Assembly: GCA_023251875.1 (NCBI GenBank)
Contig: JAHEXY010000001.1
Coordinates: 767,881 to 831,880 of the forward strand
DNA length: 64,000 bases
Source: Bacteroidota bacterium
GTDB lineage: Bacteria > Bacteroidota > Bacteroidia > JAHEXY01
Reading direction: 5' to 3'
Position numbers and translations under genes: made by a program. Every line of letters starts with the position of its first letter. Position 1 is the first letter of the stretch. This document shows positions 1 to 64,000 of this stretch, piece after piece. A model generated the notes under the pieces. It was not told the DNA's origin and ran no database searches. It saw nothing but the letters and a program-made list of their open reading frames with translations.

Positions 1-1
1 G

Positions 2-9
2 TAACTTTG
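2..9 (+). promoter_or_regulatory. Bacteroidetes-type -7 box (TAACTTTG) upstream of rpsA
   Basis: Matches TAnnTTTG, about 70 nt upstream of the rpsA start; -33 region lies outside the window. Confidence 0.45.
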
Positions 10-79
10 CAGCCTTCTTTTGCTAGGAAAGCAATAGAAATAATTCGATACTATTTATTAACCATTTAAAAATTACCTA

Positions 80-1999
80 ATGGCCGCAAAACAAAATGAA
101 ACAACTGAAAATGAGGCTAAAACGGTTGAAATTGAGAAAAAAAGCATGGAAACTTTACTAGAAGAAACGCCTTTAGTGAAAACTGAAGCAACCACAAATC
201 CAAGTGTACCCGGAGAATTTGATTGGAATACTATTGGAAAAAAGCAAGACAAATACTCGGATGCTGAAAAAGCCAAATTAGAAGAAATGTATGCTACCAC
301 TCTTAATATGGTGGCTGAACGTCAAGTAGTTGATGGTACAGTATTAATGATGAATAACCGAGAGGTTGTTGTTAATATTGGTTATAAATCAGAAGGAATT
401 TTATCTCTTGCTGATTTTAAATACAATCCCGATTTAAAAGTTGGAGATGTAGTTGAAGTGTATATCGAAAAACACGAAGATAAAAACGGTCAAATGATTC
501 TTTCTCACAAAAAGGCCAGATCACTTAAATCATGGGAGAGAGTTAATGCTGCATTAGAAAATAATGAAATTATCAAAGGCTTTGTAAAATGCAGAACAAA
601 AGGAGGTTTAATTGTTGATGTATTTGGACTAGAGGCTTTCTTACCTGGTTCTCAAATTGATGTTAAGCCTATCAGAGATTATGATATTTATGTAAATAAA
701 ACAATGGAATTTAAAGTTGTTAAAATCAACAAAGAATTCCGTAATGTAGTAGTTTCTCATAAAGCTTTAATTGAAGCTGAATTGGAGCAAATGAAGCATG
801 AAATTATGACCAAACTTGAAAAAGGCCAAGTACTTGAAGGAACGGTTAAAAACATTACTTCTTATGGTGTGTTTATTGATCTTGGAGGTGTTGATGGTCT
901 TATTCATATTACTGATCTTTCTTGGGGACGTATCAACCATCCTGAAGAAGTGGTTAAATTAGATCAAAAAATCAATGTGGTTATCCTTGATTTTGATGAG
1001 GCTAAAAAGCGAATTGCTCTTGGCTTAAAACAATTGAATTCTCATCCTTGGGATGCTCTTGATCCTAATATGAAAGTAGGAGATAAAGTAAATGGAAAAG
1101 TAGTTGTATTGGCTGATTATGGTGCATTTATTGAAATTGCTGCCGGAGTAGAAGGCTTAATACACGTTTCTGAAATGTCATGGTCGTCTCATTTAAGAAG
1201 CGCACAAGATTTCTTAAAAGTAGGAGATGTAGTAGAAGCTCAAATTCTTACGCTTGATAGAGAGGAAAGAAAAATGTCATTGGGATTAAAACAATTAAAA
1301 GCTGATCCTTGGGCTGATATTCAAAGCAAATATCCTAGCGGATCTAAACATACTGCTACGGTTCGTAACTTTACCAATTTTGGAATCTTTGTTGAATTAG
1401 AAGAAGGTATTGATGGATTGGTTCATATTTCAGATTTATCATGGTCTAAAAAAATCAAACATCCATCTGAATTTACTTCTATTGGAGCAAAATTAGATGT
1501 GGTTGTTCTTGATATAGATGTTGAAAACAGAAGATTAAGTTTAGGTCATAAACAATTAGAAGAAAATCCTTGGGAAGTATTTGAAACCATCTTTACGGTT
1601 GGTAGCGTACATCAAGGAACCATTCTTTCATTAGATGAAAATAAAGGTGGTGTTATTGGTTTGCCTTATGGTGTTGAAGGCTTTGCTCCATATAAACATT
1701 TAAAGAAAGAAGATGGAACAATGGCTAAAGCTGAAGAAGCATTAGACTTTAAAGTTCTTGAGTTTAATAAAGAAAGTAAGAAAATTTTAGTTTCTCATTC
1801 TCGTATTCATGAAGAAGTAAAAGCTGAAGAAAAAGAGGTAGAGGTAAAAGCTAAGAAAACTAAGTTTAAAGAAACCAATGATTCTATCAAGAAAAATAAT
1901 GAAAAACTTGAGAAAACTACATTGGGTGATTTAGAAGTACTTTCTAATCTTAAAAAGGAAATGACAGAGGCTGAAGATGCTAAAAAGAAAGCGGAATAA
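80..1999 (+). CDS. rpsA: 30S ribosomal protein S1 (multiple S1 RNA-binding domains)
   Basis: 639 aa with repeated S1 motifs (GxVxNITSYGVFIDLGGVDGLIHITDLSWGR; YGAFIEIAAGVEGLIHVSEMSW; FGIFVELEEGIDGLVHISDLSWSK). Confidence 0.97.
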   Translation: MAAKQNETTENEAKTVEIEKKSMETLLEETPLVKTEATTNPSVPGEFDWNTIGKKQDKYSDAEKAKLEEMYATTLNMVAERQVVDGTVLMMNNREVVVNIGYKSEGILSLADFKYNPDLKVGDVVEVYIEKHEDKNGQMILSHKKARSLKSWERVNAALENNEIIKGFVKCRTKGGLIVDVFGLEAFLPGSQIDVKPIRDYDIYVNKTMEFKVVKINKEFRNVVVSHKALIEAELEQMKHEIMTKLEKGQVLEGTVKNITSYGVFIDLGGVDGLIHITDLSWGRINHPEEVVKLDQKINVVILDFDEAKKRIALGLKQLNSHPWDALDPNMKVGDKVNGKVVVLADYGAFIEIAAGVEGLIHVSEMSWSSHLRSAQDFLKVGDVVEAQILTLDREERKMSLGLKQLKADPWADIQSKYPSGSKHTATVRNFTNFGIFVELEEGIDGLVHISDLSWSKKIKHPSEFTSIGAKLDVVVLDIDVENRRLSLGHKQLEENPWEVFETIFTVGSVHQGTILSLDENKGGVIGLPYGVEGFAPYKHLKKEDGTMAKAEEALDFKVLEFNKESKKILVSHSRIHEEVKAEEKEVEVKAKKTKFKETNDSIKKNNEKLEKTTLGDLEVLSNLKKEMTEAEDAKKKAE

Positions 2000-2018
2000 G
2001 AATCTGTTTTAGAATATG

Positions 2019-2056
2019 AAAAAGCTGCTCAATATCATTTTGAGCAGCTTTTTTTA
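2019..2056 (+). terminator. Rho-independent terminator of rpsA
   Basis: AAAGCTGCTCA..TGAGCAGCTT stem followed by a T-run. Confidence 0.8.
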
Positions 2057-2076
2057 TTTTACACCTTGCCCAATTT

Positions 2077-2700
2077 TTATGACTGTGCATTCTGATAAAA
2101 AAACTTGTTTTTATATTGTAATATTAATTTTTTAGAAATTTTATTTTCAGATTTTATTCTCAATAAACATTTCAATCCTGTATATTTTAAAATAAATTCT
2201 TCTGAGCCCAGTTTATCATCTTCATTAAATACAATTCCTGCAATAGGAATGTTTCTATTCTTTAAAGCTTCAACTGATAAAAGTGTGTGGTTAATGCTTC
2301 CCAAATAATTTTTTGAAACTAAAACAACGCTTGCATTAAATTGCTTGATTAAATCAATAACTAAATCACCTTTATAATTGATTGGAACCATTAAACCTCC
2401 TGCGCCTTCAATAATTAAATTGTTGTTTGTTTGGGGAAGAATGATTTCATCAAGATTTATTTCAATACCATCCCTATTTGCAGCCTCGTGTGGAGATAAA
2501 GCCGATGTTAATTTAAAAGCCTCAGCATGAAATTTAGATTGAGTATTACTCACCAAATTTTTTACCACATCAGTATCTGTATGATCCAAATTACCGGCTT
2601 GTATAGGCTTCCAATAATCAGCTTCTAATGCTTCGGTTAAAATTGCCGAAACAAAAGTTTTGCCTATGCCAGTACCAATACCAGTTACAAAATAGTTCAT
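2077..2700 (-). CDS. bioD: Dethiobiotin synthase
   Basis: N-terminal MNYFVTGIGTGIGKTFVSAIL P-loop, KPIQAG, EGAGGLMVPI. Confidence 0.93.
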   Translation of the reverse strand: MNYFVTGIGTGIGKTFVSAILTEALEADYWKPIQAGNLDHTDTDVVKNLVSNTQSKFHAEAFKLTSALSPHEAANRDGIEINLDEIILPQTNNNLIIEGAGGLMVPINYKGDLVIDLIKQFNASVVLVSKNYLGSINHTLLSVEALKNRNIPIAGIVFNEDDKLGSEEFILKYTGLKCLLRIKSENKISKKLILQYKNKFFYQNAQS

Positions 2701-2738
2701 TTATTTATTTTTATTTTAAATCTCAAATTAAACTGCTT

Positions 2739-2766
2739 CCTCCCCTTTGGGGAGGCTTGGAGGGGT
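2739..2766. repeat. REP-like palindrome (CCTCCCCTTTGGGGAGG)
   Basis: Intergenic palindrome with a GGAGGGGT-type tail; resembles other copies at 4.1, 7.8, 11.8, 16.4, 20.8 and 23.1 kb. Confidence 0.6.
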
Positions 2767-3084
2767 CTAATATTTCTGCAAGCTTGTATCAATTTGATCG
2801 GCATAAGCCAAAATACCACCTTTTAAATTATAGAGATTAGTAAAGCCAAACTCCTTTTCTAAAATATTAATAACTGTACCTGAACGAGCACCACTTCGGC
2901 AATGAATAATGACGGGTTTGTCTTTAGAAATTTTTGCTACCTGGTTCATTACATCTCCCATAGGAATATGCTCCCCACCTATTTGGCAAATTTCTAATTC
3001 ATGCATTTCTCTTACATCAATTAGTTGATGGTCTTTTTTGCTATCGCGCATAGCTTTTAATTCTTGAACTGTAACTTCTTTCAT
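2767..3084 (-). CDS. Rhodanese-like domain protein
   Basis: LIDVREMHE and active-site loop HCRSGARSG. Confidence 0.9.
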   Translation of the reverse strand: MKEVTVQELKAMRDSKKDHQLIDVREMHELEICQIGGEHIPMGDVMNQVAKISKDKPVIIHCRSGARSGTVINILEKEFGFTNLYNLKGGILAYADQIDTSLQKY

Positions 3085-3153
3085 TGTATTTTGTTTATGA
3101 TTAATCCTGCAAATATCTTAATTTTATCGTGTTCTGCATAATCCCCCTTATCT

Positions 3154-4077
3154 ATGACCAACCCAATTTTTAAATTTATTTTATTGATAGCCTTTTTTAT
3201 TACAATTATGAATGCTTGTAAAAAAGATAGTGCTACAAATACCAATAATACTACTAAAAACACCAATACTACAGATTCTACAAGTATTGTAGATTCTGCT
3301 TTGGTAATTGTGGGTGAATTTGCCGATCCGGATATTATAAAAGTATCGGATAGTGTGTGGAGATTGTATTATGCCATAAAACCTGAAGTGCCAAACAATA
3401 ATTTTGAAGTTTTTACTTCATGGTCAAAAGATGGAGTAAACTGGAATGATGAAGACACCATTTTAACCATGGCAACTTTTCCGGATATTATTAAAACCAA
3501 AGAAGGCAAATACAGAATTTATTTTCAAAGGGCTCAACTCATTAATAGTGCTATTTCTGATGATGGAATCAACTTTACTGATGAGAGCGGAACGAGAGTG
3601 AAACCTCCAATTGATACAGCTTCTGCAGCGGCTACTTCAACTATTCTATTGCCTGATGATACATATTTGATGGTTTACAGAGAAACAGTAAACGGAAAAT
3701 ATGAAAGCAATTCAATTAACAGTGTAACAACGGCATTTCGTACAGCTACTTCAACAGATGGACTTAATTTTACCTTGGGAGATATTATTGTAGAAGGGAG
3801 ATGTAGTACATTTGATGGATATATAGATGGTGGCGAATTATTTTTTATGAACGATACTTTGCATTTGAGATTTTGGACGAGTGCAGGCTTTCAAAATCAA
3901 GAAGATGCTGGCCATTATGATATGTATTCATTAGACAATGGAAAAACTTGGAGCGCCTATATACTTTTTGATGATTCATTTATTGGTGGTGATCCTACTT
4001 TTGCAAAAATTGGAAATGATTGGTTGATGTATCACACCGGATATGATGGTGGGATTTATTATAAGGCCCTAAATTAA
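3154..4077 (+). CDS. Predicted lipoprotein with beta-propeller (GH43/sialidase-like) fold
   Basis: Lipobox-like ...MNACKK; repeated W/Y-rich blades (SVWRLYYAIKP, SWSKDGVNWNDED, KYRIYFQRAQ). Confidence 0.65.
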   Translation: MTNPIFKFILLIAFFITIMNACKKDSATNTNNTTKNTNTTDSTSIVDSALVIVGEFADPDIIKVSDSVWRLYYAIKPEVPNNNFEVFTSWSKDGVNWNDEDTILTMATFPDIIKTKEGKYRIYFQRAQLINSAISDDGINFTDESGTRVKPPIDTASAAATSTILLPDDTYLMVYRETVNGKYESNSINSVTTAFRTATSTDGLNFTLGDIIVEGRCSTFDGYIDGGELFFMNDTLHLRFWTSAGFQNQEDAGHYDMYSLDNGKTWSAYILFDDSFIGGDPTFAKIGNDWLMYHTGYDGGIYYKALN

Positions 4078-4080
4078 AAG

Positions 4081-4113
4081 CCCTCATTCTCGCCTTCTCC
4101 CAAAGGGAGAAGG
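4081..4113. repeat. REP-like palindrome (CCTTCTCCCAAAGGGAGAAGG)
   Basis: Perfect inverted repeat between convergent genes. Confidence 0.6.
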
Positions 4114-4137
4114 AATGCTCCTTGATTAAAGGAATTG

Positions 4138-5370
4138 CTAAATTTTCGGTGAGTTCTGGTAAATAGATCGAAATTTCTCTCCAACTACATTCATACTAAA
4201 TCTTTCTTCTGCGTATTTTGCAATTGAATATCTATTAGATAATGAATAATTTCTCATCATATTTTTAATAGCAATTAACAATTCTTCTTCATTTTTAGGA
4301 TGAATCAATATGCCATTTTGGATAGTAATGTGTCTTGATATATCTCCAACATTTGTAGAAATTATAGGCAAGCCACACATCATAGCCTCGAGCATTACGC
4401 ATGGCAAGTTTTCATAATTGCTAAACAGTAACAAAAAATGAGCATTTCTCATTAATTCAGCAATTTCAGTTTCGGTTTTTAAGCCATAAAATTTTACATG
4501 ATGCGGAAGTAGATTTTTTTGTTCACACAATTGTTCGTATTGTTTTTTTTCTGGCCCATCTCCAACTATATGTAATACAAAATTGAGGCTCTCATTTTTT
4601 AATTTTTCAGCAGCTTGAATAATTCCATTAATATTTTTTTGTTTATCATTTAAAGTTGAAACATGGAGAATATTAATTTGTTGATTAGCTGATGAGGTAA
4701 TTAGCTGATGAGATGATTTGTTGATTAGCTGATTTGTTGATGAGGTAATTAGTTGATGAGGGGGATAGAATATTTTTTGGTCAACTACATTGGATATTAT
4801 ATAGTATTTGTTTTTTAGTTTGTGACTAAGCATTTCATTTCTTAGATCTTCAGAAACGGTTATAACGGCTTTGGCATTTTTTACAATTGATTTTATAATT
4901 CGTTTTTTTAGCCAATTGCTTTTAAGATAATTTCCATCAGAAGGCAGATAGCCTGTCCAGTGTTCAAGCAAAATATAGGACAATCCATAAAACCATTTTA
5001 AAAGTAGTGCTATGATGCCAACAGGAAATGCAATATTCACTTGAACCAAATCGTAATCACGAATGTTATTTGTTGTACTCCCAATTCCTTTAAGGGTATA
5101 TTTTATGTAGTTGATTTGATCAATTAATCGTCCAATAAATAGCCAATTTATTTTTGATTTTGGATAATGAATAATTACTTCTTTTATTTCTGACTCACTA
5201 ATTTGAGTTTGTGCTTGAATGCAGTTTTTAGAAGAAGAGGCATGTACAACAGTAATTGTGCAATACTGAGAAGCCGATAATGCATGGCGCCTGACAAAAA
5301 TGCCCAATGTGGGATCATTATGATTAGGATACCAAGAACTTAAATATAAAATGTTTTTTTTCTTCTCCAT
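4138..5370 (-). CDS. Glycosyltransferase family 4 (group 1)
   Basis: YLSSWYPNHNDPTLGIFVRRHA, HVSTLNDKQKNINGIIQAAEKL, HIVGDGPEKKQYEQL, LPCVMLEAMMCGLPIISTNVGDI. Confidence 0.92.
   Translation of the reverse strand: MEKKKNILYLSSWYPNHNDPTLGIFVRRHALSASQYCTITVVHASSSKNCIQAQTQISESEIKEVIIHYPKSKINWLFIGRLIDQINYIKYTLKGIGSTTNNIRDYDLVQVNIAFPVGIIALLLKWFYGLSYILLEHWTGYLPSDGNYLKSNWLKKRIIKSIVKNAKAVITVSEDLRNEMLSHKLKNKYYIISNVVDQKIFYPPHQLITSSTNQLINKSSHQLITSSANQQINILHVSTLNDKQKNINGIIQAAEKLKNESLNFVLHIVGDGPEKKQYEQLCEQKNLLPHHVKFYGLKTETEIAELMRNAHFLLLFSNYENLPCVMLEAMMCGLPIISTNVGDISRHITIQNGILIHPKNEEELLIAIKNMMRNYSLSNRYSIAKYAEERFSMNVVGEKFRSIYQNSPKI
4676..4762. repeat. Low-complexity array of TTAGCTGATGAGG/TTGTTGATTAGCTGAT-type units inside the glycosyltransferase CDS
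   Basis: Repeated TTAGCTGATGAG, TTGATTAGCTGAT, GAGGTAATTAG; encodes HQLITSSTNQLINKSSHQLITSSANQQIN. Confidence 0.8.
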
Positions 5371-5380
5371 GAATTTTTTA

Positions 5381-5965
5381 TCAAGAGAACTTCACTATTG
5401 CCTCATACACTTCTTTAATAGGTAATCCCATCACATTATAATACGAACCTTCAATTTTTTCAACGCCAATGTATCCTATCCATTCTTGTATGCCATAAGA
5501 GCCTGCTTTATCATAAGGCTTAAAATGGCCTAGGTAATAAATAATTTCTTCTGCACTTAAAGATTTAAAATATACATTAGTGGTAACTGAAAAGCTTTCT
5601 GTTTTATTTATAGAAACAAGAGAAACACCTGTAATTACTTTATGCATTTTACCCGATAGTTTATTAAGCATATTTACGGCATCGTTATAATCTAAAGGCT
5701 TTCCTAATACATCTTTATCTAAACAAACAATAGTATCAGCAGTAATGAGTAATTCGTCTTCTTTAAGGTCATTTTTAAAGGCATCTGCTTTTTTTTGTGA
5801 AATGTAAAGAGCAACTTCATTTTCTTGTAAATGATCGGGGTACGATTCGTCAATATCTTTGGTTCTTAATTCAAAATGAATTCCTATATCTTTTAATAAT
5901 TGTTGTCTTCTAGGAGATTTTGAAGCAAGTATGATCTTTTTAGTAGCAAGAAATTTATTTATCAT
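5381..5965 (-). CDS. maf: Maf-like nucleoside-triphosphate pyrophosphatase
   Basis: ILASKSPRRQQLL, ADTIVCLDKDVLGKP, YDKAGSYGIQEW. Confidence 0.95.
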   Translation of the reverse strand: MINKFLATKKIILASKSPRRQQLLKDIGIHFELRTKDIDESYPDHLQENEVALYISQKKADAFKNDLKEDELLITADTIVCLDKDVLGKPLDYNDAVNMLNKLSGKMHKVITGVSLVSINKTESFSVTTNVYFKSLSAEEIIYYLGHFKPYDKAGSYGIQEWIGYIGVEKIEGSYYNVMGLPIKEVYEAIVKFS

Positions 5966-6019
5966 GTTTAAATAGTATATTTATTCAACAAATAAAACTC
6001 AAAAAAATAAGTTTACAAT

Positions 6020-6673
6020 ATGCTAAGATATTTACTATCTATCACTTTATTTTTATTGTTTGCTTCTTTTTCACCAAATGCCTCGTATACCATTGCATTG
6101 CTTAAATATAATGGAGGGGGAGATTGGTATGCTAATCCAACTTCATTATCTAATTTGATCAAGTTTTGTAATACCAATATTGGTACAAATTTAAAAGAAG
6201 AACCTGGAACGGTTGAGGCAGGTAGTCCTGATATATTTAATTATCCCTTTGTTCACATGACGGGGCATGGGAATGTTGTGTTTTCAAGTCAAGAAGCTGA
6301 AAACTTAAGAAATTATTTGATTGCAGGAGGCTTTTTGCACATTGATGATAATTATGGCATGGATAAATTTATCAGGCCGCAGATTAAAAAAATATTTCCT
6401 GAGTCGGAATTAATTGAACTCCCTTTTTCGCACCCGGTTTATCATCAAAAATTTGAATTTCCACAAGGCCTTCCAAAAATTCATGAACATGATGGTATGC
6501 CGCCACAGGGTTTTGGTGTTATATATAAAGGTAGATTAGTACTATTTTATTCGTATGAATGTGATTTGGGTGATGGATGGGAAGATACTGAGGTACATGG
6601 AGATTCTGATATAATTCGCCAAAAAGCATTGAAAATGGGAGCCAATATTATTCAATTTGTTTTTACACAATAG
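6020..6673 (+). CDS. DUF4159-domain protein (predicted secreted)
   Basis: Signal peptide, YNGGGDWYANPTSLSNLIKF, MTGHGNVVFS, GGFLHIDDNYGMD. Confidence 0.8.
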   Translation: MLRYLLSITLFLLFASFSPNASYTIALLKYNGGGDWYANPTSLSNLIKFCNTNIGTNLKEEPGTVEAGSPDIFNYPFVHMTGHGNVVFSSQEAENLRNYLIAGGFLHIDDNYGMDKFIRPQIKKIFPESELIELPFSHPVYHQKFEFPQGLPKIHEHDGMPPQGFGVIYKGRLVLFYSYECDLGDGWEDTEVHGDSDIIRQKALKMGANIIQFVFTQ

Positions 6674-6721
6674 AAAGTTGATAATTTTCTCATGAATTGC
6701 TATTTTTCTGATTAAAACTTC

Positions 6722-6729
6722 TAATTTTG
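6722..6729 (+). promoter_or_regulatory. TAnnTTTG -7 box (TAATTTTG)
   Basis: About 39 nt upstream of the start at 6768. Confidence 0.4.
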
Positions 6730-6767
6730 CACTTGGTAGTTTTAGAAAACTACATAGCCCATAGTGT

Positions 6768-7838
6768 ATGAATTTGACTTTACTTTACTCAGTATATTTT
6801 ATTGTTGCTTTTATTTTTTCTTTTTTGATTAATGGTCTTTTTTTACGTTTTTCAAAGAATTTAGGAACTCGTGATACTGATATTGGCCAAGTAAGATGGA
6901 GCGCATCTTCAAAACCATCATTAGGTGGGATATCTTTTTTTATTACATTTTTGCTTTCGGTTATTTCTTATTCCATGTTTTTTGAGCAAGCTGCTATTTT
7001 TCATGATAAACAATTTACAGGAATTCTTATTTCATGTGTTGCAGGCTTTTTAATGGGGCTTGCAGATGATGCTTACAATACAAAACCAATTCTTAAATTT
7101 TCGGTACAGTTTTTTTGTGGAGTTATATTAATATTTTCAGGTACATATATTCAATTATTTTCTAATGAATATATCAATTATGCTATTACCTTATTTTGGG
7201 TAGTAGGTATTATGAATTCTATCAATATGCTCGATAATATGGATGCTATTACAACTTCTGTATCAATAGTAATTACATTATGTTTTATACTCATCATCTT
7301 TTTCTATAAAGAATATACAAGCATTCATTTAATTGTTTCTTTAGGCGTATTATCAGCCCTGCTAGGCTTTTTATATTATAACATTAATCCATCAAAATTA
7401 TATATGGGCGATACGGGTTCTCAGTTTTTGGGAATTTTTTTAGCGGCCATGGGGGTTAAATATTTTTGGAATTTTACGGATACCGGCCTTGTAGGAATTG
7501 CAGCCTATCCTACCAAACAAATTATAGTAACATTATTGATTTTTATTATTCCTATTACTGATACAACCACTGTATTTATTAATAGAATTGGAAAAGGTCA
7601 ATCTCCATTTATTGGAGGCAAGGATCATACAACGCACCATTTATCTTATAGAGGTTTAAGTGATAGGCAAGTTGCTTTGGCCTTTACGCTTATTTCTTTG
7701 GTTTCTCTATTTTTTATTTGGATAATTATTAATTTTCTTCAAAATTGGTCGATATTCTATTTTATACTTTTCTTGTGCTATATCTTAGGAGTATCGGGAT
7801 GGTTGTATTACAATACAAAAACTACTAAGGCGCAGTAA
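6768..7838 (+). CDS. Undecaprenyl-phosphate GlcNAc-1-phosphate transferase-like (WecA/MraY superfamily)
   Basis: GLADDAYNTKP, NMLDNMDAI, YMGDTGSQFLG, GGKDHTTHHLSYRG; multiple TM helices. Confidence 0.9.
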   Translation: MNLTLLYSVYFIVAFIFSFLINGLFLRFSKNLGTRDTDIGQVRWSASSKPSLGGISFFITFLLSVISYSMFFEQAAIFHDKQFTGILISCVAGFLMGLADDAYNTKPILKFSVQFFCGVILIFSGTYIQLFSNEYINYAITLFWVVGIMNSINMLDNMDAITTSVSIVITLCFILIIFFYKEYTSIHLIVSLGVLSALLGFLYYNINPSKLYMGDTGSQFLGIFLAAMGVKYFWNFTDTGLVGIAAYPTKQIIVTLLIFIIPITDTTTVFINRIGKGQSPFIGGKDHTTHHLSYRGLSDRQVALAFTLISLVSLFFIWIIINFLQNWSIFYFILFLCYILGVSGWLYYNTKTTKAQ

Positions 7839-7840
7839 CA

Positions 7841-7871
7841 GACCTCACCCTTCCCTCTCCAAAGGAGAGGG
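7841..7871. repeat. REP-like palindrome (GACCTCACCCTTCCCTCTCCAAAGGAGAGGG)
   Basis: CCCTCTCC/GGAGAGGG stem with CCTCACCC arm between convergent genes. Confidence 0.75.
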
Positions 7872-7877
7872 TTATTA

Positions 7878-8744
7878 TTAAGAACCAAATATCCATAAAT
7901 CACATAAGGTAAAAATTGCAAAAACGATGCTTGCCATGCCATTAGTTGTAGCAAATGCAAGGTTTACATCTTTTAAATCGGTGTATTTTACTAAAGAATG
8001 TTGGTAGATAAGCAAACCAATAAAAATACAAGCACCAAACCAATAAAAAATTTCAAAGTCTTTGTAAATCCCTAGGCCTATAATAAATAGGGCGCAAATA
8101 ATATGGAGTACCCCTGAAAAAACTAAAGCATATTTTTTACCCAATAAAACGGGTATTGAATGTAGTTTTTCTTTTGAATCAAATTCTGTGTCTTGCAAGG
8201 CATATATAATGTCAAAACCACTTACCCAAAATAAAACTGTCAATGACAACAAAATAGGAATGATATTAAATAGGCCGGTAACAGCTAAATAAGCTCCTAT
8301 AGGAGCTAAAGAAAGTCCGAATCCTAATATTATGTGACTAAAATGGGTAAAACGTTTTGTGTAACTATATCCTAATATTACCAGCAATGCAATAGGAGAT
8401 AAATAAAAGCAAATAGTGTTGACAAAGTAGGTTGTAATAACAAACAACAATGAATTTAAAATGATAAAGAATAATGCAGATTTAGGTGTAATAATGCCTG
8501 CGGGTATTTCTCTTGTTGCAGTACGAATATTTTTTATATCAATATCCCTATCAATATAACGGTTAAATGCCATAGCTGCTGTTCGGGCAAATACCATACA
8601 GAACAACACAAGCATAAATAAAACAATATTAAAATGCTTAAAACTGGCTTGTAAACCAAGAAAGTATCCAATTAATGCAAATGGTAAAGCAAAAATAGTA
8701 TGATTAAATTTTATAAGTGATAAATAGTTTTTAATTGAACTCAT
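7878..8744 (-). CDS. UbiA-family polyprenyltransferase (4-hydroxybenzoate octaprenyltransferase-like)
   Basis: NRYIDRDIDIKNIRTATREIP, YALQDTEFDSKEKLHSIPV, TM-rich. Confidence 0.9.
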   Translation of the reverse strand: MSSIKNYLSLIKFNHTIFALPFALIGYFLGLQASFKHFNIVLFMLVLFCMVFARTAAMAFNRYIDRDIDIKNIRTATREIPAGIITPKSALFFIILNSLLFVITTYFVNTICFYLSPIALLVILGYSYTKRFTHFSHIILGFGLSLAPIGAYLAVTGLFNIIPILLSLTVLFWVSGFDIIYALQDTEFDSKEKLHSIPVLLGKKYALVFSGVLHIICALFIIGLGIYKDFEIFYWFGACIFIGLLIYQHSLVKYTDLKDVNLAFATTNGMASIVFAIFTLCDLWIFGS

Positions 8745-9024
8745 ATTCTCTTTCTATTTTACAGATTTTTATTTTGTAGTGTTGATACCATTTTTCTTTA
8801 CCTAATTGTTGGGCTTGTTGGTGTGCGGGATTAGTTTTCCAATGTTTTATATCTTCTAAACTTTTCCAATAAGAAATGGTAATGCCAAAACCTTGTTCAT
8901 TTCTACAACTATTTACTCCTAAAAAGCCGGGCATGGTTTTAACCAATTCTTCCAAACGTAAATCCATTTCAGCATAACCGTCTGTATTTTTTGAATGTTG
9001 GGATGTGAAAATTACTGCGTACAT
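8731..9024 (-). CDS. Antibiotic biosynthesis monooxygenase (ABM)-domain protein
   Basis: MPGFLGVNSCRNEQGFGITISYWKSLEDIKHWKTNPAHQQAQ. Confidence 0.88.
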   Translation of the reverse strand: MYAVIFTSQHSKNTDGYAEMDLRLEELVKTMPGFLGVNSCRNEQGFGITISYWKSLEDIKHWKTNPAHQQAQQLGKEKWYQHYKIKICKIEREYEFN

Positions 9025-9070
9025 GAGATTTTGTTGGTTATTTGTTCTCGCTCTATTTATAAATGATTCT

Positions 9071-10255
9071 TCACTGACAATATAGAAGAGTCACTAATTC
9101 TTTTATTTCCTTTTCACTATTAAAGCTATGCAAACAAATGCGAATTCTTTCTTTTCCTTTTGGTACAGTAGGGCCTACTATAGCTCTTGCATCATAGCCT
9201 TTTTGTTGAATACTTAAGGCTAATGATTTTACGTTTTCGTTTCCTTCTATAATAATTGCTTGAATTGGACTAGAACTTGCTACAAAGTTTATAGCCTTTA
9301 TGCCCTCATCCAGTCCTTCTCCCTTGGGATAAGGGACGATTTGATAATTATCTATACATGCTAATAGCAAACTTTTAAAATGCTCAACATTCTTTTCTAA
9401 TTTTTGTTTCTGCTGTTTGTAATAATCTGTTTGTAAAAGTTCATAGGCACATTTTACAGCAATAAGGGAATGCATGGGTAATGCAGTAGTATAAATGAAT
9501 GAGCGAGCAAAATTGATGAGATAATTTCTTAACACTCCATCTCCAATTACAATACCTCCATGGCAACCCAATGCTTTGCCAAAAGTATGTATACGGGCCA
9601 ATACTTTATCTTGCAATCCAAGCTCTACAACTTTCCCTTCTCCTTTTTCGCCATAAACTCCTGTTGCATGGGCTTCGTCAACGAGTAATGCAGCATTGTA
9701 TTTTTCTGCTAATGCAGCCATCTCCTTTAATGGCGCTTCATCCCCATCCATGGAGTAAACAGATTCAACTGCAATAAAAATATTGCCTTGAGCTGTTTTT
9801 AATTTTTCTTCCAAATGACTTACATCATTATGCCTAAATGCATGTGTGTAGGCAATACCCATGCGCATGCCATCATGCACAGAGGCATGAATTAATGCAT
9901 CGTATAAAATGGTATCGCCTTTTTTTGCAATACAGGAAAACAATCCCACATTGGCATCATAGCCCGAATTAAAAATAAGTCCGGCCTCGGCTTTGTGAAA
10001 TTTTGCTATGTAGTTTTCTAAGTCTTCTGCAAAAGCAGAATTTCCACTTATCAAACGAGAACCTGTAGAGCCTATTCCCCCGTTGCCATAATAAGGAGAA
10101 TTAGTTATTGCCTCATCCAATTCTCGGCTTCTTGCAAATCCCAAATAATCATTAGAACAAAAATCAACAAGATTCTTTTTTACAGATAAATTTCTGAGAG
10201 AGCCTTCTGCGATTCTTTTTTGGAGGCCTTGGTTGAGGTTTTTGAGAATAGACAT
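9071..10255 (-). CDS. bioF: 8-amino-7-oxononanoate synthase / alpha-oxoamine synthase family
   Basis: FCSNDYLGFA, GSTGSRLISGN, DEAHATGVYGEKGEG, HTFGKALGCHGG. Confidence 0.88.
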   Translation of the reverse strand: MSILKNLNQGLQKRIAEGSLRNLSVKKNLVDFCSNDYLGFARSRELDEAITNSPYYGNGGIGSTGSRLISGNSAFAEDLENYIAKFHKAEAGLIFNSGYDANVGLFSCIAKKGDTILYDALIHASVHDGMRMGIAYTHAFRHNDVSHLEEKLKTAQGNIFIAVESVYSMDGDEAPLKEMAALAEKYNAALLVDEAHATGVYGEKGEGKVVELGLQDKVLARIHTFGKALGCHGGIVIGDGVLRNYLINFARSFIYTTALPMHSLIAVKCAYELLQTDYYKQQKQKLEKNVEHFKSLLLACIDNYQIVPYPKGEGLDEGIKAINFVASSSPIQAIIIEGNENVKSLALSIQQKGYDARAIVGPTVPKGKERIRICLHSFNSEKEIKELVTLLYCQ

Positions 10256-10290
10256 AGGAATTTTAAGTGTAGTTTTTAGAAATTCCTAAT

Positions 10291-11703
10291 CTACGAATTC
10301 GCATTAATCACTTCAATCACCCTCAGATTTTCTTTTAGGACAGGCATGTATTCAAACATTTGTTCGCAGCGGGTTTTATCCATTTCTAATGCTCTTTCTA
10401 GAAATGAAAGGGCTTCTTTTTCTTTTCCATTGGAAATTAAATAACAAACCATTCTATAAACATAATCTGCATTAGCAGGAAATTTTTGAATGCCCACATC
10501 TAATATTTCAATGGCTTTTTCAATATCGGCTTGGTCAAAAAATAGGTTAGAATAATCGAGCCAAATGTCTTCATTATCGGGTGTTAATTCCAATACTTTT
10601 TTGTAGGCTGCATTGGCATTATCAATATTTCCGGTTTTGTTTTCTATTTCGGCAAGTATGTACCAAAATTCAGAATTGTCTTTACTTAAATGAACAGCTT
10701 TACGAACGTATTGTAAACTATCAGTTAATAGACCCTTGTTTTCATATACAATACCCATTCCTAACCACGCATCAGCAAAATCAGGGTCAAATTTGATTGA
10801 TTTATTGTAATATTCTATTGCTTTATCGTAATTCTCTAGCCTTTCGTAACATTCTCCTAATTGACAAAAAATTAATGAATCGGGCCCATCGTATTTTACG
10901 CTGCTTTTGTAATCAAGTATGGCCTCATCATATTTTTCCATATTCACATAAGCATTGGCTCTGTTGTAATAGGCAGCTCCAAACTTATCGTCAATGGCAA
11001 TGGCATAGCCATAAGCAGAAACAGCATCCTCGTATTTACCATTGTTGTTATATGAAATACCGAGATGATACCAAGCAAATTTATTGTAAGGATTATCGTC
11101 AATAAATTGATTTAAATAAGGAATGTATTCTTCTGCCTTACCTGATATATCATGGCAGATGGCAAGTTCTAATAATGTATCACTATCATCAGGATTTTCT
11201 TCTAATGTTTTTTTGAAGTAGATAATGGCCTGATCGTATTTCTCAATGGCTTTATATGCATAAGCAATATTTAAAAATACGATCTCCCTAGTATCAGAAT
11301 AGATGGCTGCTTTTTTATAATTCTCTATTGCCTTTTCGTATTGGCTTAATTGCTTGTGAACAAAACCTCGGGTTAAATAGATATCAGGATTGGATGGGTC
11401 AATGGCTTCGGCTTTATCCAATAATAAAAAACTAGCTTCTATTTCTTTGGGATGGTTTGAATTTAATGCTAAAATATGCGCTTCTCGTATTAGCATTTCG
11501 GCCGATCCGGGATGTTGTTTTTTTGCTAATTCAATAATTTTGGCTGCTTTTTCAAAACTCCCGGCTTCAACATGGTAATCAATTACACGTTCATAATCAC
11601 TTAAATCAAAGTAATATTGAGCTTTTCCTTCAAGCATGCTGTCAATTTTGGCAGCAACCTCGTTTATTTCTTCATTAAATCCAAAATCCTCATTTTCTTC
11701 CAT
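10291..11703 (-). CDS. Tetratricopeptide repeat protein
   Basis: Many TPR units (YDEAILDYKSSVKYDGPDSLIFCQLGECYERLENYDKAIEYY...). Confidence 0.92.
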   Translation of the reverse strand: MEENEDFGFNEEINEVAAKIDSMLEGKAQYYFDLSDYERVIDYHVEAGSFEKAAKIIELAKKQHPGSAEMLIREAHILALNSNHPKEIEASFLLLDKAEAIDPSNPDIYLTRGFVHKQLSQYEKAIENYKKAAIYSDTREIVFLNIAYAYKAIEKYDQAIIYFKKTLEENPDDSDTLLELAICHDISGKAEEYIPYLNQFIDDNPYNKFAWYHLGISYNNNGKYEDAVSAYGYAIAIDDKFGAAYYNRANAYVNMEKYDEAILDYKSSVKYDGPDSLIFCQLGECYERLENYDKAIEYYNKSIKFDPDFADAWLGMGIVYENKGLLTDSLQYVRKAVHLSKDNSEFWYILAEIENKTGNIDNANAAYKKVLELTPDNEDIWLDYSNLFFDQADIEKAIEILDVGIQKFPANADYVYRMVCYLISNGKEKEALSFLERALEMDKTRCEQMFEYMPVLKENLRVIEVINANS

Positions 11704-11760
11704 CGCTTATTTTAATTGCGGTTTTTATCCTTCAATTCACAAAAATACAAATATTTTTTA

Positions 11761-11797
11761 TGACCTCACTCCATCCCTCTCCTTGAAAAAAGAGAGC
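11761..11797. repeat. Degenerate REP-like element (TGACCTCACTCCATCCCTCTCCTTGAAAAAAGAGAG)
   Basis: Same CCTCACnCC..CCCTCTCC architecture as the copies at 7.8/16.4/20.8 kb. Confidence 0.55.
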
Positions 11798-11925
11798 GAT
11801 GATGCCCAACGTTTTTGCAACTCCAAGAAATGGAATGATGTAATTGGGATAGTCGCCCAAGTCACTCATAAATTATACTGCATCAGGAACTACAAGAATG
11901 TTTCGGATTGCCGAGAAAAAATTAT
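11790..11925 (-). pseudogene. Remnant of a DoxX-like membrane protein gene
   Basis: Minus-strand reading ...NILVVPDAV*FMSDLGDYPNYIIPFLGVAKTLGIIALF: matches the LGYPxY..PFLGVAKxLGxIAL signature of DoxX-like proteins, with an in-frame TAA and truncation at the REP-like element. Confidence 0.55.
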
Positions 11926-12108
11926 GTTTGCGCACGTTAGGTGCATGGCTATTTCATAAATTATTTGTTTTGTTTTCTAGTTTAAAATTATTTGATGAAA
12001 ATAGAAAAGATAATTTGAAGTTTTTAAAATATAGACTGTAGTAATTTTTAAGTTTGAGTTTCAAGAGTTTTATAGAGCTATAGGCTCGATTCATGATATG
12101 AAACGTTC

Positions 12109-12513
12109 TTAGTTATAAAAGAAGAAGAAAAAAAATAAAATAGCTTTTTCTTTATCAACGCCATCAAAGCGTCCTAAAGTAGAACCGGAAGAATCATAAA
12201 CATAATTACCATCAATCCTGCCTAATGTGCTTCCTGAACCATCATAAACGTAATTACCATCAATCCTACCCATAGTACTTCCACTTCCATTGTAAACGTA
12301 ATTTCCATCAACTCTACCAATTGTGCTACCACTACCATCATAAATATAATTACCATCAATTCTGCCAATAGTACTTCCTGAAGCATTGTACACATAATTT
12401 CCATCAATGCGGCCAGCAGTACTACCTGAACTATTATAAAGGTATTGTGCAAATGAGCTTAAAGATGAAAATAAGAATACCATTGCAACAATAAGTTTGT
12501 AGATGTAATTCAT
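12109..12513 (-). CDS. Secreted protein with six 16-aa tandem repeats (5-fold beta-flower-like)
   Basis: Signal peptide MNYIYKLIVAMVFLFSSLSSFAQ then six Y(V/I/L)Y(N/D)xSGSTxGR(I/V/F)DGN units; C-terminal FFFFFFYN. Confidence 0.75.
   Translation of the reverse strand: MNYIYKLIVAMVFLFSSLSSFAQYLYNSSGSTAGRIDGNYVYNASGSTIGRIDGNYIYDGSGSTIGRVDGNYVYNGSGSTMGRIDGNYVYDGSGSTLGRIDGNYVYDSSGSTLGRFDGVDKEKAILFFFFFFYN
12157..12444 (-). repeat. Six tandem 48-bp coding repeats
   Basis: 16-aa period preserved at protein level, near-identical DNA units (CCATCAATCCTGCC...GTACTTCC). Confidence 0.9.
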
Positions 12514-12634
12514 AGTTTTAAAATTTATGGTTGATAAACAAATATAGAAGGGTTTTTTAGAAATAACAAAATACTATTCTCATTCTTTCTCGTTTGGAGA
12601 TAGACAGGATACAACGTTATTATTGTAAATTGAT

Positions 12635-12754
12635 ATTGCCGCACATTTAGATGCAGATTGTGGCCTTTTTGTAAGTAAGCAAGCTATTTGGAAAAAGGTA
12701 GATATTCCTTGTGAATGTTTTAAAAAAAATATTGGCCGAAATTATTACAAGTAA
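12635..12754 (+). pseudogene. Possible transposase-like remnant (no start codon)
   Basis: Open frame IAAHLDADCGLFVSKQAIWKKVDIPCECFKKNIGRNYYK*, loosely like an N-terminal SKQAIxKK segment of IS4-type transposases; weak. Confidence 0.2.
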
Positions 12755-13094
12755 AATGCTACTATTACCAGTTACCCAACCGGAGTATCTATAGGTAGAG
12801 CTTATTTTAGGTAATTCAGTTTACAGATTTTTCAATTGCTATTTTCACAATTGATAGGGGGTATCTCATACATATAAAAATTAAGTTATAAGAATTGATT
12901 TTTTATATGTAAGCATGCAATTAATATGAGGTGAGTTTCATAAAATAGTAGATTAATAATAATTATACCTACATTGCCTTACAAACAATAGATGCTTCTT
13001 GTATTCTAGGTTTTCCTCCCGAGCTTCTAGCCTATAGCGTTATTGTTATTTATAGCCTTTCTAAATTTTAATTATTTTTTAAAAAATATTTTTT

Positions 13095-14174
13095 ATGGCA
13101 AAAACATTAAAGTTTATCAATAAAGATAAACAACAATACATGGCTACTCTGCGAAAAAACGTAAACGATTATTTTAAAGAAAAAGGGATTTCCCCAAAAG
13201 GAGGTTGGAAAATAATTTTAAAATCAATTATAATGATGACTATTTATATAGCACCATTTATAATAATGTTAACGGTAAACATGAGCGCATGGATAATGCT
13301 ACCCATGATTATACTTATGGGAATAGGCATGGCAGGCATAGGCATGTCGGTTATGCATGAGGGTGTACATGGTTCTTCATCAAGCAAAGGTTGGGTGAAT
13401 AAATTATTAGGGGGCAGTATGTACACGCTCGGAAGCAATGTTTTTAATTGGAAAATTCAACATAATATTTTGCATCATTCATTTACCAATATTGATGGTT
13501 ATGATGAAGATATTCAATCACGGGTAATTATTCGTTTATCTAAACATGCCCCACTTTGGAAAATTCATCGTTTTCAGTACATCTATGCTTTTTTCTTATA
13601 CAGCCTACTAACCATAAATAGAATGGTTGGAGATTTCAAATTATTTTGGGCATATAATAAAGCCGGATTTGCAAAACAACATCAAGTAAAACCTGCCATA
13701 GAATACATGTATATGATTGCTGCAAAAGCAATCTATTTATTTATTACAATTGGCTTGCCTTTGCTATTAACAAATTTGGCTTGGTGGCAGGTATTGCTTG
13801 GTTTTTTTATCATGCATTTAGTTGCAGGTGCAATAATGAGTACAGTTTTTCAAATGGCGCATCAAGTAGAGGGGCTTGTTCAGCCATTACCCAATTCAGA
13901 TGGAAATATTGAAAACGAATGGGCTACGCATCAAATGTACACAACCGCTAATTTTTCTAGAAACAATCGTTTTTTAAGCTGGTTTGTTGGCGGACTCAAT
14001 TTTCAAATTGAGCACCATCTTTTCCCAAATATTAATCATATTCATTATAGAAACATTTCTGTAATTGTTGAAAAAACCGCTTATGATTTTGGTTTACCCT
14101 ACATTAAAAATGCAAGTTTTAGGCAGGCTTTTGTTTCTCATGTAAGAACATTAAAGGCATTGGGTAGGAGATAA
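13095..14174 (+). CDS. Fatty acid desaturase (membrane, acyl-CoA/front-end type)
   Basis: Three His boxes: HEGVHGS, HNILHHSFTN, QIEHHLFPNINHIHY. Confidence 0.93.
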   Translation: MAKTLKFINKDKQQYMATLRKNVNDYFKEKGISPKGGWKIILKSIIMMTIYIAPFIIMLTVNMSAWIMLPMIILMGIGMAGIGMSVMHEGVHGSSSSKGWVNKLLGGSMYTLGSNVFNWKIQHNILHHSFTNIDGYDEDIQSRVIIRLSKHAPLWKIHRFQYIYAFFLYSLLTINRMVGDFKLFWAYNKAGFAKQHQVKPAIEYMYMIAAKAIYLFITIGLPLLLTNLAWWQVLLGFFIMHLVAGAIMSTVFQMAHQVEGLVQPLPNSDGNIENEWATHQMYTTANFSRNNRFLSWFVGGLNFQIEHHLFPNINHIHYRNISVIVEKTAYDFGLPYIKNASFRQAFVSHVRTLKALGRR

Positions 14175-14180
14175 ATTATT

Positions 14181-14229
14181 GACATTCAAATTTGTCAAGA
14201 CAATAGTCGTCTTGACAAATTTGAATGTC
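14181..14229. repeat. Perfect 21-bp inverted repeat with 7-nt loop between convergent genes
   Basis: GACATTCAAATTTGTCAAGAC-AATAGTC-GTCTTGACAAATTTGAATGTC. Confidence 0.95.
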
Positions 14230-14247
14230 ACTTATGTAGGTTCTTTT

Positions 14248-15567
14248 CTATAAACTTTCCACTAATTTTTTTTCTGCCATTAACTCTTCAATTTCCTCAG
14301 GCTCTAATGGAATATTCTTCATCAAATCAATATTGCCTTTTTCTGTAATTAAAATATTATTTTCTAGTCGAATTCCTAAACCTTCTTCTCTTATATAAAT
14401 ACCCGGCTCGCAAGTAAATACCATACCTGCTTCAAATGGGCGTTGAAAATTGCCAACGTCATGTACATCAAGACCTAGGAAGTGAGAGGCATTATGCATA
14501 AAATATCTTTTATATAATGGGGCTTCATGGTTTTGTTTTTTTACTTCATCAGCTTTTAATAAGCCTAGTTTTATTAGTTCTTCTTGCATTAATAATCCAA
14601 CTTCTTTTTCATATTCAGTAGCAGTATTACCAACAATCAATTTACTTGTAGCAAATTTCATTACTCGTAATACTGCATTGTAAACTTCTTTTTGTCGTTT
14701 ACTAAATTTTCCGTTTACTGGTAATGCACGCGTAAGATCAGAAGCATAATTAGCATATTCCGCAGCTACATCTAACAATAATATATCTCCCTCTTTACAA
14801 ACTTTGTTATTATTAATGTAATGCAAAATGCAAGAATCTGCACCGGATGCAATAATTGGTCCGTATGCAAAACCTCTAGAGCGATTTTTTAAAAATTCAT
14901 GGCTAAACTCAGCTTCAATTTCATATTCAGTAACACCCGGTTTTACAAATTTTAAAATTCTTCTAAACCCTTTTTCTGTAATATTACAAGCATGTTTAAT
15001 TAGTTCTACTTCTTTATTTGTTTTAATTGCTCTTAAGTGTTGCATTAAAATGGCTGAACGTTCATAATGATGCAAAGGATATTTTTCTCTACACCATTTA
15101 ATAAAACGGGCATCTCTAGTTTCTACCTCTACTATAGCACGGCCATGTTCATTAGTATTTAAATAAACATGATCACAACGCCCCATAAGCAAATTAAAAA
15201 TACTCTCAAATTGGTCGAGCCAGAATATTGTTTTGATTCCGGAAGTTTGTATAGCTTGTTCTTTATTTAATTTAGCTCCATGCCAAACCGCTATTTCTTC
15301 ATTGGTTTCTCTTAAAAATAATACCTCTCTGTATTTTTCGTCTTTGCAATCAGGAAAAAGGAGTAAAATACTTTCTTCTTGATCTACCCCAGATAAATAA
15401 AACAAATCGTTGTTTTGACGAAATGCCATAATGCCATCAGCATTGGTAGGCATTATATCATTTGAATTAAAAACCGCTAATGAATTGGGTTTTAGTTTTG
15501 CAATAAAACGTTTGCGCGTTTCAATAAAAAGAGCGGAATCAATTGGTAGATAGCGAGTGTTTGCCAT
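14248..15567 (-). CDS. pepP: Xaa-Pro aminopeptidase (M24B)
   Basis: LLLDVAAEYANYASDLTRALPVNGKFSKRQKEVYNAVL, HNASHFLGLDVHDVG, FTCEPGIYI, GIRLENNILIT. Confidence 0.92.
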   Translation of the reverse strand: MANTRYLPIDSALFIETRKRFIAKLKPNSLAVFNSNDIMPTNADGIMAFRQNNDLFYLSGVDQEESILLLFPDCKDEKYREVLFLRETNEEIAVWHGAKLNKEQAIQTSGIKTIFWLDQFESIFNLLMGRCDHVYLNTNEHGRAIVEVETRDARFIKWCREKYPLHHYERSAILMQHLRAIKTNKEVELIKHACNITEKGFRRILKFVKPGVTEYEIEAEFSHEFLKNRSRGFAYGPIIASGADSCILHYINNNKVCKEGDILLLDVAAEYANYASDLTRALPVNGKFSKRQKEVYNAVLRVMKFATSKLIVGNTATEYEKEVGLLMQEELIKLGLLKADEVKKQNHEAPLYKRYFMHNASHFLGLDVHDVGNFQRPFEAGMVFTCEPGIYIREEGLGIRLENNILITEKGNIDLMKNIPLEPEEIEELMAEKKLVESL

Positions 15568-15683
15568 AAATATAATTTTATTTGAGAAGTATGATTTTAA
15601 TACTTGATATAATAGTTCTAAAAATTTACATTTGTTTTGATTTTTAACAAAGTTAATTTTTTTTAAGATAAATTTTTATAAAG

Positions 15684-16352
15684 ATGGCACAATCTACTTT
15701 CGCTGATTTTTTTACTTCTTCCATTGGCCGCAAATTTATTGTTGGCATTACAGGGCTATTTCTAATTAGTTTTTTGGTGGTGCATTGTGCCATTAATGCA
15801 TGCATTTTTGTAAATGATGGTGGGTTATTGTTTAATGCTGCCGCAGAATTTATGGCTACCAACATTATCATCCGCATTATGGAAGTAGTTCTATTTTTAG
15901 GTCTTATAGCACATATTTTTCAATCTTTAATGTTAGCCAGATTAAATGATAAAGCTCGCCCTGTAAAATATCAAGTAAGTGGAGAAAATCATAATAGTAA
16001 ATGGTATTCGCGCTCCATGCCTATTTTGGGTTTGTTGATATTAATGTTTTTAATTATTCATCTCAATCATTTCTGGGTTGAAACTCGTTTTACAGGTTTG
16101 GATGAGCCTACTCTTTATGATGAAATGAAAGAAACTTTTGAACATTGGTGGTGGGTTGTTGTGTATGATTTATCTATGATTGCATTATCATATCATCTTA
16201 TGCATGGTTTTCAATCAGCATTTCAAACAATGGGATGGAATAATCCTAAATATACACCAATCATTAAAAACGTTGGATTATGTTTTTCAATCATAATACC
16301 ATTAATTTTCGCTTTAATGCCATTGGCAATGTATTTTAATATTATCAAATAA
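15684..16352 (+). CDS. sdhC: Succinate dehydrogenase cytochrome b subunit (type B)
   Basis: SSIGRKFIVGITGLFLISFLVVH, YHLMHGFQSAFQTMGWNNPKYTP; followed by sdhA. Confidence 0.92.
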   Translation: MAQSTFADFFTSSIGRKFIVGITGLFLISFLVVHCAINACIFVNDGGLLFNAAAEFMATNIIIRIMEVVLFLGLIAHIFQSLMLARLNDKARPVKYQVSGENHNSKWYSRSMPILGLLILMFLIIHLNHFWVETRFTGLDEPTLYDEMKETFEHWWWVVVYDLSMIALSYHLMHGFQSAFQTMGWNNPKYTPIIKNVGLCFSIIIPLIFALMPLAMYFNIIK

Positions 16353-16369
16353 TTCTTCAAAAAATATTC

Positions 16370-16410
16370 CAAACCTCCCTCTCCCTTGGGAGAGGGTTAG
16401 GGTGAGGTCA
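16370..16410. repeat. REP-like palindrome (CCTCCCTCTCCCTTGGGAGAGGGTTAGGGTGAGGT) between sdhC and sdhA
   Basis: CCCTCTCCCTTGGGAGAGGG palindrome plus AGGGTGAGGT tail. Confidence 0.85.
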
Positions 16411-16425
16411 TAAAACAATAATATT

Positions 16426-18336
16426 ATGTTAGACGCAAAAATTCCAGAAGGACCACTCGAAACAAAATGGTCAAAGTATAAATCAACAGCTCCTCTTGTT
16501 AATCCGGCTAATAAAAGAAATTTAGAAATTATTATTGTAGGAACCGGCTTGGCAGGTTCTTCGGCTGCAGCTTCTCTTGGAGAAATGGGATACAAAGTAA
16601 AGGTGTTTTGTTTTCAAGATTCTGCTCGTAGGGCACACAGTATTGCAGCCCAAGGGGGAATTAATGCTGCAAAAAATTATCAAAACGATGGTGATAGCAC
16701 TTACCGTTTATTTTATGATACCATTAAAGGTGGCGATTATAGAGCAAGAGAAGGCAACGTATATCGCCTAGCAGAAGTAAGTGCTAATATTATTGATCAA
16801 TGCGTAGCACAAGGTGTACCTTTTGCGCGTGAATATGGAGGTGTATTATCGAACCGTTCATTTGGTGGTACGCAAGTACAGCGTACATTTTATGCAGCCG
16901 GTCAAACCGGCCAGCAATTGCTTTTAGGTGCTTATAGCGCATTACAACGACAAGTAAATGCAGGTACGGTAAAATCTTATACCCGTCACGAAATGTTGGA
17001 TGTGGTGATGATTGACGGAAAAGCTAGAGGCATTATTGCTCGTGATTTGGTTACAGGAAAATTAGAACGTCATTTCGGACACGCAGTTTTACTTTGTACA
17101 GGTGGTTATGGAAACGTGTTTTTTCTTTCTACCAATGCAATGGGAAGTAACGTTACTGCAGCTTGGAAAGCCCATAAAAAAGGAGCCTTTTTTGGAAACC
17201 CTTGTTATACACAAATTCATCCTACATGTATTCCAGTTTCGGGTGATCATCAATCGAAATTGACTTTGATGAGTGAATCATTAAGAAATGATGGACGTAT
17301 TTGGGTTCCTAAGAAAAAAGGTGATGATCGTAAACCAAGCGATATTCCTGAAGAAGAAAGAGATTATTATTTGGAGAGAAGGTATCCTGCTTTCGGAAAT
17401 TTAGTTCCAAGAGATGTGGCTTCGCGTGCTGCTAAAGAAAGATGTGATGAAGGCTATGGAGTAGGCGCTTCTAAAATGGCTGTATATCTCGATTTTTCTT
17501 CTTCTATTCAACGCTTAGGCGAACACATGATTAAAGAGCGTTATGGAAATCTTTTTGAGATGTATGAAAAAATTACGGGAGAAAATCCATATAAAACACC
17601 CATGCGTATTTATCCGGCTGTGCATTATACAATGGGTGGACTTTGGGTTGATTATAATTTAATGACTACCATTCCGGGTTTATATGCAATGGGAGAAGCT
17701 AATTTTTCTGATCATGGAGCCAATCGCTTGGGTGCATCTGCACTCATGCAAGGCTTGGCCGATGGTTATTTTGTTATTCCATATACAATTGGGGCGTATC
17801 TTTCAAATGAAATTCGTACCAAAGCCATTTCTACCGATCATGAAGCATTTGCTGAGGCTGAAAAAGCAGTGCATGATAGAATTGATAAATTAATGGGTAT
17901 TAAAGGCACAAAATCTGTTGACCACTTTCATAAAAAATTAGGAAAAATAATGTGGGATAAATGTGGGATGGGGCGTAATGAAAAAGGATTAATAGAAGCT
18001 ATAAAAGAAATAAAAGCATTGCGTGAAGAATTTTGGAAAGATCTTCGTGTGCCCGGTTCTGCTTATGAATTTAATACAGAATTAGAAAAAGCAGGCCGTG
18101 TTGCAGATTTTATTGAGCTAGGAGAATTAATGTGTTTAGATGCATTGCAACGCAAAGAATCATGCGGAGGTCACTTTCGTGAAGAATCACAAACAGAAGA
18201 AGGCGAAGCAAAACGCGATGACGATAATTTTAAATATGTAGCTGCATGGGAGTTTAAAGCTGTTGGCGAATTTGAACTACATAAAGAAGAATTAAAATTT
18301 GAAGCGATTAAGATTGCGGCAAGATCTTATAAATAA
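16426..18336 (+). CDS. sdhA: Succinate dehydrogenase/fumarate reductase flavoprotein subunit
   Basis: [86 protein letters not shown]. Confidence 0.97.
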
Positions 18337-18392
18337 TTAGCTGGCTAGCAGATGAAACCAATTCATTAATTGAAAAATGTAAATTAAAATAT

Positions 18393-18605
18393 ATGTTGTC
18401 TAACAATGCTCCTTTAACCAATGTTCAGCTTGAACTTTTAAAGCTGTATTCAACTAATTTGTCAGAAAATGATTTGAAAGAATTGAAAGATCAATTAGCC
18501 CAGTTCTATGCGAAAAAATCCATTGATTTAGCCAATAAAGCGTGGAATGAAAAAGGGCTTACAAATGAAGATATGGATAAGTGGTTAAATGAAGATGGGC
18601 AATAG
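18393..18605 (+). CDS. Putative antitoxin partner of downstream PIN protein
   Basis: 70 aa, overlaps start of PIN ORF by 17 nt; small, charged C-terminus. Confidence 0.6.
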   Translation: MLSNNAPLTNVQLELLKLYSTNLSENDLKELKDQLAQFYAKKSIDLANKAWNEKGLTNEDMDKWLNEDGQ

Positions 18606-19017
18606 ATTACGAATAGTAGTTGATACGAACGCATTGTTGGTTGCAATACCTTCATATTCTAAATACCATTGGTTGTACAAAGCAATTATTGATAAAGAAC
18701 TTGATGTATTTATTACCAATGAAATTTTAAATGAGTATGAAGAAAAAATAGAACATCGTTTAGGTGTAGAAACAGCTCAATCTGTTATTCGAATTTTAAT
18801 GGAGTTAGAAAATGTATACGCTACTATTGTCTATTATAAATTTCAACTTATTACTGCCGATCCTGATGATGATAAATTTGCTGATTGTGCTTTTGCAAGT
18901 AATGCACATTTTTTAATTACAAATGATAAACACTTTAATATTCTTGAAAAAAATGTATTTCCTAAAATAAGAGCTATTAAAATTGAAGATTTTAAGAATA
19001 AATTGATGAGTGAATAA
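18589..19017 (+). CDS. PIN-domain toxin-like nuclease
   Basis: VVDTNALLVAIPS (catalytic D), ITNEILNEYEEKI, DPDDDKFADCAFASNAHFLITNDKHF. Confidence 0.88.
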   Translation: MKMGNRLRIVVDTNALLVAIPSYSKYHWLYKAIIDKELDVFITNEILNEYEEKIEHRLGVETAQSVIRILMELENVYATIVYYKFQLITADPDDDKFADCAFASNAHFLITNDKHFNILEKNVFPKIRAIKIEDFKNKLMSE

Positions 19018-19029
19018 TCTAAGTAAAAT

Positions 19030-19332
19030 ATGTGTAGAATCTTAATTGTATTTATTTTTTGTGTACTTATTGGAAAACTAGGATATGGTCAAGTGGATTC
19101 TGCTAAAGTTATACTATTGGCAGCGCACAATTTAAAATATTATGTTCAAGGAGGATTTGCTGGCTGTCCTGAATTTAAAGAAACGGAAAATCTTTATGGA
19201 TTCGAAATGATATGTATGGGTTGTGTTGGCCCAAGTGAGGAGGAACTAAAAAATAACATTAAAGTAGTGGGAATTATAAATAAGATATACGGTGAAGATT
19301 GGTTTGAAAAAAAACAGAATGAATTTTTATAA
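19030..19332 (+). CDS. Small predicted exported protein, unknown function
   Basis: Signal-like N-terminus MCRILIVFIFCVLIGKLGYGQ; ELKNNIKVVGIINKIYGEDWFEK. Confidence 0.55.
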   Translation: MCRILIVFIFCVLIGKLGYGQVDSAKVILLAAHNLKYYVQGGFAGCPEFKETENLYGFEMICMGCVGPSEEELKNNIKVVGIINKIYGEDWFEKKQNEFL

Positions 19333-19370
19333 GTAAATAATTGGCTGATGAATTAATAAAGGAGTCTGAT

Positions 19371-19394
19371 CATTTTCCTGACGTCAGGAAAATG
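19371..19394. repeat. Perfect 24-bp palindrome CATTTTCCTGACGTCAGGAAAATG
   Basis: Exact self-reverse-complement upstream of the DUF4258/DUF2283 pair. Confidence 0.95.
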
Positions 19395-19460
19395 GTCCGC
19401 AGATAATTTTAGTTCAATTAATCTGGCGTAGAGGAGTTATAAATAAACGAGGATTGAAAA

Positions 19461-19721
19461 ATGAATTTTGAGTTTTCTAAGCATGCACTTGAGCAAATGA
19501 TAATTCGTGATGTATCAAAAGATATTGTCATGAAAGTTTTAGAGAACCCAGATGAAATAAAGCAAGAAGATGGGATGAGTATTTATCAGTCTATTATTCC
19601 ATATTTGGATGAGGGTAATTATCTCATTCGTGTTTTCGTAAATTCGAATAAAATACCGAACTTGATAGTACCAGTTTATAAAACATCTAAAATTAGTAAA
19701 TACTATGAAGGTAAAATATGA
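19461..19721 (+). CDS. DUF4258-domain protein (putative TA toxin partner)
   Basis: FSKHALEQMIIRDVSKDIVMKVLENPDEI...YLIRVFVN. Confidence 0.8.
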   Translation: MNFEFSKHALEQMIIRDVSKDIVMKVLENPDEIKQEDGMSIYQSIIPYLDEGNYLIRVFVNSNKIPNLIVPVYKTSKISKYYEGKI

Positions 19722-19899
19722 TAAAGAAACTGATATTTTATATATCATGCTTACCTCCGAAAAGGTGAAAGAAAGTGATGAAGATAAACCTGGAATTGTA
19801 ATAGATTATTCAGCTTCTGGCACTATTGTGGGCATTGAAATATTACAAGCATCTAAAAAACTTCCTCAACCTATGAAGTTAGAATATGAGGTAGGATAA
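19705..19899 (+). CDS. DUF2283-domain protein (putative antitoxin)
   Basis: MKVKYDKETDILYIMLTSEKVKESDEDKPGIVIDYSASGTIVGIEILQAS; overlaps DUF4258 ORF by 17 nt. Confidence 0.87.
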   Translation: MKVKYDKETDILYIMLTSEKVKESDEDKPGIVIDYSASGTIVGIEILQASKKLPQPMKLEYEVG

Positions 19900-20053
19900 G
19901 GTTTTAGGAATGGGTAAATAAGGTGAAATTGAAAGATAATTGATAAACAATAAATGAATTGGCTTTGGCCAAAATCAAAAGATAATAGTTAAAGGCTTGA
20001 AAAGAGATTAAATTATCTCATTTTCAAATTACCAAATTTTCAAATTGAATAAT

Positions 20054-20794
20054 ATGAACATCACCCTAAAAGTATGGCGACAAAAAAACGCCAATGAACA
20101 AGGTAAACTTGTAACGTACGATGTAAAAGATATTTCTACCGATATGTCATTTCTTGAAGTATTTGATGTACTCAACGAAGAATTAATTACAAAAGGTGAA
20201 GAACCCATTGCATTTGATCATGATTGTCGCGAAGGTATTTGCGGTATGTGTAGCATGTATATTAATGGCCGTGCGCATGGTCCATGGACGGGTACAACCA
20301 CTTGCCAGTTGCACATGCGTGCCTTTAAAGATGGAGATACCATTGTGGTAGAACCATTTCGTGCAGTGGCTTTTCCGGTAATCAAAGATTTAGTGGTTGA
20401 CCGTTCTGCTTTTGATCGTGTGATTACCTCCGGAGGATTTGTTTCTGTAAATACGGGTTCTGCTGTTGATGCCAATGCCATGCTTATTCCTAAACCTGAT
20501 GCTGATGCCGCTTTTAATGCAGCTGCTTGTATTGGTTGTGGAGCTTGTGTGGCTACTTGCAAAAATTCATCTGCTATGTTATTTGTTTCAGCAAAAGTTT
20601 CTCAGCTTGCTCTTTTACCTCAAGGTAAAGTAGAAGCCAAGGAACGTGTTCAAAACATGGTAAAACAAATGGATGCCGAAGGTTTTGGAAATTGTACCAA
20701 TACAGGTGCTTGCGAAGTGGAATGCCCTAAAGGAATTTCATTAGAAAATATAGCTCGCCTCAATAGAGAGTTTATTGTGAGTAGCCTCACTTAA
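20054..20794 (+). CDS. sdhB: Succinate dehydrogenase iron-sulfur subunit (ORF track start 20045 is TTG; ATG at 20054 preferred)
   Basis: [54 protein letters not shown]. Confidence 0.96.
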
Positions 20795-20801
20795 AATAAT
20801 T

Positions 20802-20842
20802 CCAAGCTCTCCCTCTCCTTTTGGAGAGGGGTAGGGTGAGGT
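20802..20842. repeat. REP-like palindrome (CTCCCTCTCCTTTTGGAGAGGGGTAGGGTGAGGT)
   Basis: Same family as 16370-16410. Confidence 0.85.
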
Positions 20843-20860
20843 AATAAAAAATAGAAAACT

Positions 20861-20868
20861 TATCTTTG
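20861..20868 (+). promoter_or_regulatory. TAnnTTTG -7 box (TATCTTTG) upstream of hutU
   Basis: Perfect consensus match, about 16 nt upstream of the ORF start. Confidence 0.5.
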
Positions 20869-20876
20869 CATTAAAA

Positions 20877-22559
20877 TTGCAAAGTATGACCACTACTACC
20901 AAACTCGATATTTCTCAATTAAAAACTCCCACAGGAACAAAATTAAATTGCAAAGGCTGGGTACAAGAAGCCGCATTAAGAATGTTATTAAACAATCTTG
21001 ATCCTCATGTTGCAGAAAGGCCAGAAGATTTAATTGTTTATGGAGGTACTGGAAAGGCCGCTCGTAATCCTGAAGCATTTCATTTAATTGTAAAAGCCCT
21101 TAAAGATTTAAATGAAGATGAAACTTTACTTGTGCAATCCGGTAAGCCTGTTGGTATTTTACCAACACATAAAGATGCTCCAAGAGTAATTATTTCTAAT
21201 TCTATGTTGGTGCCGCACTGGGCTAATTGGAAAAACTTTAGAGAACTAGAAGCCAAAGGCCTTACTATGTACGGACAAATGACCGCAGGTTCTTGGATTT
21301 ACATAGGCTCTCAAGGTATTGTTCAAGGAACCTATGAAACTTTTTCGGCATTAGCCAAAAAACATTTTGGAGGTTCTTTAAAAGGAACCTTATCTGTAAC
21401 AGCAGGCTTGGGAGGTATGGGTGGTGCACAGCCTTTATCCATTACCATGAATGAGGGTGTTTGCCTTGCCGCAGAAGTAGAAGAATGGCGCATTAGAAAA
21501 AGATTAGAAACACGCTACCTCGATAAAATGACTACATCGATAGATGAAGGAATTGCATGGGCGCTAGAAGCAAAACAAAAAGGAGAAGCACTTTCTATTG
21601 GTGTTTTATGCAATGCGATTGATTTATTAGAAGCATTATTGAAAAAAAATATTACGCCCGATACTTTAACGGATCAAACTTCTGCCCACGATCCTTTGGT
21701 TGGTTATGTACCACAAGGATTAAGCATTGCAGAAGCCAATACCTTAAGAGAAAAAAATCCTGATCAGTATATTGAATTATCCATGCAAAGCATGGTAAAG
21801 CATGTTGAGTTGATGATCAAATTACAAGAACGTGGTAGTATTACTTTCGATTATGGCAATAACCTACGCGGACAAGCATTTGCTAAAGGCCTCAAAAATG
21901 CATTTGCATTTCCGGGATTTGTGCCTGCTTATATTCGTCCGCTTTTTTGCGAAGGCAAAGGCCCTTTCCGTTGGGCAGCATTATCAGGCGATCCAAATGA
22001 TATTTATGAAACAGATAAATTAATTCTCGAATTATTTCCTGAAAATGAAAGCTTAAAACGCTGGATAAAAATGGCGCAGGAAAAAATTGCATTTCAAGGT
22101 TTACCTGCGCGTATATGCTGGCTGGGGCAAGGCGAGCGCGAAAAAACAGGATTGGCTTTTAATAAATTGGTGCGTGATGGAAAAGTAAAAGCACCACTTG
22201 TAATTGGGCGCGATCATTTGGATACGGGTTCTGTTGCATCACCCAACAGAGAAACAGAAAGCATGCTAGATGGTTCAGATGCCATTGCCGATTGGCCAAT
22301 TTTAAATGCATTGATTAATACTGCCGGTGGTGCATCTTGGGTTTCTGTACATCATGGTGGTGGTGTTGGAATTGGTTATTCCATTCATGCTGGCATGGTA
22401 ATTGTTGCAGATGGAACAGAAGATGCAGATAAAAGATTAAAACGTGTTTTGCATAACGATCCTGCAATGGGTGTTATTCGACATGCCGATGCTGGTTATG
22501 ATATTGCAAAAGACACAGCACGTAAACACAGATTGGATTTAAAAGAGAGATTGAAATAA
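20877..22559 (+). CDS. hutU: Urocanate hydratase
   Basis: [87 protein letters not shown]. Confidence 0.97.
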
Positions 22560-22625
22560 ATGGAGAATTAAGAATGTAGAATTGATTGGGGTATTGGAAA
22601 GACTAAGAATACAAAGTATAGAGTA

Positions 22626-22659
22626 AAACTTTGAACATTGAATCTTTAAACTTTAAACA
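22626..22659. repeat. Intergenic CTTTGAAC/CTTTAAAC micro-repeat
   Basis: ACTTTGAACATTGAATCTTTAAACTTTAAAC just upstream of lipoprotein gene. Confidence 0.65.
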
Positions 22660-22668
22660 AAATTATTT

Positions 22669-23055
22669 ATGAAAAAACTTCATTATTTAACAATAGCATC
22701 ATTATTGTTTTTTGCATCTTGTATTAAAGACGAAACTACTACTCTTGACGGTACATGGTCTTGTTCTGAGACAAGTGTTGTTTATGGAAGCACCAATCCT
22801 TATGAGGTTAATATAACAACTGATGCAAGTAATGAGAATAAAATATATTTAGAAAATTTTTATGATTTAGGATATAATAATAAAGTAACCGCTACTTTAA
22901 GTGGAGACAATATTTCAATTTCTTCTCAAACTATTGATGGGTATACCATTTCCGGAAGTGGTACAAAAAATTCTGAGAGCTCATTAAGTTTTACCTATTA
23001 TTCTTACGATGGAGCAGATCACGATACTATAACTTCCACGTATACTAAAAAATAA
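22669..23055 (+). CDS. Small predicted lipoprotein (lipocalin-like)
   Basis: Lipobox LLFFASC; LDGTWSCSETS, beta-rich. Confidence 0.6.
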   Translation: MKKLHYLTIASLLFFASCIKDETTTLDGTWSCSETSVVYGSTNPYEVNITTDASNENKIYLENFYDLGYNNKVTATLSGDNISISSQTIDGYTISGSGTKNSESSLSFTYYSYDGADHDTITSTYTKK

Positions 23056-23062
23056 AAAAAAT

Positions 23063-23100
23063 CCAAACTTCCCTCTCCTTGGAGAGGGTTAGGGAGAGGT
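23063..23100. repeat. REP-like palindrome (CTTCCCTCTCCTTGGAGAGGGTTAGGGAGAGGT)
   Basis: Same family as above. Confidence 0.85.
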
Positions 23101-23101
23101 G

Positions 23102-23617
23102 TTATCTCTTTATTATTTCATGGTGATGCCTAACATGATATAAAGTAAAATAAAGCATCTCTCGAATGTTTAATTTTCCAAGAATAGGATGGGGTAAGTA
23201 ATATTCATCTAATTGGTTTTCGTCTAATTCTCCAAATAGATTGATTAATTTTTGATAGGCTTTAGATAAAGAATTTAGCATTTGTGTTTTGTCGCCATTT
23301 GTATTAACACCTCTTGGAATAAAAGGGAGAGAAGCTGTTGCCCCTTCAGTCAATTTTGTTTGATACAAAGCAACTATATCATCATAAGAACTACTGTGCT
23401 TTGTTGATCCAAATACTTTTAACAAAACTAAGGGCATTGATAATGCAATATTTATAGGATTTACAGATAGAATAAGATGTTGCACGTTTTCGGCAATGCT
23501 CCATTTTTCAGCATTAGGCTTGTTAAAAAATTGCTCTTCGCTTAATACATAAATTGTTGATTCTAAGTCTTTAATTGCTCCTCTAAAAGCAATTTGAAGT
23601 TCATTTCTTGAAGTCAT
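23102..23617 (-). CDS. DinB-family protein
   Basis: FFNKPNAEKWSIAENVQHLILS, IREMLYFTLYHVRHHHEII. Confidence 0.88.
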   Translation of the reverse strand: MTSRNELQIAFRGAIKDLESTIYVLSEEQFFNKPNAEKWSIAENVQHLILSVNPINIALSMPLVLLKVFGSTKHSSSYDDIVALYQTKLTEGATASLPFIPRGVNTNGDKTQMLNSLSKAYQKLINLFGELDENQLDEYYLPHPILGKLNIREMLYFTLYHVRHHHEIIKR

Positions 23618-23770
23618 AAATAGTTTTTTGTAAAGATACTTACTAATTTTTAATAGGCTATGTAACCATTTTGTAATTATTACGTATAGATAGTATAAAA
23701 TCCTTAAAAATAAGAGTACACGGTTTATGATTCCGGGTTTCTTCTCGTGTTGGGACTAATACGAATTTGT

Positions 23771-24496
23771 ATGAATGAAGAATTACATAAAATATCAAGG
23801 AGTTTATTTTTCTCCTCTGCATTTTTGCTTTTAATGTGGCAAATAAAATTAATTGAGTCATTGCTTAATATGGACTTTGCTACTTTTGGCATTTTACCTC
23901 GTGAGTTGGTTGGTTTTAAAGGTGTATTAACTGCACCATTAATTCATGCTGATTTTAATCATTTAGCATCTAATTCTTTTTCAATGTGCTTTCTATTAGC
24001 TTGTTTAATTTATATATACGATAAAATTGCATTACGTGCATTTATAGGTATTTATTTAGTTTCAGGAGTATTGGTATGGATGGTAGCAAGACCCGTTTAT
24101 CATATCGGATCAAGTGGATTAATTTACGGCATAGTAAGTTTTTTGTTTTTTAGTGGTGTATTCAGGCTTGATATGAGATTATTGTCATTATCATTATTAA
24201 TGGTTTTTATGTATGGAGGCTTGATGTGGGGCGTGTTTCCAACAAGTGCAGGCATATCGTGGGAAACACACTTAATGGGAAGCATAACCGGAATATTTTA
24301 TGCATTTTATTATAGAGCAGAAGAAGTATTACCACAATTTCAACCTAATTATTTACCTCAATCTTCAATTGATTTTGCTTATAATAAGTATGCTGTTGAT
24401 GAAAATAAGGAAGCTCAAATTATTCCACTTTATACTTCAGATGTCAATATAAAAGAAGATAATGAGCAAGAAGGAGAAGAAAGAAAAGCTGCTTAA
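23771..24496 (+). CDS. Rhomboid-family intramembrane serine protease
   Basis: APLIHADFNHLASNSFSM, HIGSSGLIYGI, SWETHLMGSITG; ORF track start 23747 is TTG, ATG at 23771. Confidence 0.88.
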   Translation: MNEELHKISRSLFFSSAFLLLMWQIKLIESLLNMDFATFGILPRELVGFKGVLTAPLIHADFNHLASNSFSMCFLLACLIYIYDKIALRAFIGIYLVSGVLVWMVARPVYHIGSSGLIYGIVSFLFFSGVFRLDMRLLSLSLLMVFMYGGLMWGVFPTSAGISWETHLMGSITGIFYAFYYRAEEVLPQFQPNYLPQSSIDFAYNKYAVDENKEAQIIPLYTSDVNIKEDNEQEGEERKAA

Positions 24497-24581
24497 ATTT
24501 TTTGCTAGGAATTCCTCCCCAATGCTTGCATAAAATCGTAGCAATGATTTAATTTACAATAAATCTAAATCAGTCTCAAAA

Positions 24582-26486
24582 ATGGCTACGATCCTTAAAG
24601 AACAAACGCATTATGTATTTGACTTTGATAGCACACTTACCCAAGTAGAAGCTTTTGAAGAATTAGCTGAAATTGCACTCAAAAAAAATGCTGAGAAAAA
24701 TAAAATCATTCAAAAAATAAAAGAGATTACCGATTTAGGTATAGATGGAAAAATATCGTTTACACAATCGCTTGAACAAAGAATACAATTGCTACATGCA
24801 CATAAAGACCATTTAGAAATTCTTGTAAAAAGATTAAAGAAAAAAATATCCCCTTCTATAAGTAGAAATAAAGATTTTTTTAAAAGAAATGCAGCAGCTA
24901 TTTACGTGATTTCTGCCGGCTTTAAAGAATTTATCGATCCTATTGTAAAGCAATATAATATTGAAGCAAAACGTGTTTATGCCAATACATTTAAGTACGA
25001 TAAAAAGGGAAACATCATTGGCTTTGATACCAAAAATTTACTTTCAAAACACAATGGCAAAATAGATCAATTAAAAGCTATTCATTTGCCCGGAGAAGTA
25101 TATGTTATTGGAGATGGTTATTCTGATTATGTAATGAAAGAAGCCGGCCTAGCGCATAAGTTTTTTGCGTATACTGAAAATATAGCTCGCGAAAATATTT
25201 TAAAAAAGGCTGATCACATTACGCCAAGTCTTGATGAGTTTTTGTACGTAAATAAATTACCCATGTCTATTTCCTATCCTAAAAATAGAATAAAAGCCTT
25301 GTTGTTAGAAAATGTACATGACGATGCTGTACAACTATTCAGAAGCGAAGGTTATGAAGTACAAGTAATGAAAAAGAGTTTGACTGAGGCTGAACTTTGC
25401 GAAGCCGTGAAAGGGGTTTCAATTTTAGGTATTCGTTCAAAAACGCAAATCACAAAAAAAGTATTAGACCATGCCGATCGCTTAATGGCCATTGGTGCAT
25501 TTTGTATTGGTACCAACCAAATTGATTTGGAAACATGTACACATAAAGGTATTTGTGTTTTAAATGCGCCATACAGCAATACACGTTCAGTTGTTGAATT
25601 AGCATTGGGAGAAATGATTATGCTTATGCGTAAAACTTTTGATCAAAGCGCAAATGTTCACAAAGGTATTTGGGAAAAATCTGCCAGCCATAGTGCAGAA
25701 ATACGTGGAAAAAAATTAGGCATTATTGGCTATGGAAATATTGGCTCTCAACTTTCTGTTATGGCTGAATCATTGGGTATGCAAGTGCATTATTATGATG
25801 TAGTAGAAAAATTGGCTTTAGGCAATGCCCATAAATGTGATTCATTAAAAGATTTATTAAAGAAAGTAGATATTCTTACCATTCATGTTGATGGAAATAA
25901 AGCCAATAAAAATTTGATAGGAGAGAAGGAATTTAAAATGATGAAAGATGGTGTGGTGTTTTTAAATTTAAGTCGAGGTTTTGTGGTTGATGTAAAAGCA
26001 TTGGCAGAAAATATTAAAAGTGGAAAAGTAAAAGGTGCTGCGGTAGATGTTTTTCCTGAAGAACCACATGCTAATTCAACTAATTTTGAAACGGAATTAA
26101 AAGGTTTACCCAATGTTATTTTAACCCCTCACGTTGGTGGTAGCACTGAAGAAGCCCAAAAAAATATTGCCGATTATGTTCCTTCTCGTATTATGGATTA
26201 CATCAATACCGGAAATTCATTTGCCAGTGTAAATTTCCCCAATATACAATTACCAACTTTTCCGCACTTGCACAGATTCCTTCATATTCATGAAAACGTT
26301 CCTGGAATGTTGGCGCAAATTAATAGTGTGCTTGCCAAATACAATGTTAATATCGAAGGGCAATACCTCAAAACCAATGAGCAAATTGGTTATTTAATTA
26401 CCGACATCAACAAAAAATACAACCACGATGTTATTCGAGATCTTAAACAAATTAAAAACACAATTAGGTTTAGGGTTTTGTATTAA
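24582..26486 (+). CDS. serA: Fusion: N-terminal HAD phosphatase (SerB-like) + D-3-phosphoglycerate dehydrogenase with ACT domain
   Basis: HAD: VFDFDSTLTQVEAFEEL, VISAGFKEFI, VIGDGYSDYVMKEAG; PGDH: IGAFCIGTNQIDL, GKKLGIIGYGNIGSQLSVMAESLGM, LTPHVGGSTEEAQ; C-terminal ACT HENVPGMLAQINSVLAKYNVNIEGQYL. Confidence 0.92.
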   Translation: MATILKEQTHYVFDFDSTLTQVEAFEELAEIALKKNAEKNKIIQKIKEITDLGIDGKISFTQSLEQRIQLLHAHKDHLEILVKRLKKKISPSISRNKDFFKRNAAAIYVISAGFKEFIDPIVKQYNIEAKRVYANTFKYDKKGNIIGFDTKNLLSKHNGKIDQLKAIHLPGEVYVIGDGYSDYVMKEAGLAHKFFAYTENIARENILKKADHITPSLDEFLYVNKLPMSISYPKNRIKALLLENVHDDAVQLFRSEGYEVQVMKKSLTEAELCEAVKGVSILGIRSKTQITKKVLDHADRLMAIGAFCIGTNQIDLETCTHKGICVLNAPYSNTRSVVELALGEMIMLMRKTFDQSANVHKGIWEKSASHSAEIRGKKLGIIGYGNIGSQLSVMAESLGMQVHYYDVVEKLALGNAHKCDSLKDLLKKVDILTIHVDGNKANKNLIGEKEFKMMKDGVVFLNLSRGFVVDVKALAENIKSGKVKGAAVDVFPEEPHANSTNFETELKGLPNVILTPHVGGSTEEAQKNIADYVPSRIMDYINTGNSFASVNFPNIQLPTFPHLHRFLHIHENVPGMLAQINSVLAKYNVNIEGQYLKTNEQIGYLITDINKKYNHDVIRDLKQIKNTIRFRVLY

Positions 26487-27472
26487 TCACCCATCATCAA
26501 ATTACATCCCCTAATATCGCTATTATCAAAACGGCCATGAATTTCAAAGGAGCCATCTACATATACATGACCTAAATCTCTCGTTTGAATAAAAGAACAA
26601 GAATGAATATTTGCCAGGTCAATAATATTAATGCCTCCGCTTTTATTGGTGTCTAAAATATCAAGTGGATCATTAGGGTCATAAGCCATTACCTTCATCC
26701 AAGGTGGGCATTTAAATATTCCTTTTTCTTTTGAGTAAGCTTGAGATAAAAGTTCTGTCATGCCGTATTCAGAATGTATCGAGCTTAGACCAAATTTTTC
26801 AGATAAAATTTCATGCAATTCAACTCTCGTCATCTCCTGCCTTTTTCCTTTCATCCCACCGGTTTCCATAACAATCAAATTTTTGTAGGGCTTTTTAATT
26901 TTATCTGCCAAATCCAATAAGGCATAAGTAACACCCATTAAAAGGGTAGTCTGTTGTTTGTTTTCAAGCACATCAAGTTTTTCAATTAATTCATCAAGAT
27001 TATGCAAATAGAACCCGCTATTAGCGTTACCACTTTCCTTAATTAAAGAATCTACCATGTAAACCAGTGAGGAGCCTTCTCGTTCTAGATAAGAGGGTAG
27101 TAAGCCAATAATGCAATACTTTTTTATATCTCCATAAAATAATTGAAATGCTTTTTTAAAACTTTCTTCATAAATGCCAAGTTCTGCAACATAATGTTTG
27201 CTATAAGTAGACCCTGTAGTTCCACTACTGGTAAAAATTTTTTGTTCGGGTTTATCTGAACAAATAATGCTATGGGTTTTAAAAAGTTCTATTGGAAGAA
27301 AGGGAATATCATTTACTGTGTTTATCTTTTTATAGTTTATACCTAAGAGCTTTATATATTCAGCATACACCAAATTGTGTTTACTTTGATAATGAAAAAT
27401 TTCCAAAGCAACCTTTTCAAACGAAATACCGTCTTTAATACAAAAAATACTATTTATTAATTTGTTAATCAT
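26483..27472 (-). CDS. LuxE/acyl-protein synthetase-like protein
   Basis: FLPIELFKTHSII, KIFTSSGTTGSTYSKHYV, MGVTYALLDLAD, SEYGMTELLSQAYS. Confidence 0.8.
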   Translation of the reverse strand: MINKLINSIFCIKDGISFEKVALEIFHYQSKHNLVYAEYIKLLGINYKKINTVNDIPFLPIELFKTHSIICSDKPEQKIFTSSGTTGSTYSKHYVAELGIYEESFKKAFQLFYGDIKKYCIIGLLPSYLEREGSSLVYMVDSLIKESGNANSGFYLHNLDELIEKLDVLENKQQTTLLMGVTYALLDLADKIKKPYKNLIVMETGGMKGKRQEMTRVELHEILSEKFGLSSIHSEYGMTELLSQAYSKEKGIFKCPPWMKVMAYDPNDPLDILDTNKSGGINIIDLANIHSCSFIQTRDLGHVYVDGSFEIHGRFDNSDIRGCNLMMGD

Positions 27473-27654
27473 ATTGCTAAAAGCTAAGAGCTATACTATC
27501 TAAATGGTTAAATTGTTAGCATTGTTAAATAGTTATCTTACAAATACTATTAATTGATGCCTAGCAATTTAATAATTCAACAATAGAACAATTGCATTTT
27601 ATTAAAGGATCAATTAGCAACTGTTTGCACTACATCTGCTAAAAACCGGTAAAT

Positions 27655-27681
27655 CCTTTGAACTTTAAACTTTGAACTTTA
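27655..27681. repeat. Intergenic CTTTGAACTTTAAACTTTGAACTTTA micro-repeat
   Basis: Three CTTTRAAC units immediately upstream of lipoprotein gene. Confidence 0.75.
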
Positions 27682-27694
27682 TATTTACAATTCT

Positions 27695-28204
27695 ATGCTT
27701 AAAAAAGTAAAAATAGTAACTATTCTTGCATTTGCTGTGTTAGCAGGCCTATCCTCTTGCATTCAATTTCAAAACTATCCCATCGAACCTCATATTAAAT
27801 TTGTAAGTTTTACTAAAATACCTACTACAAGTGGTGTAGATGACAAAGGTACTTTGCTTTTTTCTTTTACTGATGGAGATGGAGATTTAGGTTTAGATGA
27901 TACTCAAACAGATCCTCCTTATGATACTGCAAGCATTTATTACTATAATATATTTATTAGGTATTATGAAAAACAAAATGGAGAATACAATGAAGTTGTA
28001 CTTACGCCATCTAATAATGGAAGGTATCCCAATCTAACTCCCGATGGATCAAAAAAGGGAATTCAAGGCAATATAGCAGTTGATTTGTATATCAATAACC
28101 CTTTTTCTATTTATGATACTATCCGTTATGAAGTGTATATTGTTGATAGAGCGTTAAATCACAGTGATACCATCACTACACCTGATATTATAGTAAATAA
28201 GTAA
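27695..28204 (+). CDS. Predicted lipoprotein, unknown function
   Basis: Lipobox LAGLSSC; GTLLFSFTDGDGDLGLDD motif common in Bacteroidetes lipoproteins. Confidence 0.65.
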   Translation: MLKKVKIVTILAFAVLAGLSSCIQFQNYPIEPHIKFVSFTKIPTTSGVDDKGTLLFSFTDGDGDLGLDDTQTDPPYDTASIYYYNIFIRYYEKQNGEYNEVVLTPSNNGRYPNLTPDGSKKGIQGNIAVDLYINNPFSIYDTIRYEVYIVDRALNHSDTITTPDIIVNK

Positions 28205-28268
28205 TAGCTAAATTTGAATAATAAAAATATATTCACGTACTTTGTAGTCTTGCTAAATAATTAAAATT

Positions 28269-28505
28269 ATGTCTAGAGTTTGTCAAATTACCGGAAAGTC
28301 GCTTTTAAGAGGAAATAGAGTATCACATTCTAATGTTAAAACCAAAAGAGTGTTTCTTCCTAATCTTCAAGTGAAAAAATTCTTTGTGCCAGAAGAAGAT
28401 AAATGGGTTACTTTAAAAGTATCTACCGAAGGATTAAGAAATATTAATAAAAAAGGTATTTATACCTGTTTAAAAGAGGCCCGGGCTAAAGGTTGGGTTG
28501 ATTAA
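28269..28505 (+). CDS. rpmB: 50S ribosomal protein L28
   Basis: MSRVCQITGKSLLRGNRVSHSNVKTKRVFLPNLQ. Confidence 0.97.
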   Translation: MSRVCQITGKSLLRGNRVSHSNVKTKRVFLPNLQVKKFFVPEEDKWVTLKVSTEGLRNINKKGIYTCLKEARAKGWVD

Positions 28506-28529
28506 TTGATTATTATAAAAAACTTTAAC

Positions 28530-28572
28530 AAAACGCTGTTATTCATTTAATGTGAATGGCAGCGTTTTTTAA
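28530..28572 (+). terminator. Rho-independent terminator of rpmB
   Basis: AAAACGCTG..ATTCAT..ATGAAT-like..CAGCGTTTTTT hairpin and T-run. Confidence 0.75.
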
Positions 28573-28584
28573 TTTAATGATTCT

Positions 28585-28613
28585 AATAACCAACAACTAA
28601 TAACGAACAACTA
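28585..28613. repeat. Intergenic (C/T)AACAAC micro-repeat
   Basis: ATAACCAACAACTAATAACGAACAACTAG. Confidence 0.65.
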
Positions 28614-28619
28614 GATTTT

Positions 28620-29363
28620 GTGGCTTTAATTCATTCATTTGAAACCGAAGGTAATTTTTTGTTTCGCTATCGCGGACAAATTCCAATATTACTATTTATT
28701 GTTGCTGTACCGGTAATTTATTTTACTGATTATCTTCATCAGGCTTTATATTATCAAAATTGTTTACTAGTTATAGCAGTAATTTTGAGTTTCTTAGGGT
28801 TTCTTATAAGGGCATATACAATTGGCACAACTCCTAGGGGAACTTCAGGCAGAAATACCAATGAACAAGTAGCCGAGCAATTAAATTTTTCCGGAATATA
28901 TTCGATTCTTAGGCATCCACTTTATTTGGGTAATTACTTAATGTGGATAGGAATTGTACTGTTTACATACAATATTTCGTTTGTTATTATTGTAACATTG
29001 GCCTATTGGCTCTATTACGAAAGAATTATGTTTGCCGAAGAACGTTTTTTAGAACGTAAATTTGGTCATCAATATTTAGATTGGTCAATGAAGGTGCCGG
29101 CTTTTATTCCTTCATTTAAAAGATATGTACGTTCTTCTATTCCCTTTTCATTTAAAAGTGTTTTAAGGCGAGAATATTCAGGTGTTTTAGCTACCGTACT
29201 TGGTTTTTGTTTTGTAGATGTGTTTAGAACATATTTTTTGTATGGCCAATGGCGTATGAATGCTATTTTGCTTATTATGGTATGTGTATCAGCAGTAATG
29301 GCTCTTTTACTTCGTTCTTTAAAACATTATTCAAGTTTATTACAAGAACAAGGCAGATCTTAA
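28620..29363 (+). CDS. Isoprenylcysteine carboxyl methyltransferase (ICMT)/phospholipid methyltransferase-like
   Basis: GIYSILRHPLYLGNYLMWIGI, EERFLERKFGHQYLDW. Confidence 0.83.
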   Translation: MALIHSFETEGNFLFRYRGQIPILLFIVAVPVIYFTDYLHQALYYQNCLLVIAVILSFLGFLIRAYTIGTTPRGTSGRNTNEQVAEQLNFSGIYSILRHPLYLGNYLMWIGIVLFTYNISFVIIVTLAYWLYYERIMFAEERFLERKFGHQYLDWSMKVPAFIPSFKRYVRSSIPFSFKSVLRREYSGVLATVLGFCFVDVFRTYFLYGQWRMNAILLIMVCVSAVMALLLRSLKHYSSLLQEQGRS

Positions 29364-29387
29364 TGGTAATTTTAAATAAGAAATAAT

Positions 29388-30029
29388 ATGGATTTTTTAC
29401 CTGCCCAACTCGAAGAATATGTTGTTGCACATACAAAAGAAGAAGCTTCAGTTTTAAAAGAATTAAATAGAGAAACCTACGCTAAAATTTTAATGCCTCG
29501 AATGCTTGCAGGGCATTTGCAAGGAGCTGCAATAAAAATGTTCAGCCAAATGATAAAACCAAAACATGTGTTGGAAATTGGTACTTACACCGGCTATTCT
29601 GCAATTTGTTGGGCAGAAGGCTTGCAAAATGAGGGTATGATCCATACCATTGATATAAATGACGAGCTAGAAGAAATGATTTTAAAATATTTTAAAAAAG
29701 CTGGCTTCGAGAACAAAATTAAACTTCATATAGGAAATGCATTGCATATTATTCCGCAAATTGATGCCAAATTTGACTTAGTTTATATTGATGCTGATAA
29801 GGAAAACTATAGTAATTATTACGACCTGGTTTTTGACAAAGTAAAAAAAGGAGGTTTTATTATTGCCGATAATGTGCTTTGGAGTGGAAAAGTAATTGAA
29901 CCTCTTGCGCCAAACGATAAAGACACTAAAGCCATTTTAGAATATAATAAAAAAGTATTAAATGATACTCGTGTAGAAAATGTGCTTTTGCCTATTCGTG
30001 ATGGTTTAATGGTGGCCATAAAGAAATAA
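29388..30029 (+). CDS. Class I SAM-dependent O-methyltransferase
   Basis: HVLEIGTYTGYSAICWAEGL, FDLVYIDADKENYSNYYDL, GGFIIADNVLWSGKV. Confidence 0.93.
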   Translation: MDFLPAQLEEYVVAHTKEEASVLKELNRETYAKILMPRMLAGHLQGAAIKMFSQMIKPKHVLEIGTYTGYSAICWAEGLQNEGMIHTIDINDELEEMILKYFKKAGFENKIKLHIGNALHIIPQIDAKFDLVYIDADKENYSNYYDLVFDKVKKGGFIIADNVLWSGKVIEPLAPNDKDTKAILEYNKKVLNDTRVENVLLPIRDGLMVAIKK

Positions 30030-30042
30030 GGCAATATTGACA

Positions 30043-31626
30043 TTAAAAATTATACCTACCAGGGGCAATAATATTGTTAGGATCAAGTACTTTTTTAAGA
30101 TTATGAACTAGTTTCCAGTAGGTATGATCTGGCTTTATAATTTTATTCATATCATCTATTCCTACGCGATAGGGATAATAGCCCTGCTCAAGTAACCAAT
30201 CAAATAATTCAGATTTATAAGCATAAGCATTATCAAGCTCATTCTTATTTTCTTTATTAAAATAAATATTGATAACACATTGTAAATAATTTTCAGTTCC
30301 CATATTCATTGAAATGAAACATTCTACACGATATTTTTTGGAAATAGAATCCAGATAAGCATTTAATTTATCTGCATGTTGGTTGTTAAATGGTATTATA
30401 GGCGCAACAAACCATAGGCCTGATTTTTGCGAATCCGGATCAATGCTAGATTCTAATTTATCTTGTGAAAAATAATTAATACTTTTTAAAGCTGCACTTG
30501 TAGGAACGCCAAAAGATAATTTGATTAAAGGTTCTACTGCATTTAGTAAGTAAAGTTTATCTCGAAATGCAGGGATAAAACGAAAAGCATTTAAAATTTC
30601 TTTTGAAAATTTAAGTTTATTTTCAGTAATAATTTCTACCGAACCAAATTTCGACATTACTTTTCGAATAGCAGATAAATTAGAATTTACTTCATTTTTA
30701 TTTCCATAAATGGGTCCAATTGCAGTCCATTTTGTTTTTATATTCTTATCGTAAATTTTATTCGCTTTTTCTCGAGCTTTTTCTATACCGATATCTTCTT
30801 GTTTAAGAATAATATCTTGAAGTATTGGAATAATGGTTGATTTAGATCGATTTTCATTTCCTATTCTAAAATGAGATTTTATTATTCCTTTTTTTCTTAA
30901 ATCTCTTAGGCAATCGATATAGGAATTAAAGTTATCTTCTTTTAATAAACCACAACTTATCATTGTAATTTTTTCCGGCTTAGGAATTAATTTAAAAGTC
31001 ATTTTTAAGATAATACCAAAATTAGATTGAAAAAATAGTCCATCTAAACCCGGGCCCATACCATATTTACAAATGTGATCAATGTTTGTATTCCCATTTC
31101 CAAAACCTGTAGAAATGATTTCTCCATTTCCCAAAATAACATCAAAATTAAGAACATCATCCTGCCTCATTGAATAATAACCAATACCCCTTTCGAGACA
31201 ATTACCAATAATGCTTGTATCATCGGCAGACCCTGTGCAATTTAAAATATAGTCTAAACCTCTTTTCTCAATTTCATTATAGAGTTGTATTTGTGTTACA
31301 CCGGGTTCAATAATTGCATAACCATACTCTTCATTTATTTCATGAATTTTATTCATGTTAGAAAGATCAACAATTATACAATTATCTGTAACGGGCAACT
31401 TTGATCCATATCCCCAATTTTTTCCTTTGCTTATTGGGTAAAGAGATAAATTGTTTTTAGTTGCGTGCTTTACAAGATTTATTATTTCTTCTGGAGACGA
31501 AGGAAATGCAATGCCACCAATTTGTTTAGTAAGCCCGGTAATATTTTTTGAATAAGAATTAAGGATTATTTGATCAGATTGTATAATTTTTGAGATAGGA
31601 TTATCAAGCGTTACTTTTGTTTCCAT
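30043..31626 (-). CDS. VAO/PCMH-type FAD-linked oxidase
   Basis: SLYPISKGKNWGYGSKLPV, CIIVDLSNMNKIHEINEEYGYAIIEPGVT, IIGNCLERGIGYYSM, GMGPGLDGLFFQSNFGIILKM: close to the p-cresol methylhydroxylase/vanillyl-alcohol oxidase pattern. Confidence 0.85.
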   Translation of the reverse strand: METKVTLDNPISKIIQSDQIILNSYSKNITGLTKQIGGIAFPSSPEEIINLVKHATKNNLSLYPISKGKNWGYGSKLPVTDNCIIVDLSNMNKIHEINEEYGYAIIEPGVTQIQLYNEIEKRGLDYILNCTGSADDTSIIGNCLERGIGYYSMRQDDVLNFDVILGNGEIISTGFGNGNTNIDHICKYGMGPGLDGLFFQSNFGIILKMTFKLIPKPEKITMISCGLLKEDNFNSYIDCLRDLRKKGIIKSHFRIGNENRSKSTIIPILQDIILKQEDIGIEKAREKANKIYDKNIKTKWTAIGPIYGNKNEVNSNLSAIRKVMSKFGSVEIITENKLKFSKEILNAFRFIPAFRDKLYLLNAVEPLIKLSFGVPTSAALKSINYFSQDKLESSIDPDSQKSGLWFVAPIIPFNNQHADKLNAYLDSISKKYRVECFISMNMGTENYLQCVINIYFNKENKNELDNAYAYKSELFDWLLEQGYYPYRVGIDDMNKIIKPDHTYWKLVHNLKKVLDPNNIIAPGRYNF

Positions 31627-31637
31627 TTTTATAGATA

Positions 31638-33035
31638 TTAAACTAAAATAGCATGTTCTTTTTTAGTTGTAATGTATTTTTGATAGGGAATGATGTATCG
31701 AAATTTTCCGGTACGAACATCATTACTTATAAAATCACTAAATTGAATCGAAAACGTAACAAAATTTTTAAGCCCTTTGAATGTAAGTATTTCATTCATC
31801 TCATCATTAACTTTTTGATAAATATCATTTTTGTTTACCTTGTTGTTAACACAAACATTTACTAATAATTTATTCATATCATATTGAACAATTTGAAAAC
31901 GTTCAATACCCGGAATCAATAACTTTACTATAATAGAATGAAATAAAATTTCAGAAGAACCATTTGTTTCAAACGTTAATACATCTTCGGTTCGTCCCTC
32001 AAGTAAATTAAGGTGATGAAATGGGCTGCCGCATGAACAATTTTCTGAACTAAGTTCAACCCTATCTTCCATTTTGTATCGAATAAGAGGGAATGTGTAA
32101 TTGAATAGATTAGTTAAATAAAAACACTGTTCATTTAAATAATTGTCGTCAATATATTTTAAATCTTTTGGCGATTCAATTATATGCCAATCTTCGTTTA
32201 TATGTATATTCCCATTTTCACAACTTTGTCCAATACATAAAGATTCAGAAGCAGCGTAAACATTTGTAGGGAACTTACCAAAGGCTTTAAAAATGGTTGT
32301 TCTCATGCTATTCGTAAGTAATTCTCCTGTGCACGTAATTTCTAAAGGCCTTATTTTTAAATTACCTTTTAGTTGTTCTATTGCTACCATATAAACACCA
32401 GAGGCATATCCCCCCAATATATCAGGTTGAATATCATTAAGCATTTTAATCGTATTGCTTATAGGTTGGTTAATGGCAATAGGAAATATTTTGTAGAACA
32501 ATTCTGGTGCAGTTCCACTCATTGAAATTCCTGCATGAAAATCATCCGTATCAAATATTGAAGCTATTTTAATTTTTTTTCCTATTGAAGGTTTTATTTT
32601 AGTTGCTCTATTTATTAATACCGATTTGAGGGTGTCACAATCTCTTTTACTATAAATAAAAACGCCAGGCTTACCTGTAGTTCCTGATGTTTTTAATACC
32701 TTATAAGTATTTTTATACCATTCTTTGTAATTAAATCCGTTTGAAAAATATTGTTGAATACTTTTGTGAGTTATATCTTGATCACAAATTATCGAATCAA
32801 AATTTTCCATCAATAAGGATTTTGATACAAAAGGCAAATCTTTTATTGTAACCTCGTTTATGTGTTTTAATGTTACACCAACATTTAAATAGTAGCTTTT
32901 ATAAAATGGAGAATGCGTAAGAACATGTCGTAATAGTTTTTTTAATCTCTGCTCCGAAATTTCTTCAATTATTTGTTTTGTAAATAGTGAAAAATTTATT
33001 TTTTCATCTATTAAAGCTTGCATTAAATTATACAT
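31638..33035 (-). CDS. Phenylacetate-CoA ligase (PaaK/CapK)-like adenylate-forming enzyme
   Basis: LLRHVLTHSPFYKSYY, LKTSGTTGKPGVFIYS, YAASESLCIGQSCENGNIHINEDWHIIE, LIRYKMEDRVEL, EGRTEDVL. Confidence 0.85.
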   Translation of the reverse strand: MYNLMQALIDEKINFSLFTKQIIEEISEQRLKKLLRHVLTHSPFYKSYYLNVGVTLKHINEVTIKDLPFVSKSLLMENFDSIICDQDITHKSIQQYFSNGFNYKEWYKNTYKVLKTSGTTGKPGVFIYSKRDCDTLKSVLINRATKIKPSIGKKIKIASIFDTDDFHAGISMSGTAPELFYKIFPIAINQPISNTIKMLNDIQPDILGGYASGVYMVAIEQLKGNLKIRPLEITCTGELLTNSMRTTIFKAFGKFPTNVYAASESLCIGQSCENGNIHINEDWHIIESPKDLKYIDDNYLNEQCFYLTNLFNYTFPLIRYKMEDRVELSSENCSCGSPFHHLNLLEGRTEDVLTFETNGSSEILFHSIIVKLLIPGIERFQIVQYDMNKLLVNVCVNNKVNKNDIYQKVNDEMNEILTFKGLKNFVTFSIQFSDFISNDVRTGKFRYIIPYQKYITTKKEHAILV

Positions 33036-33503
33036 ATTGTTTTTTAAATAAATTAAATTTTAGAACAAAATCCTGTATTAAGATTCCTTAAACTAAGTTC
33101 CTATATGCTTAAAATACGATACGAGTTGCTATGCCAGGGTAGATAGGGGGGGGCATAGTTGGTACCAAGTTATTCTTATTACATAAAACAAAAAAGAACT
33201 TGTTTTTTAGTATATCAGAATTTCTTACAGTAAATATTTAGGAAACCGTATTTATGATTTTAATTTTTATGTATTATATTGATTTTCATTGAGATTGTGT
33301 AAGAGCTTTAAATTTTTGACAAAATTCAAGTTTCTTAAATAAAATATCTTACCGATTTTTATTATTTAATTAATGCAGAAAAAAGATAATGGCCCTTAAT
33401 TTAAACTATAAATAATTGAAGGTGTGTCCTATAAAAGATACTAGGGGAGTGTAATTATTAACAATCTATTTCCTTGTTGTATTTTACTGGGTGATTACAT
33501 TTC

Positions 33504-33968
33504 TTGTTATTAATACATATATTCCAAAATCTTAAATTTTTTATGATGAATAAACTTTACACCCTTCTTTTAATTTTAGTTTTGAACACTAAATTTGGAA
33601 TATGTCAGAACGCTGATAAAATAGATTCTATATCTTCAACAGAAATAAATACCCAATTATTATTTGAAAAATGGTGGGAGCGTGATAAAAGTAAGGTTGA
33701 TAAAAAAATTGCAGATCAATATTTTGAAAAAGATGGAAAATACAAATGTGAAGATCCGGCAATGCCTTTGAGTATGCCTGTTTTTGGTAAATGGGAGTGG
33801 AAGGATGCTACTTCTAATGTATTAGAAATTCACCTTTCATTTTTTGTATGGGACCAAAGAATTATAAGTGTAACAGATGATGAATTGGTATTTGTGATAG
33901 AAGGGAGAGACGCTAAAAAAATGAAACTTGAAGGAAAAACAATTTATATGAAAGTAAGAAAGGAATAA
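33504..33968 (+). CDS. Hypothetical exported protein
   Basis: 154 aa with signal-like N-terminus (MNKLYTLLLILVLNTKFGICQ, likely ATG at 33546). Confidence 0.5.
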   Translation: MLLIHIFQNLKFFMMNKLYTLLLILVLNTKFGICQNADKIDSISSTEINTQLLFEKWWERDKSKVDKKIADQYFEKDGKYKCEDPAMPLSMPVFGKWEWKDATSNVLEIHLSFFVWDQRIISVTDDELVFVIEGRDAKKMKLEGKTIYMKVRKE

Positions 33969-34141
33969 TTTTTTACTTAGAATCGATTTAAATTTTAGTA
34001 AAAACTGTTTATAGATATTTTTTCTAAGTCGTTTTTGCTCAGCACGAAACATGCAACTGTTAAATCAAAAATAAAAATTAAATAGTTTCCAGATTAATTA
34101 AATTACTCAGCGCATCTAAATATCCCCATGTTTTGTGTTGT

Positions 34142-34149
34142 TATATTTG
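34142..34149 (+). promoter_or_regulatory. TAnnTTTG -7 box (TATATTTG) upstream of glyA
   Basis: Consensus match in long 5' intergenic region. Confidence 0.35.
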
Positions 34150-34300
34150 CTGTTTTTATTTTGGATAATACTATTTTTATTCTTAAGGCACTTCTCAAAA
34201 CCAATTGTTTAATCGTATTTTTTTCTCTTAACAGAGAATAATTTTAAAAAAATGATTAGGTTTGTTTTTACCTAATTATAAATATACAATTCATAAAAAT

Positions 34301-35575
34301 ATGCAAAGGGATACCCAAATATTTGATTTAATAGAAGAAGAACACCACCGCCAATTAGAAGGTATTGAATTAATAGCTTCTGAAAATTTTGTAAGCGAGC
34401 AAGTATTGCAAGCTATGGGTTCTTGCTTTACCAATAAATATGCAGAAGGTTTACCGGGCAAACGGTATTACGGAGGTTGTCAATTTGTTGATCAAGCTGA
34501 GCAGTTGGCAATAGATAGAATTAAACAATTATTTGGTGCTACATGGGCGAATGTACAACCGCATTCGGGTGCTCAAGCCAATGCGGCAGTTATGCTTGCT
34601 GTATTAAAACCTGGAGATGCTATTTTGGGTTTTGATCTTTCTCATGGAGGTCATTTAACACACGGTTCACCGGTTAATTTTTCAGGCAAATTGTACAAGC
34701 CTTCTTTTTACGGTGTAAATCGTGAAACCGGTCGTGTTGATTATGATGCCATGGAAAAAACGGCAAAAGAATTAAAGCCTAAATTAATTATATGTGGGGC
34801 CTCTGCTTATTCTCGTGATTGGGACTATGTACGATTTAGAAAAGCTGCTGATGCTGTAGGTGCTTTATTAATGGCAGATATTTCGCACCCGGCAGGGCTT
34901 ATTGCAAAAGGATTATTGAATAATGCATTAGAACATTGCCATATTGTAACTTCTACCACTCATAAAACATTAAGAGGCCCTAGAGGTGGAATTATTATGG
35001 TAGGAAAAGATTTTCCAAATCCTTTTGGTATTACTACTCCAAAAGGAGAAGTGAGAAGTATAACATCATTGCTCGATTCGGCTGTGTTTCCGGGTACACA
35101 AGGTGGGCCATTGGAACATGTGATAGCGGCAAAAGCAGTTGCTTTTGGAGAAGCATTAAGTCCTACTTTTAAAACATACTCAGAACAAGTAATTAAAAAT
35201 GCAAAACTAATGGCTGATGGTTTTGTAGCTAAGGGATATCAAATTATTTCAGGAGGCACAGATAACCATTGTATGCTAATAGATATGCGATCGAAAAATA
35301 TCACGGGCAAAGAAGCAGAAAATGCATTGATAAAAGCAGACATTACGGTAAATAAAAATATGGTTCCATTTGATACACAATCTCCATTAGTAACTTCCGG
35401 TATGCGAATAGGAACTCCTGCTATTACTACAAGAGGCATTACCGAAAAACAAATTCCTCAAATTGTTGATTTAATTGATGAAGTTTTAATGAATCGTACA
35501 AATGAAACGGTGATCAGTGGGGTAAAACAGAAAGTTAATAAACTAATGAAAGAATTTCCTTTATTTAAAGACTAA
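34301..35575 (+). CDS. glyA: Serine hydroxymethyltransferase
   Basis: [55 protein letters not shown] track start 34262 is upstream, ATG 34301 preferred. Confidence 0.97.
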
Positions 35576-35580
35576 AAAAT

Positions 35581-35632
35581 AAATATCCCCTTTCTACTAA
35601 ATGAAGAAAGGGGATATTTGAAATTGTTTTTT
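35581..35632 (+). terminator. Strong terminator hairpin after glyA (15-bp perfect stem)
   Basis: AAATATCCCCTTTCT-actaaatga-AGAAAGGGGATATTT then T-run. Confidence 0.85.
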
Positions 35633-36092
35633 AAGAAACCTGAATTTCTCTTGTAGGAACAACTTTAGCTTCTTCTTTTTTAGGTAAGCTTACAGTTAAA
35701 ATTCCATCTTTGTATTCAGCTCCAATTTTTTCTGAATTTACAGTTTCAGGTAAAGTAAAAGAACGTGTAAAAGAATTATAACTAAACTCTTGTCGGGTGT
35801 AGTTTTCTTCTGTTCTTTCTTCATTTCTTTTTTTCTCACAAGAAATGCTGAGTACATTTTCTTCTACTTTAATTTTAAAATCTTCTTTTGCTAAGCCAGG
35901 GGCTGCAAGTTCAATTTTAAAACTTTCTTTCCCTTCAATAATATTTACAGAGGGGATTACAGTTGAACCTTCCCAATTTCTAGTAAATAATCCGGGAAAT
36001 TCGTTTTTCCAAATGGTATCCATTAAGTTAGAAAAACCAGGCATCGAAGTATACGATTCCTTTTTTGGGTAACATACTCTAGTGTTCATCAT
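35631..36092 (-). CDS. Hsp20/alpha-crystallin small heat-shock protein
   Basis: FKIELAAPGLAKEDFKIKVEENVLSISCEKK, YKDGILTVSLPKKEE. Confidence 0.94.
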   Translation of the reverse strand: MMNTRVCYPKKESYTSMPGFSNLMDTIWKNEFPGLFTRNWEGSTVIPSVNIIEGKESFKIELAAPGLAKEDFKIKVEENVLSISCEKKRNEERTEENYTRQEFSYNSFTRSFTLPETVNSEKIGAEYKDGILTVSLPKKEEAKVVPTREIQVS

Positions 36093-36243
36093 TTTGATAT
36101 TTGTTTTAGGTTATACATTTTTTAGTTTGTACTAATCCCTAAACAAATGATATGCCTTTGAAAAAAGGCTGAAAAATTTTCAGAAAAACGAATTATTCTA
36201 TTGTCAAAATGTCTTGTAGAGGATATTGGTTGCGACATTTTGG

Positions 36244-36573
36244 CTATTGCTCAAAGTATTCCAAGATAGCTTCTTTCATCAATCGTTCTTGTTCAAAAGC
36301 TGTAAGTGCAGGCATTTTTTCTTTTAATAGCCAATGAGGCCATCCATCTTCATCGCGGCCCACAAATTCATAATAGCCATAAATGCTTAATAATTTGCAA
36401 ATGGCTACATGCATCACGTCCAATTTTTGATCTTTGCTAAATTTCTTTTTTAATTTCCCTACTTCTTGCACGCCTATCATAAAAATAATGGCTTGCATAT
36501 CAACATCATTATCAAATTGCTTTGAAAGTGATTGAATTAGTTCTTTCCATTTAGAATGTACATCCATTTCCAT
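36244..36573 (-). CDS. Conserved hypothetical protein
   Basis: 109 aa, acidic, coherent ORF with ATG; no recognised domain. Confidence 0.6.
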   Translation of the reverse strand: MEMDVHSKWKELIQSLSKQFDNDVDMQAIIFMIGVQEVGKLKKKFSKDQKLDVMHVAICKLLSIYGYYEFVGRDEDGWPHWLLKEKMPALTAFEQERLMKEAILEYFEQ

Positions 36574-36681
36574 AATGCAAAGGTATATACTTATAAGGTG
36601 AAAAACCGATATTATCCAACAAATAATAAATTAGTAGAACCATTTTTATTTTTTTGCGTATAGAAGCTTATCTTTTGAGGT

Positions 36682-37821
36682 ATGAACAGATTATTTATCA
36701 TATTCAGCATTCTTGTAATAGTTCCTTTGGCAGCTTATAAACCTGTTACAAATGAACCTCAATCGGATATTGATATTGTATTGTGTGTTGATTTGAGTTC
36801 AAGCACGAATGGCGTATTAGAAATTCTTAAGCAAAATATATGGAGAATTATGAGTGATTTTGCTTATTATAAACCCATTCCGAAGGTGAGGTTTGGCTTT
36901 GTAGCTTTTGGTAGACCTAGTTATGGTAAAGAAAATAAATATGTTTCTATTGTATCTGATTTAACGTATAACTACGATCAATTGGTTGAAAAATTATTTG
37001 AGATAAGATCTGTTGTTGCAAAAGGAGATTGTTTTATTTCGGATGTGGTTTATACGGCAACGAAAAATATCAGTTGGAGTAAAGAGGAATCTACTCTCAA
37101 GTTAATGTATATTGTAGGTAACGGATCTCCTTTTATTGGATCGGCAGATATGCAAACGGTTTGTGAAACAGCTCATAAGAGGGGGATTGTAATTAATCCG
37201 GTTTACTACAAATCCTATGCAAGTACAAGTGAAGAAAAAAAATGGATGGACTTTGCGGAATCATGTGGTAATAATTTATCAACGGTTGCCTTATTGCAAC
37301 CAATCGTTCTTCTAAAAAAAGAATATGATAATAAAGTCCTTTTTTCTTCCAATACGATTTTAAATAATACTTATGTTTATTATGGAAAGGATGGAAAAAC
37401 CAGTCAGCAGAACCAATTGGCTCTTGATCAAAATGCAGCTGATGCCGGTGAAAATGAGATGGAAGCAAGAATTGTGCTTAAGGCTACAGAGCTTTATCAA
37501 CACAAAAATGAATCATGGGACTTGGTTGATTTAACCAATAAAAATGGCGTTGATTTTTTAAAAATGGATAAGCAATTTTTGCCTGAAGAAATAAAGGACT
37601 ATGATAGTGCAAAGCTTGAGGCCTATCTTTTGGGTAAGAAAAAAGAACGAGCTGATGCTATTGCTTTGATCAATATGATTAATCAAAACAGAACAGATTA
37701 TTTAAGGGCTTTAAAAAAAGAAACAGAAGAAAAAATTAAAGTAGATAATTCGCTTCCGGGTATAATAACTAAAACATCTTCACAAGAAGCTAAAGATTGG
37801 GGATTTAGCAGAATGTATTAA
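36682..37821 (+). CDS. von Willebrand factor A domain-containing exported protein
   Basis: DIDIVLCVDLSSSTNG (MIDAS DxSxS), LKLMYIVGNGSPFIGS. Confidence 0.82.
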   Translation: MNRLFIIFSILVIVPLAAYKPVTNEPQSDIDIVLCVDLSSSTNGVLEILKQNIWRIMSDFAYYKPIPKVRFGFVAFGRPSYGKENKYVSIVSDLTYNYDQLVEKLFEIRSVVAKGDCFISDVVYTATKNISWSKEESTLKLMYIVGNGSPFIGSADMQTVCETAHKRGIVINPVYYKSYASTSEEKKWMDFAESCGNNLSTVALLQPIVLLKKEYDNKVLFSSNTILNNTYVYYGKDGKTSQQNQLALDQNAADAGENEMEARIVLKATELYQHKNESWDLVDLTNKNGVDFLKMDKQFLPEEIKDYDSAKLEAYLLGKKKERADAIALINMINQNRTDYLRALKKETEEKIKVDNSLPGIITKTSSQEAKDWGFSRMY

Positions 37822-37865
37822 AGGTTTATTTTCGACCAAAATTTTTGGTACTATCAATAAAAAAT

Positions 37866-37873
37866 TATCTTTG
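37866..37873 (+). promoter_or_regulatory. TAnnTTTG -7 box (TATCTTTG)
   Basis: Upstream of response regulator gene. Confidence 0.4.
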
Positions 37874-37952
37874 AATTTTTAGCCCAAGCTAATGTAACTT
37901 TTTTGCTTTTTCTACGTATAAAGCATTAGTTCAATTTTAATTCTTTTAAAAT

Positions 37953-38615
37953 ATGAGCAATTACCCTGTTGAAAACGATACTATCAAACTCATGATAGTT
38001 GATGATCATAATTTGGTTTCTGAAGCCATTAGATCAATGTTAGAGCCATATTTACAAATTGAAATAACTTCTTTTGCTAGAAATGCTGAAGAGGCGTTTA
38101 CTTTTGCAAAAGCTAAAATGCCCGACATGGTTTTAATGGATATCTCTCTGCCTTCTCAATCGGGTATTGATGTAACGCGCGAATTAAAAAAATTATATCC
38201 TGAAGTAAAAGTAATTATGCTTTCTATGCATGAGTCGGGGGCTTATATTGCCAAAGCAATTCAAGCCGGAGCTTCCGGATATTTACTTAAAAATATTGAG
38301 AAAGAGGAGTTGTATACTGCAGTTAATAGGGTAATGGAAGGCGATACTTATTTTAGTAAAGATATTTCAAGAGATTTGATTAATGAAGCGTTATCAAATA
38401 ACAATGCTCGTAACCCGGAAATTACAATTACAAGAAGGGAGAAAGAAATCCTAATTTTAATTATTCAAGGACTTACCAATAAAGAAATAGGAGAAAAATT
38501 AGAAATTAGCAAACGAACTGTTGATGTTCACCGTGAACACATCATGAAAAAATGCAATGCAAAAAATTCGGTTGAATTGATGCATATTGTAAATGAACTC
38601 AATCTTCTTATTTAA
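37953..38615 (+). CDS. NarL/LuxR-family response regulator
   Basis: MIVDDHNLVSEAIRSML, VLMDISLPSQSGIDV, GYLLKNIEKEEL, HTH TRREKEILILIIQGLTNKEIGEKLEISKRTVDVHREHIMKK. Confidence 0.95.
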   Translation: MSNYPVENDTIKLMIVDDHNLVSEAIRSMLEPYLQIEITSFARNAEEAFTFAKAKMPDMVLMDISLPSQSGIDVTRELKKLYPEVKVIMLSMHESGAYIAKAIQAGASGYLLKNIEKEELYTAVNRVMEGDTYFSKDISRDLINEALSNNNARNPEITITRREKEILILIIQGLTNKEIGEKLEISKRTVDVHREHIMKKCNAKNSVELMHIVNELNLLI

Positions 38616-38652
38616 ACTATAAAAAAATAGAGCTTAAAATCAGATCTTCTCT

Positions 38653-38660
38653 TAACTTTG
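38653..38660 (+). promoter_or_regulatory. TAnnTTTG -7 box (TAACTTTG)
   Basis: About 25 nt upstream of gldF start. Confidence 0.5.
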
Positions 38661-38685
38661 TGCTTTCATATTTTAATTTGTAGAA

Positions 38686-39417
38686 GTGTTTGCTTTACTT
38701 AAAAAAGAAATCTCTAGCTTTTTAAGCTCTGTTATAGGTTATATTGTTATTATCGTTTTTTTATTAACGTTAAGTTTGTTTATGTGGGTATTTCCCGGAC
38801 AGTTTAATGTTTTTGATAACGGTTATTCTTCTATTGATACCCTTTTTATTATTGCTCCCTGGGTATTTATGTTTTTAATACCTGCAGTAACCATGCGCAT
38901 GTTTGCTGACGAAAAAAAGACAGGAACCATTGAATTGCTCTATACTCGCCCTCTAACTGAAATGCAAATTATACTTGCCAAATATTTTGCCAGCTTATTA
39001 TTGGTATTTATAGCATTAGTGCCTACCCTTATTTATTTTATTACAGTTTATATATTGGGTAATCCTGCAGGTAATATCGACATAGCAGGAACCGTTGGAT
39101 CTTATATAGGCTTATTTTTTTTAAGTAGTGCTTATGTGGCAATAGGCCTGTTTGCTTCTTCATTAACAGAAAATCAAATTGTAGCTTTTATTATTGCACT
39201 TTTTTTATGCTTTTTTTGCTACATAGGCTTTGAATCCTTGAGTGCCTTAAATATAAAAGGTGTATTGGCCAATTTTATTACCTTATTAGGCATTAATGCC
39301 CATTATGTATCAATGAGTAGAGGTGTTATTGATACACGTGACGTAATTTATTTTATAAGTTTGGTGGCTGTATTTATATTGTTTACAAAAACCGTTCTTG
39401 AAAGCAGAAAATGGTAA
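38686..39417 (+). CDS. gldF: ABC transporter permease, gliding motility GldF-like (GTG start)
   Basis: MFALLKKEISSFLSSVIGYIVI, TMRMFADEKKTGTIELLYTRPLTEMQIILAKYFA. Confidence 0.87.
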   Translation: MFALLKKEISSFLSSVIGYIVIIVFLLTLSLFMWVFPGQFNVFDNGYSSIDTLFIIAPWVFMFLIPAVTMRMFADEKKTGTIELLYTRPLTEMQIILAKYFASLLLVFIALVPTLIYFITVYILGNPAGNIDIAGTVGSYIGLFFLSSAYVAIGLFASSLTENQIVAFIIALFLCFFCYIGFESLSALNIKGVLANFITLLGINAHYVSMSRGVIDTRDVIYFISLVAVFILFTKTVLESRKW

Positions 39418-39465
39418 TTATGCTTATGCTGTCTTGATTTATTAAATTACATCAAATTCAATAAT

Positions 39466-40755
39466 TTGCTTTCTAAAATTCTACAAACTTTTGTATTTCG
39501 TTTTTCATCCGCTATTTTTTCATTTGTTATTGTATTAATAACAGCACATTTATTGGGCACAGAGGGTAGGGGAGAGCTTAGTTTATTATTGGTATCTATT
39601 ACTTTTATTCTAATGCTTAATAATTTTATTGGAGGTCCATCACTTGTATATCTTGTGCCTCGCTATCCTTCAATTCAATTATTAAAAATTTCTTACGCAT
39701 GGGGATTTATTGTTTGCATTCTTGGAACAATAATGCTGAAAACATTTTCTCTTATCCCGGATTGGTTGTTGTTTCCTGTTTTTTTGCTTTCTGTTTTGCA
39801 GTCTATTGTAACCATACATCATTTTTTTTTATTAGGAAAAAAAGAAATAAAGGTGGTGAACATAATAGCGTTTACGCAACCATTTATGCAAATCTTGCTT
39901 ATTCTATTGATTTATTGGCATCAAATGCTAAATGTAATACAAGTAATTTATGCTATGTATTTTTCTTATACCATAACTGTATTGTTTAGTATTTATACCA
40001 TGAGAAATTATTTTTTTGTTGATGTTGCTTTTGTTGATGTTGCTTTGGAAGTAAAGAAAGAAAAATCTCTTTGGAAAGATATGATTTCCTATGGCTTTAT
40101 GAATCAAGTAGCCAATATTGCACAACTTATTAGTTATAGAGCAAACTATTATTTTTTAAGTGCAATTGTAGGTATTGAAGCTCTTGGTATTTTTTCTACC
40201 GGAACTTCTGTAGCAGAATCGGTATGGTTAATTGGTACGAGTATTTCGTTGGTGCAGTATTCAGATATAGCGAATACAAATGATAAAATGTATGCTAAAG
40301 TCACTACATTAAGTTTATTGAAATTGTCATGCTTGGCAACCATTATTGCTTTAATTGTAGTTAATATTTTACCGAGTGAATTTTATGTTTTTATTTTTGG
40401 AAATCAGTTTTCTGAAATAAAAGTTGTGTTGTTGTGGCTTAGTCCGGGTATATTAGCCATTTCAATGGGAATTGTAATCAGCCATTTTTTTTCTGGTACG
40501 GGAAGGTATTATATTAATGCAGTAAGTTCAGGAATAGGAATGTTATTTTCCATTATTTCTGCTTATTATTTTATTAATCATTATCAAATAATGGGAGCCA
40601 GCATGGTAACAAGTATTTCTTATGTAATAAGCACAATCTTGTTATTTTATTTTTTTATTAAGAAAGAGAAAGTAGCATTAAAAGAATTTATTCCTAAAAT
40701 ATCAGATGTAAGAATGCTTATTGAGCAATTTCGAACAAAAACAACCAACAACTAA
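39466..40755 (+). CDS. Polysaccharide flippase/oligosaccharide translocase (MATE-like, Wzx)
   Basis: 12-TM pattern, FRFSSAIFSFVIVLITAHLLGTEGRGELSLL. Confidence 0.82.
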   Translation: MLSKILQTFVFRFSSAIFSFVIVLITAHLLGTEGRGELSLLLVSITFILMLNNFIGGPSLVYLVPRYPSIQLLKISYAWGFIVCILGTIMLKTFSLIPDWLLFPVFLLSVLQSIVTIHHFFLLGKKEIKVVNIIAFTQPFMQILLILLIYWHQMLNVIQVIYAMYFSYTITVLFSIYTMRNYFFVDVAFVDVALEVKKEKSLWKDMISYGFMNQVANIAQLISYRANYYFLSAIVGIEALGIFSTGTSVAESVWLIGTSISLVQYSDIANTNDKMYAKVTTLSLLKLSCLATIIALIVVNILPSEFYVFIFGNQFSEIKVVLLWLSPGILAISMGIVISHFFSGTGRYYINAVSSGIGMLFSIISAYYFINHYQIMGASMVTSISYVISTILLFYFFIKKEKVALKEFIPKISDVRMLIEQFRTKTTNN

Positions 40756-40764
40756 CAACAAAAT
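40733..40764. repeat. ACAACCAACAACTAACAACAAA micro-repeat overlapping flippase stop codon
   Basis: Same family as 28585-28613; encodes terminal TTNN*. Confidence 0.6.
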
Positions 40765-40766
40765 GT

Positions 40767-42641
40767 ATGTGTGGAATTGCTGGAATTGTTGATTTAAACG
40801 GTAAATACAAGAGTGAACTACCTGGTATTGTAAAAAAAATGTCGGATAGCATTGTGCATCGTGGACCGGATGATGAAGGTGTTTTTGTTCATAACAACCT
40901 TGCTTTAGCTCATAGGCGTTTGTCTATTCTCGATCTTAGTGCTGCTGGTCACCAACCCATGCGTAATGACAGAGAAGATCTCTCTATTACTTTTAACGGA
41001 GAAATATACAACTACATTGAAATTAGAAAAGAGCTGATTGCTTTAGGAAGAAAATTTAAAAGCAATACAGATACAGAAGTTGTTTTACAAGCCTATGATG
41101 AGTGGGGAGAAAATTGCTTGGCTAAATTTAATGGCATGTGGGCTTTTGTAATTTATGATAAAAAGAAAAATTTATTGTTTGCTTCACGCGATAGATTTGG
41201 CGTAAAACCATTGTATTATTATCATGATAAAAATGTTTTTTTATTTGCTTCAGAACATAAAGCTATTCTTGCATCTTCCATTATAGAAACAGAAATAAAT
41301 AAGAAAGCTGCTTTTGATTATTTGGTATTGGGTCAGTTAGAAGTACAAGAAGAAAGTCTGTTCGAAAATATTTTTGAATTACAGCCTTCTCATGCTTTTA
41401 TATTTGATATTAATAATAACAATTTAAAAAAATGGAAATATTATTCATTGCAATATCAAGCTGAGTGGGAAAATTATAATGAAGCAAAAGCAGAACAATT
41501 AAGTTTTAAAGTAAATGAATTACTCAGCAATGCAGTTAAAATACGGCTTCGTTCAGATGTAGAAATTGGTGCTTGCCTAAGTGGAGGATTAGATAGTTCG
41601 GCAATAGTGGGCCTGATTAATCAATTAAGAAATAAAACAAATTCACAATTAAAAGTATTTACGGCAACTTATAAAGATGCTGCAATTGATGAAACGTATT
41701 GGGCAACAAAAATGGCACAGTATGTAAATGCAGAAGCCTATCAGATTTCTCCTTCAGCAAATGATTTAGCAGATGATCTTGAAAAATTGGTGTATGCTCA
41801 GGATATTCCGTTTTTGTCTACCAGCACTTTTTCTCAATACAGTGTAATGAAATTGGTAAAAAATACCGGAATAAAAGTAACATTAGACGGACAAGGCGCT
41901 GATGAAATTTTTGGAGGTTATGATCCGCATATAATTTCATTTTGGTTAGAGCTTGCGCGAAGAGGAAAATTTCAATTGTTGATGAATGAATGGAATGTTG
42001 GAAAAAACAATATAGTAAATAGTGATATTTTGAAATATAATTTAATGAAATTTATTGTGTTGAAATATTTTCCAATTTCATTTATTAATAAGATGTATCA
42101 AAAAAATACTGAAGCGTATTTTATTAATCCGGATTTTTGGAAGGAAAATTCTCAAAGTTTAAACTATGTTCCATTTAATATTTATTCTTCTTTAAATGAA
42201 CAATTATTCAACCATGCTACGGCAGGTCAATTAAAATTAATGTTGCGTACCAATGAACGCAATGCCATGTTTCATTCTGTAGAAGCACGACAACCATTTG
42301 CTGATGATTTACCATTGATAGAATTTATGTTTCAACAGGCTTCGGTATACAAAATTCATAACAAACAAACCAAATATTTACTGAGGCAATCACTAAAAGG
42401 TATTGTACCTGAAGAAATTCGTTTAAGAAAAGACAAATTGGGTTTTTCTGCCCCTGAATCTCAATGGTTATTTCAATTAAAAAATGTTTTAAGAGAATAC
42501 CTAACAGACGATCTTTCTCTTTTTTTTGATGTTAAAAAATTAAAAGAAAACTGGGATCAGTATTTTAATCATCCGAATCCTCAACTTTGGCGTATTATTA
42601 ATTTTGCTGTGTGGAAGAAAGTATTTGGAAAGCAAGCTTAA
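40767..42641 (+). CDS. asnB: Asparagine synthase (glutamine-hydrolysing)
   Basis: MCGIAGIVDLNGKY, HRGPDDEGVF, FNGEIYNYIEIR, ACLSGGLDSSAIVGL, LDGQGADEIFGGYDPH. Confidence 0.96.
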   Translation: MCGIAGIVDLNGKYKSELPGIVKKMSDSIVHRGPDDEGVFVHNNLALAHRRLSILDLSAAGHQPMRNDREDLSITFNGEIYNYIEIRKELIALGRKFKSNTDTEVVLQAYDEWGENCLAKFNGMWAFVIYDKKKNLLFASRDRFGVKPLYYYHDKNVFLFASEHKAILASSIIETEINKKAAFDYLVLGQLEVQEESLFENIFELQPSHAFIFDINNNNLKKWKYYSLQYQAEWENYNEAKAEQLSFKVNELLSNAVKIRLRSDVEIGACLSGGLDSSAIVGLINQLRNKTNSQLKVFTATYKDAAIDETYWATKMAQYVNAEAYQISPSANDLADDLEKLVYAQDIPFLSTSTFSQYSVMKLVKNTGIKVTLDGQGADEIFGGYDPHIISFWLELARRGKFQLLMNEWNVGKNNIVNSDILKYNLMKFIVLKYFPISFINKMYQKNTEAYFINPDFWKENSQSLNYVPFNIYSSLNEQLFNHATAGQLKLMLRTNERNAMFHSVEARQPFADDLPLIEFMFQQASVYKIHNKQTKYLLRQSLKGIVPEEIRLRKDKLGFSAPESQWLFQLKNVLREYLTDDLSLFFDVKKLKENWDQYFNHPNPQLWRIINFAVWKKVFGKQA

Positions 42642-42679
42642 TTTTTTTCTTTATGGTGTATTTTAGTAGAGTTTTATAG

Positions 42680-43141
42680 TCAAAATGAAATTACTCGTTT
42701 CTTTTTAGGAAGCTGTCGATTTATATATGAAAGCAAACTATCAAATATAGGAGCATTATAATTTTCAAGAACAAACTCTTTGATAATATTGTTAAATGTA
42801 ATTTCAAATTTCAGAGTAATTCCGTCAAGCATTTCAGTACTATATCTACTATTTAAATTTGCATTTAATATTTTTGTTGCAATTGTTTCTAATGAGTCAA
42901 TTTGCTCTGTATTTAAAGCGAGTGAGTATATTTTAGTATTATTTTTAATTACAAGCGTATCTCTATAATGAGTTTTAATTTGATAAACATAAAGGTGTTT
43001 ATTTTGTATATTATATTTAACAATGGGGTTGGGGCCCGGTAGAACGATTTGTTCAATTTCAATTTTAAGTACTGCTTGAGAATATGAACTAATGGTGAGA
43101 TGATAAAAAATTATGATTAAAATTAATTTAATTATTCTCAT
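42680..43141 (-). CDS. Hypothetical exported protein
   Basis: 153 aa, signal peptide MRIIKLILIIIFYHLTISSYSQ. Confidence 0.5.
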   Translation of the reverse strand: MRIIKLILIIIFYHLTISSYSQAVLKIEIEQIVLPGPNPIVKYNIQNKHLYVYQIKTHYRDTLVIKNNTKIYSLALNTEQIDSLETIATKILNANLNSRYSTEMLDGITLKFEITFNNIIKEFVLENYNAPIFDSLLSYINRQLPKKKRVISF

Positions 43142-43155
43142 CTTTTAGTTCTCCA

Positions 43156-43506
43156 TTATATTTTTCTTATTCTTATTTGCTTATCCGTTAAAACAGAAAA
43201 ACTATTAAGCAATTCATCTTTATGGTTTTTAATTGCTTCTAACACTAGTAAACACTTTTCTGGATTTGTTATTCCTATTAATCTCAACAATAATATACCG
43301 GAGCCAATTTGACCTGTTCTAAAAGTTATTTCTCCAAAATCTTTATCAGCAGTAATCAAAAAACGATTTGTTTCAATTGCAATTTTCATTACTTCATCAT
43401 CAGAAATTCCAGCGTTAGTTTCTATAATAGCTAAAACATCATAACCTTCAAGACGTAAAAAATTTATGATAGGAAAATCAACACTTTCATCTGCTAATAT
43501 CTTCAT
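43156..43506 (-). CDS. DUF5615 PIN-like protein (putative TA toxin)
   Basis: MKILADESVDFPIINFLRLEGYDVLAI, FLITADKDFGEITFR. Confidence 0.88.
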   Translation of the reverse strand: MKILADESVDFPIINFLRLEGYDVLAIIETNAGISDDEVMKIAIETNRFLITADKDFGEITFRTGQIGSGILLLRLIGITNPEKCLLVLEAIKNHKDELLNSFSVLTDKQIRIRKI

Positions 43507-43739
43507 GATGCAATTGCATATATGTTTTCATTTCTTAAAGAATCGGCAGCATAAGCCAAACAAGCAAAAATAGATTCTTTTGTTAGATGAGGGTATGAAT
43601 CAAGAACCTCATCTACATTTTCGCCCGATGCTAGTTTATCTATGATTAATTCAACAGATATTCTAGTTCCTTTAATTACTGGTTTTCCTGACAATATATT
43701 TTTGTCAGAATGAATATAAGCTTGCCATGTATATTTCAT
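43503..43739 (-). CDS. DUF433 antitoxin-like protein
   Basis: ILSGKPVIKGTRISVELIIDKLASGENVDEVLDSYPHLTKESI; 4-nt overlap with DUF5615 gene. Confidence 0.9.
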   Translation of the reverse strand: MKYTWQAYIHSDKNILSGKPVIKGTRISVELIIDKLASGENVDEVLDSYPHLTKESIFACLAYAADSLRNENIYAIAS

Positions 43740-43758
43740 AATAATTGATTTTAAATTT

Positions 43759-46491
43759 TTATGCCTTTACCAAAACCCTCTCAAACACTTTCTCCACCAA
43801 CTCTTTTTGTGTGCGTGCATGTCGCTTGCTTGAGCCTGTTGCCGGGCTGGCACTTTCTGTGCGAGATACAACTTCTAATTGTACATCACGAAATACACGT
43901 AACATATAAGACCAAGCTCCCATATTTTCCGGTTCTTCTTGAGCCCAAATAAAACGAGATGCTTTTTTGTATTTTTTTATAATTCCTCTAAGTTGTGTAA
44001 TGGGTAATGGATACAATTGCTCAATACGAATAATTGCAGTTTCTTTTGCATTGGTAGTTTCTTTTTGTTCCAACAATTCATAATACAATTTACCTGTGCA
44101 AAAAACTATTTTTTCTACCTCATTTACTTGTGCTGTTGTATCGTCAATTACTTCCTGGAAAGATCCTTTTGCTAAATCATTTAAAGATGAAACACATCGT
44201 GGATGGCGCAATAAGCTTTTTGGTGTGAATACCACCAAAGGTTTTCTAAATTTCCAATACAATTGTCTACGTAATGCATGAAAGAAATTTGCAGGAGTAG
44301 AACAGTTTGTAATTTGCATATTGTATTCTCCACACAATTGTAAAAATCGCTCCATTCGTCCGCTTGAGTGCTCAGCGCCTTGTCCTTCATAACCATGAGG
44401 GAGCAACATTACCAAATTACTCATACGTTTCCATTTGTCTTCGGCACAGCTTATAAATTGGTCGATGATAATTTGAGCACCATTGTTAAAATCGCCAAAT
44501 TGCGCTTCCCAAATTGTAAGTCCATTTGGTTTTGCTAATGAATAGCCATAATCAAATCCTAATACAGCATATTCAGAAAGCAAAGAATTATAAACAGCAA
44601 AACGAGCTTGTTTTGGATCAAGATTCTTTAAGGCAATGTATTCTTCTTCTGAATCCTCAACTTTTACAACAGCATGTCGGTGCGAAAAAGTTCCACGCTC
44701 AACATCTTGTCCGCTTAAGCGAACAGGAAAACCATCCAACAATAATGATCCATAAGCCATTAATTCTGCCATTCCCCAATCGAGCTGATCGGTTTTTTCA
44801 ACCATGTTTTTTCTATCCTCAATAATTTTTTCAATTTTTTTGATAAATTTTTTATCGGGAGGTAATGTTGAAAGTATTTTTGCAATTTGAAGCAATATTT
44901 TTTTATTTACTCCTGTTGCTGGCGATTGCTCAAAATCTTCTGGTTTCGAAAATGGAATACCATCCCAATCATCTTCTAAAAAAGGAATCACTTTTGTTTT
45001 TTCTACTTGCTTGGCTTCATTCAATCTTTCTTGCAGCATTTCTTTAAAGGAGTTTTCCATCTCTTTTGCCAAATTTGCCTCAATAACCCCAGCCTCCATT
45101 AGTTTTTTAGAATAAATTTCTCTGGGGTTAGGATGTTTTTCAATCAATTTATATAACAAAGGTTGCGTAAAGCGAGGTTCATCACCTTCATTGTGACCAT
45201 ATTTTCTATATCCTAATAAATCAATAAAAACATCTTTGTGATATAATTGGCGGTATTCCATTGCCAATTGCACCGTATTTACCACAGCTTCTACATCATC
45301 AGCATTTACGTGAAATACAGGACAAAGTGTAACTTTTGCTACATCTGTACAATAGGTACTGGAGCGGGCATCCATATAATTGGTAGTAAAACCAATTTGG
45401 TTGTTTACCACAATGTGAATACTACCTCCGGTTTGGTAGCCATCCAAATGTGCCATTTGTACCAATTCATAAACTACACCCTGACCGGCAACAGAAGCAT
45501 CGCCATGAATAATAATAGGAACCAATTTGTTTCTATCTTCTTTATAACGCATGTTTAGCTTTGCTCTAGAAACACCTTCCACAACAGGAGCTACAGCTTC
45601 TAGGTGAGATGGATTTGGAGACAAAGAAAGATGTATTTTATTTCCATTTTCGGCAATAACATCAGTAGTATAACCCAAATGGTATTTTACATCGCCATCA
45701 AAGAGGTTATCTTCATATTCTTTTCCTTCAAATTCATTAAAAATATAAGCGTATGTTTTATTGAGTGTATTTGCCAATACATTTAACCTGCCTCTATGCG
45801 CCATGCCCAATACAAATTCTTCAACACCTAATTGAGCTCCTTTTTGTATTACCGCATCAAGGGCAGGAATAAGAGCTTCGCAACCTTCAAGTGAAAAACG
45901 TTTTTGCCCAACAAATTTGGTATGAAGAAAATTTTCAAATACTACAGCCTGGTTGAGCTTATGAAATATTTGTTTTTTTTCGTTGATAGAAAAATTAGGT
46001 TGGTTTTTAGTCCGCTCCATTTTTTCTTGCAACCATTGTATTTTATCAGGTGTACGAATGTACATGTATTCAACTCCTATACTTTGGCAATAGGTTAAGC
46101 GTAAGTGTTCAATAATATCTTTCAATTTAGCTGCTCCAATACCAATTTGAGCGCCTGCCTGAAAAACTGTTTCTAAATCTATTGGAGTAAGACCAAAATT
46201 TTCAATATCCAGTGTAGGTGTATATTGCCTGCGTTCACGCACCGGATTGGTTTTAGTGAATAAATGCCCACGCGAACGATAGCCATTTATAAGGTTGATT
46301 ACTTTAAATTCTTTTGAGAGATTTTCCGGAATAGCCCCACCTGTTTCAGTAAAATCACTTTTTTGAAAATCGAAACCTTCGAAAAATTTTCTCCAGCCAA
46401 ATTCTACACTTTCCGGATTCGATTGGTATTGTTTATATAGTTCTTCTATTGCAGCTCCATCTGCATTACTCAAGTAGGTGTTATCCATCAT
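43759..46491 (-). CDS. sucA: 2-oxoglutarate dehydrogenase E1 component
   Basis: MAHRGRLNVLANTLNK, VKYHLGYT, GDASVAGQGVVYELVQM, HVNADDVEAV, YRKYGHNEGDEPRFTQP, SGQDVERGTFSHRHAV. Confidence 0.97.
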   Translation of the reverse strand: MMDNTYLSNADGAAIEELYKQYQSNPESVEFGWRKFFEGFDFQKSDFTETGGAIPENLSKEFKVINLINGYRSRGHLFTKTNPVRERRQYTPTLDIENFGLTPIDLETVFQAGAQIGIGAAKLKDIIEHLRLTYCQSIGVEYMYIRTPDKIQWLQEKMERTKNQPNFSINEKKQIFHKLNQAVVFENFLHTKFVGQKRFSLEGCEALIPALDAVIQKGAQLGVEEFVLGMAHRGRLNVLANTLNKTYAYIFNEFEGKEYEDNLFDGDVKYHLGYTTDVIAENGNKIHLSLSPNPSHLEAVAPVVEGVSRAKLNMRYKEDRNKLVPIIIHGDASVAGQGVVYELVQMAHLDGYQTGGSIHIVVNNQIGFTTNYMDARSSTYCTDVAKVTLCPVFHVNADDVEAVVNTVQLAMEYRQLYHKDVFIDLLGYRKYGHNEGDEPRFTQPLLYKLIEKHPNPREIYSKKLMEAGVIEANLAKEMENSFKEMLQERLNEAKQVEKTKVIPFLEDDWDGIPFSKPEDFEQSPATGVNKKILLQIAKILSTLPPDKKFIKKIEKIIEDRKNMVEKTDQLDWGMAELMAYGSLLLDGFPVRLSGQDVERGTFSHRHAVVKVEDSEEEYIALKNLDPKQARFAVYNSLLSEYAVLGFDYGYSLAKPNGLTIWEAQFGDFNNGAQIIIDQFISCAEDKWKRMSNLVMLLPHGYEGQGAEHSSGRMERFLQLCGEYNMQITNCSTPANFFHALRRQLYWKFRKPLVVFTPKSLLRHPRCVSSLNDLAKGSFQEVIDDTTAQVNEVEKIVFCTGKLYYELLEQKETTNAKETAIIRIEQLYPLPITQLRGIIKKYKKASRFIWAQEEPENMGAWSYMLRVFRDVQLEVVSRTESASPATGSSKRHARTQKELVEKVFERVLVKA

Positions 46492-46646
46492 TTTTAAAAT
46501 TTGAAATTTGCTGTTTGAAAGCCTAATTTAAACATTCAAACTTAATTGGCTAAAAATATACAACATTTTACTAAAAAAATAATGTAGGGACTATAGAATT
46601 GAACATATAGCTAAATTCCTAAAAATAGATATTTTATTTTCTCTTT

Positions 46647-46787
46647 AACCGCTACGCGGTATGTGTTTAACTGAGAATATATTTTCTACAATACTATAAC
46701 GCCTATGGCGTACTCCGAAGCAATTGCCCATAGGGCATAAATTATTGTAGGGGAGATGAATTATTAATGGTTATACCTCATAGAGGT
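46647..46787. repeat. Cluster of four different short hairpins
   Basis: ACCGCTACGCGGT, ACGCCTATGGCGT, TGCCCATAGGGCA, ACCTCATAGAGGT. Confidence 0.85.
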
Positions 46788-47417
46788 TTAACATCCCATT
46801 GGTAGGTAAAAAATAATATATTTTGTTTGTAGCTTATTTGCTTGTTGGTATTCAAATTTTAATTCTACTTTACTTACACCGAAATATGCTGGATAATCGT
46901 TAGCTTTTTTTACATTTTTTGCTAATAAACAATAAGTGCAATTTACTCCTTCATCACTAGATAGGCGTTGAATTTCTTTTATCAATTCCTGGTTTGTAAA
47001 TGTTGGGAATTGAGTTTCTAAATTCTTAGGAAACTTAAGGGTTTCATATTTAATGCCATTTTTAGGTTTTAATTCAATCCAATTTGATTGTTGGTGCTTC
47101 CAATTTAGTAAATCAAGATGTCCTCCTTCATTTGAAATAGCAAGACTTGTTTCAAATTTTTGGTAAACTTTTAAATTAGTTTGCTCAGCTATTATTTCAA
47201 ATGTTTGTTTTTCTACATCTTCACCTAGATCGATATCAAAGATGGAAGAATCCTTGTATGATTCTTTTAAAATGAGAAGTTTTAAAGAATCAAAATGAAT
47301 TGAAATACCTTCAAGCTTTATATTTGGATATATTTTTATGTCATTATCTACAGTAAAACTTGCAAGAAAAATTAGAATAGAAAAAGTTAAAATAGAGTAA
47401 AAAATATTTTTTATCAT
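46788..47417 (-). CDS. Hypothetical exported protein
   Basis: 209 aa, N-terminal signal/TM MIKNIFYSILTFSILIFLASFTVD. Confidence 0.5.
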   Translation of the reverse strand: MIKNIFYSILTFSILIFLASFTVDNDIKIYPNIKLEGISIHFDSLKLLILKESYKDSSIFDIDLGEDVEKQTFEIIAEQTNLKVYQKFETSLAISNEGGHLDLLNWKHQQSNWIELKPKNGIKYETLKFPKNLETQFPTFTNQELIKEIQRLSSDEGVNCTYCLLAKNVKKANDYPAYFGVSKVELKFEYQQANKLQTKYIIFYLPMGC

Positions 47418-47562
47418 TTGATATGGTTTTTGTTTGATCTTTTAATGGTCAATTTTAGTGCCAAATTTAATCACTTTAATATTTTGAATAGTAAAAATTC
47501 TACGAAAAAGTATTATTATTGTACTTTGCCTATATTACCCAAATACTATACTAGTCGAGCGA

Positions 47563-50500
47563 ATGAATATACGCTTCGTGTTTTTTGGTCTTGTCTTATA
47601 TCTGTTAAGCTTTACAGCAGGATATTCTTATGCCCAAAATGCACAAACTAATTTTACTTCTGAAAAAGAAATTGCGAAACAAGCAGAAGTTTTTTTTACC
47701 CAAGAAAATTATGTTGGAGCAAAGCCCTTATTTTCTCAACTTTTGAGCTTACACCCCAATGATGTTAACTATACTTTTAAATTTGGGGTTTGTGAAATCT
47801 ATGCAAGTAAAGACAAGTCTTTATCTATTCAATGGCTCGAAAAAGCTACACAAGCGCCTAATGCAGAACTCAACTATTTTTATTATTTAGGATTGGCCTA
47901 TCATTTAAATTATAGGTTTAATGATGCAATAGATACCTATACTAGTTTCTTAAAAAAAGCCGATAAAAAAACTTTGGCACTTTATCCTGCCCAAAGGCAA
48001 ATAGATATGTGTAATCATGCCAAGCAATTATTGGTTGAAGTACAAGATTTAGTTGTGGTAGAATCGAAAGAAGTAAAACGAGACGAATTTTATAAAAATT
48101 ATATTGTTCGTCAAGACGCAGGTAAATTAATTATTAAGCCTGATGAATTTAAATCTTCTCTCGATATGAAAGAAGGAGAGAGTTCCATTATATTTTTTCC
48201 AAAGGAAAACCCGGTTATTTTTTATTCCAGTTACGGAGAGGATAAAAGTAAAGGGAAAGATATTTTTAAAGTGTCTAAGCTTCCCAATGGAGCTTGGAGT
48301 AAACCTGAAAATTTAGGTACTGTAGTAAATACTCCTGAGGATGAAGATTTCTCCTATGTAACACCAGACGGACTCACTTTGTTTTTTTGCTCTAAGGGTC
48401 ATAATAGTATTGGGGGCTATGATGTTTTTAGAACTACCCGAGAAGAAAATTCCAATAACTGGACAGAGCCTATCAATATGGGTTTTGCCATTAACTCTCC
48501 TGATGATGACATTTTGTATGTTGCCGATCCAGAAAAAGGGGTTGCGTATTTTGCTACCACGCGCCAAAGTGTGCAAAGCATGATTGTGGTTCATAAATTA
48601 AATATTGATGAAAAACCCTTGGAAAATGTAATTATAAAAGGCAAGTTTGCTGTTGATGCCGATCCCAATTTAATGGATGCAAAAATTACCATTTTTACTT
48701 TACAAAATGATGAGGTGGTTGGGGAGTTTAGTACAAAAAAAGAAAATGGCGATTACTTATTGATTGTTCCTGCCGGTCAAAAATATAAAATGGTAGTGAA
48801 TGCCGATGGAATGGAACCCTTAACCCAAATGATTGAAGTTCCTGTTCAAAAAAAGGCCGAAGCCATGGGTCAAAAAATTAATATTAGTAAGATAGATGGT
48901 AAAGATTCGATGGTAGTAGTGAATGACTTTTTTGGATTGGTAAAAAATTCTGATCGTTTGCTCGATTCTAGAGTATTGAAAGAACAAGCTCAATTAATGG
49001 CTTTAATGCCTGATGAAGAAATAAAAGATACTGCGGCTATGGTTTCAAATGAGCAAGAAGCGACTGATTCTATAGAAGAAGCTGTTACCAATGCAGAAAA
49101 AACTCCTGTAAGCAAAAATGTTTCGGATAATGAATTGGTAAATATTGCCTATGATGATGCCAAAAAATCTCAAAAAGAAGCTGAAGAATATAAAGAGAAT
49201 GCAGATATAGCTTATTACTTAGCACAAAAAAGAAGTGAGACAGTAGCTAAGCAAACTGATGTTATTGATGGTTTAGAAGAAAAGATTAAAAAAGCTTCGG
49301 GCAATGCTTCTCAAAAGGATATGGATGATTTAAAGAAGATGAAACAACAAGCTACACAATGTGGCATGGAGGCTAAAGTAGCATTTAATATTGCAAAAAA
49401 GATGGAAACTGAAGCCAATGTTACTCAAAAAGAAGCAGAGTTAACCTTATCATTTGCTAAAGAATTAGAAACAGCTTCTAAATCAAGTTCCGATGAAAAA
49501 GCAATTAAATTACTAGAAGACCAAAAGAAAAAATTAGAGGACTTGGATAAACAGCGCAATGCTAATAATTATTCTACCGAAACCATGCGTGGCATTTCCA
49601 ATAATAAATTAAGTAGTGCAAAAGAAGCTAAAGAAAAAGCAAGAAAATTGCAAGAAGAAACTGTAAATATCAATAGTCAGGTTCAAAAATTAAAACAAGA
49701 TATAGAATCAACTCAAGACGCTAAACAAAAAGATAAATTGCAAAAACAATTAGAAACGCTTGAAAAAACGGAACAAGAATCGGAATTAAAAGCACAAACG
49801 GCATTTAAGCTGGCTAAAGATTTAGAAAATGAAGCAGGTAATTTAAATCAAGAAGCAGAATTGATCAGTGATGTGCTTTCTGAAATAAATATTGGTTATG
49901 GCAAAAATAATGTGTCTTCTCAAAAAATTGATAAAACTGTTTTGAATGAGCAAATTCAAGAAATTCAAAACAAAACCATTGCTTATGTAAAAGAAGAGGA
50001 TAATGCAGTATTAGCTAATAATTCAGGATATCAAAATACCAATGAACAAAATACAAAGAGTGAGGAAGCGAAGTTAACTTCAATATCTCAAAATGATTCA
50101 GCACTTGCATTTGAAATAGATACAGTAGGATTAAATAGCCCTGATTCAATTCTTGTAAAATCTTTTCAAGAATATTATAAAGCAGAACAATTGGGTAAGT
50201 GGATTAGTTTGATTCAAGGAGATATAACTGCATTTAAAGACAGTTTAAAAACCCCGGATAATAAAAACAGACAAGATAAAATTCAAACATCTATAAAATC
50301 ATTAGAACAATTGGTGCAAGAGAAACAAGTAGAGAAGCAAGAGATAGCCCAAGAAGCTGCTACCATTAAGTTTTCAGCACTTTCTCCTTCTGCAACCACA
50401 ACAAAACTTTCTAAAAAGGAAGAAAAAGAAAGGGATACAAAATATGAAGAAAGAAAACAGCAATATTTTAAAACCAAAGGATTTGCCTTAGATAAGCCAC

Positions 50501-53500
50501 TTGCAACCGATACCGCTAATAGTGCAGCCGCATATAAAAATGCATCCTTTTATAAAAAACAGTCGCAGTTTTATAATAGAGAAATTGCCGATTTGCAAAA
50601 TGAATTAGATAAATCAAATGACCCTGAATTTAAAAAAGATGCAGACCATAAAATTAGAATGTACCATTCTTTGGCTGCAAACAAGTTTATAGATTATGAG
50701 AGATATTCTTCTGCAGCTGATTCTTTAAAGAGAATGGAAGAAGAACTCAAAAAACAAACACCTCAGAACGAACAATTGGCTGAAAATAATTCAAGCACTT
50801 CTTCAGATTCTTCTTCCACTGCTAGTATAGAAAGTTCTAAAAAAGCTGATGAGAATATTCCAACAATAAAATTACCACCAATAAGTAGAAGAGATTTTAC
50901 TATGGAAGATGTGGCAACTGAAGTAGAGAAAGCAAAAAACTTTGATCGTGAAGCAAAAAGTATCCAACAAGAAGCCGACATGATTGGTCAAAATATTGAG
51001 AATATAACAGATTCAGTATTGGTTCGTCACGGTCAACATGATATTGATTCATTAGAAAAAATTGCCGACTATCAAAGACAAAGAGCAGATACATGCCAAG
51101 CTCGAGTATATATGATGAAGCAGTTGGTAGCAGCAGAAATAAAAGCTAAAAACGATTCTATACAAAAAACAATTGAAGTTAAAACTGAAAAAAAGTTAAG
51201 CAAGAAAGAGAAAAAAGCCAAAGAGTCGTTTGATCTTGCCCAACAACAAAAGGCCATAGCTCAGGCAAGAGCTGATAGTATTGCTGCTATTATACCGCTT
51301 AAAACCGATACTACCAATTATTCAAACGAAGCTGAACGCCTAGAGAAACAGGCTGATTATTATGCAGAGGTAGCTAATAATTCACGTGCTGATGCCGAAA
51401 AATTACGGGCGCAAGCAAATGAATTACGACAAGCAGCTTTGGCAACAGATGACTCTAAAGTAAAAGAAACTACCTTAAAAAAGGTAATGGAGTTAGAAGA
51501 TAAAGCCAATGCTAAAAACCAACAAATGCAAGATTTGCTAAATACTTCAAGTGATTATAAGAGGCAAGCTAAAGAAGAATACAGGCGTTCGGGCGATACT
51601 TTAAATTTAGCTCAGCAAATACAAGGCAATAAAAAGTTTGAAGCTATTTTAGGGATGTATGAAAATGCTTATAAAAAAGATAAAGACACAGAAAATACAA
51701 CCAGACAACAAGAGTATTTAGAAACAATGGCTGCTGCCACAAAAGATGCAGAAGTAAAAGAAAAATTGCAAGACAAAGCCTCTGATTTTAAAACAAAGGC
51801 AAATGCCTTGTACGAACAAACTGCAAAAGCATACTACGATGCCAATAAAGAATTGTATACTATTAATAAAACCAATCTAAAAAAAATAGCACAGAAATCA
51901 TTTAATAATAGTGAAATTATGATGGCTAATTTATTAGAAGATGAAATTAATTTTTACAATAAAAAAGTAGATTCACTTAATGCAATTGCAGCTAATACCA
52001 ATGATCCGGAAAAATTAAATCCGCTTATTCAAGAAATGATCAAGGATCAAAAGATTGCTACTGAAAAACAAAAAAAGGCAGGCGAGATTTATTATAAACT
52101 GCGTCAAGATACAAGCTTGCATCAAGTTTATTTTTCTGCAAATGATTTTATTAATGAAGCTGCCAAACATATTGTTGTACCGGCTACCTCTCTTGATTCT
52201 TTATTGGCTGCGAATAATTCCGGTAAGTCGAAAAATAAATCGAAAGATAAAGCTGTAGTTCAAAGTTCAAAGTTGGAGAGTTCAAAGTCTAATACAGAAA
52301 ATAATAATGGAGAAGCGACAAACCTTACTTCAGTTCAAAGTTCAATGTTGGATAGTTTAAAGTCTAAATCAACCACAGAGAAATCTGAAGCAAATAATGA
52401 TGTGGTTCAAAGTTCAAAGTTGGAGAGTTCAAAGAATGAAACATCTTCAAATCAAAAACTAGAAATGTCTGAAACTAAAAATAATTCAAAACTTGAAACT
52501 AAATTATCTCCTGAACAAATTAAATTACTGCAAGACCCCAAAATAAGAGAAGTACTCAATTCAGAAGAATATAAAAATTACAAAGTAATTGCATTGGAAG
52601 CTAATTTATCTAAAGTAGAAGGACAAGCAGAATTGGATAATGCTAAAGAATGGAAAGACAAGAGCAATGAAGCAAATGCAAATGCCAAAACCATTTTGCA
52701 AAATTCAGATAAAATAAAAGACAAAAAAGAAGCCGCTAAAGAAGTTACTAAAGCAGAAGAACAATACAAGTTGGCAAAAATGTATTCTGCTAAATCCGAT
52801 TCTGTAAAAAAAGTGGCGGACAATATTGTTGCATCTTCAGTGGCAAAAACAAATGAAAGTGAATTGTTTTTGCAAGGCCTTGATAAAATTACTTATCAAA
52901 AAATAATGACTATCAAAAATGACACTGCTTTGGATAATTTGGTTTCAAAAGTAATGCTGCAAGGTAATGATATTACTACACTTTTAGCTCTGGCAGATAA
53001 TTCAGTTCAAGGTTCAAAGGAAGTTCAAAGTTCAAAAGACGTTCAAGGTTCAAAGTTGGAGAGTTCAAAATCTAATACTGCAAACAATAAATCAGAAACT
53101 AATAATACAGTTCAAGGTTCGAAGGAAGTTCAAAGTTCAAAAGACGTTCAAGGTTCAAAGTTGGATGGTTCAAAATCTAATACTGCAAACAATAAATCAG
53201 AAACTAATAATACAGTTCAGGGTTCAAAGGTAGAAAGTTCAAAGTCTAGTAACTCAAATAATAAATCAGAAGCAAATGCAGGGCAAACCCAACAACCAAC
53301 AACCAATAACCAACAACAACCCAAAAATGTTGTTACCAATATCAGCAAATTGAAAACACCCGATTATACTTTTTTTACTTTAAATCAATCTGCTTATAAT
53401 GCTTCAAGTCCAATTCCGGTTGATGTAAAAGCTCCTCAAGGTATTTATTTTATGGTACAAGTTGGAGCATTTAAAAACCCAATTCCGCAAGATTTATTTA

Positions 53501-54531
53501 AAGGTATAACTCCTGTAACCGGAGAAACCACTCCTCAAGGTGTGATTCGTTATTCTGCCGGTATGTTTAAAACATTTGAATCGTGTAATTATGCTAAAAA
53601 TTTAATTCGAGGTATGGGTTATGGAGATGCATTTGTAGTTGCATACATTGATGGAAAAAGAGTTTCATTACAAGATGCTTTAGCAAAATTAGGAAAACTT
53701 GAAGGTCAAGATCAATTAAGTTATAAGCAAGCGGAACAATTAGAATTAAACCAATTAAAAGATTTGCATTTGCCTGTTACAAGCCCATCTGAACAAGATA
53801 TTAAAAATACTATGGCCAATGCCAGCGATATTTCAAAAGTACCGGGCTTAATCTATACAGTACAAATTGGTGTGTATTCAAATCCGGTAACACCTGATAA
53901 GCTATATAATATTTCGCCTATTAGTTATATCAAAACTTCTAGCGGTTATATACGGTATTCAACCGGACAGTATAAAAAATTTGCTGATGCAGATGTGAGA
54001 AAAAATGGGGTTGTAAAAACAGGCATTTCTGATGCTTTTGTTACCGCCTATTTTAACGGAGATAGAATTCCAATTGCTGATGCAGCGCAAATTGAAAGTG
54101 GAACTAAAGGTGGAGTTCAAAGTTCAACGGTTCAAAGTTCAAGTGCAGTTCAAGGTTCAAAGTTAGAAAGTTCAAAGTCTGGTGCTGATAATAGTTCTCA
54201 AACAACAAATACTAAAGAAAAATCTACTAACAACCAACAACCAACAACCAACAACGCAATTGTATTTAAAGTTCAAATGGGAGCCTTTAAAGGTGATGTA
54301 GCTGTTAAAATGGTAAATCTATTTTTGCAATTTAATTCTTATGGAATAGAACAAACTAAAAACGATAATGGTTATACCATTTACACTACAGGTTCATTTA
54401 ACAATATTAACGATGCAAATGTTCTTAAAAATAAAGTGGTAAATGCCGGTATTTCTGATGCATTTGTAATAGCCTTTAATAATGGCAAAAGAATTACAGT
54501 GACGGAGGCTGTGAGTTTGGTGAAGAAATAA
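47563..54531 (+). CDS. Giant modular PD40/TPR/coiled-coil protein with three C-terminal SPOR-like repeats
   Basis: 2322 aa; N-terminal signal and TPR, PD40-type blades (SSIIFFPKENPVIFYSSYGEDKSKGKDIFKV, SYVTPDGLTLFFCSKGHNSIGGYDVF), long K/E/Q-rich coiled coil, three repeats starting YFMVQVGAF, IYTVQIGVY, VFKVQMGAF. Confidence 0.88.
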   Translation: MNIRFVFFGLVLYLLSFTAGYSYAQNAQTNFTSEKEIAKQAEVFFTQENYVGAKPLFSQLLSLHPNDVNYTFKFGVCEIYASKDKSLSIQWLEKATQAPNAELNYFYYLGLAYHLNYRFNDAIDTYTSFLKKADKKTLALYPAQRQIDMCNHAKQLLVEVQDLVVVESKEVKRDEFYKNYIVRQDAGKLIIKPDEFKSSLDMKEGESSIIFFPKENPVIFYSSYGEDKSKGKDIFKVSKLPNGAWSKPENLGTVVNTPEDEDFSYVTPDGLTLFFCSKGHNSIGGYDVFRTTREENSNNWTEPINMGFAINSPDDDILYVADPEKGVAYFATTRQSVQSMIVVHKLNIDEKPLENVIIKGKFAVDADPNLMDAKITIFTLQNDEVVGEFSTKKENGDYLLIVPAGQKYKMVVNADGMEPLTQMIEVPVQKKAEAMGQKINISKIDGKDSMVVVNDFFGLVKNSDRLLDSRVLKEQAQLMALMPDEEIKDTAAMVSNEQEATDSIEEAVTNAEKTPVSKNVSDNELVNIAYDDAKKSQKEAEEYKENADIAYYLAQKRSETVAKQTDVIDGLEEKIKKASGNASQKDMDDLKKMKQQATQCGMEAKVAFNIAKKMETEANVTQKEAELTLSFAKELETASKSSSDEKAIKLLEDQKKKLEDLDKQRNANNYSTETMRGISNNKLSSAKEAKEKARKLQEETVNINSQVQKLKQDIESTQDAKQKDKLQKQLETLEKTEQESELKAQTAFKLAKDLENEAGNLNQEAELISDVLSEINIGYGKNNVSSQKIDKTVLNEQIQEIQNKTIAYVKEEDNAVLANNSGYQNTNEQNTKSEEAKLTSISQNDSALAFEIDTVGLNSPDSILVKSFQEYYKAEQLGKWISLIQGDITAFKDSLKTPDNKNRQDKIQTSIKSLEQLVQEKQVEKQEIAQEAATIKFSALSPSATTTKLSKKEEKERDTKYEERKQQYFKTKGFALDKPLATDTANSAAAYKNASFYKKQSQFYNREIADLQNELDKSNDPEFKKDADHKIRMYHSLAANKFIDYERYSSAADSLKRMEEELKKQTPQNEQLAENNSSTSSDSSSTASIESSKKADENIPTIKLPPISRRDFTMEDVATEVEKAKNFDREAKSIQQEADMIGQNIENITDSVLVRHGQHDIDSLEKIADYQRQRADTCQARVYMMKQLVAAEIKAKNDSIQKTIEVKTEKKLSKKEKKAKESFDLAQQQKAIAQARADSIAAIIPLKTDTTNYSNEAERLEKQADYYAEVANNSRADAEKLRAQANELRQAALATDDSKVKETTLKKVMELEDKANAKNQQMQDLLNTSSDYKRQAKEEYRRSGDTLNLAQQIQGNKKFEAILGMYENAYKKDKDTENTTRQQEYLETMAAATKDAEVKEKLQDKASDFKTKANALYEQTAKAYYDANKELYTINKTNLKKIAQKSFNNSEIMMANLLEDEINFYNKKVDSLNAIAANTNDPEKLNPLIQEMIKDQKIATEKQKKAGEIYYKLRQDTSLHQVYFSANDFINEAAKHIVVPATSLDSLLAANNSGKSKNKSKDKAVVQSSKLESSKSNTENNNGEATNLTSVQSSMLDSLKSKSTTEKSEANNDVVQSSKLESSKNETSSNQKLEMSETKNNSKLETKLSPEQIKLLQDPKIREVLNSEEYKNYKVIALEANLSKVEGQAELDNAKEWKDKSNEANANAKTILQNSDKIKDKKEAAKEVTKAEEQYKLAKMYSAKSDSVKKVADNIVASSVAKTNESELFLQGLDKITYQKIMTIKNDTALDNLVSKVMLQGNDITTLLALADNSVQGSKEVQSSKDVQGSKLESSKSNTANNKSETNNTVQGSKEVQSSKDVQGSKLDGSKSNTANNKSETNNTVQGSKVESSKSSNSNNKSEANAGQTQQPTTNNQQQPKNVVTNISKLKTPDYTFFTLNQSAYNASSPIPVDVKAPQGIYFMVQVGAFKNPIPQDLFKGITPVTGETTPQGVIRYSAGMFKTFESCNYAKNLIRGMGYGDAFVVAYIDGKRVSLQDALAKLGKLEGQDQLSYKQAEQLELNQLKDLHLPVTSPSEQDIKNTMANASDISKVPGLIYTVQIGVYSNPVTPDKLYNISPISYIKTSSGYIRYSTGQYKKFADADVRKNGVVKTGISDAFVTAYFNGDRIPIADAAQIESGTKGGVQSSTVQSSSAVQGSKLESSKSGADNSSQTTNTKEKSTNNQQPTTNNAIVFKVQMGAFKGDVAVKMVNLFLQFNSYGIEQTKNDNGYTIYTTGSFNNINDANVLKNKVVNAGISDAFVIAFNNGKRITVTEAVSLVKK
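52255..52440. repeat. GTTCAAAGTTCAAAGTTGGAGAGTTCAAAG arrays inside giant CDS
   Basis: Repeated GTTCAAAG units encoding VQSSKLESSK. Confidence 0.85.
53005..53250. repeat. 105-bp tandem duplication built from GTTCAAGG/GTTCAAAG units, plus a partial third copy
   Basis: VQGSKEVQSSKDVQGSKL(ES/DG)SKSNTANNKSETNNT twice (35 aa period), then VQGSKVESSKSS. Confidence 0.92.
53283..53330. repeat. CAACCAACAACC-type array inside giant CDS
   Basis: CCCAACAACCAACAACCAATAACCAACAACAACCC (QQPTTNNQQQP). Confidence 0.8.
54115..54260. repeat. Second GTTCAAAG array followed by CCAACAAC array between SPOR-like repeats 2 and 3
   Basis: GTTCAAAGTTCAACGGTTCAAAGTTCAAGTGCAGTTCAAGGTTCAAAG ... CTAACAACCAACAACCAACAACCAACAACGC. 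Confidence 0.85.
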
Positions 54532-54585
54532 ATCTATGTGTTTCTTTTTATGACGCTTCGAATCGTTCAGCCAATTTCGTTTTTT

Positions 54586-54737
54586 AAGCCTGAAAGGCTT
54601 TAATATCAATAGCCTCCGATAAAATCGGAGGTAAGAGTTTGATTGTTGATTTTTGAACCCCTACGGGGTTCAAAGATTTGTTTGCATTTCCCCCTGATTT
54701 CATCAGAGGTTATTCAAATTTAATCCCTTCGGGATTA
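54586..54737. repeat. Cluster of five different short hairpins
   Basis: AAGCCTGAAAGGCTT, CCTCCGATAAAATCGGAGG, GAACCCCTACGGGGTTC, CTGATTTCATCAG, TAATCCCTTCGGGATTA. Confidence 0.9.
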
Positions 54738-54772
54738 GCTGATCAACAAAGCATTACTCCTTAAAAACGACA

Positions 54773-54792
54773 TTCATTGAGCGTAGTCGAAA
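54773..54792. repeat. Short element TTCATTGAGCGTAGTCGAAA
   Basis: GAGCGTAGTCGAA core related to elements at 55190 and 61349/61391. Confidence 0.6.
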
Positions 54793-54844
54793 TATGCACG
54801 TTTGGGATAAGAATAAATTTTCAAATACCATTGTCGAACTTATT

Positions 54845-55855
54845 ATGAGTAAACATAAACTAATTTCACGTATAGTTTTAATTTATTGCTTCTTCTCTTT
54901 TTTAGCATGTAAAAATCCCAATCTAAAAGAAAATGCTTCTATAACTATTTCAGCAGATGAAATTGACCAGCCCCATATTTTTGTTTTAGGCATTGCCCAA
55001 GATGGAGGTTATCCCCAAGCAGGTTGTAAAAAACTATGTTGTGAAAGAGTTTTTAATAATGATACTGCAAAACGCAATGTTGTTTCTCTTGCCATTATTG
55101 ATCCTGAAAGTGGAGAGCGATGGATCATTGAAGCAACACCTGATTTTAGAGAGCAATTGAAAATGTTAGACAAGCATTTTCCTCCAAAACTTGTCCTGAG
55201 TGGAGTCGAAGGGAATAAATATGGTATTTCCGGAATTTTTCTCACGCATGGCCACATGGGGCATTATACAGGCCTTATGCAATTGGGACGAGAAGTAATG
55301 GGCACACAAAATATACCTGTGTACGGCATGCCTCGTATGTGTGATTTTTTAAAAAATAACGGCCCATGGAGTCAATTGGTAAATTTGAAAAATATTGATT
55401 TAAGATTAATGAAGGCAGATAGCACTATTCAACTCAATTCAAGAATTTCGGTCACTCCTTTTCTTGTCCCCCATCGTGATGAGTATACCGAAACGGTTGG
55501 CTATATTATTAAAGGCCCAACAAATTCAGTAGTATTTATTCCGGATATAGATAAGTGGGAAAAATGGGATAGGGATATTGAAGATTACATTCAAAAATGC
55601 AATTATGCTTTTTTAGATGGAACTTTTTACAAAGAAGGTGAAATTCCCGGCCGCAATATGAAAGATATTCCGCATCCATTTGTACAAGAAAGTATGCAGC
55701 GTTTTAAATCACTTCCTGAAAAGGAAAAACAAAAAATTTATTTTATTCATTTTAATCATACCAATCCCTTAATCAATCATGCTGATACTGCTACTGCAGA
55801 ACTTATTAGAAATGGCTTTCATATTGCCAAGCAGGGAATGCTTATTGAACTTTAA
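54845..55855 (+). CDS. MBL-fold (PqqB-like) hydrolase, predicted lipoprotein
   Basis: FLACKN lipobox, GIAQDGGYPQAGCKKLCC, IFLTHGHMGHYTGLMQLG, FIPDIDKW; ATG at 54845 preferred over 54794. Confidence 0.82.
   Translation: MSKHKLISRIVLIYCFFSFLACKNPNLKENASITISADEIDQPHIFVLGIAQDGGYPQAGCKKLCCERVFNNDTAKRNVVSLAIIDPESGERWIIEATPDFREQLKMLDKHFPPKLVLSGVEGNKYGISGIFLTHGHMGHYTGLMQLGREVMGTQNIPVYGMPRMCDFLKNNGPWSQLVNLKNIDLRLMKADSTIQLNSRISVTPFLVPHRDEYTETVGYIIKGPTNSVVFIPDIDKWEKWDRDIEDYIQKCNYAFLDGTFYKEGEIPGRNMKDIPHPFVQESMQRFKSLPEKEKQKIYFIHFNHTNPLINHADTATAELIRNGFHIAKQGMLIEL
55190..55213 (+). repeat. 24-nt in-frame repeat insertion CTTGTCCTGAGTGGAGTCGAAGGG
   Basis: Encodes LVLSGVEG exactly in frame; similar CTGAGCTTGTCGAAG/GAGCGTAGTCGAA elements are intergenic nearby. 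Confidence 0.8.
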
Positions 55856-55985
55856 TTCTATCTTTTAATAAATAATACAATCATTAAAGTAGAACAAAAT
55901 CAAAGATTTTTAAAAAAGATTTTGAATAAAACTGAAACCCTACTGATTTATTTCCGTAAAGATTATAAGATTATAATACTCTATC

Positions 55986-58900
55986 ATGAAGCTCATTTAT
56001 GCCTTTGTATTTTCATTTATTTATTTCAACCCAAGCTTTGCTCAAGCTCCTGACTGGTCATGGGTAAAGCAAATTGAAGGCGATGGTGATGTACATATAA
56101 CCGATATGGGTATTGACCAATACGGCTGGATTTACAGTACAGGCTATCTGGATATATACAGCCCAATTACCATTGGAAATACCACTTTAGCGGGCACTAA
56201 TGGCTATCTCAATCCATTTTTGGTTAAATACAATGAAAAAGGTGATGTCGCCTGGGCCATTGAACCTCTAGAAGCTCCTTCTACAGACGGTACCGGTGGG
56301 GGTACCATAACTACAGGTAGTGATGTTGCTATTGATAAACAGGGAAATGTATATTTAAGTGGGATTAGTGCTGCCAATTACATTGTTTTTGGTGCAGATA
56401 CGATATACTATACTGGATATTTAGAAAGTTATTTAGCAAAATACGATGCAGGAGGAAATGCAATATGGAGTGTAGGAATTCATGGCAATAGTGGAGGGGG
56501 ATATTATAATTGGATTCAAACTATCCATGATGTGGCTGTTGATCATGATGGATATGTTTATTGCCTGGGAAATTTTACGAGTGATAGTATGCGTATAGAT
56601 TATATCAACAATGGCATTACCAAAGATACTTTGATAACAGGCTCTAAAAATGTTTGGAAAATGTTTTTAGTAAAATATACGCCAGAAGGAGATTTGGTAT
56701 GGATAAAAATGTATGGAGCCAGTGGAGAACACGGATATCCCCAATCTCTTATTGTTGCTTCAGATAACACCCTGCTTGTATGCGGAAGATTTGGATGTAA
56801 ATTTACTGTTGGCTTTTATTCTTTTACCGCTAGTGATTGTAGTGATGGATTTGTATTGAGGGTAGATACAAGCGGAAATGTAACTTGGGCATTGCAAGTA
56901 GGAAGTACAGCAGGAGATCAAGTGAATGCCCTTGTGGAAATTAATAATACTATTTACTTGGTGGGTTATTTTGGTAATACAGGCTCTGATCTTACCCTTG
57001 GTTCATTTACCTTGGTAAATAAGGGAATGGAAGATGTTTTTATCATTAAAATAAACAGCAACGGTAATGTTGCCTGGGCAAAATCCTATGGCAGTACCCT
57101 AGATGATTATGCCACAGCTATTTCTTTGACTGAAAATGAAAATATTTATGTTACCGGAGTCTATAAAACTGATATGATTGTAGGAAATGATACTTTATAT
57201 AATACCGGTAATCAACAAAAAGATGATGTTTTTTTACTGAAATTAGATTCTGCCGGAAATGAAAAATGGACTTATAATACAGTCGGCAACCAATATGACT
57301 ATAGGCCCTTTGTAAAATCAAGAGAAAACAATCTTTATTTTGCAGGACAATCTAGTAGTTCTCCATTTGCATTGGGTAATGATACACTAATAAATGGAAC
57401 CTTTCTTGCATATTTCACATTTCTTGCCTCTTTTGTTGATTTTAGTGATACAGTAAGCATAATAGATACCTCAAAAGTTTATAGGCCCGATAATGGAGGT
57501 TTGTATGGAGGCTCTAGTGCAGAATTAACGTATACTAAAAATAATCGTTTATTTTCCGGCATTCAAACACCTGCATCTATGTTTATTTCTGATGATGGGG
57601 CCCAAAGCTGGTATCAGGCATTTGATCATGATTCTCTTGAATACATTTATAATGGTACGGAAAGAGGTTGGAGTGGTAAAGCAACTCGTATTTTAAGCAA
57701 CCAAACTAATTGGGTGGCGGTGCAAACCAATCATCCTAAAAATAAATATTCATCTGTGGTTATTAGTTTTGCAAATGGTGATACCAATACCTATAAAACT
57801 GCTATTGATCCCACTATGCTAAATAATTTTGGTTACGGTTCTTATACTGTTTCTGCAATTGCCTTATCTGATTATAATTTGTATGCTGCATTGGGGCCTT
57901 GTATCGTAAACGTGGGAAGTGGTCCAATCAATTCTTCAACAGATATTAAAAATATTGTTTCTACCATAAGCGGTTTAGTTTCAACCTCAACAATTAATAG
58001 CATTGCTGTGGCAAACAATTCAAACGCATATCCCTATTATATTGCCATTGATGAAATCGGAAACGAAAATGGGTACAATAGAAACCTTTATAAATATAAT
58101 GGAACAGCTTTTTCAAAATTAAATTTACCATCAAACCTAAATGGAATTCGTGCTGTTTTTACACATCCTACACAAATTACAGGAGACACTGTTTTTATTA
58201 CAGCGAAAGACAAAACTACTAATGCATTTAAAATTTACAGATCATTTGATAGTGGCACAAACTGGACAGACATTTCGTATGCATCAGCAACAGATTTTTT
58301 AAGTGATGTAGATTATAGTGCTGGTTGGAATTTAAGTGCTAGCAATAATGTTATTCTAATTATTCCCGGCAATGCCATTTCAAAAGATTTAGGAGCAACT
58401 TGGGAAATACTAAGCGATACTGCTCAAATAGCTAATGTTATCAATCCTAATGATGTTAATACAATTGTGGGCTCTGATAAAACTATTGAAATAAGCACGA
58501 GTGGCTCAACGGGTACATTTAGCAAAGCCCCTAATTATGGCTTAGAAGCTTTACAGGTTAATAAAATTGCCAAAACGGAAAGTGAAAATATTTTTTATCT
58601 CGCAACAAAAACAGGTTTGGGTTACACAAAATCTTATTTAGATACAAGCTTATCCGCATCACAAAAATGGTCAGCCCCTTATGGTGAATTTCCTTTACTA
58701 GCTGATACCATAAATTTTGGCTCAGTGGCTATCGATCCCACTGATTCATTGCATGTAATTGCCGGATCGCCTTATGGTTTTTATGTAACAACTACAGGGC
58801 CGAATGGATTTTCAAAAATTACGCCAACAAATTTCACAAGTAATAATCCGCAGGTAAACGATATTGTATTTATTAATCATTTAACTGCCATTGCAGTTAC

Positions 58901-59825
58901 AGGTGGTGATAGTGCAATTGATACAGGCAAAGGCAATATTTGGAAAACAACAGATGGAGGTTTAACATGGATAAATGTTTCACCAAGTAACTTTGCAAGT
59001 GGCAATGCAATTGCAATTGGCAATGCGGGGTTAGACACAGTAATTTATGTTGGCACAGGTTTATTAAATATTGATGAGGGTTACTTGTACAAATCGACTG
59101 ATATAGGAATTACTTGGACAAAAATAAAAAATGGTCCAACTTCTATGTCCGGTACCAGTATACTAGGTTTGCCAATAAATGATGTAGCAGTTGATCCTAG
59201 GGGAAAAGACACCATTTACATAGCAGCGGGCTATGAAAATGAATATGCTTTTGTTCTTTCATTTGATGGAGGGGAAACATTTATATACTTAAACGCTTAT
59301 GGAGAAAAACCATATACTTCTATCGACATTCATAAAGTATATCCTGATACTGTTTATGCAGCCTCAGGCAGAGAAATATATTTGTATGATTTAGCCAATA
59401 ATAATTTTCGTTTTCTCTATCGAGTTTTACCTGATGAACAAATTCCCGATATTGTTACTGGTTCTATTCTTGTAGGCTCAACAACCGGTTTTTATACCTT
59501 TCATCCAGCCTATGAAGATAAAGCAGATACAAATGTAGTTACTCAACAATTAGAACATTTACCAAATGGTTTTATCGTAAATGTTTATCCCAACCCTTTT
59601 GAAGATGAGGCTACCATTCGCTTAGTGTTAAAAGAAAATGCAAATGTATCAATTGATTTACTTGATTTGAGTGGCAGAGAAATTACATCAATTTACAATG
59701 GAAAATCTAATAAAGGAACTTCAAATTATGTACTTTCAGCTGCCCATTTAGCTTCCGGAACGTATTTTATTTGTATAAAAGTAAATAATGAAAGTAGCAG
59801 AAGATTACTGTACCATGCAAAGTAA
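55986..59825 (+). CDS. Secreted beta-propeller (SBBP/sortilin-like) protein with T9SS type A C-terminal sorting domain
   Basis: Signal peptide; repeated blades (GDVAWAIEP, GNAIWSVGI, GNVTWALQVGS); C-terminus VNVYPNPFEDEATIRLVLKENANVSIDLLDLSGREI...SGTYFICIKVNNESSRRLLYHAK. Confidence 0.9.
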   Translation: MKLIYAFVFSFIYFNPSFAQAPDWSWVKQIEGDGDVHITDMGIDQYGWIYSTGYLDIYSPITIGNTTLAGTNGYLNPFLVKYNEKGDVAWAIEPLEAPSTDGTGGGTITTGSDVAIDKQGNVYLSGISAANYIVFGADTIYYTGYLESYLAKYDAGGNAIWSVGIHGNSGGGYYNWIQTIHDVAVDHDGYVYCLGNFTSDSMRIDYINNGITKDTLITGSKNVWKMFLVKYTPEGDLVWIKMYGASGEHGYPQSLIVASDNTLLVCGRFGCKFTVGFYSFTASDCSDGFVLRVDTSGNVTWALQVGSTAGDQVNALVEINNTIYLVGYFGNTGSDLTLGSFTLVNKGMEDVFIIKINSNGNVAWAKSYGSTLDDYATAISLTENENIYVTGVYKTDMIVGNDTLYNTGNQQKDDVFLLKLDSAGNEKWTYNTVGNQYDYRPFVKSRENNLYFAGQSSSSPFALGNDTLINGTFLAYFTFLASFVDFSDTVSIIDTSKVYRPDNGGLYGGSSAELTYTKNNRLFSGIQTPASMFISDDGAQSWYQAFDHDSLEYIYNGTERGWSGKATRILSNQTNWVAVQTNHPKNKYSSVVISFANGDTNTYKTAIDPTMLNNFGYGSYTVSAIALSDYNLYAALGPCIVNVGSGPINSSTDIKNIVSTISGLVSTSTINSIAVANNSNAYPYYIAIDEIGNENGYNRNLYKYNGTAFSKLNLPSNLNGIRAVFTHPTQITGDTVFITAKDKTTNAFKIYRSFDSGTNWTDISYASATDFLSDVDYSAGWNLSASNNVILIIPGNAISKDLGATWEILSDTAQIANVINPNDVNTIVGSDKTIEISTSGSTGTFSKAPNYGLEALQVNKIAKTESENIFYLATKTGLGYTKSYLDTSLSASQKWSAPYGEFPLLADTINFGSVAIDPTDSLHVIAGSPYGFYVTTTGPNGFSKITPTNFTSNNPQVNDIVFINHLTAIAVTGGDSAIDTGKGNIWKTTDGGLTWINVSPSNFASGNAIAIGNAGLDTVIYVGTGLLNIDEGYLYKSTDIGITWTKIKNGPTSMSGTSILGLPINDVAVDPRGKDTIYIAAGYENEYAFVLSFDGGETFIYLNAYGEKPYTSIDIHKVYPDTVYAASGREIYLYDLANNNFRFLYRVLPDEQIPDIVTGSILVGSTTGFYTFHPAYEDKADTNVVTQQLEHLPNGFIVNVYPNPFEDEATIRLVLKENANVSIDLLDLSGREITSIYNGKSNKGTSNYVLSAAHLASGTYFICIKVNNESSRRLLYHAK

Positions 59826-59933
59826 TTTTATTATTTACTTTCGGTAAAGCTTATTCTCTTTGCCTATATATTCCCCTCTTTGAGAAAATTATTTTTAACG
59901 TCTCACTAAATTGCCATTTACCTTGATATTGTG

Positions 59934-59941
59934 TAAATTTG
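59934..59941 (+). promoter_or_regulatory. TAnnTTTG -7 box (TAAATTTG) upstream of ahcY
   Basis: About 40 nt upstream of ATG 59982. Confidence 0.45.
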
Positions 59942-59981
59942 TAACAAAATCTTAATCATTAATTATAAACAAAACTCAAAA

Positions 59982-61301
59982 ATGGAAAAAGTAGCTGTGG
60001 AAAAATTTGTTCCTTTTAAAGTAAAAGATATGTCTCTTGCAGAATGGGGACGTAAAGAAATTCGTCTTGCTGAAGCTGAAATGCCTGGTTTAATGTCGTT
60101 AAGACAAGAATTTGGCGCTAAAAAACCGCTTAAAGGTGCTCGTATTGCAGGTTGCTTGCACATGACTATTCAAACAGCTGTTTTAATTGAAACGCTTGTT
60201 GAATTAGGTGCAGAAGTTACCTGGTCATCTTGCAACATCTTTTCTACACAAGATCATGCTGCTGCTGCTATTGCTGCTGCAGGCATTCAAGTATACGCTT
60301 GGAAAGGTTTAAATGAGCAAGAATTTGATTGGTGTATTGAACAAACACTTTTCTTTGGTGCTGATAGAAAGCCATTGAACATGATTTTAGATGATGGTGG
60401 TGATTTAACCAATATGGTGCTTGATAAATTTCCAGAATTGGTTGCCGGTATTAAAGGTATTTCTGAAGAAACTACTACCGGTGTTCATCGTTTACATGAG
60501 CGTCATGCGGCCGGTAAACTTCCATTACCTGCTATTAATATTAACGATTCAGTTACAAAATCTAAATTTGATAATAAATACGGTTGCCGTGAATCATTGG
60601 TTGATGGTATTCGCAGAGCAACTGATGTAATGATGGCCGGTAAAGTAGCTGTTGTTGCAGGCTTTGGCGATGTTGGTAAAGGTTCTGCCGATTCATTACG
60701 TCATGCAGGAGCACGTGTAATTGTTACAGAAATAGATCCTATTTGTGCATTGCAAGCAGCAATGGAAGGATATGAAGTTAAAAAAATGGATACTGCTATT
60801 AAAGAAGCAGATATTGTTGTTACTGCTACCGGCAACAAATCAATTATTCTTGATCGTCATTTTAAATCAATGAAAGATAAAGCCATTGTTTGTAACATCG
60901 GCCATTTTGATAATGAAATTGATATGGCTTGGTTAAATACAAATTGGGGGCACACAAAAGTAAATGTTAAACCTCAAGTTGATATTTATACTGTTGAAGG
61001 CAAAGAAGTAATTGTTCTTGCCGAAGGTCGTTTGGTAAATTTAGGTTGTGCAACAGGTCACCCTTCATTTGTAATGTCGAATAGTTTTACAAATCAAACA
61101 CTGGCTCAATTAGAACTTTGGACAAATTCTAAAAATTACGAAAACAAAGTTTATGTATTGCCTAAACATTTAGATGAAAAAGTTGCTCGATTACACCTTT
61201 CTAAAATTGGTGTTGAACTAGAAGAGTTAACTACTGAACAAGCTAAGTATATTGGCGTTACTGTTCAAGGTCCATTTAAATCAGATGCCTACAGATACTA
61301 A
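59982..61301 (+). CDS. ahcY: Adenosylhomocysteinase
   Basis: [72 protein letters not shown]. Confidence 0.97.
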
Positions 61302-61333
61302 TTGAAAAAACTTAGACGAAGCTAAAAAAGATC

Positions 61334-61418
61334 GGTGGCTAAAGGTAACTGAGCTTGTCGAAGTTCCAGAAGCCCGGTGGCTGAGTGGTGCCTGAGCTTG
61401 TCGAAGGCCGAAGCCACA
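61334..61418. repeat. Paired GGTGGCT..CTGAGCTTGTCGAAG..CC elements
   Basis: CTGAGCTTGTCGAAG at 61349-61363 and CCTGAGCTTGTCGAAGG at 61391-61407 with flanking GGTGGCT/AGCCAC. Confidence 0.75.
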
Positions 61419-61427
61419 TGGATAAAT

Positions 61428-61466
61428 AAAATCCCCTGTAAATGAAAATTTGCAGGGGATTTTTTA
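61428..61466 (+). terminator. Rho-independent terminator of ahcY
   Basis: AAAATCCCCTGTAAA..TTTGCAGGGGATTTTTT. Confidence 0.8.
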
Positions 61467-61557
61467 TAGAATATTGAGATCTTTTTTAGATTGTAGGTTG
61501 AACTAATTTTGATAGAATAGGGTTCTGAAAATTGTAATTATATTAGTTGGTAGCAAA

Positions 61558-61935
61558 TTATTTATCTTCTTGTAGGATATCTATACTTAATAAACCCTGC
61601 AATATTTTTCTTTTATCAACAGAATAGGGAACTGTTTGATTATTGCTCATATAAATAATACACTTGTCTCCTTTTGAAAAACTTTTTATATGATTAATAT
61701 TAATTAAATGTGAACGATGTACACGAATAAAATTTTCTGTTTTTGCGAGGAGGTTTTCAAATTTACTAAGTGTTTTTGCAGCTAAAATATCTTCACCATT
61801 ATCCAAATGAAATCTTGTATAGTTATTTACGGCTTCGCAATGAATAATATTATCCGCATCTATAATAAAAACTTTGTCGAATGTATTTATGACTAACTTA
61901 TTGGGTTTATTAATAAAATTCTTAACGGAATTCAT
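61558..61935 (-). CDS. Stand-alone LytTR DNA-binding domain protein
   Basis: IIHCEAVNNYTRFHLDNGEDILAAKTLSKFENLL, FIRVHRSHLININHIKSF. Confidence 0.9.
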   Translation of the reverse strand: MNSVKNFINKPNKLVINTFDKVFIIDADNIIHCEAVNNYTRFHLDNGEDILAAKTLSKFENLLAKTENFIRVHRSHLININHIKSFSKGDKCIIYMSNNQTVPYSVDKRKILQGLLSIDILQEDK

Positions 61936-62137
61936 TTATAAGGGGTTTACTTTTATGTGAGTATAAGGTATTATAAACTCAAATGCATATCAACCACAAA
62001 AAAAGTAAAATTATAATACTAATTTTGAAAAAAAAATATTATTTCTGGTTGCAATATTCACTTTTATAGATAGTTATAAATAACAAAAGAGTGATTTTTA
62101 TACTAATAGGAATGGAAAATTGCTATTACGTATTTTA

Positions 62138-63694
62138 TTATAATACCAATGAAAGTTTAAAAATATCAGGATATTGAGATTTAGATTTTTCATCTAAAAT
62201 GAGGGGCATGGGTTTATTTAATATTTTACTTTCTATCCAAGCATATATATCAAGACCAAAAGAAAGGCTATAGAGAGTTGAATTATCCATATTTTTTTTA
62301 AGCTCATTTTTAGTTTCTTTTAAGACATTTATTTTTTCTTCGTGAGAATAAGCATTAAAAAGGTTCTTAATCATTTTAACCAAACAGCTCTCTAAAAAAT
62401 TAAGCTCATTGTATTTTTGAAAATAATACTTCGTATTTCTGAGTGAATATTCTAGGTTTACCATTTTATTAGTTTCATATTCAATAATCAAATTGAATAT
62501 TTTTGTGAAGGCATATATTTCTGAATTTTTATTTTGAGCGTAATTATCTTGAATAAATTGAATATGCTTGTATACCATCTTGTAATCACCGGAAATAAAA
62601 TATACTTGAGCAAATAATAATTCTAATCGAATAAGATGGGTATGATTTGAAGTTTCTTTATAATAATCTTCATAAGCATCTTTAAATTTTTTTACTAATC
62701 GTTCTGCATTTTTAACATCTCCTTTTAATAAGCAAATAGTTATTTCAATGTAATGCTGGTATATGTGTAACAATGTTTTTTCATAAGAAACGACAAATGA
62801 AAAACCATTAAATTTTTTATACAATGCATTAAAATTATCAAACTTTTGCAGGTAAAGTGATACGATTATTTGTTTTAACAAAACTTCGAAATAGGCAATT
62901 TTGTATTGCTGCATTTTTTCAGGGTGTGAATGCCAAAGTTGTAATAATTCTTCTCCCATTTTATATTCCTTAATAAAATCTGAAGAGAGATTGGCATAGC
63001 ACATTTGTGCATTATAAAAAAGCACTTTTGTTTTAAATGTTTTAGCTAATGATTTATTGGTAAATGTAGAGTCGGTTACAACTTCTTTTAATTCAGCGGG
63101 AGTTGATTTACCTTTTAATAATCTTTCGTTAGCATAGAATGAAACCAAAACAGCATAGTTTTTTCTGTATTTTAATAGATTAAGATGCTTGAGAGTTTCA
63201 TTCATGGTAGCATTAATCAATTTATCATAAAAATTTTTAAATTTTTGCGGATTTAATGTATACTCAATACGGTATTCAAGTTCAAGAATTTTACATTTTA
63301 GCAGTGATATTTCATGTTCATCGCACAATGCTTTTGTTTTAAGCAAAAGCTCATGGCTCTCTTGGTACAAGCCTCTTTTTAACAATGCCTGTATTTTTTT
63401 TATTTCACCTTCAATAATTTCTTCATTAGAGCCCGTTGGAATATTTGTAATAAACTCGAGAAGGCGGTTAAAGAGATAATTTTGTACATCTGATAAGCCG
63501 GTAATTTTTAATTTCTTTTGAGCTTGATTGCGTATTTCTTCAATACTTATATTTTTATCAAAGGCAATTAATTGAAATAGTTTTAAATATTGTGGCTGTT
63601 CTAGTGATTGCCCTTCCGATTCTTTTATAAAACGTTCTTTATCGGTATTAGAAATGGAATGAATCAGCTTTAAAAGACTTTCAGTTGTTACCAT
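62138..63694 (-). CDS. Hypothetical alpha-solenoid (TPR-like) protein
   Basis: 518 aa, helical, no clear enzymatic motif; long clean ORF with ATG. Confidence 0.6.
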   Translation of the reverse strand: MVTTESLLKLIHSISNTDKERFIKESEGQSLEQPQYLKLFQLIAFDKNISIEEIRNQAQKKLKITGLSDVQNYLFNRLLEFITNIPTGSNEEIIEGEIKKIQALLKRGLYQESHELLLKTKALCDEHEISLLKCKILELEYRIEYTLNPQKFKNFYDKLINATMNETLKHLNLLKYRKNYAVLVSFYANERLLKGKSTPAELKEVVTDSTFTNKSLAKTFKTKVLFYNAQMCYANLSSDFIKEYKMGEELLQLWHSHPEKMQQYKIAYFEVLLKQIIVSLYLQKFDNFNALYKKFNGFSFVVSYEKTLLHIYQHYIEITICLLKGDVKNAERLVKKFKDAYEDYYKETSNHTHLIRLELLFAQVYFISGDYKMVYKHIQFIQDNYAQNKNSEIYAFTKIFNLIIEYETNKMVNLEYSLRNTKYYFQKYNELNFLESCLVKMIKNLFNAYSHEEKINVLKETKNELKKNMDNSTLYSLSFGLDIYAWIESKILNKPMPLILDEKSKSQYPDIFKLSLVL

Positions 63695-63828
63695 ATTTAT
63701 GGTTTAAAAGATCTCAATATAATTTATTTTTTTATTCTTTCAATTTAAAAACTACTATCCATTCTTTTAAACCATATCTCCAAATAGTACCATTTATATT
63801 TATATAATTAGTCTGAAGTTTACAGTAT

Positions 63829-63905
63829 AATGCCGATATAACAGCCGTTTAGTCCAATGAAATTGGGCTATTACGGATGTATAATCGGTATAAGAGCCGT
63901 TTTTC
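63829..63905. repeat. Direct repeat TATAATGCCGATATAACAGCCGTTT / TATAATCGGTATAAGAGCCGTTTTT flanking a CCAATGAAATTGG hairpin
   Basis: Seen directly in non-coding sequence. Confidence 0.6.
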
Positions 63906-64000
63906 TTAATGCCATTTTTTTATTCTAATAAAGCATAAGGCCCTTGTGGTAAATCATGAGCATTTTTAAAATTGAATCATTCATGAAAATGCCTTACCTT

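Follow-up and report, generated by a model that had tools for sequence, protein, structure and literature searches.

The micro-repeats that occur both between genes and in the linkers of a 2322-aa giant protein in the genome of a Bacteroidota bacterium are best explained, with a probability that we put at about three in four, as arrays that terminate small IVS-like mobile elements, together with the dispersed relics of such elements, the linkers of the giant protein being arms of the same kind. A complete element would consist of two inverted arms, each typically composed of four to five degenerate heptamers (sometimes octamers), placed around a gene for the 23S rRNA intervening sequence protein (23S_rRNA_IVP/S23, PF05635; IVP below). 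Such elements would insert between genes and inside operons, and their arms would persist inside coding regions when stop-free and in frame. This explanation would join two puzzles, the abundance of heptameric tandem repeats and the nature of the common S23/23S rRNA IVP genes, and would recast reported regulatory heptamers, as well as the IVP genes in cas operons that are counted as having a CRISPR-associated function (PMC3936711), as mobile-element insertions. Moreover, it offers a mechanism by which disordered protein linkers arise and makes IVP function testable via the cognate heptamers.

Heptamer and octamer arrays in the window and its genome

The window, that is, the whole stretch of 64,000 nt that was analysed, contains two families of heptamer units which the preliminary description had read as simple repeats, spread through the genome by a shared DNA-level process and tolerated as protein linkers. 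Both units are in clear excess. The + strand of the window has 19 copies of GTTCAAAG, whereas 50 dinucleotide shuffles led to an expectation of 1.5 and never gave more than 4; for CCAACAAC, 9 copies compare with an expected 0.5. The units run in tandem both in the linkers and between genes. The intergenic copies that had been named (22626-22659, 27655-27681, 28583-28613 and 40740-40765) were recovered, as was the direct adjacency of the two families at 53005-53324 and again at 54115-54258 (Table 1). One GTTCAAAG copy, at 54668, has to be set apart from the rest, as it belongs to an unrelated REP-like palindrome, GAACCCCTACGGGGTTC. A cluster of such REP-like palindromes (GCCTCCGATAAAATCGGAGG, GAACCCCTACGGGGTTC and AATCCCTTCGGGATT) lies at 54600-54745, directly downstream of the giant gene.

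Table 1 Repeat arrays of the window and their host gene (positions of the window)
Feature	Position	Strand	Remarks
Octamer array, AATTAGCT family	4670..4765	-	in frame in the 410-aa ORF 4138-5370; encodes LITSSTNQLINKSSHQLITSSANQQI
Single GTTYAAR array	22629..22659	-	upstream of ORF at 22669
Single GTTYAAR array	27655..27681	-	upstream of ORF at 27695
Single CYAAYAA array	28583..28613	+	19 nt exact match to the right arm of L244, an IVP element of this genome
Single CYAAYAA array	40740..40765	+	directly upstream of ORF at 40767
2322-aa giant ORF, linker host	47563..54531	+	leader, TPR-like region, PD40, long coiled-coil-like region, C-terminal SPOR-type repeats
Linker 1, GTTCAAAG units (VQSSKLESSK)	52255..52440	+	
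Linker 2, GTTCAARG units (VQGSK/VQSSK)	53002..53270	+	
CCAACAA array (QQPTTNNQQQ), end of linker 2	53285..53324	+	
Linker 3, GTTCAAAG/GTTCAAGG units	54112..54180	+	
CTAACAACCAACAACCAACAACCAACAAC array, end of linker 3	54225..54258	+	

The spread of the units was followed in a sample of 1.25 Mb from the genome (G000, 4.81 Mb in 23 contigs), comprising the whole contig of the window and parts of two others, with ORFs called mechanically throughout. Tandem pairs are above chance; single units outside the giant gene are not. Arrays of at least two GTTYAAR units numbered 31 against 1.0 in shuffled sequence, nine of the 31 lying in the giant gene; the corresponding numbers were 23 against 0.1 for CYAAYAA and 20 against 3.8 for a third family, the octamer RATKWGNT. 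A family-free scan of the same sample yielded 30 arrays of period 7 and 8 of period 8 (38 together), and zero to three arrays for each of the periods 4-6 and 9-15. The arrays of period 7 and 8 are a class of their own, unlike general microsatellites; the range of unit lengths that characterizes slippage-type microsatellites was not found, and at IVP loci the arrays have inverted partners. The label of simple repeats therefore had to be given up for arrays that have periods of 7 and 8 only and form the paired ends of IVP-bearing insertions, at least one of which differs between species. In a comparison of genomes, eight arrays of period 7 or 8 were found in 369 kb of IVP-rich genomes, a set that includes arrays belonging to IVP loci, against none in 348 kb of IVP-less genomes, with the other periods equal.

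With predicted ORFs taking up about 91% of the sample, 21 of 46 period-7 and 20 of 26 period-8 arrays are located outside them, so that the arrangement is that of the TAACTGA and STRR repeats, namely tandem direct heptamers in mainly intergenic positions. Gene-less inverted pairs and single arrays of the same families are dispersed in the genomes, mostly near gene boundaries; relative to genes, both orientations were seen, also just 3' of stop codons. An orientation bias of CTTTGAAC upstream of starts was discarded as probably an effect of start-codon calling, the opposite orientation being stop-free and lengthening ORFs. The intergenic arrays of the window are single arms for which no inverted partner was found (within 600 bp in the case of 22629..22659), and their origin from elements is therefore one that we infer. 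The octamer array at 4670..4765, which lies in a minus-strand ORF read by eye as a glycosyltransferase, has 21 nt exactly in common with an arm of L248, another IVP element of this genome. Elsewhere in the window, at 12193-12440, tandem repeats of 48/96 bp occur in the minus-strand ORF 12109-12513, which encodes a repeat protein unrelated to the heptamers.

Of 194 genomes of the class, 101 have homologues of the C-terminal part of the giant protein, for the most part encoded in open frames of some 1500-2600 aa, around 2000 aa. Codon choice in the three linkers of the giant protein is set by the DNA unit and not by the usage of the gene: AAG accounts for 13 of 25 Lys codons in the linkers versus 44 of 247 in the rest of the gene (p=3e-4), GTT for 14 of 17 Val codons versus 42 of 114 (p=5e-4), and AGT/TCA for 42 of 53 Ser codons versus 64 of 152 (p=2e-6). 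The units of linker 2 lie within a tandem duplication of 105 bp (52997-53230), the copies of which have 95% matches. On the preferred reading, the VQSSK and TTNNQQP linkers would be element arms, locally multiplied by duplication and domesticated. Genes of related genomes that hold in-frame GTTCAAAG arrays were read by eye as those for LeuRS, IleRS, ArgRS, MiaB, TsaB, CtaA and a UbiD-type protein; the TsaB and CtaA arrays adjoin arrays of other heptamer families, a side-by-side placement also seen in the giant protein. One sister species lacks the MiaB insertion, and the arrays of the UbiD loop are present in three of the four species compared and missing from another sister. The unit-driven linker codons and the in-frame arrays in conserved enzymes of other genomes support the earlier proposal of one DNA-level process behind the intergenic and the coding copies.

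More than 117 stretches in the species collection contain an exact 25-mer, GTTCAAAGTTCAAGGTTCAAAGTTT. The labels of these genomes and MAGs include Bacteroidota, Acidobacteria, Verrucomicrobia, Deltaproteobacteria, Chloroflexi, Nitrospirae and Planctomycetota, among others, and the contigs concerned reach 67% GC. Some copies of the 25-mer adjoin genes for 23S rRNA intervening sequence proteins. IVP genes were present in 33 of 36 genomes carrying the 25-mer, which by itself is little evidence because 48 of 59 relatives also have them.

Inverted arrays on both sides of IVP genes

The genome of the window has five 23S_rRNA_IVP genes of the four-helix-bundle type (best E 3.1e-38; the match at L245, with E 4e-32, is over the cut-off), and all five are flanked by inverted 7/8-mer arrays, each of another family: TTATTAG, AATTGAAA, AATKGAY, AATTTGAA and AATTAGCT. 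Among 33 IVP loci of the class, the flank pairs of 22 scored above the 99th percentile of mismatched pairs, and with other phyla added this held for 40 of 60. In the full set of 115 loci from many phyla, reached by adding 16 named loci on plasmids and a further 40 from genomes, 78 exceeded the 99th percentile of the mismatched-flank control (p=1.7e-68), with a median paired score of 39 versus 17 for mismatched flanks; clear inverted arrays were absent at about one third of the 115. The plasmid loci, mostly from cyanobacteria, with Azospirillum in addition, gave a paired median of 45 versus 18 when taken alone, and clear arrays were recognized by inspection in 15 of the 16.

The best arm period was 7 in 77 and 8 in 14 of 97 cases, and the autocorrelation of the DNA beside IVP genes showed peaks at lags 7, 14 and 21 only, which were gone at a distance of 500-900 nt. 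An arm typically has four to five units, and an element spans about 490 bp (median 489). Among 200 ordinary ORFs of 90-200 aa from G000, used as a control, six had flank pairs scoring at least 30: one IVP, two RAYT transposases with REP palindromes, one PDDEXK_3, one DUF559 and one weak case; the sole inverted pair of the 7-mer type belonged to the IVP.

The link between the dispersed arrays and the elements was followed through their units. Arrays dispersed in G000 matched the arms of the genome's own five IVPs in 33 of 56 cases, whereas AT-rich foreign sets drawn at random gave 15 matches (p=0.013), and two of the three families have units exactly in common with these arms. GTTYAAR has no cognate IVP among the five; arrays of this family flank IVP genes, in + orientation on the left and - on the right, at L133, L137, L144, L158 and L174, in five other genomes belonging to Bacteroidales/Tannerella and Acidobacteria. 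Over 59 genomes, the count of GTTYAAR arrays correlated weakly with that of IVP genes (rho 0.24, p=0.07). Similar arms were found in about 1% of the IVP pairs below 50% protein identity, in 7% at 50-60%, in 32% at 60-80% and in 83% above that, and arm likeness tracked IVP protein identity across phyla (Mantel p=5e-4). As similar IVPs have similar arms, either the gene and its repeats travel together or the protein recognizes the repeats.

On plasmids, IVP genes were found to separate cas6 from cas4, cas10 from cmr3, and the genes of the two ribonucleotide reductase subunits from each other; at L405, L413 and L409, all from cyanobacterial plasmids, CRISPR-Cas operons are broken up by IVP genes that have heptamer ends. 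No IVP match was found on phages. In some genomes, several IVP genes lie within a few kb (G009:C2:45151-48915, G029:C1:116338-123580), as if elements gathered at hot spots, and the IVP gene at L277 has arms of TAACTGA-type units.

Probable mobility of the elements and alternative explanations

An insertion difference bounded by arrays was observed at L264, where one species has an element of about 530 bp with GTTTCAR arms in the space between two genes. The same two genes are 28-186 bp apart in four sister species, without arrays, and homology ends at the outer edges of the arrays. Gain in the one species is the simpler reading of this comparison, and a single loss in the ancestor of the four sisters could also account for it. 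A target-site duplication could not be made out at the one IVP site compared, the sister spacers being too divergent. L255 had also been considered as an empty-site test and was set aside, as its insertion is common to the whole genus (all three members) with changed units. No transposase or other DNA-cutting/joining enzyme was seen among the genes encoded in the elements.

We infer that the elements move, that the IVP has a role in this movement and that each single arm descends from a complete element. According to the citing texts (PMC4990558, PMC3936711), five four-helix bundles make up a ring in the IVP of Xanthomonas campestris (Lin et al. 2006); the X. campestris IVP structure 2gsc (XCC0516), which we found by sequence, has five chains. 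The pentamer could bind single-stranded tandem units, about one heptamer per subunit, and this binding might help the arms to be copied to new places, single arms then being relics or one-ended copies. Arms of four to five units fit such a ring model, which they do not prove. The intermediate might be a single strand or an RNA hairpin. In the RNA fold of L264 the arms are paired (z=-5.35), as in the rRNA IVS; over the 115 IVP loci there was no excess of G.U-compatible changes between the arms (96 versus 77, p=0.17), and RNA pairing as a selected feature is therefore unsupported. The IVP family is reported to be homologous to Avd of the diversity-generating retroelements (PMC10053308).

The arrays might instead have arisen by replication slippage, with heptamers growing in place according to the footprint of the polymerase and IVP genes merely lying in repeat-rich intergenic DNA. 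The heptamer excess known in many bacteria, for which the polymerase-footprint idea is cited in a passage of PMC4692102, is in line with this, as are the differences in unit number between Coxiella strains (PMC4990558) and the 105-bp duplication in the giant gene, which is a case of local tandem growth. Slippage, however, makes no matched inverted arrays around one gene family of the kind found at 78 of 115 IVP loci, nor does it account for the identical blocks of 19-21 nt at distant loci, for the lone 7-mer-type inverted pair among the 200 control ORFs being at an IVP, or for arrays that come and go together with the IVP gene in the one sister comparison that differs; we therefore consider it unlikely. 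Clearly less probable still is a role of the arrays in host regulation or as translation leaders, which has been proposed for TAACTGA in Beggiatoaceae; the coding copies would then be coincidental. Many intergenic arrays do lie 5-60 nt upstream of start codons, and CYAAYAAC is A-rich in a group, the Bacteroidetes, described in passages of PMC4679880 and PMC6847099 as being without Shine-Dalgarno sequences; but arrays also occur just downstream of stops, in both orientations and in frame inside enzymes, the families change from one IVP to the next in a single genome, and the downstream genes seen here are unrelated.

The least probable alternative, to which we give hardly any weight, is that a Y1 (RAYT) transposase moves the arrays, which would be REP-like palindromes, with the IVP as incidental cargo. 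The gene-less inverted pairs, with their short spacers and dispersal between genes, do look REPIN-like; the genome has 7 Y1/RAYT matches, 45 of 59 relatives have Y1 genes, and Y1 number is correlated with the number of IVP genes (rho 0.47), although IVP number also scales with genome size. Y1 as the driver was nevertheless rejected, since the two RAYT loci inspected in the genome have classical GC-rich REP palindromes and no heptamer arrays, and Y1 number is no predictor of GTTYAAR arrays (rho 0.16, p=0.22).

Relation to known elements and repeats

IVP-bearing elements with terminal arrays, the reading preferred here, have their closest counterpart in the 23S rRNA IVS of Coxiella burnetii (PMC4990558), which encodes a protein of the same family, PF05635, is of similar size (428 nt versus a median span of 489 here), has an inverted-repeat stem around the ORF and carries tandem heptamers (GACAGAT) directly before the S23 ORF. 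These heptamers vary in number between strains, and RNase III cleaves at the first of them (PMC4990558). The inverted repeats found here could likewise form a closing stem, and an IVP/S23 gene is encoded by the complete elements only, the arrays of the window being without one. Unlike the rRNA IVS, the present elements lie between protein genes and not in the 23S rRNA gene, have heptamer or octamer arrays on both sides in dozens of families, and are accompanied by dispersed single arms and gene-less pairs, also in coding sequence.

The TAACTGA repeats of Beggiatoaceae, Cyanobacteria and some Bacteroidetes (MacGregor 2015; PMC4679880) resemble the present arrays in being intergenic tandem heptamers near starts with a patchy distribution over phyla; the available text of that report describes them as possible translational regulatory sites, without a link to IVP genes. 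The GGGAATC and GGGGA(C/T)T repeats of Xanthomonas and Nostoc (Rehm 2015; PMC4692102) and the cyanobacterial STRR are likewise intergenic heptamer arrays near ORFs, and paired inverted copies are mentioned for Xanthomonas in a passage of the same source (PMC4692102). In the portion of that paper available, heptamers of the GGGAATC type are interpreted as G-quadruplex or slippage repeats, with no mention of IVP (PMC4692102). The IVPs of cyanobacterial plasmids examined here have G-rich heptamer arms (TAGGGAG, AACAGGG and AAAAGGG). A literature search, outside which lay most subscription journals and all preprints, found nothing that joins dispersed heptamers to IVP genes outside rRNA. As a wider and more tentative proposal, to which we give somewhat less than even odds, the IVP/S23 proteins may be dedicated factors of a very widespread class of elements, their ring binding one 7-nt unit per subunit with lineage-specific heptamer codes, and STRR, TAACTGA and GGGAATC may be the footprints of these elements, supplying both intergenic DNA and protein linkers.

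The elements share with REPIN/RAYT the dispersal of inverted pairs of short repeats in intergenic DNA and a dedicated gene flanked by the same repeats; with MITEs, the gene-less pairs have terminal inverted repeats in common. Unlike in REPIN/RAYT, the gene encodes a four-helix bundle without known nuclease activity, and the arms are tandem 7-mers instead of REP hairpins, the inspected RAYTs of the genome carrying REPs of their own. Two of the high-scoring control loci have other genes between inverted repeats. The PDDEXK_3 (GxxExxY) gene at L054:5364-5750 (G000 C11:145364-145750) has inverted octamer-like arrays, GCAGAGGCGCAGAGGCGCAAAG, on both sides, a layout as in the IVP elements but with a nuclease-fold gene. 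The DUF559 gene at L069:6547-6972 (G000 C11:446547-446972) has a near-perfect inverted repeat, GTCCCCCTTTGAAGGGGG(T/C)AGGGGGATGT, around it and is perhaps another small mobile unit.
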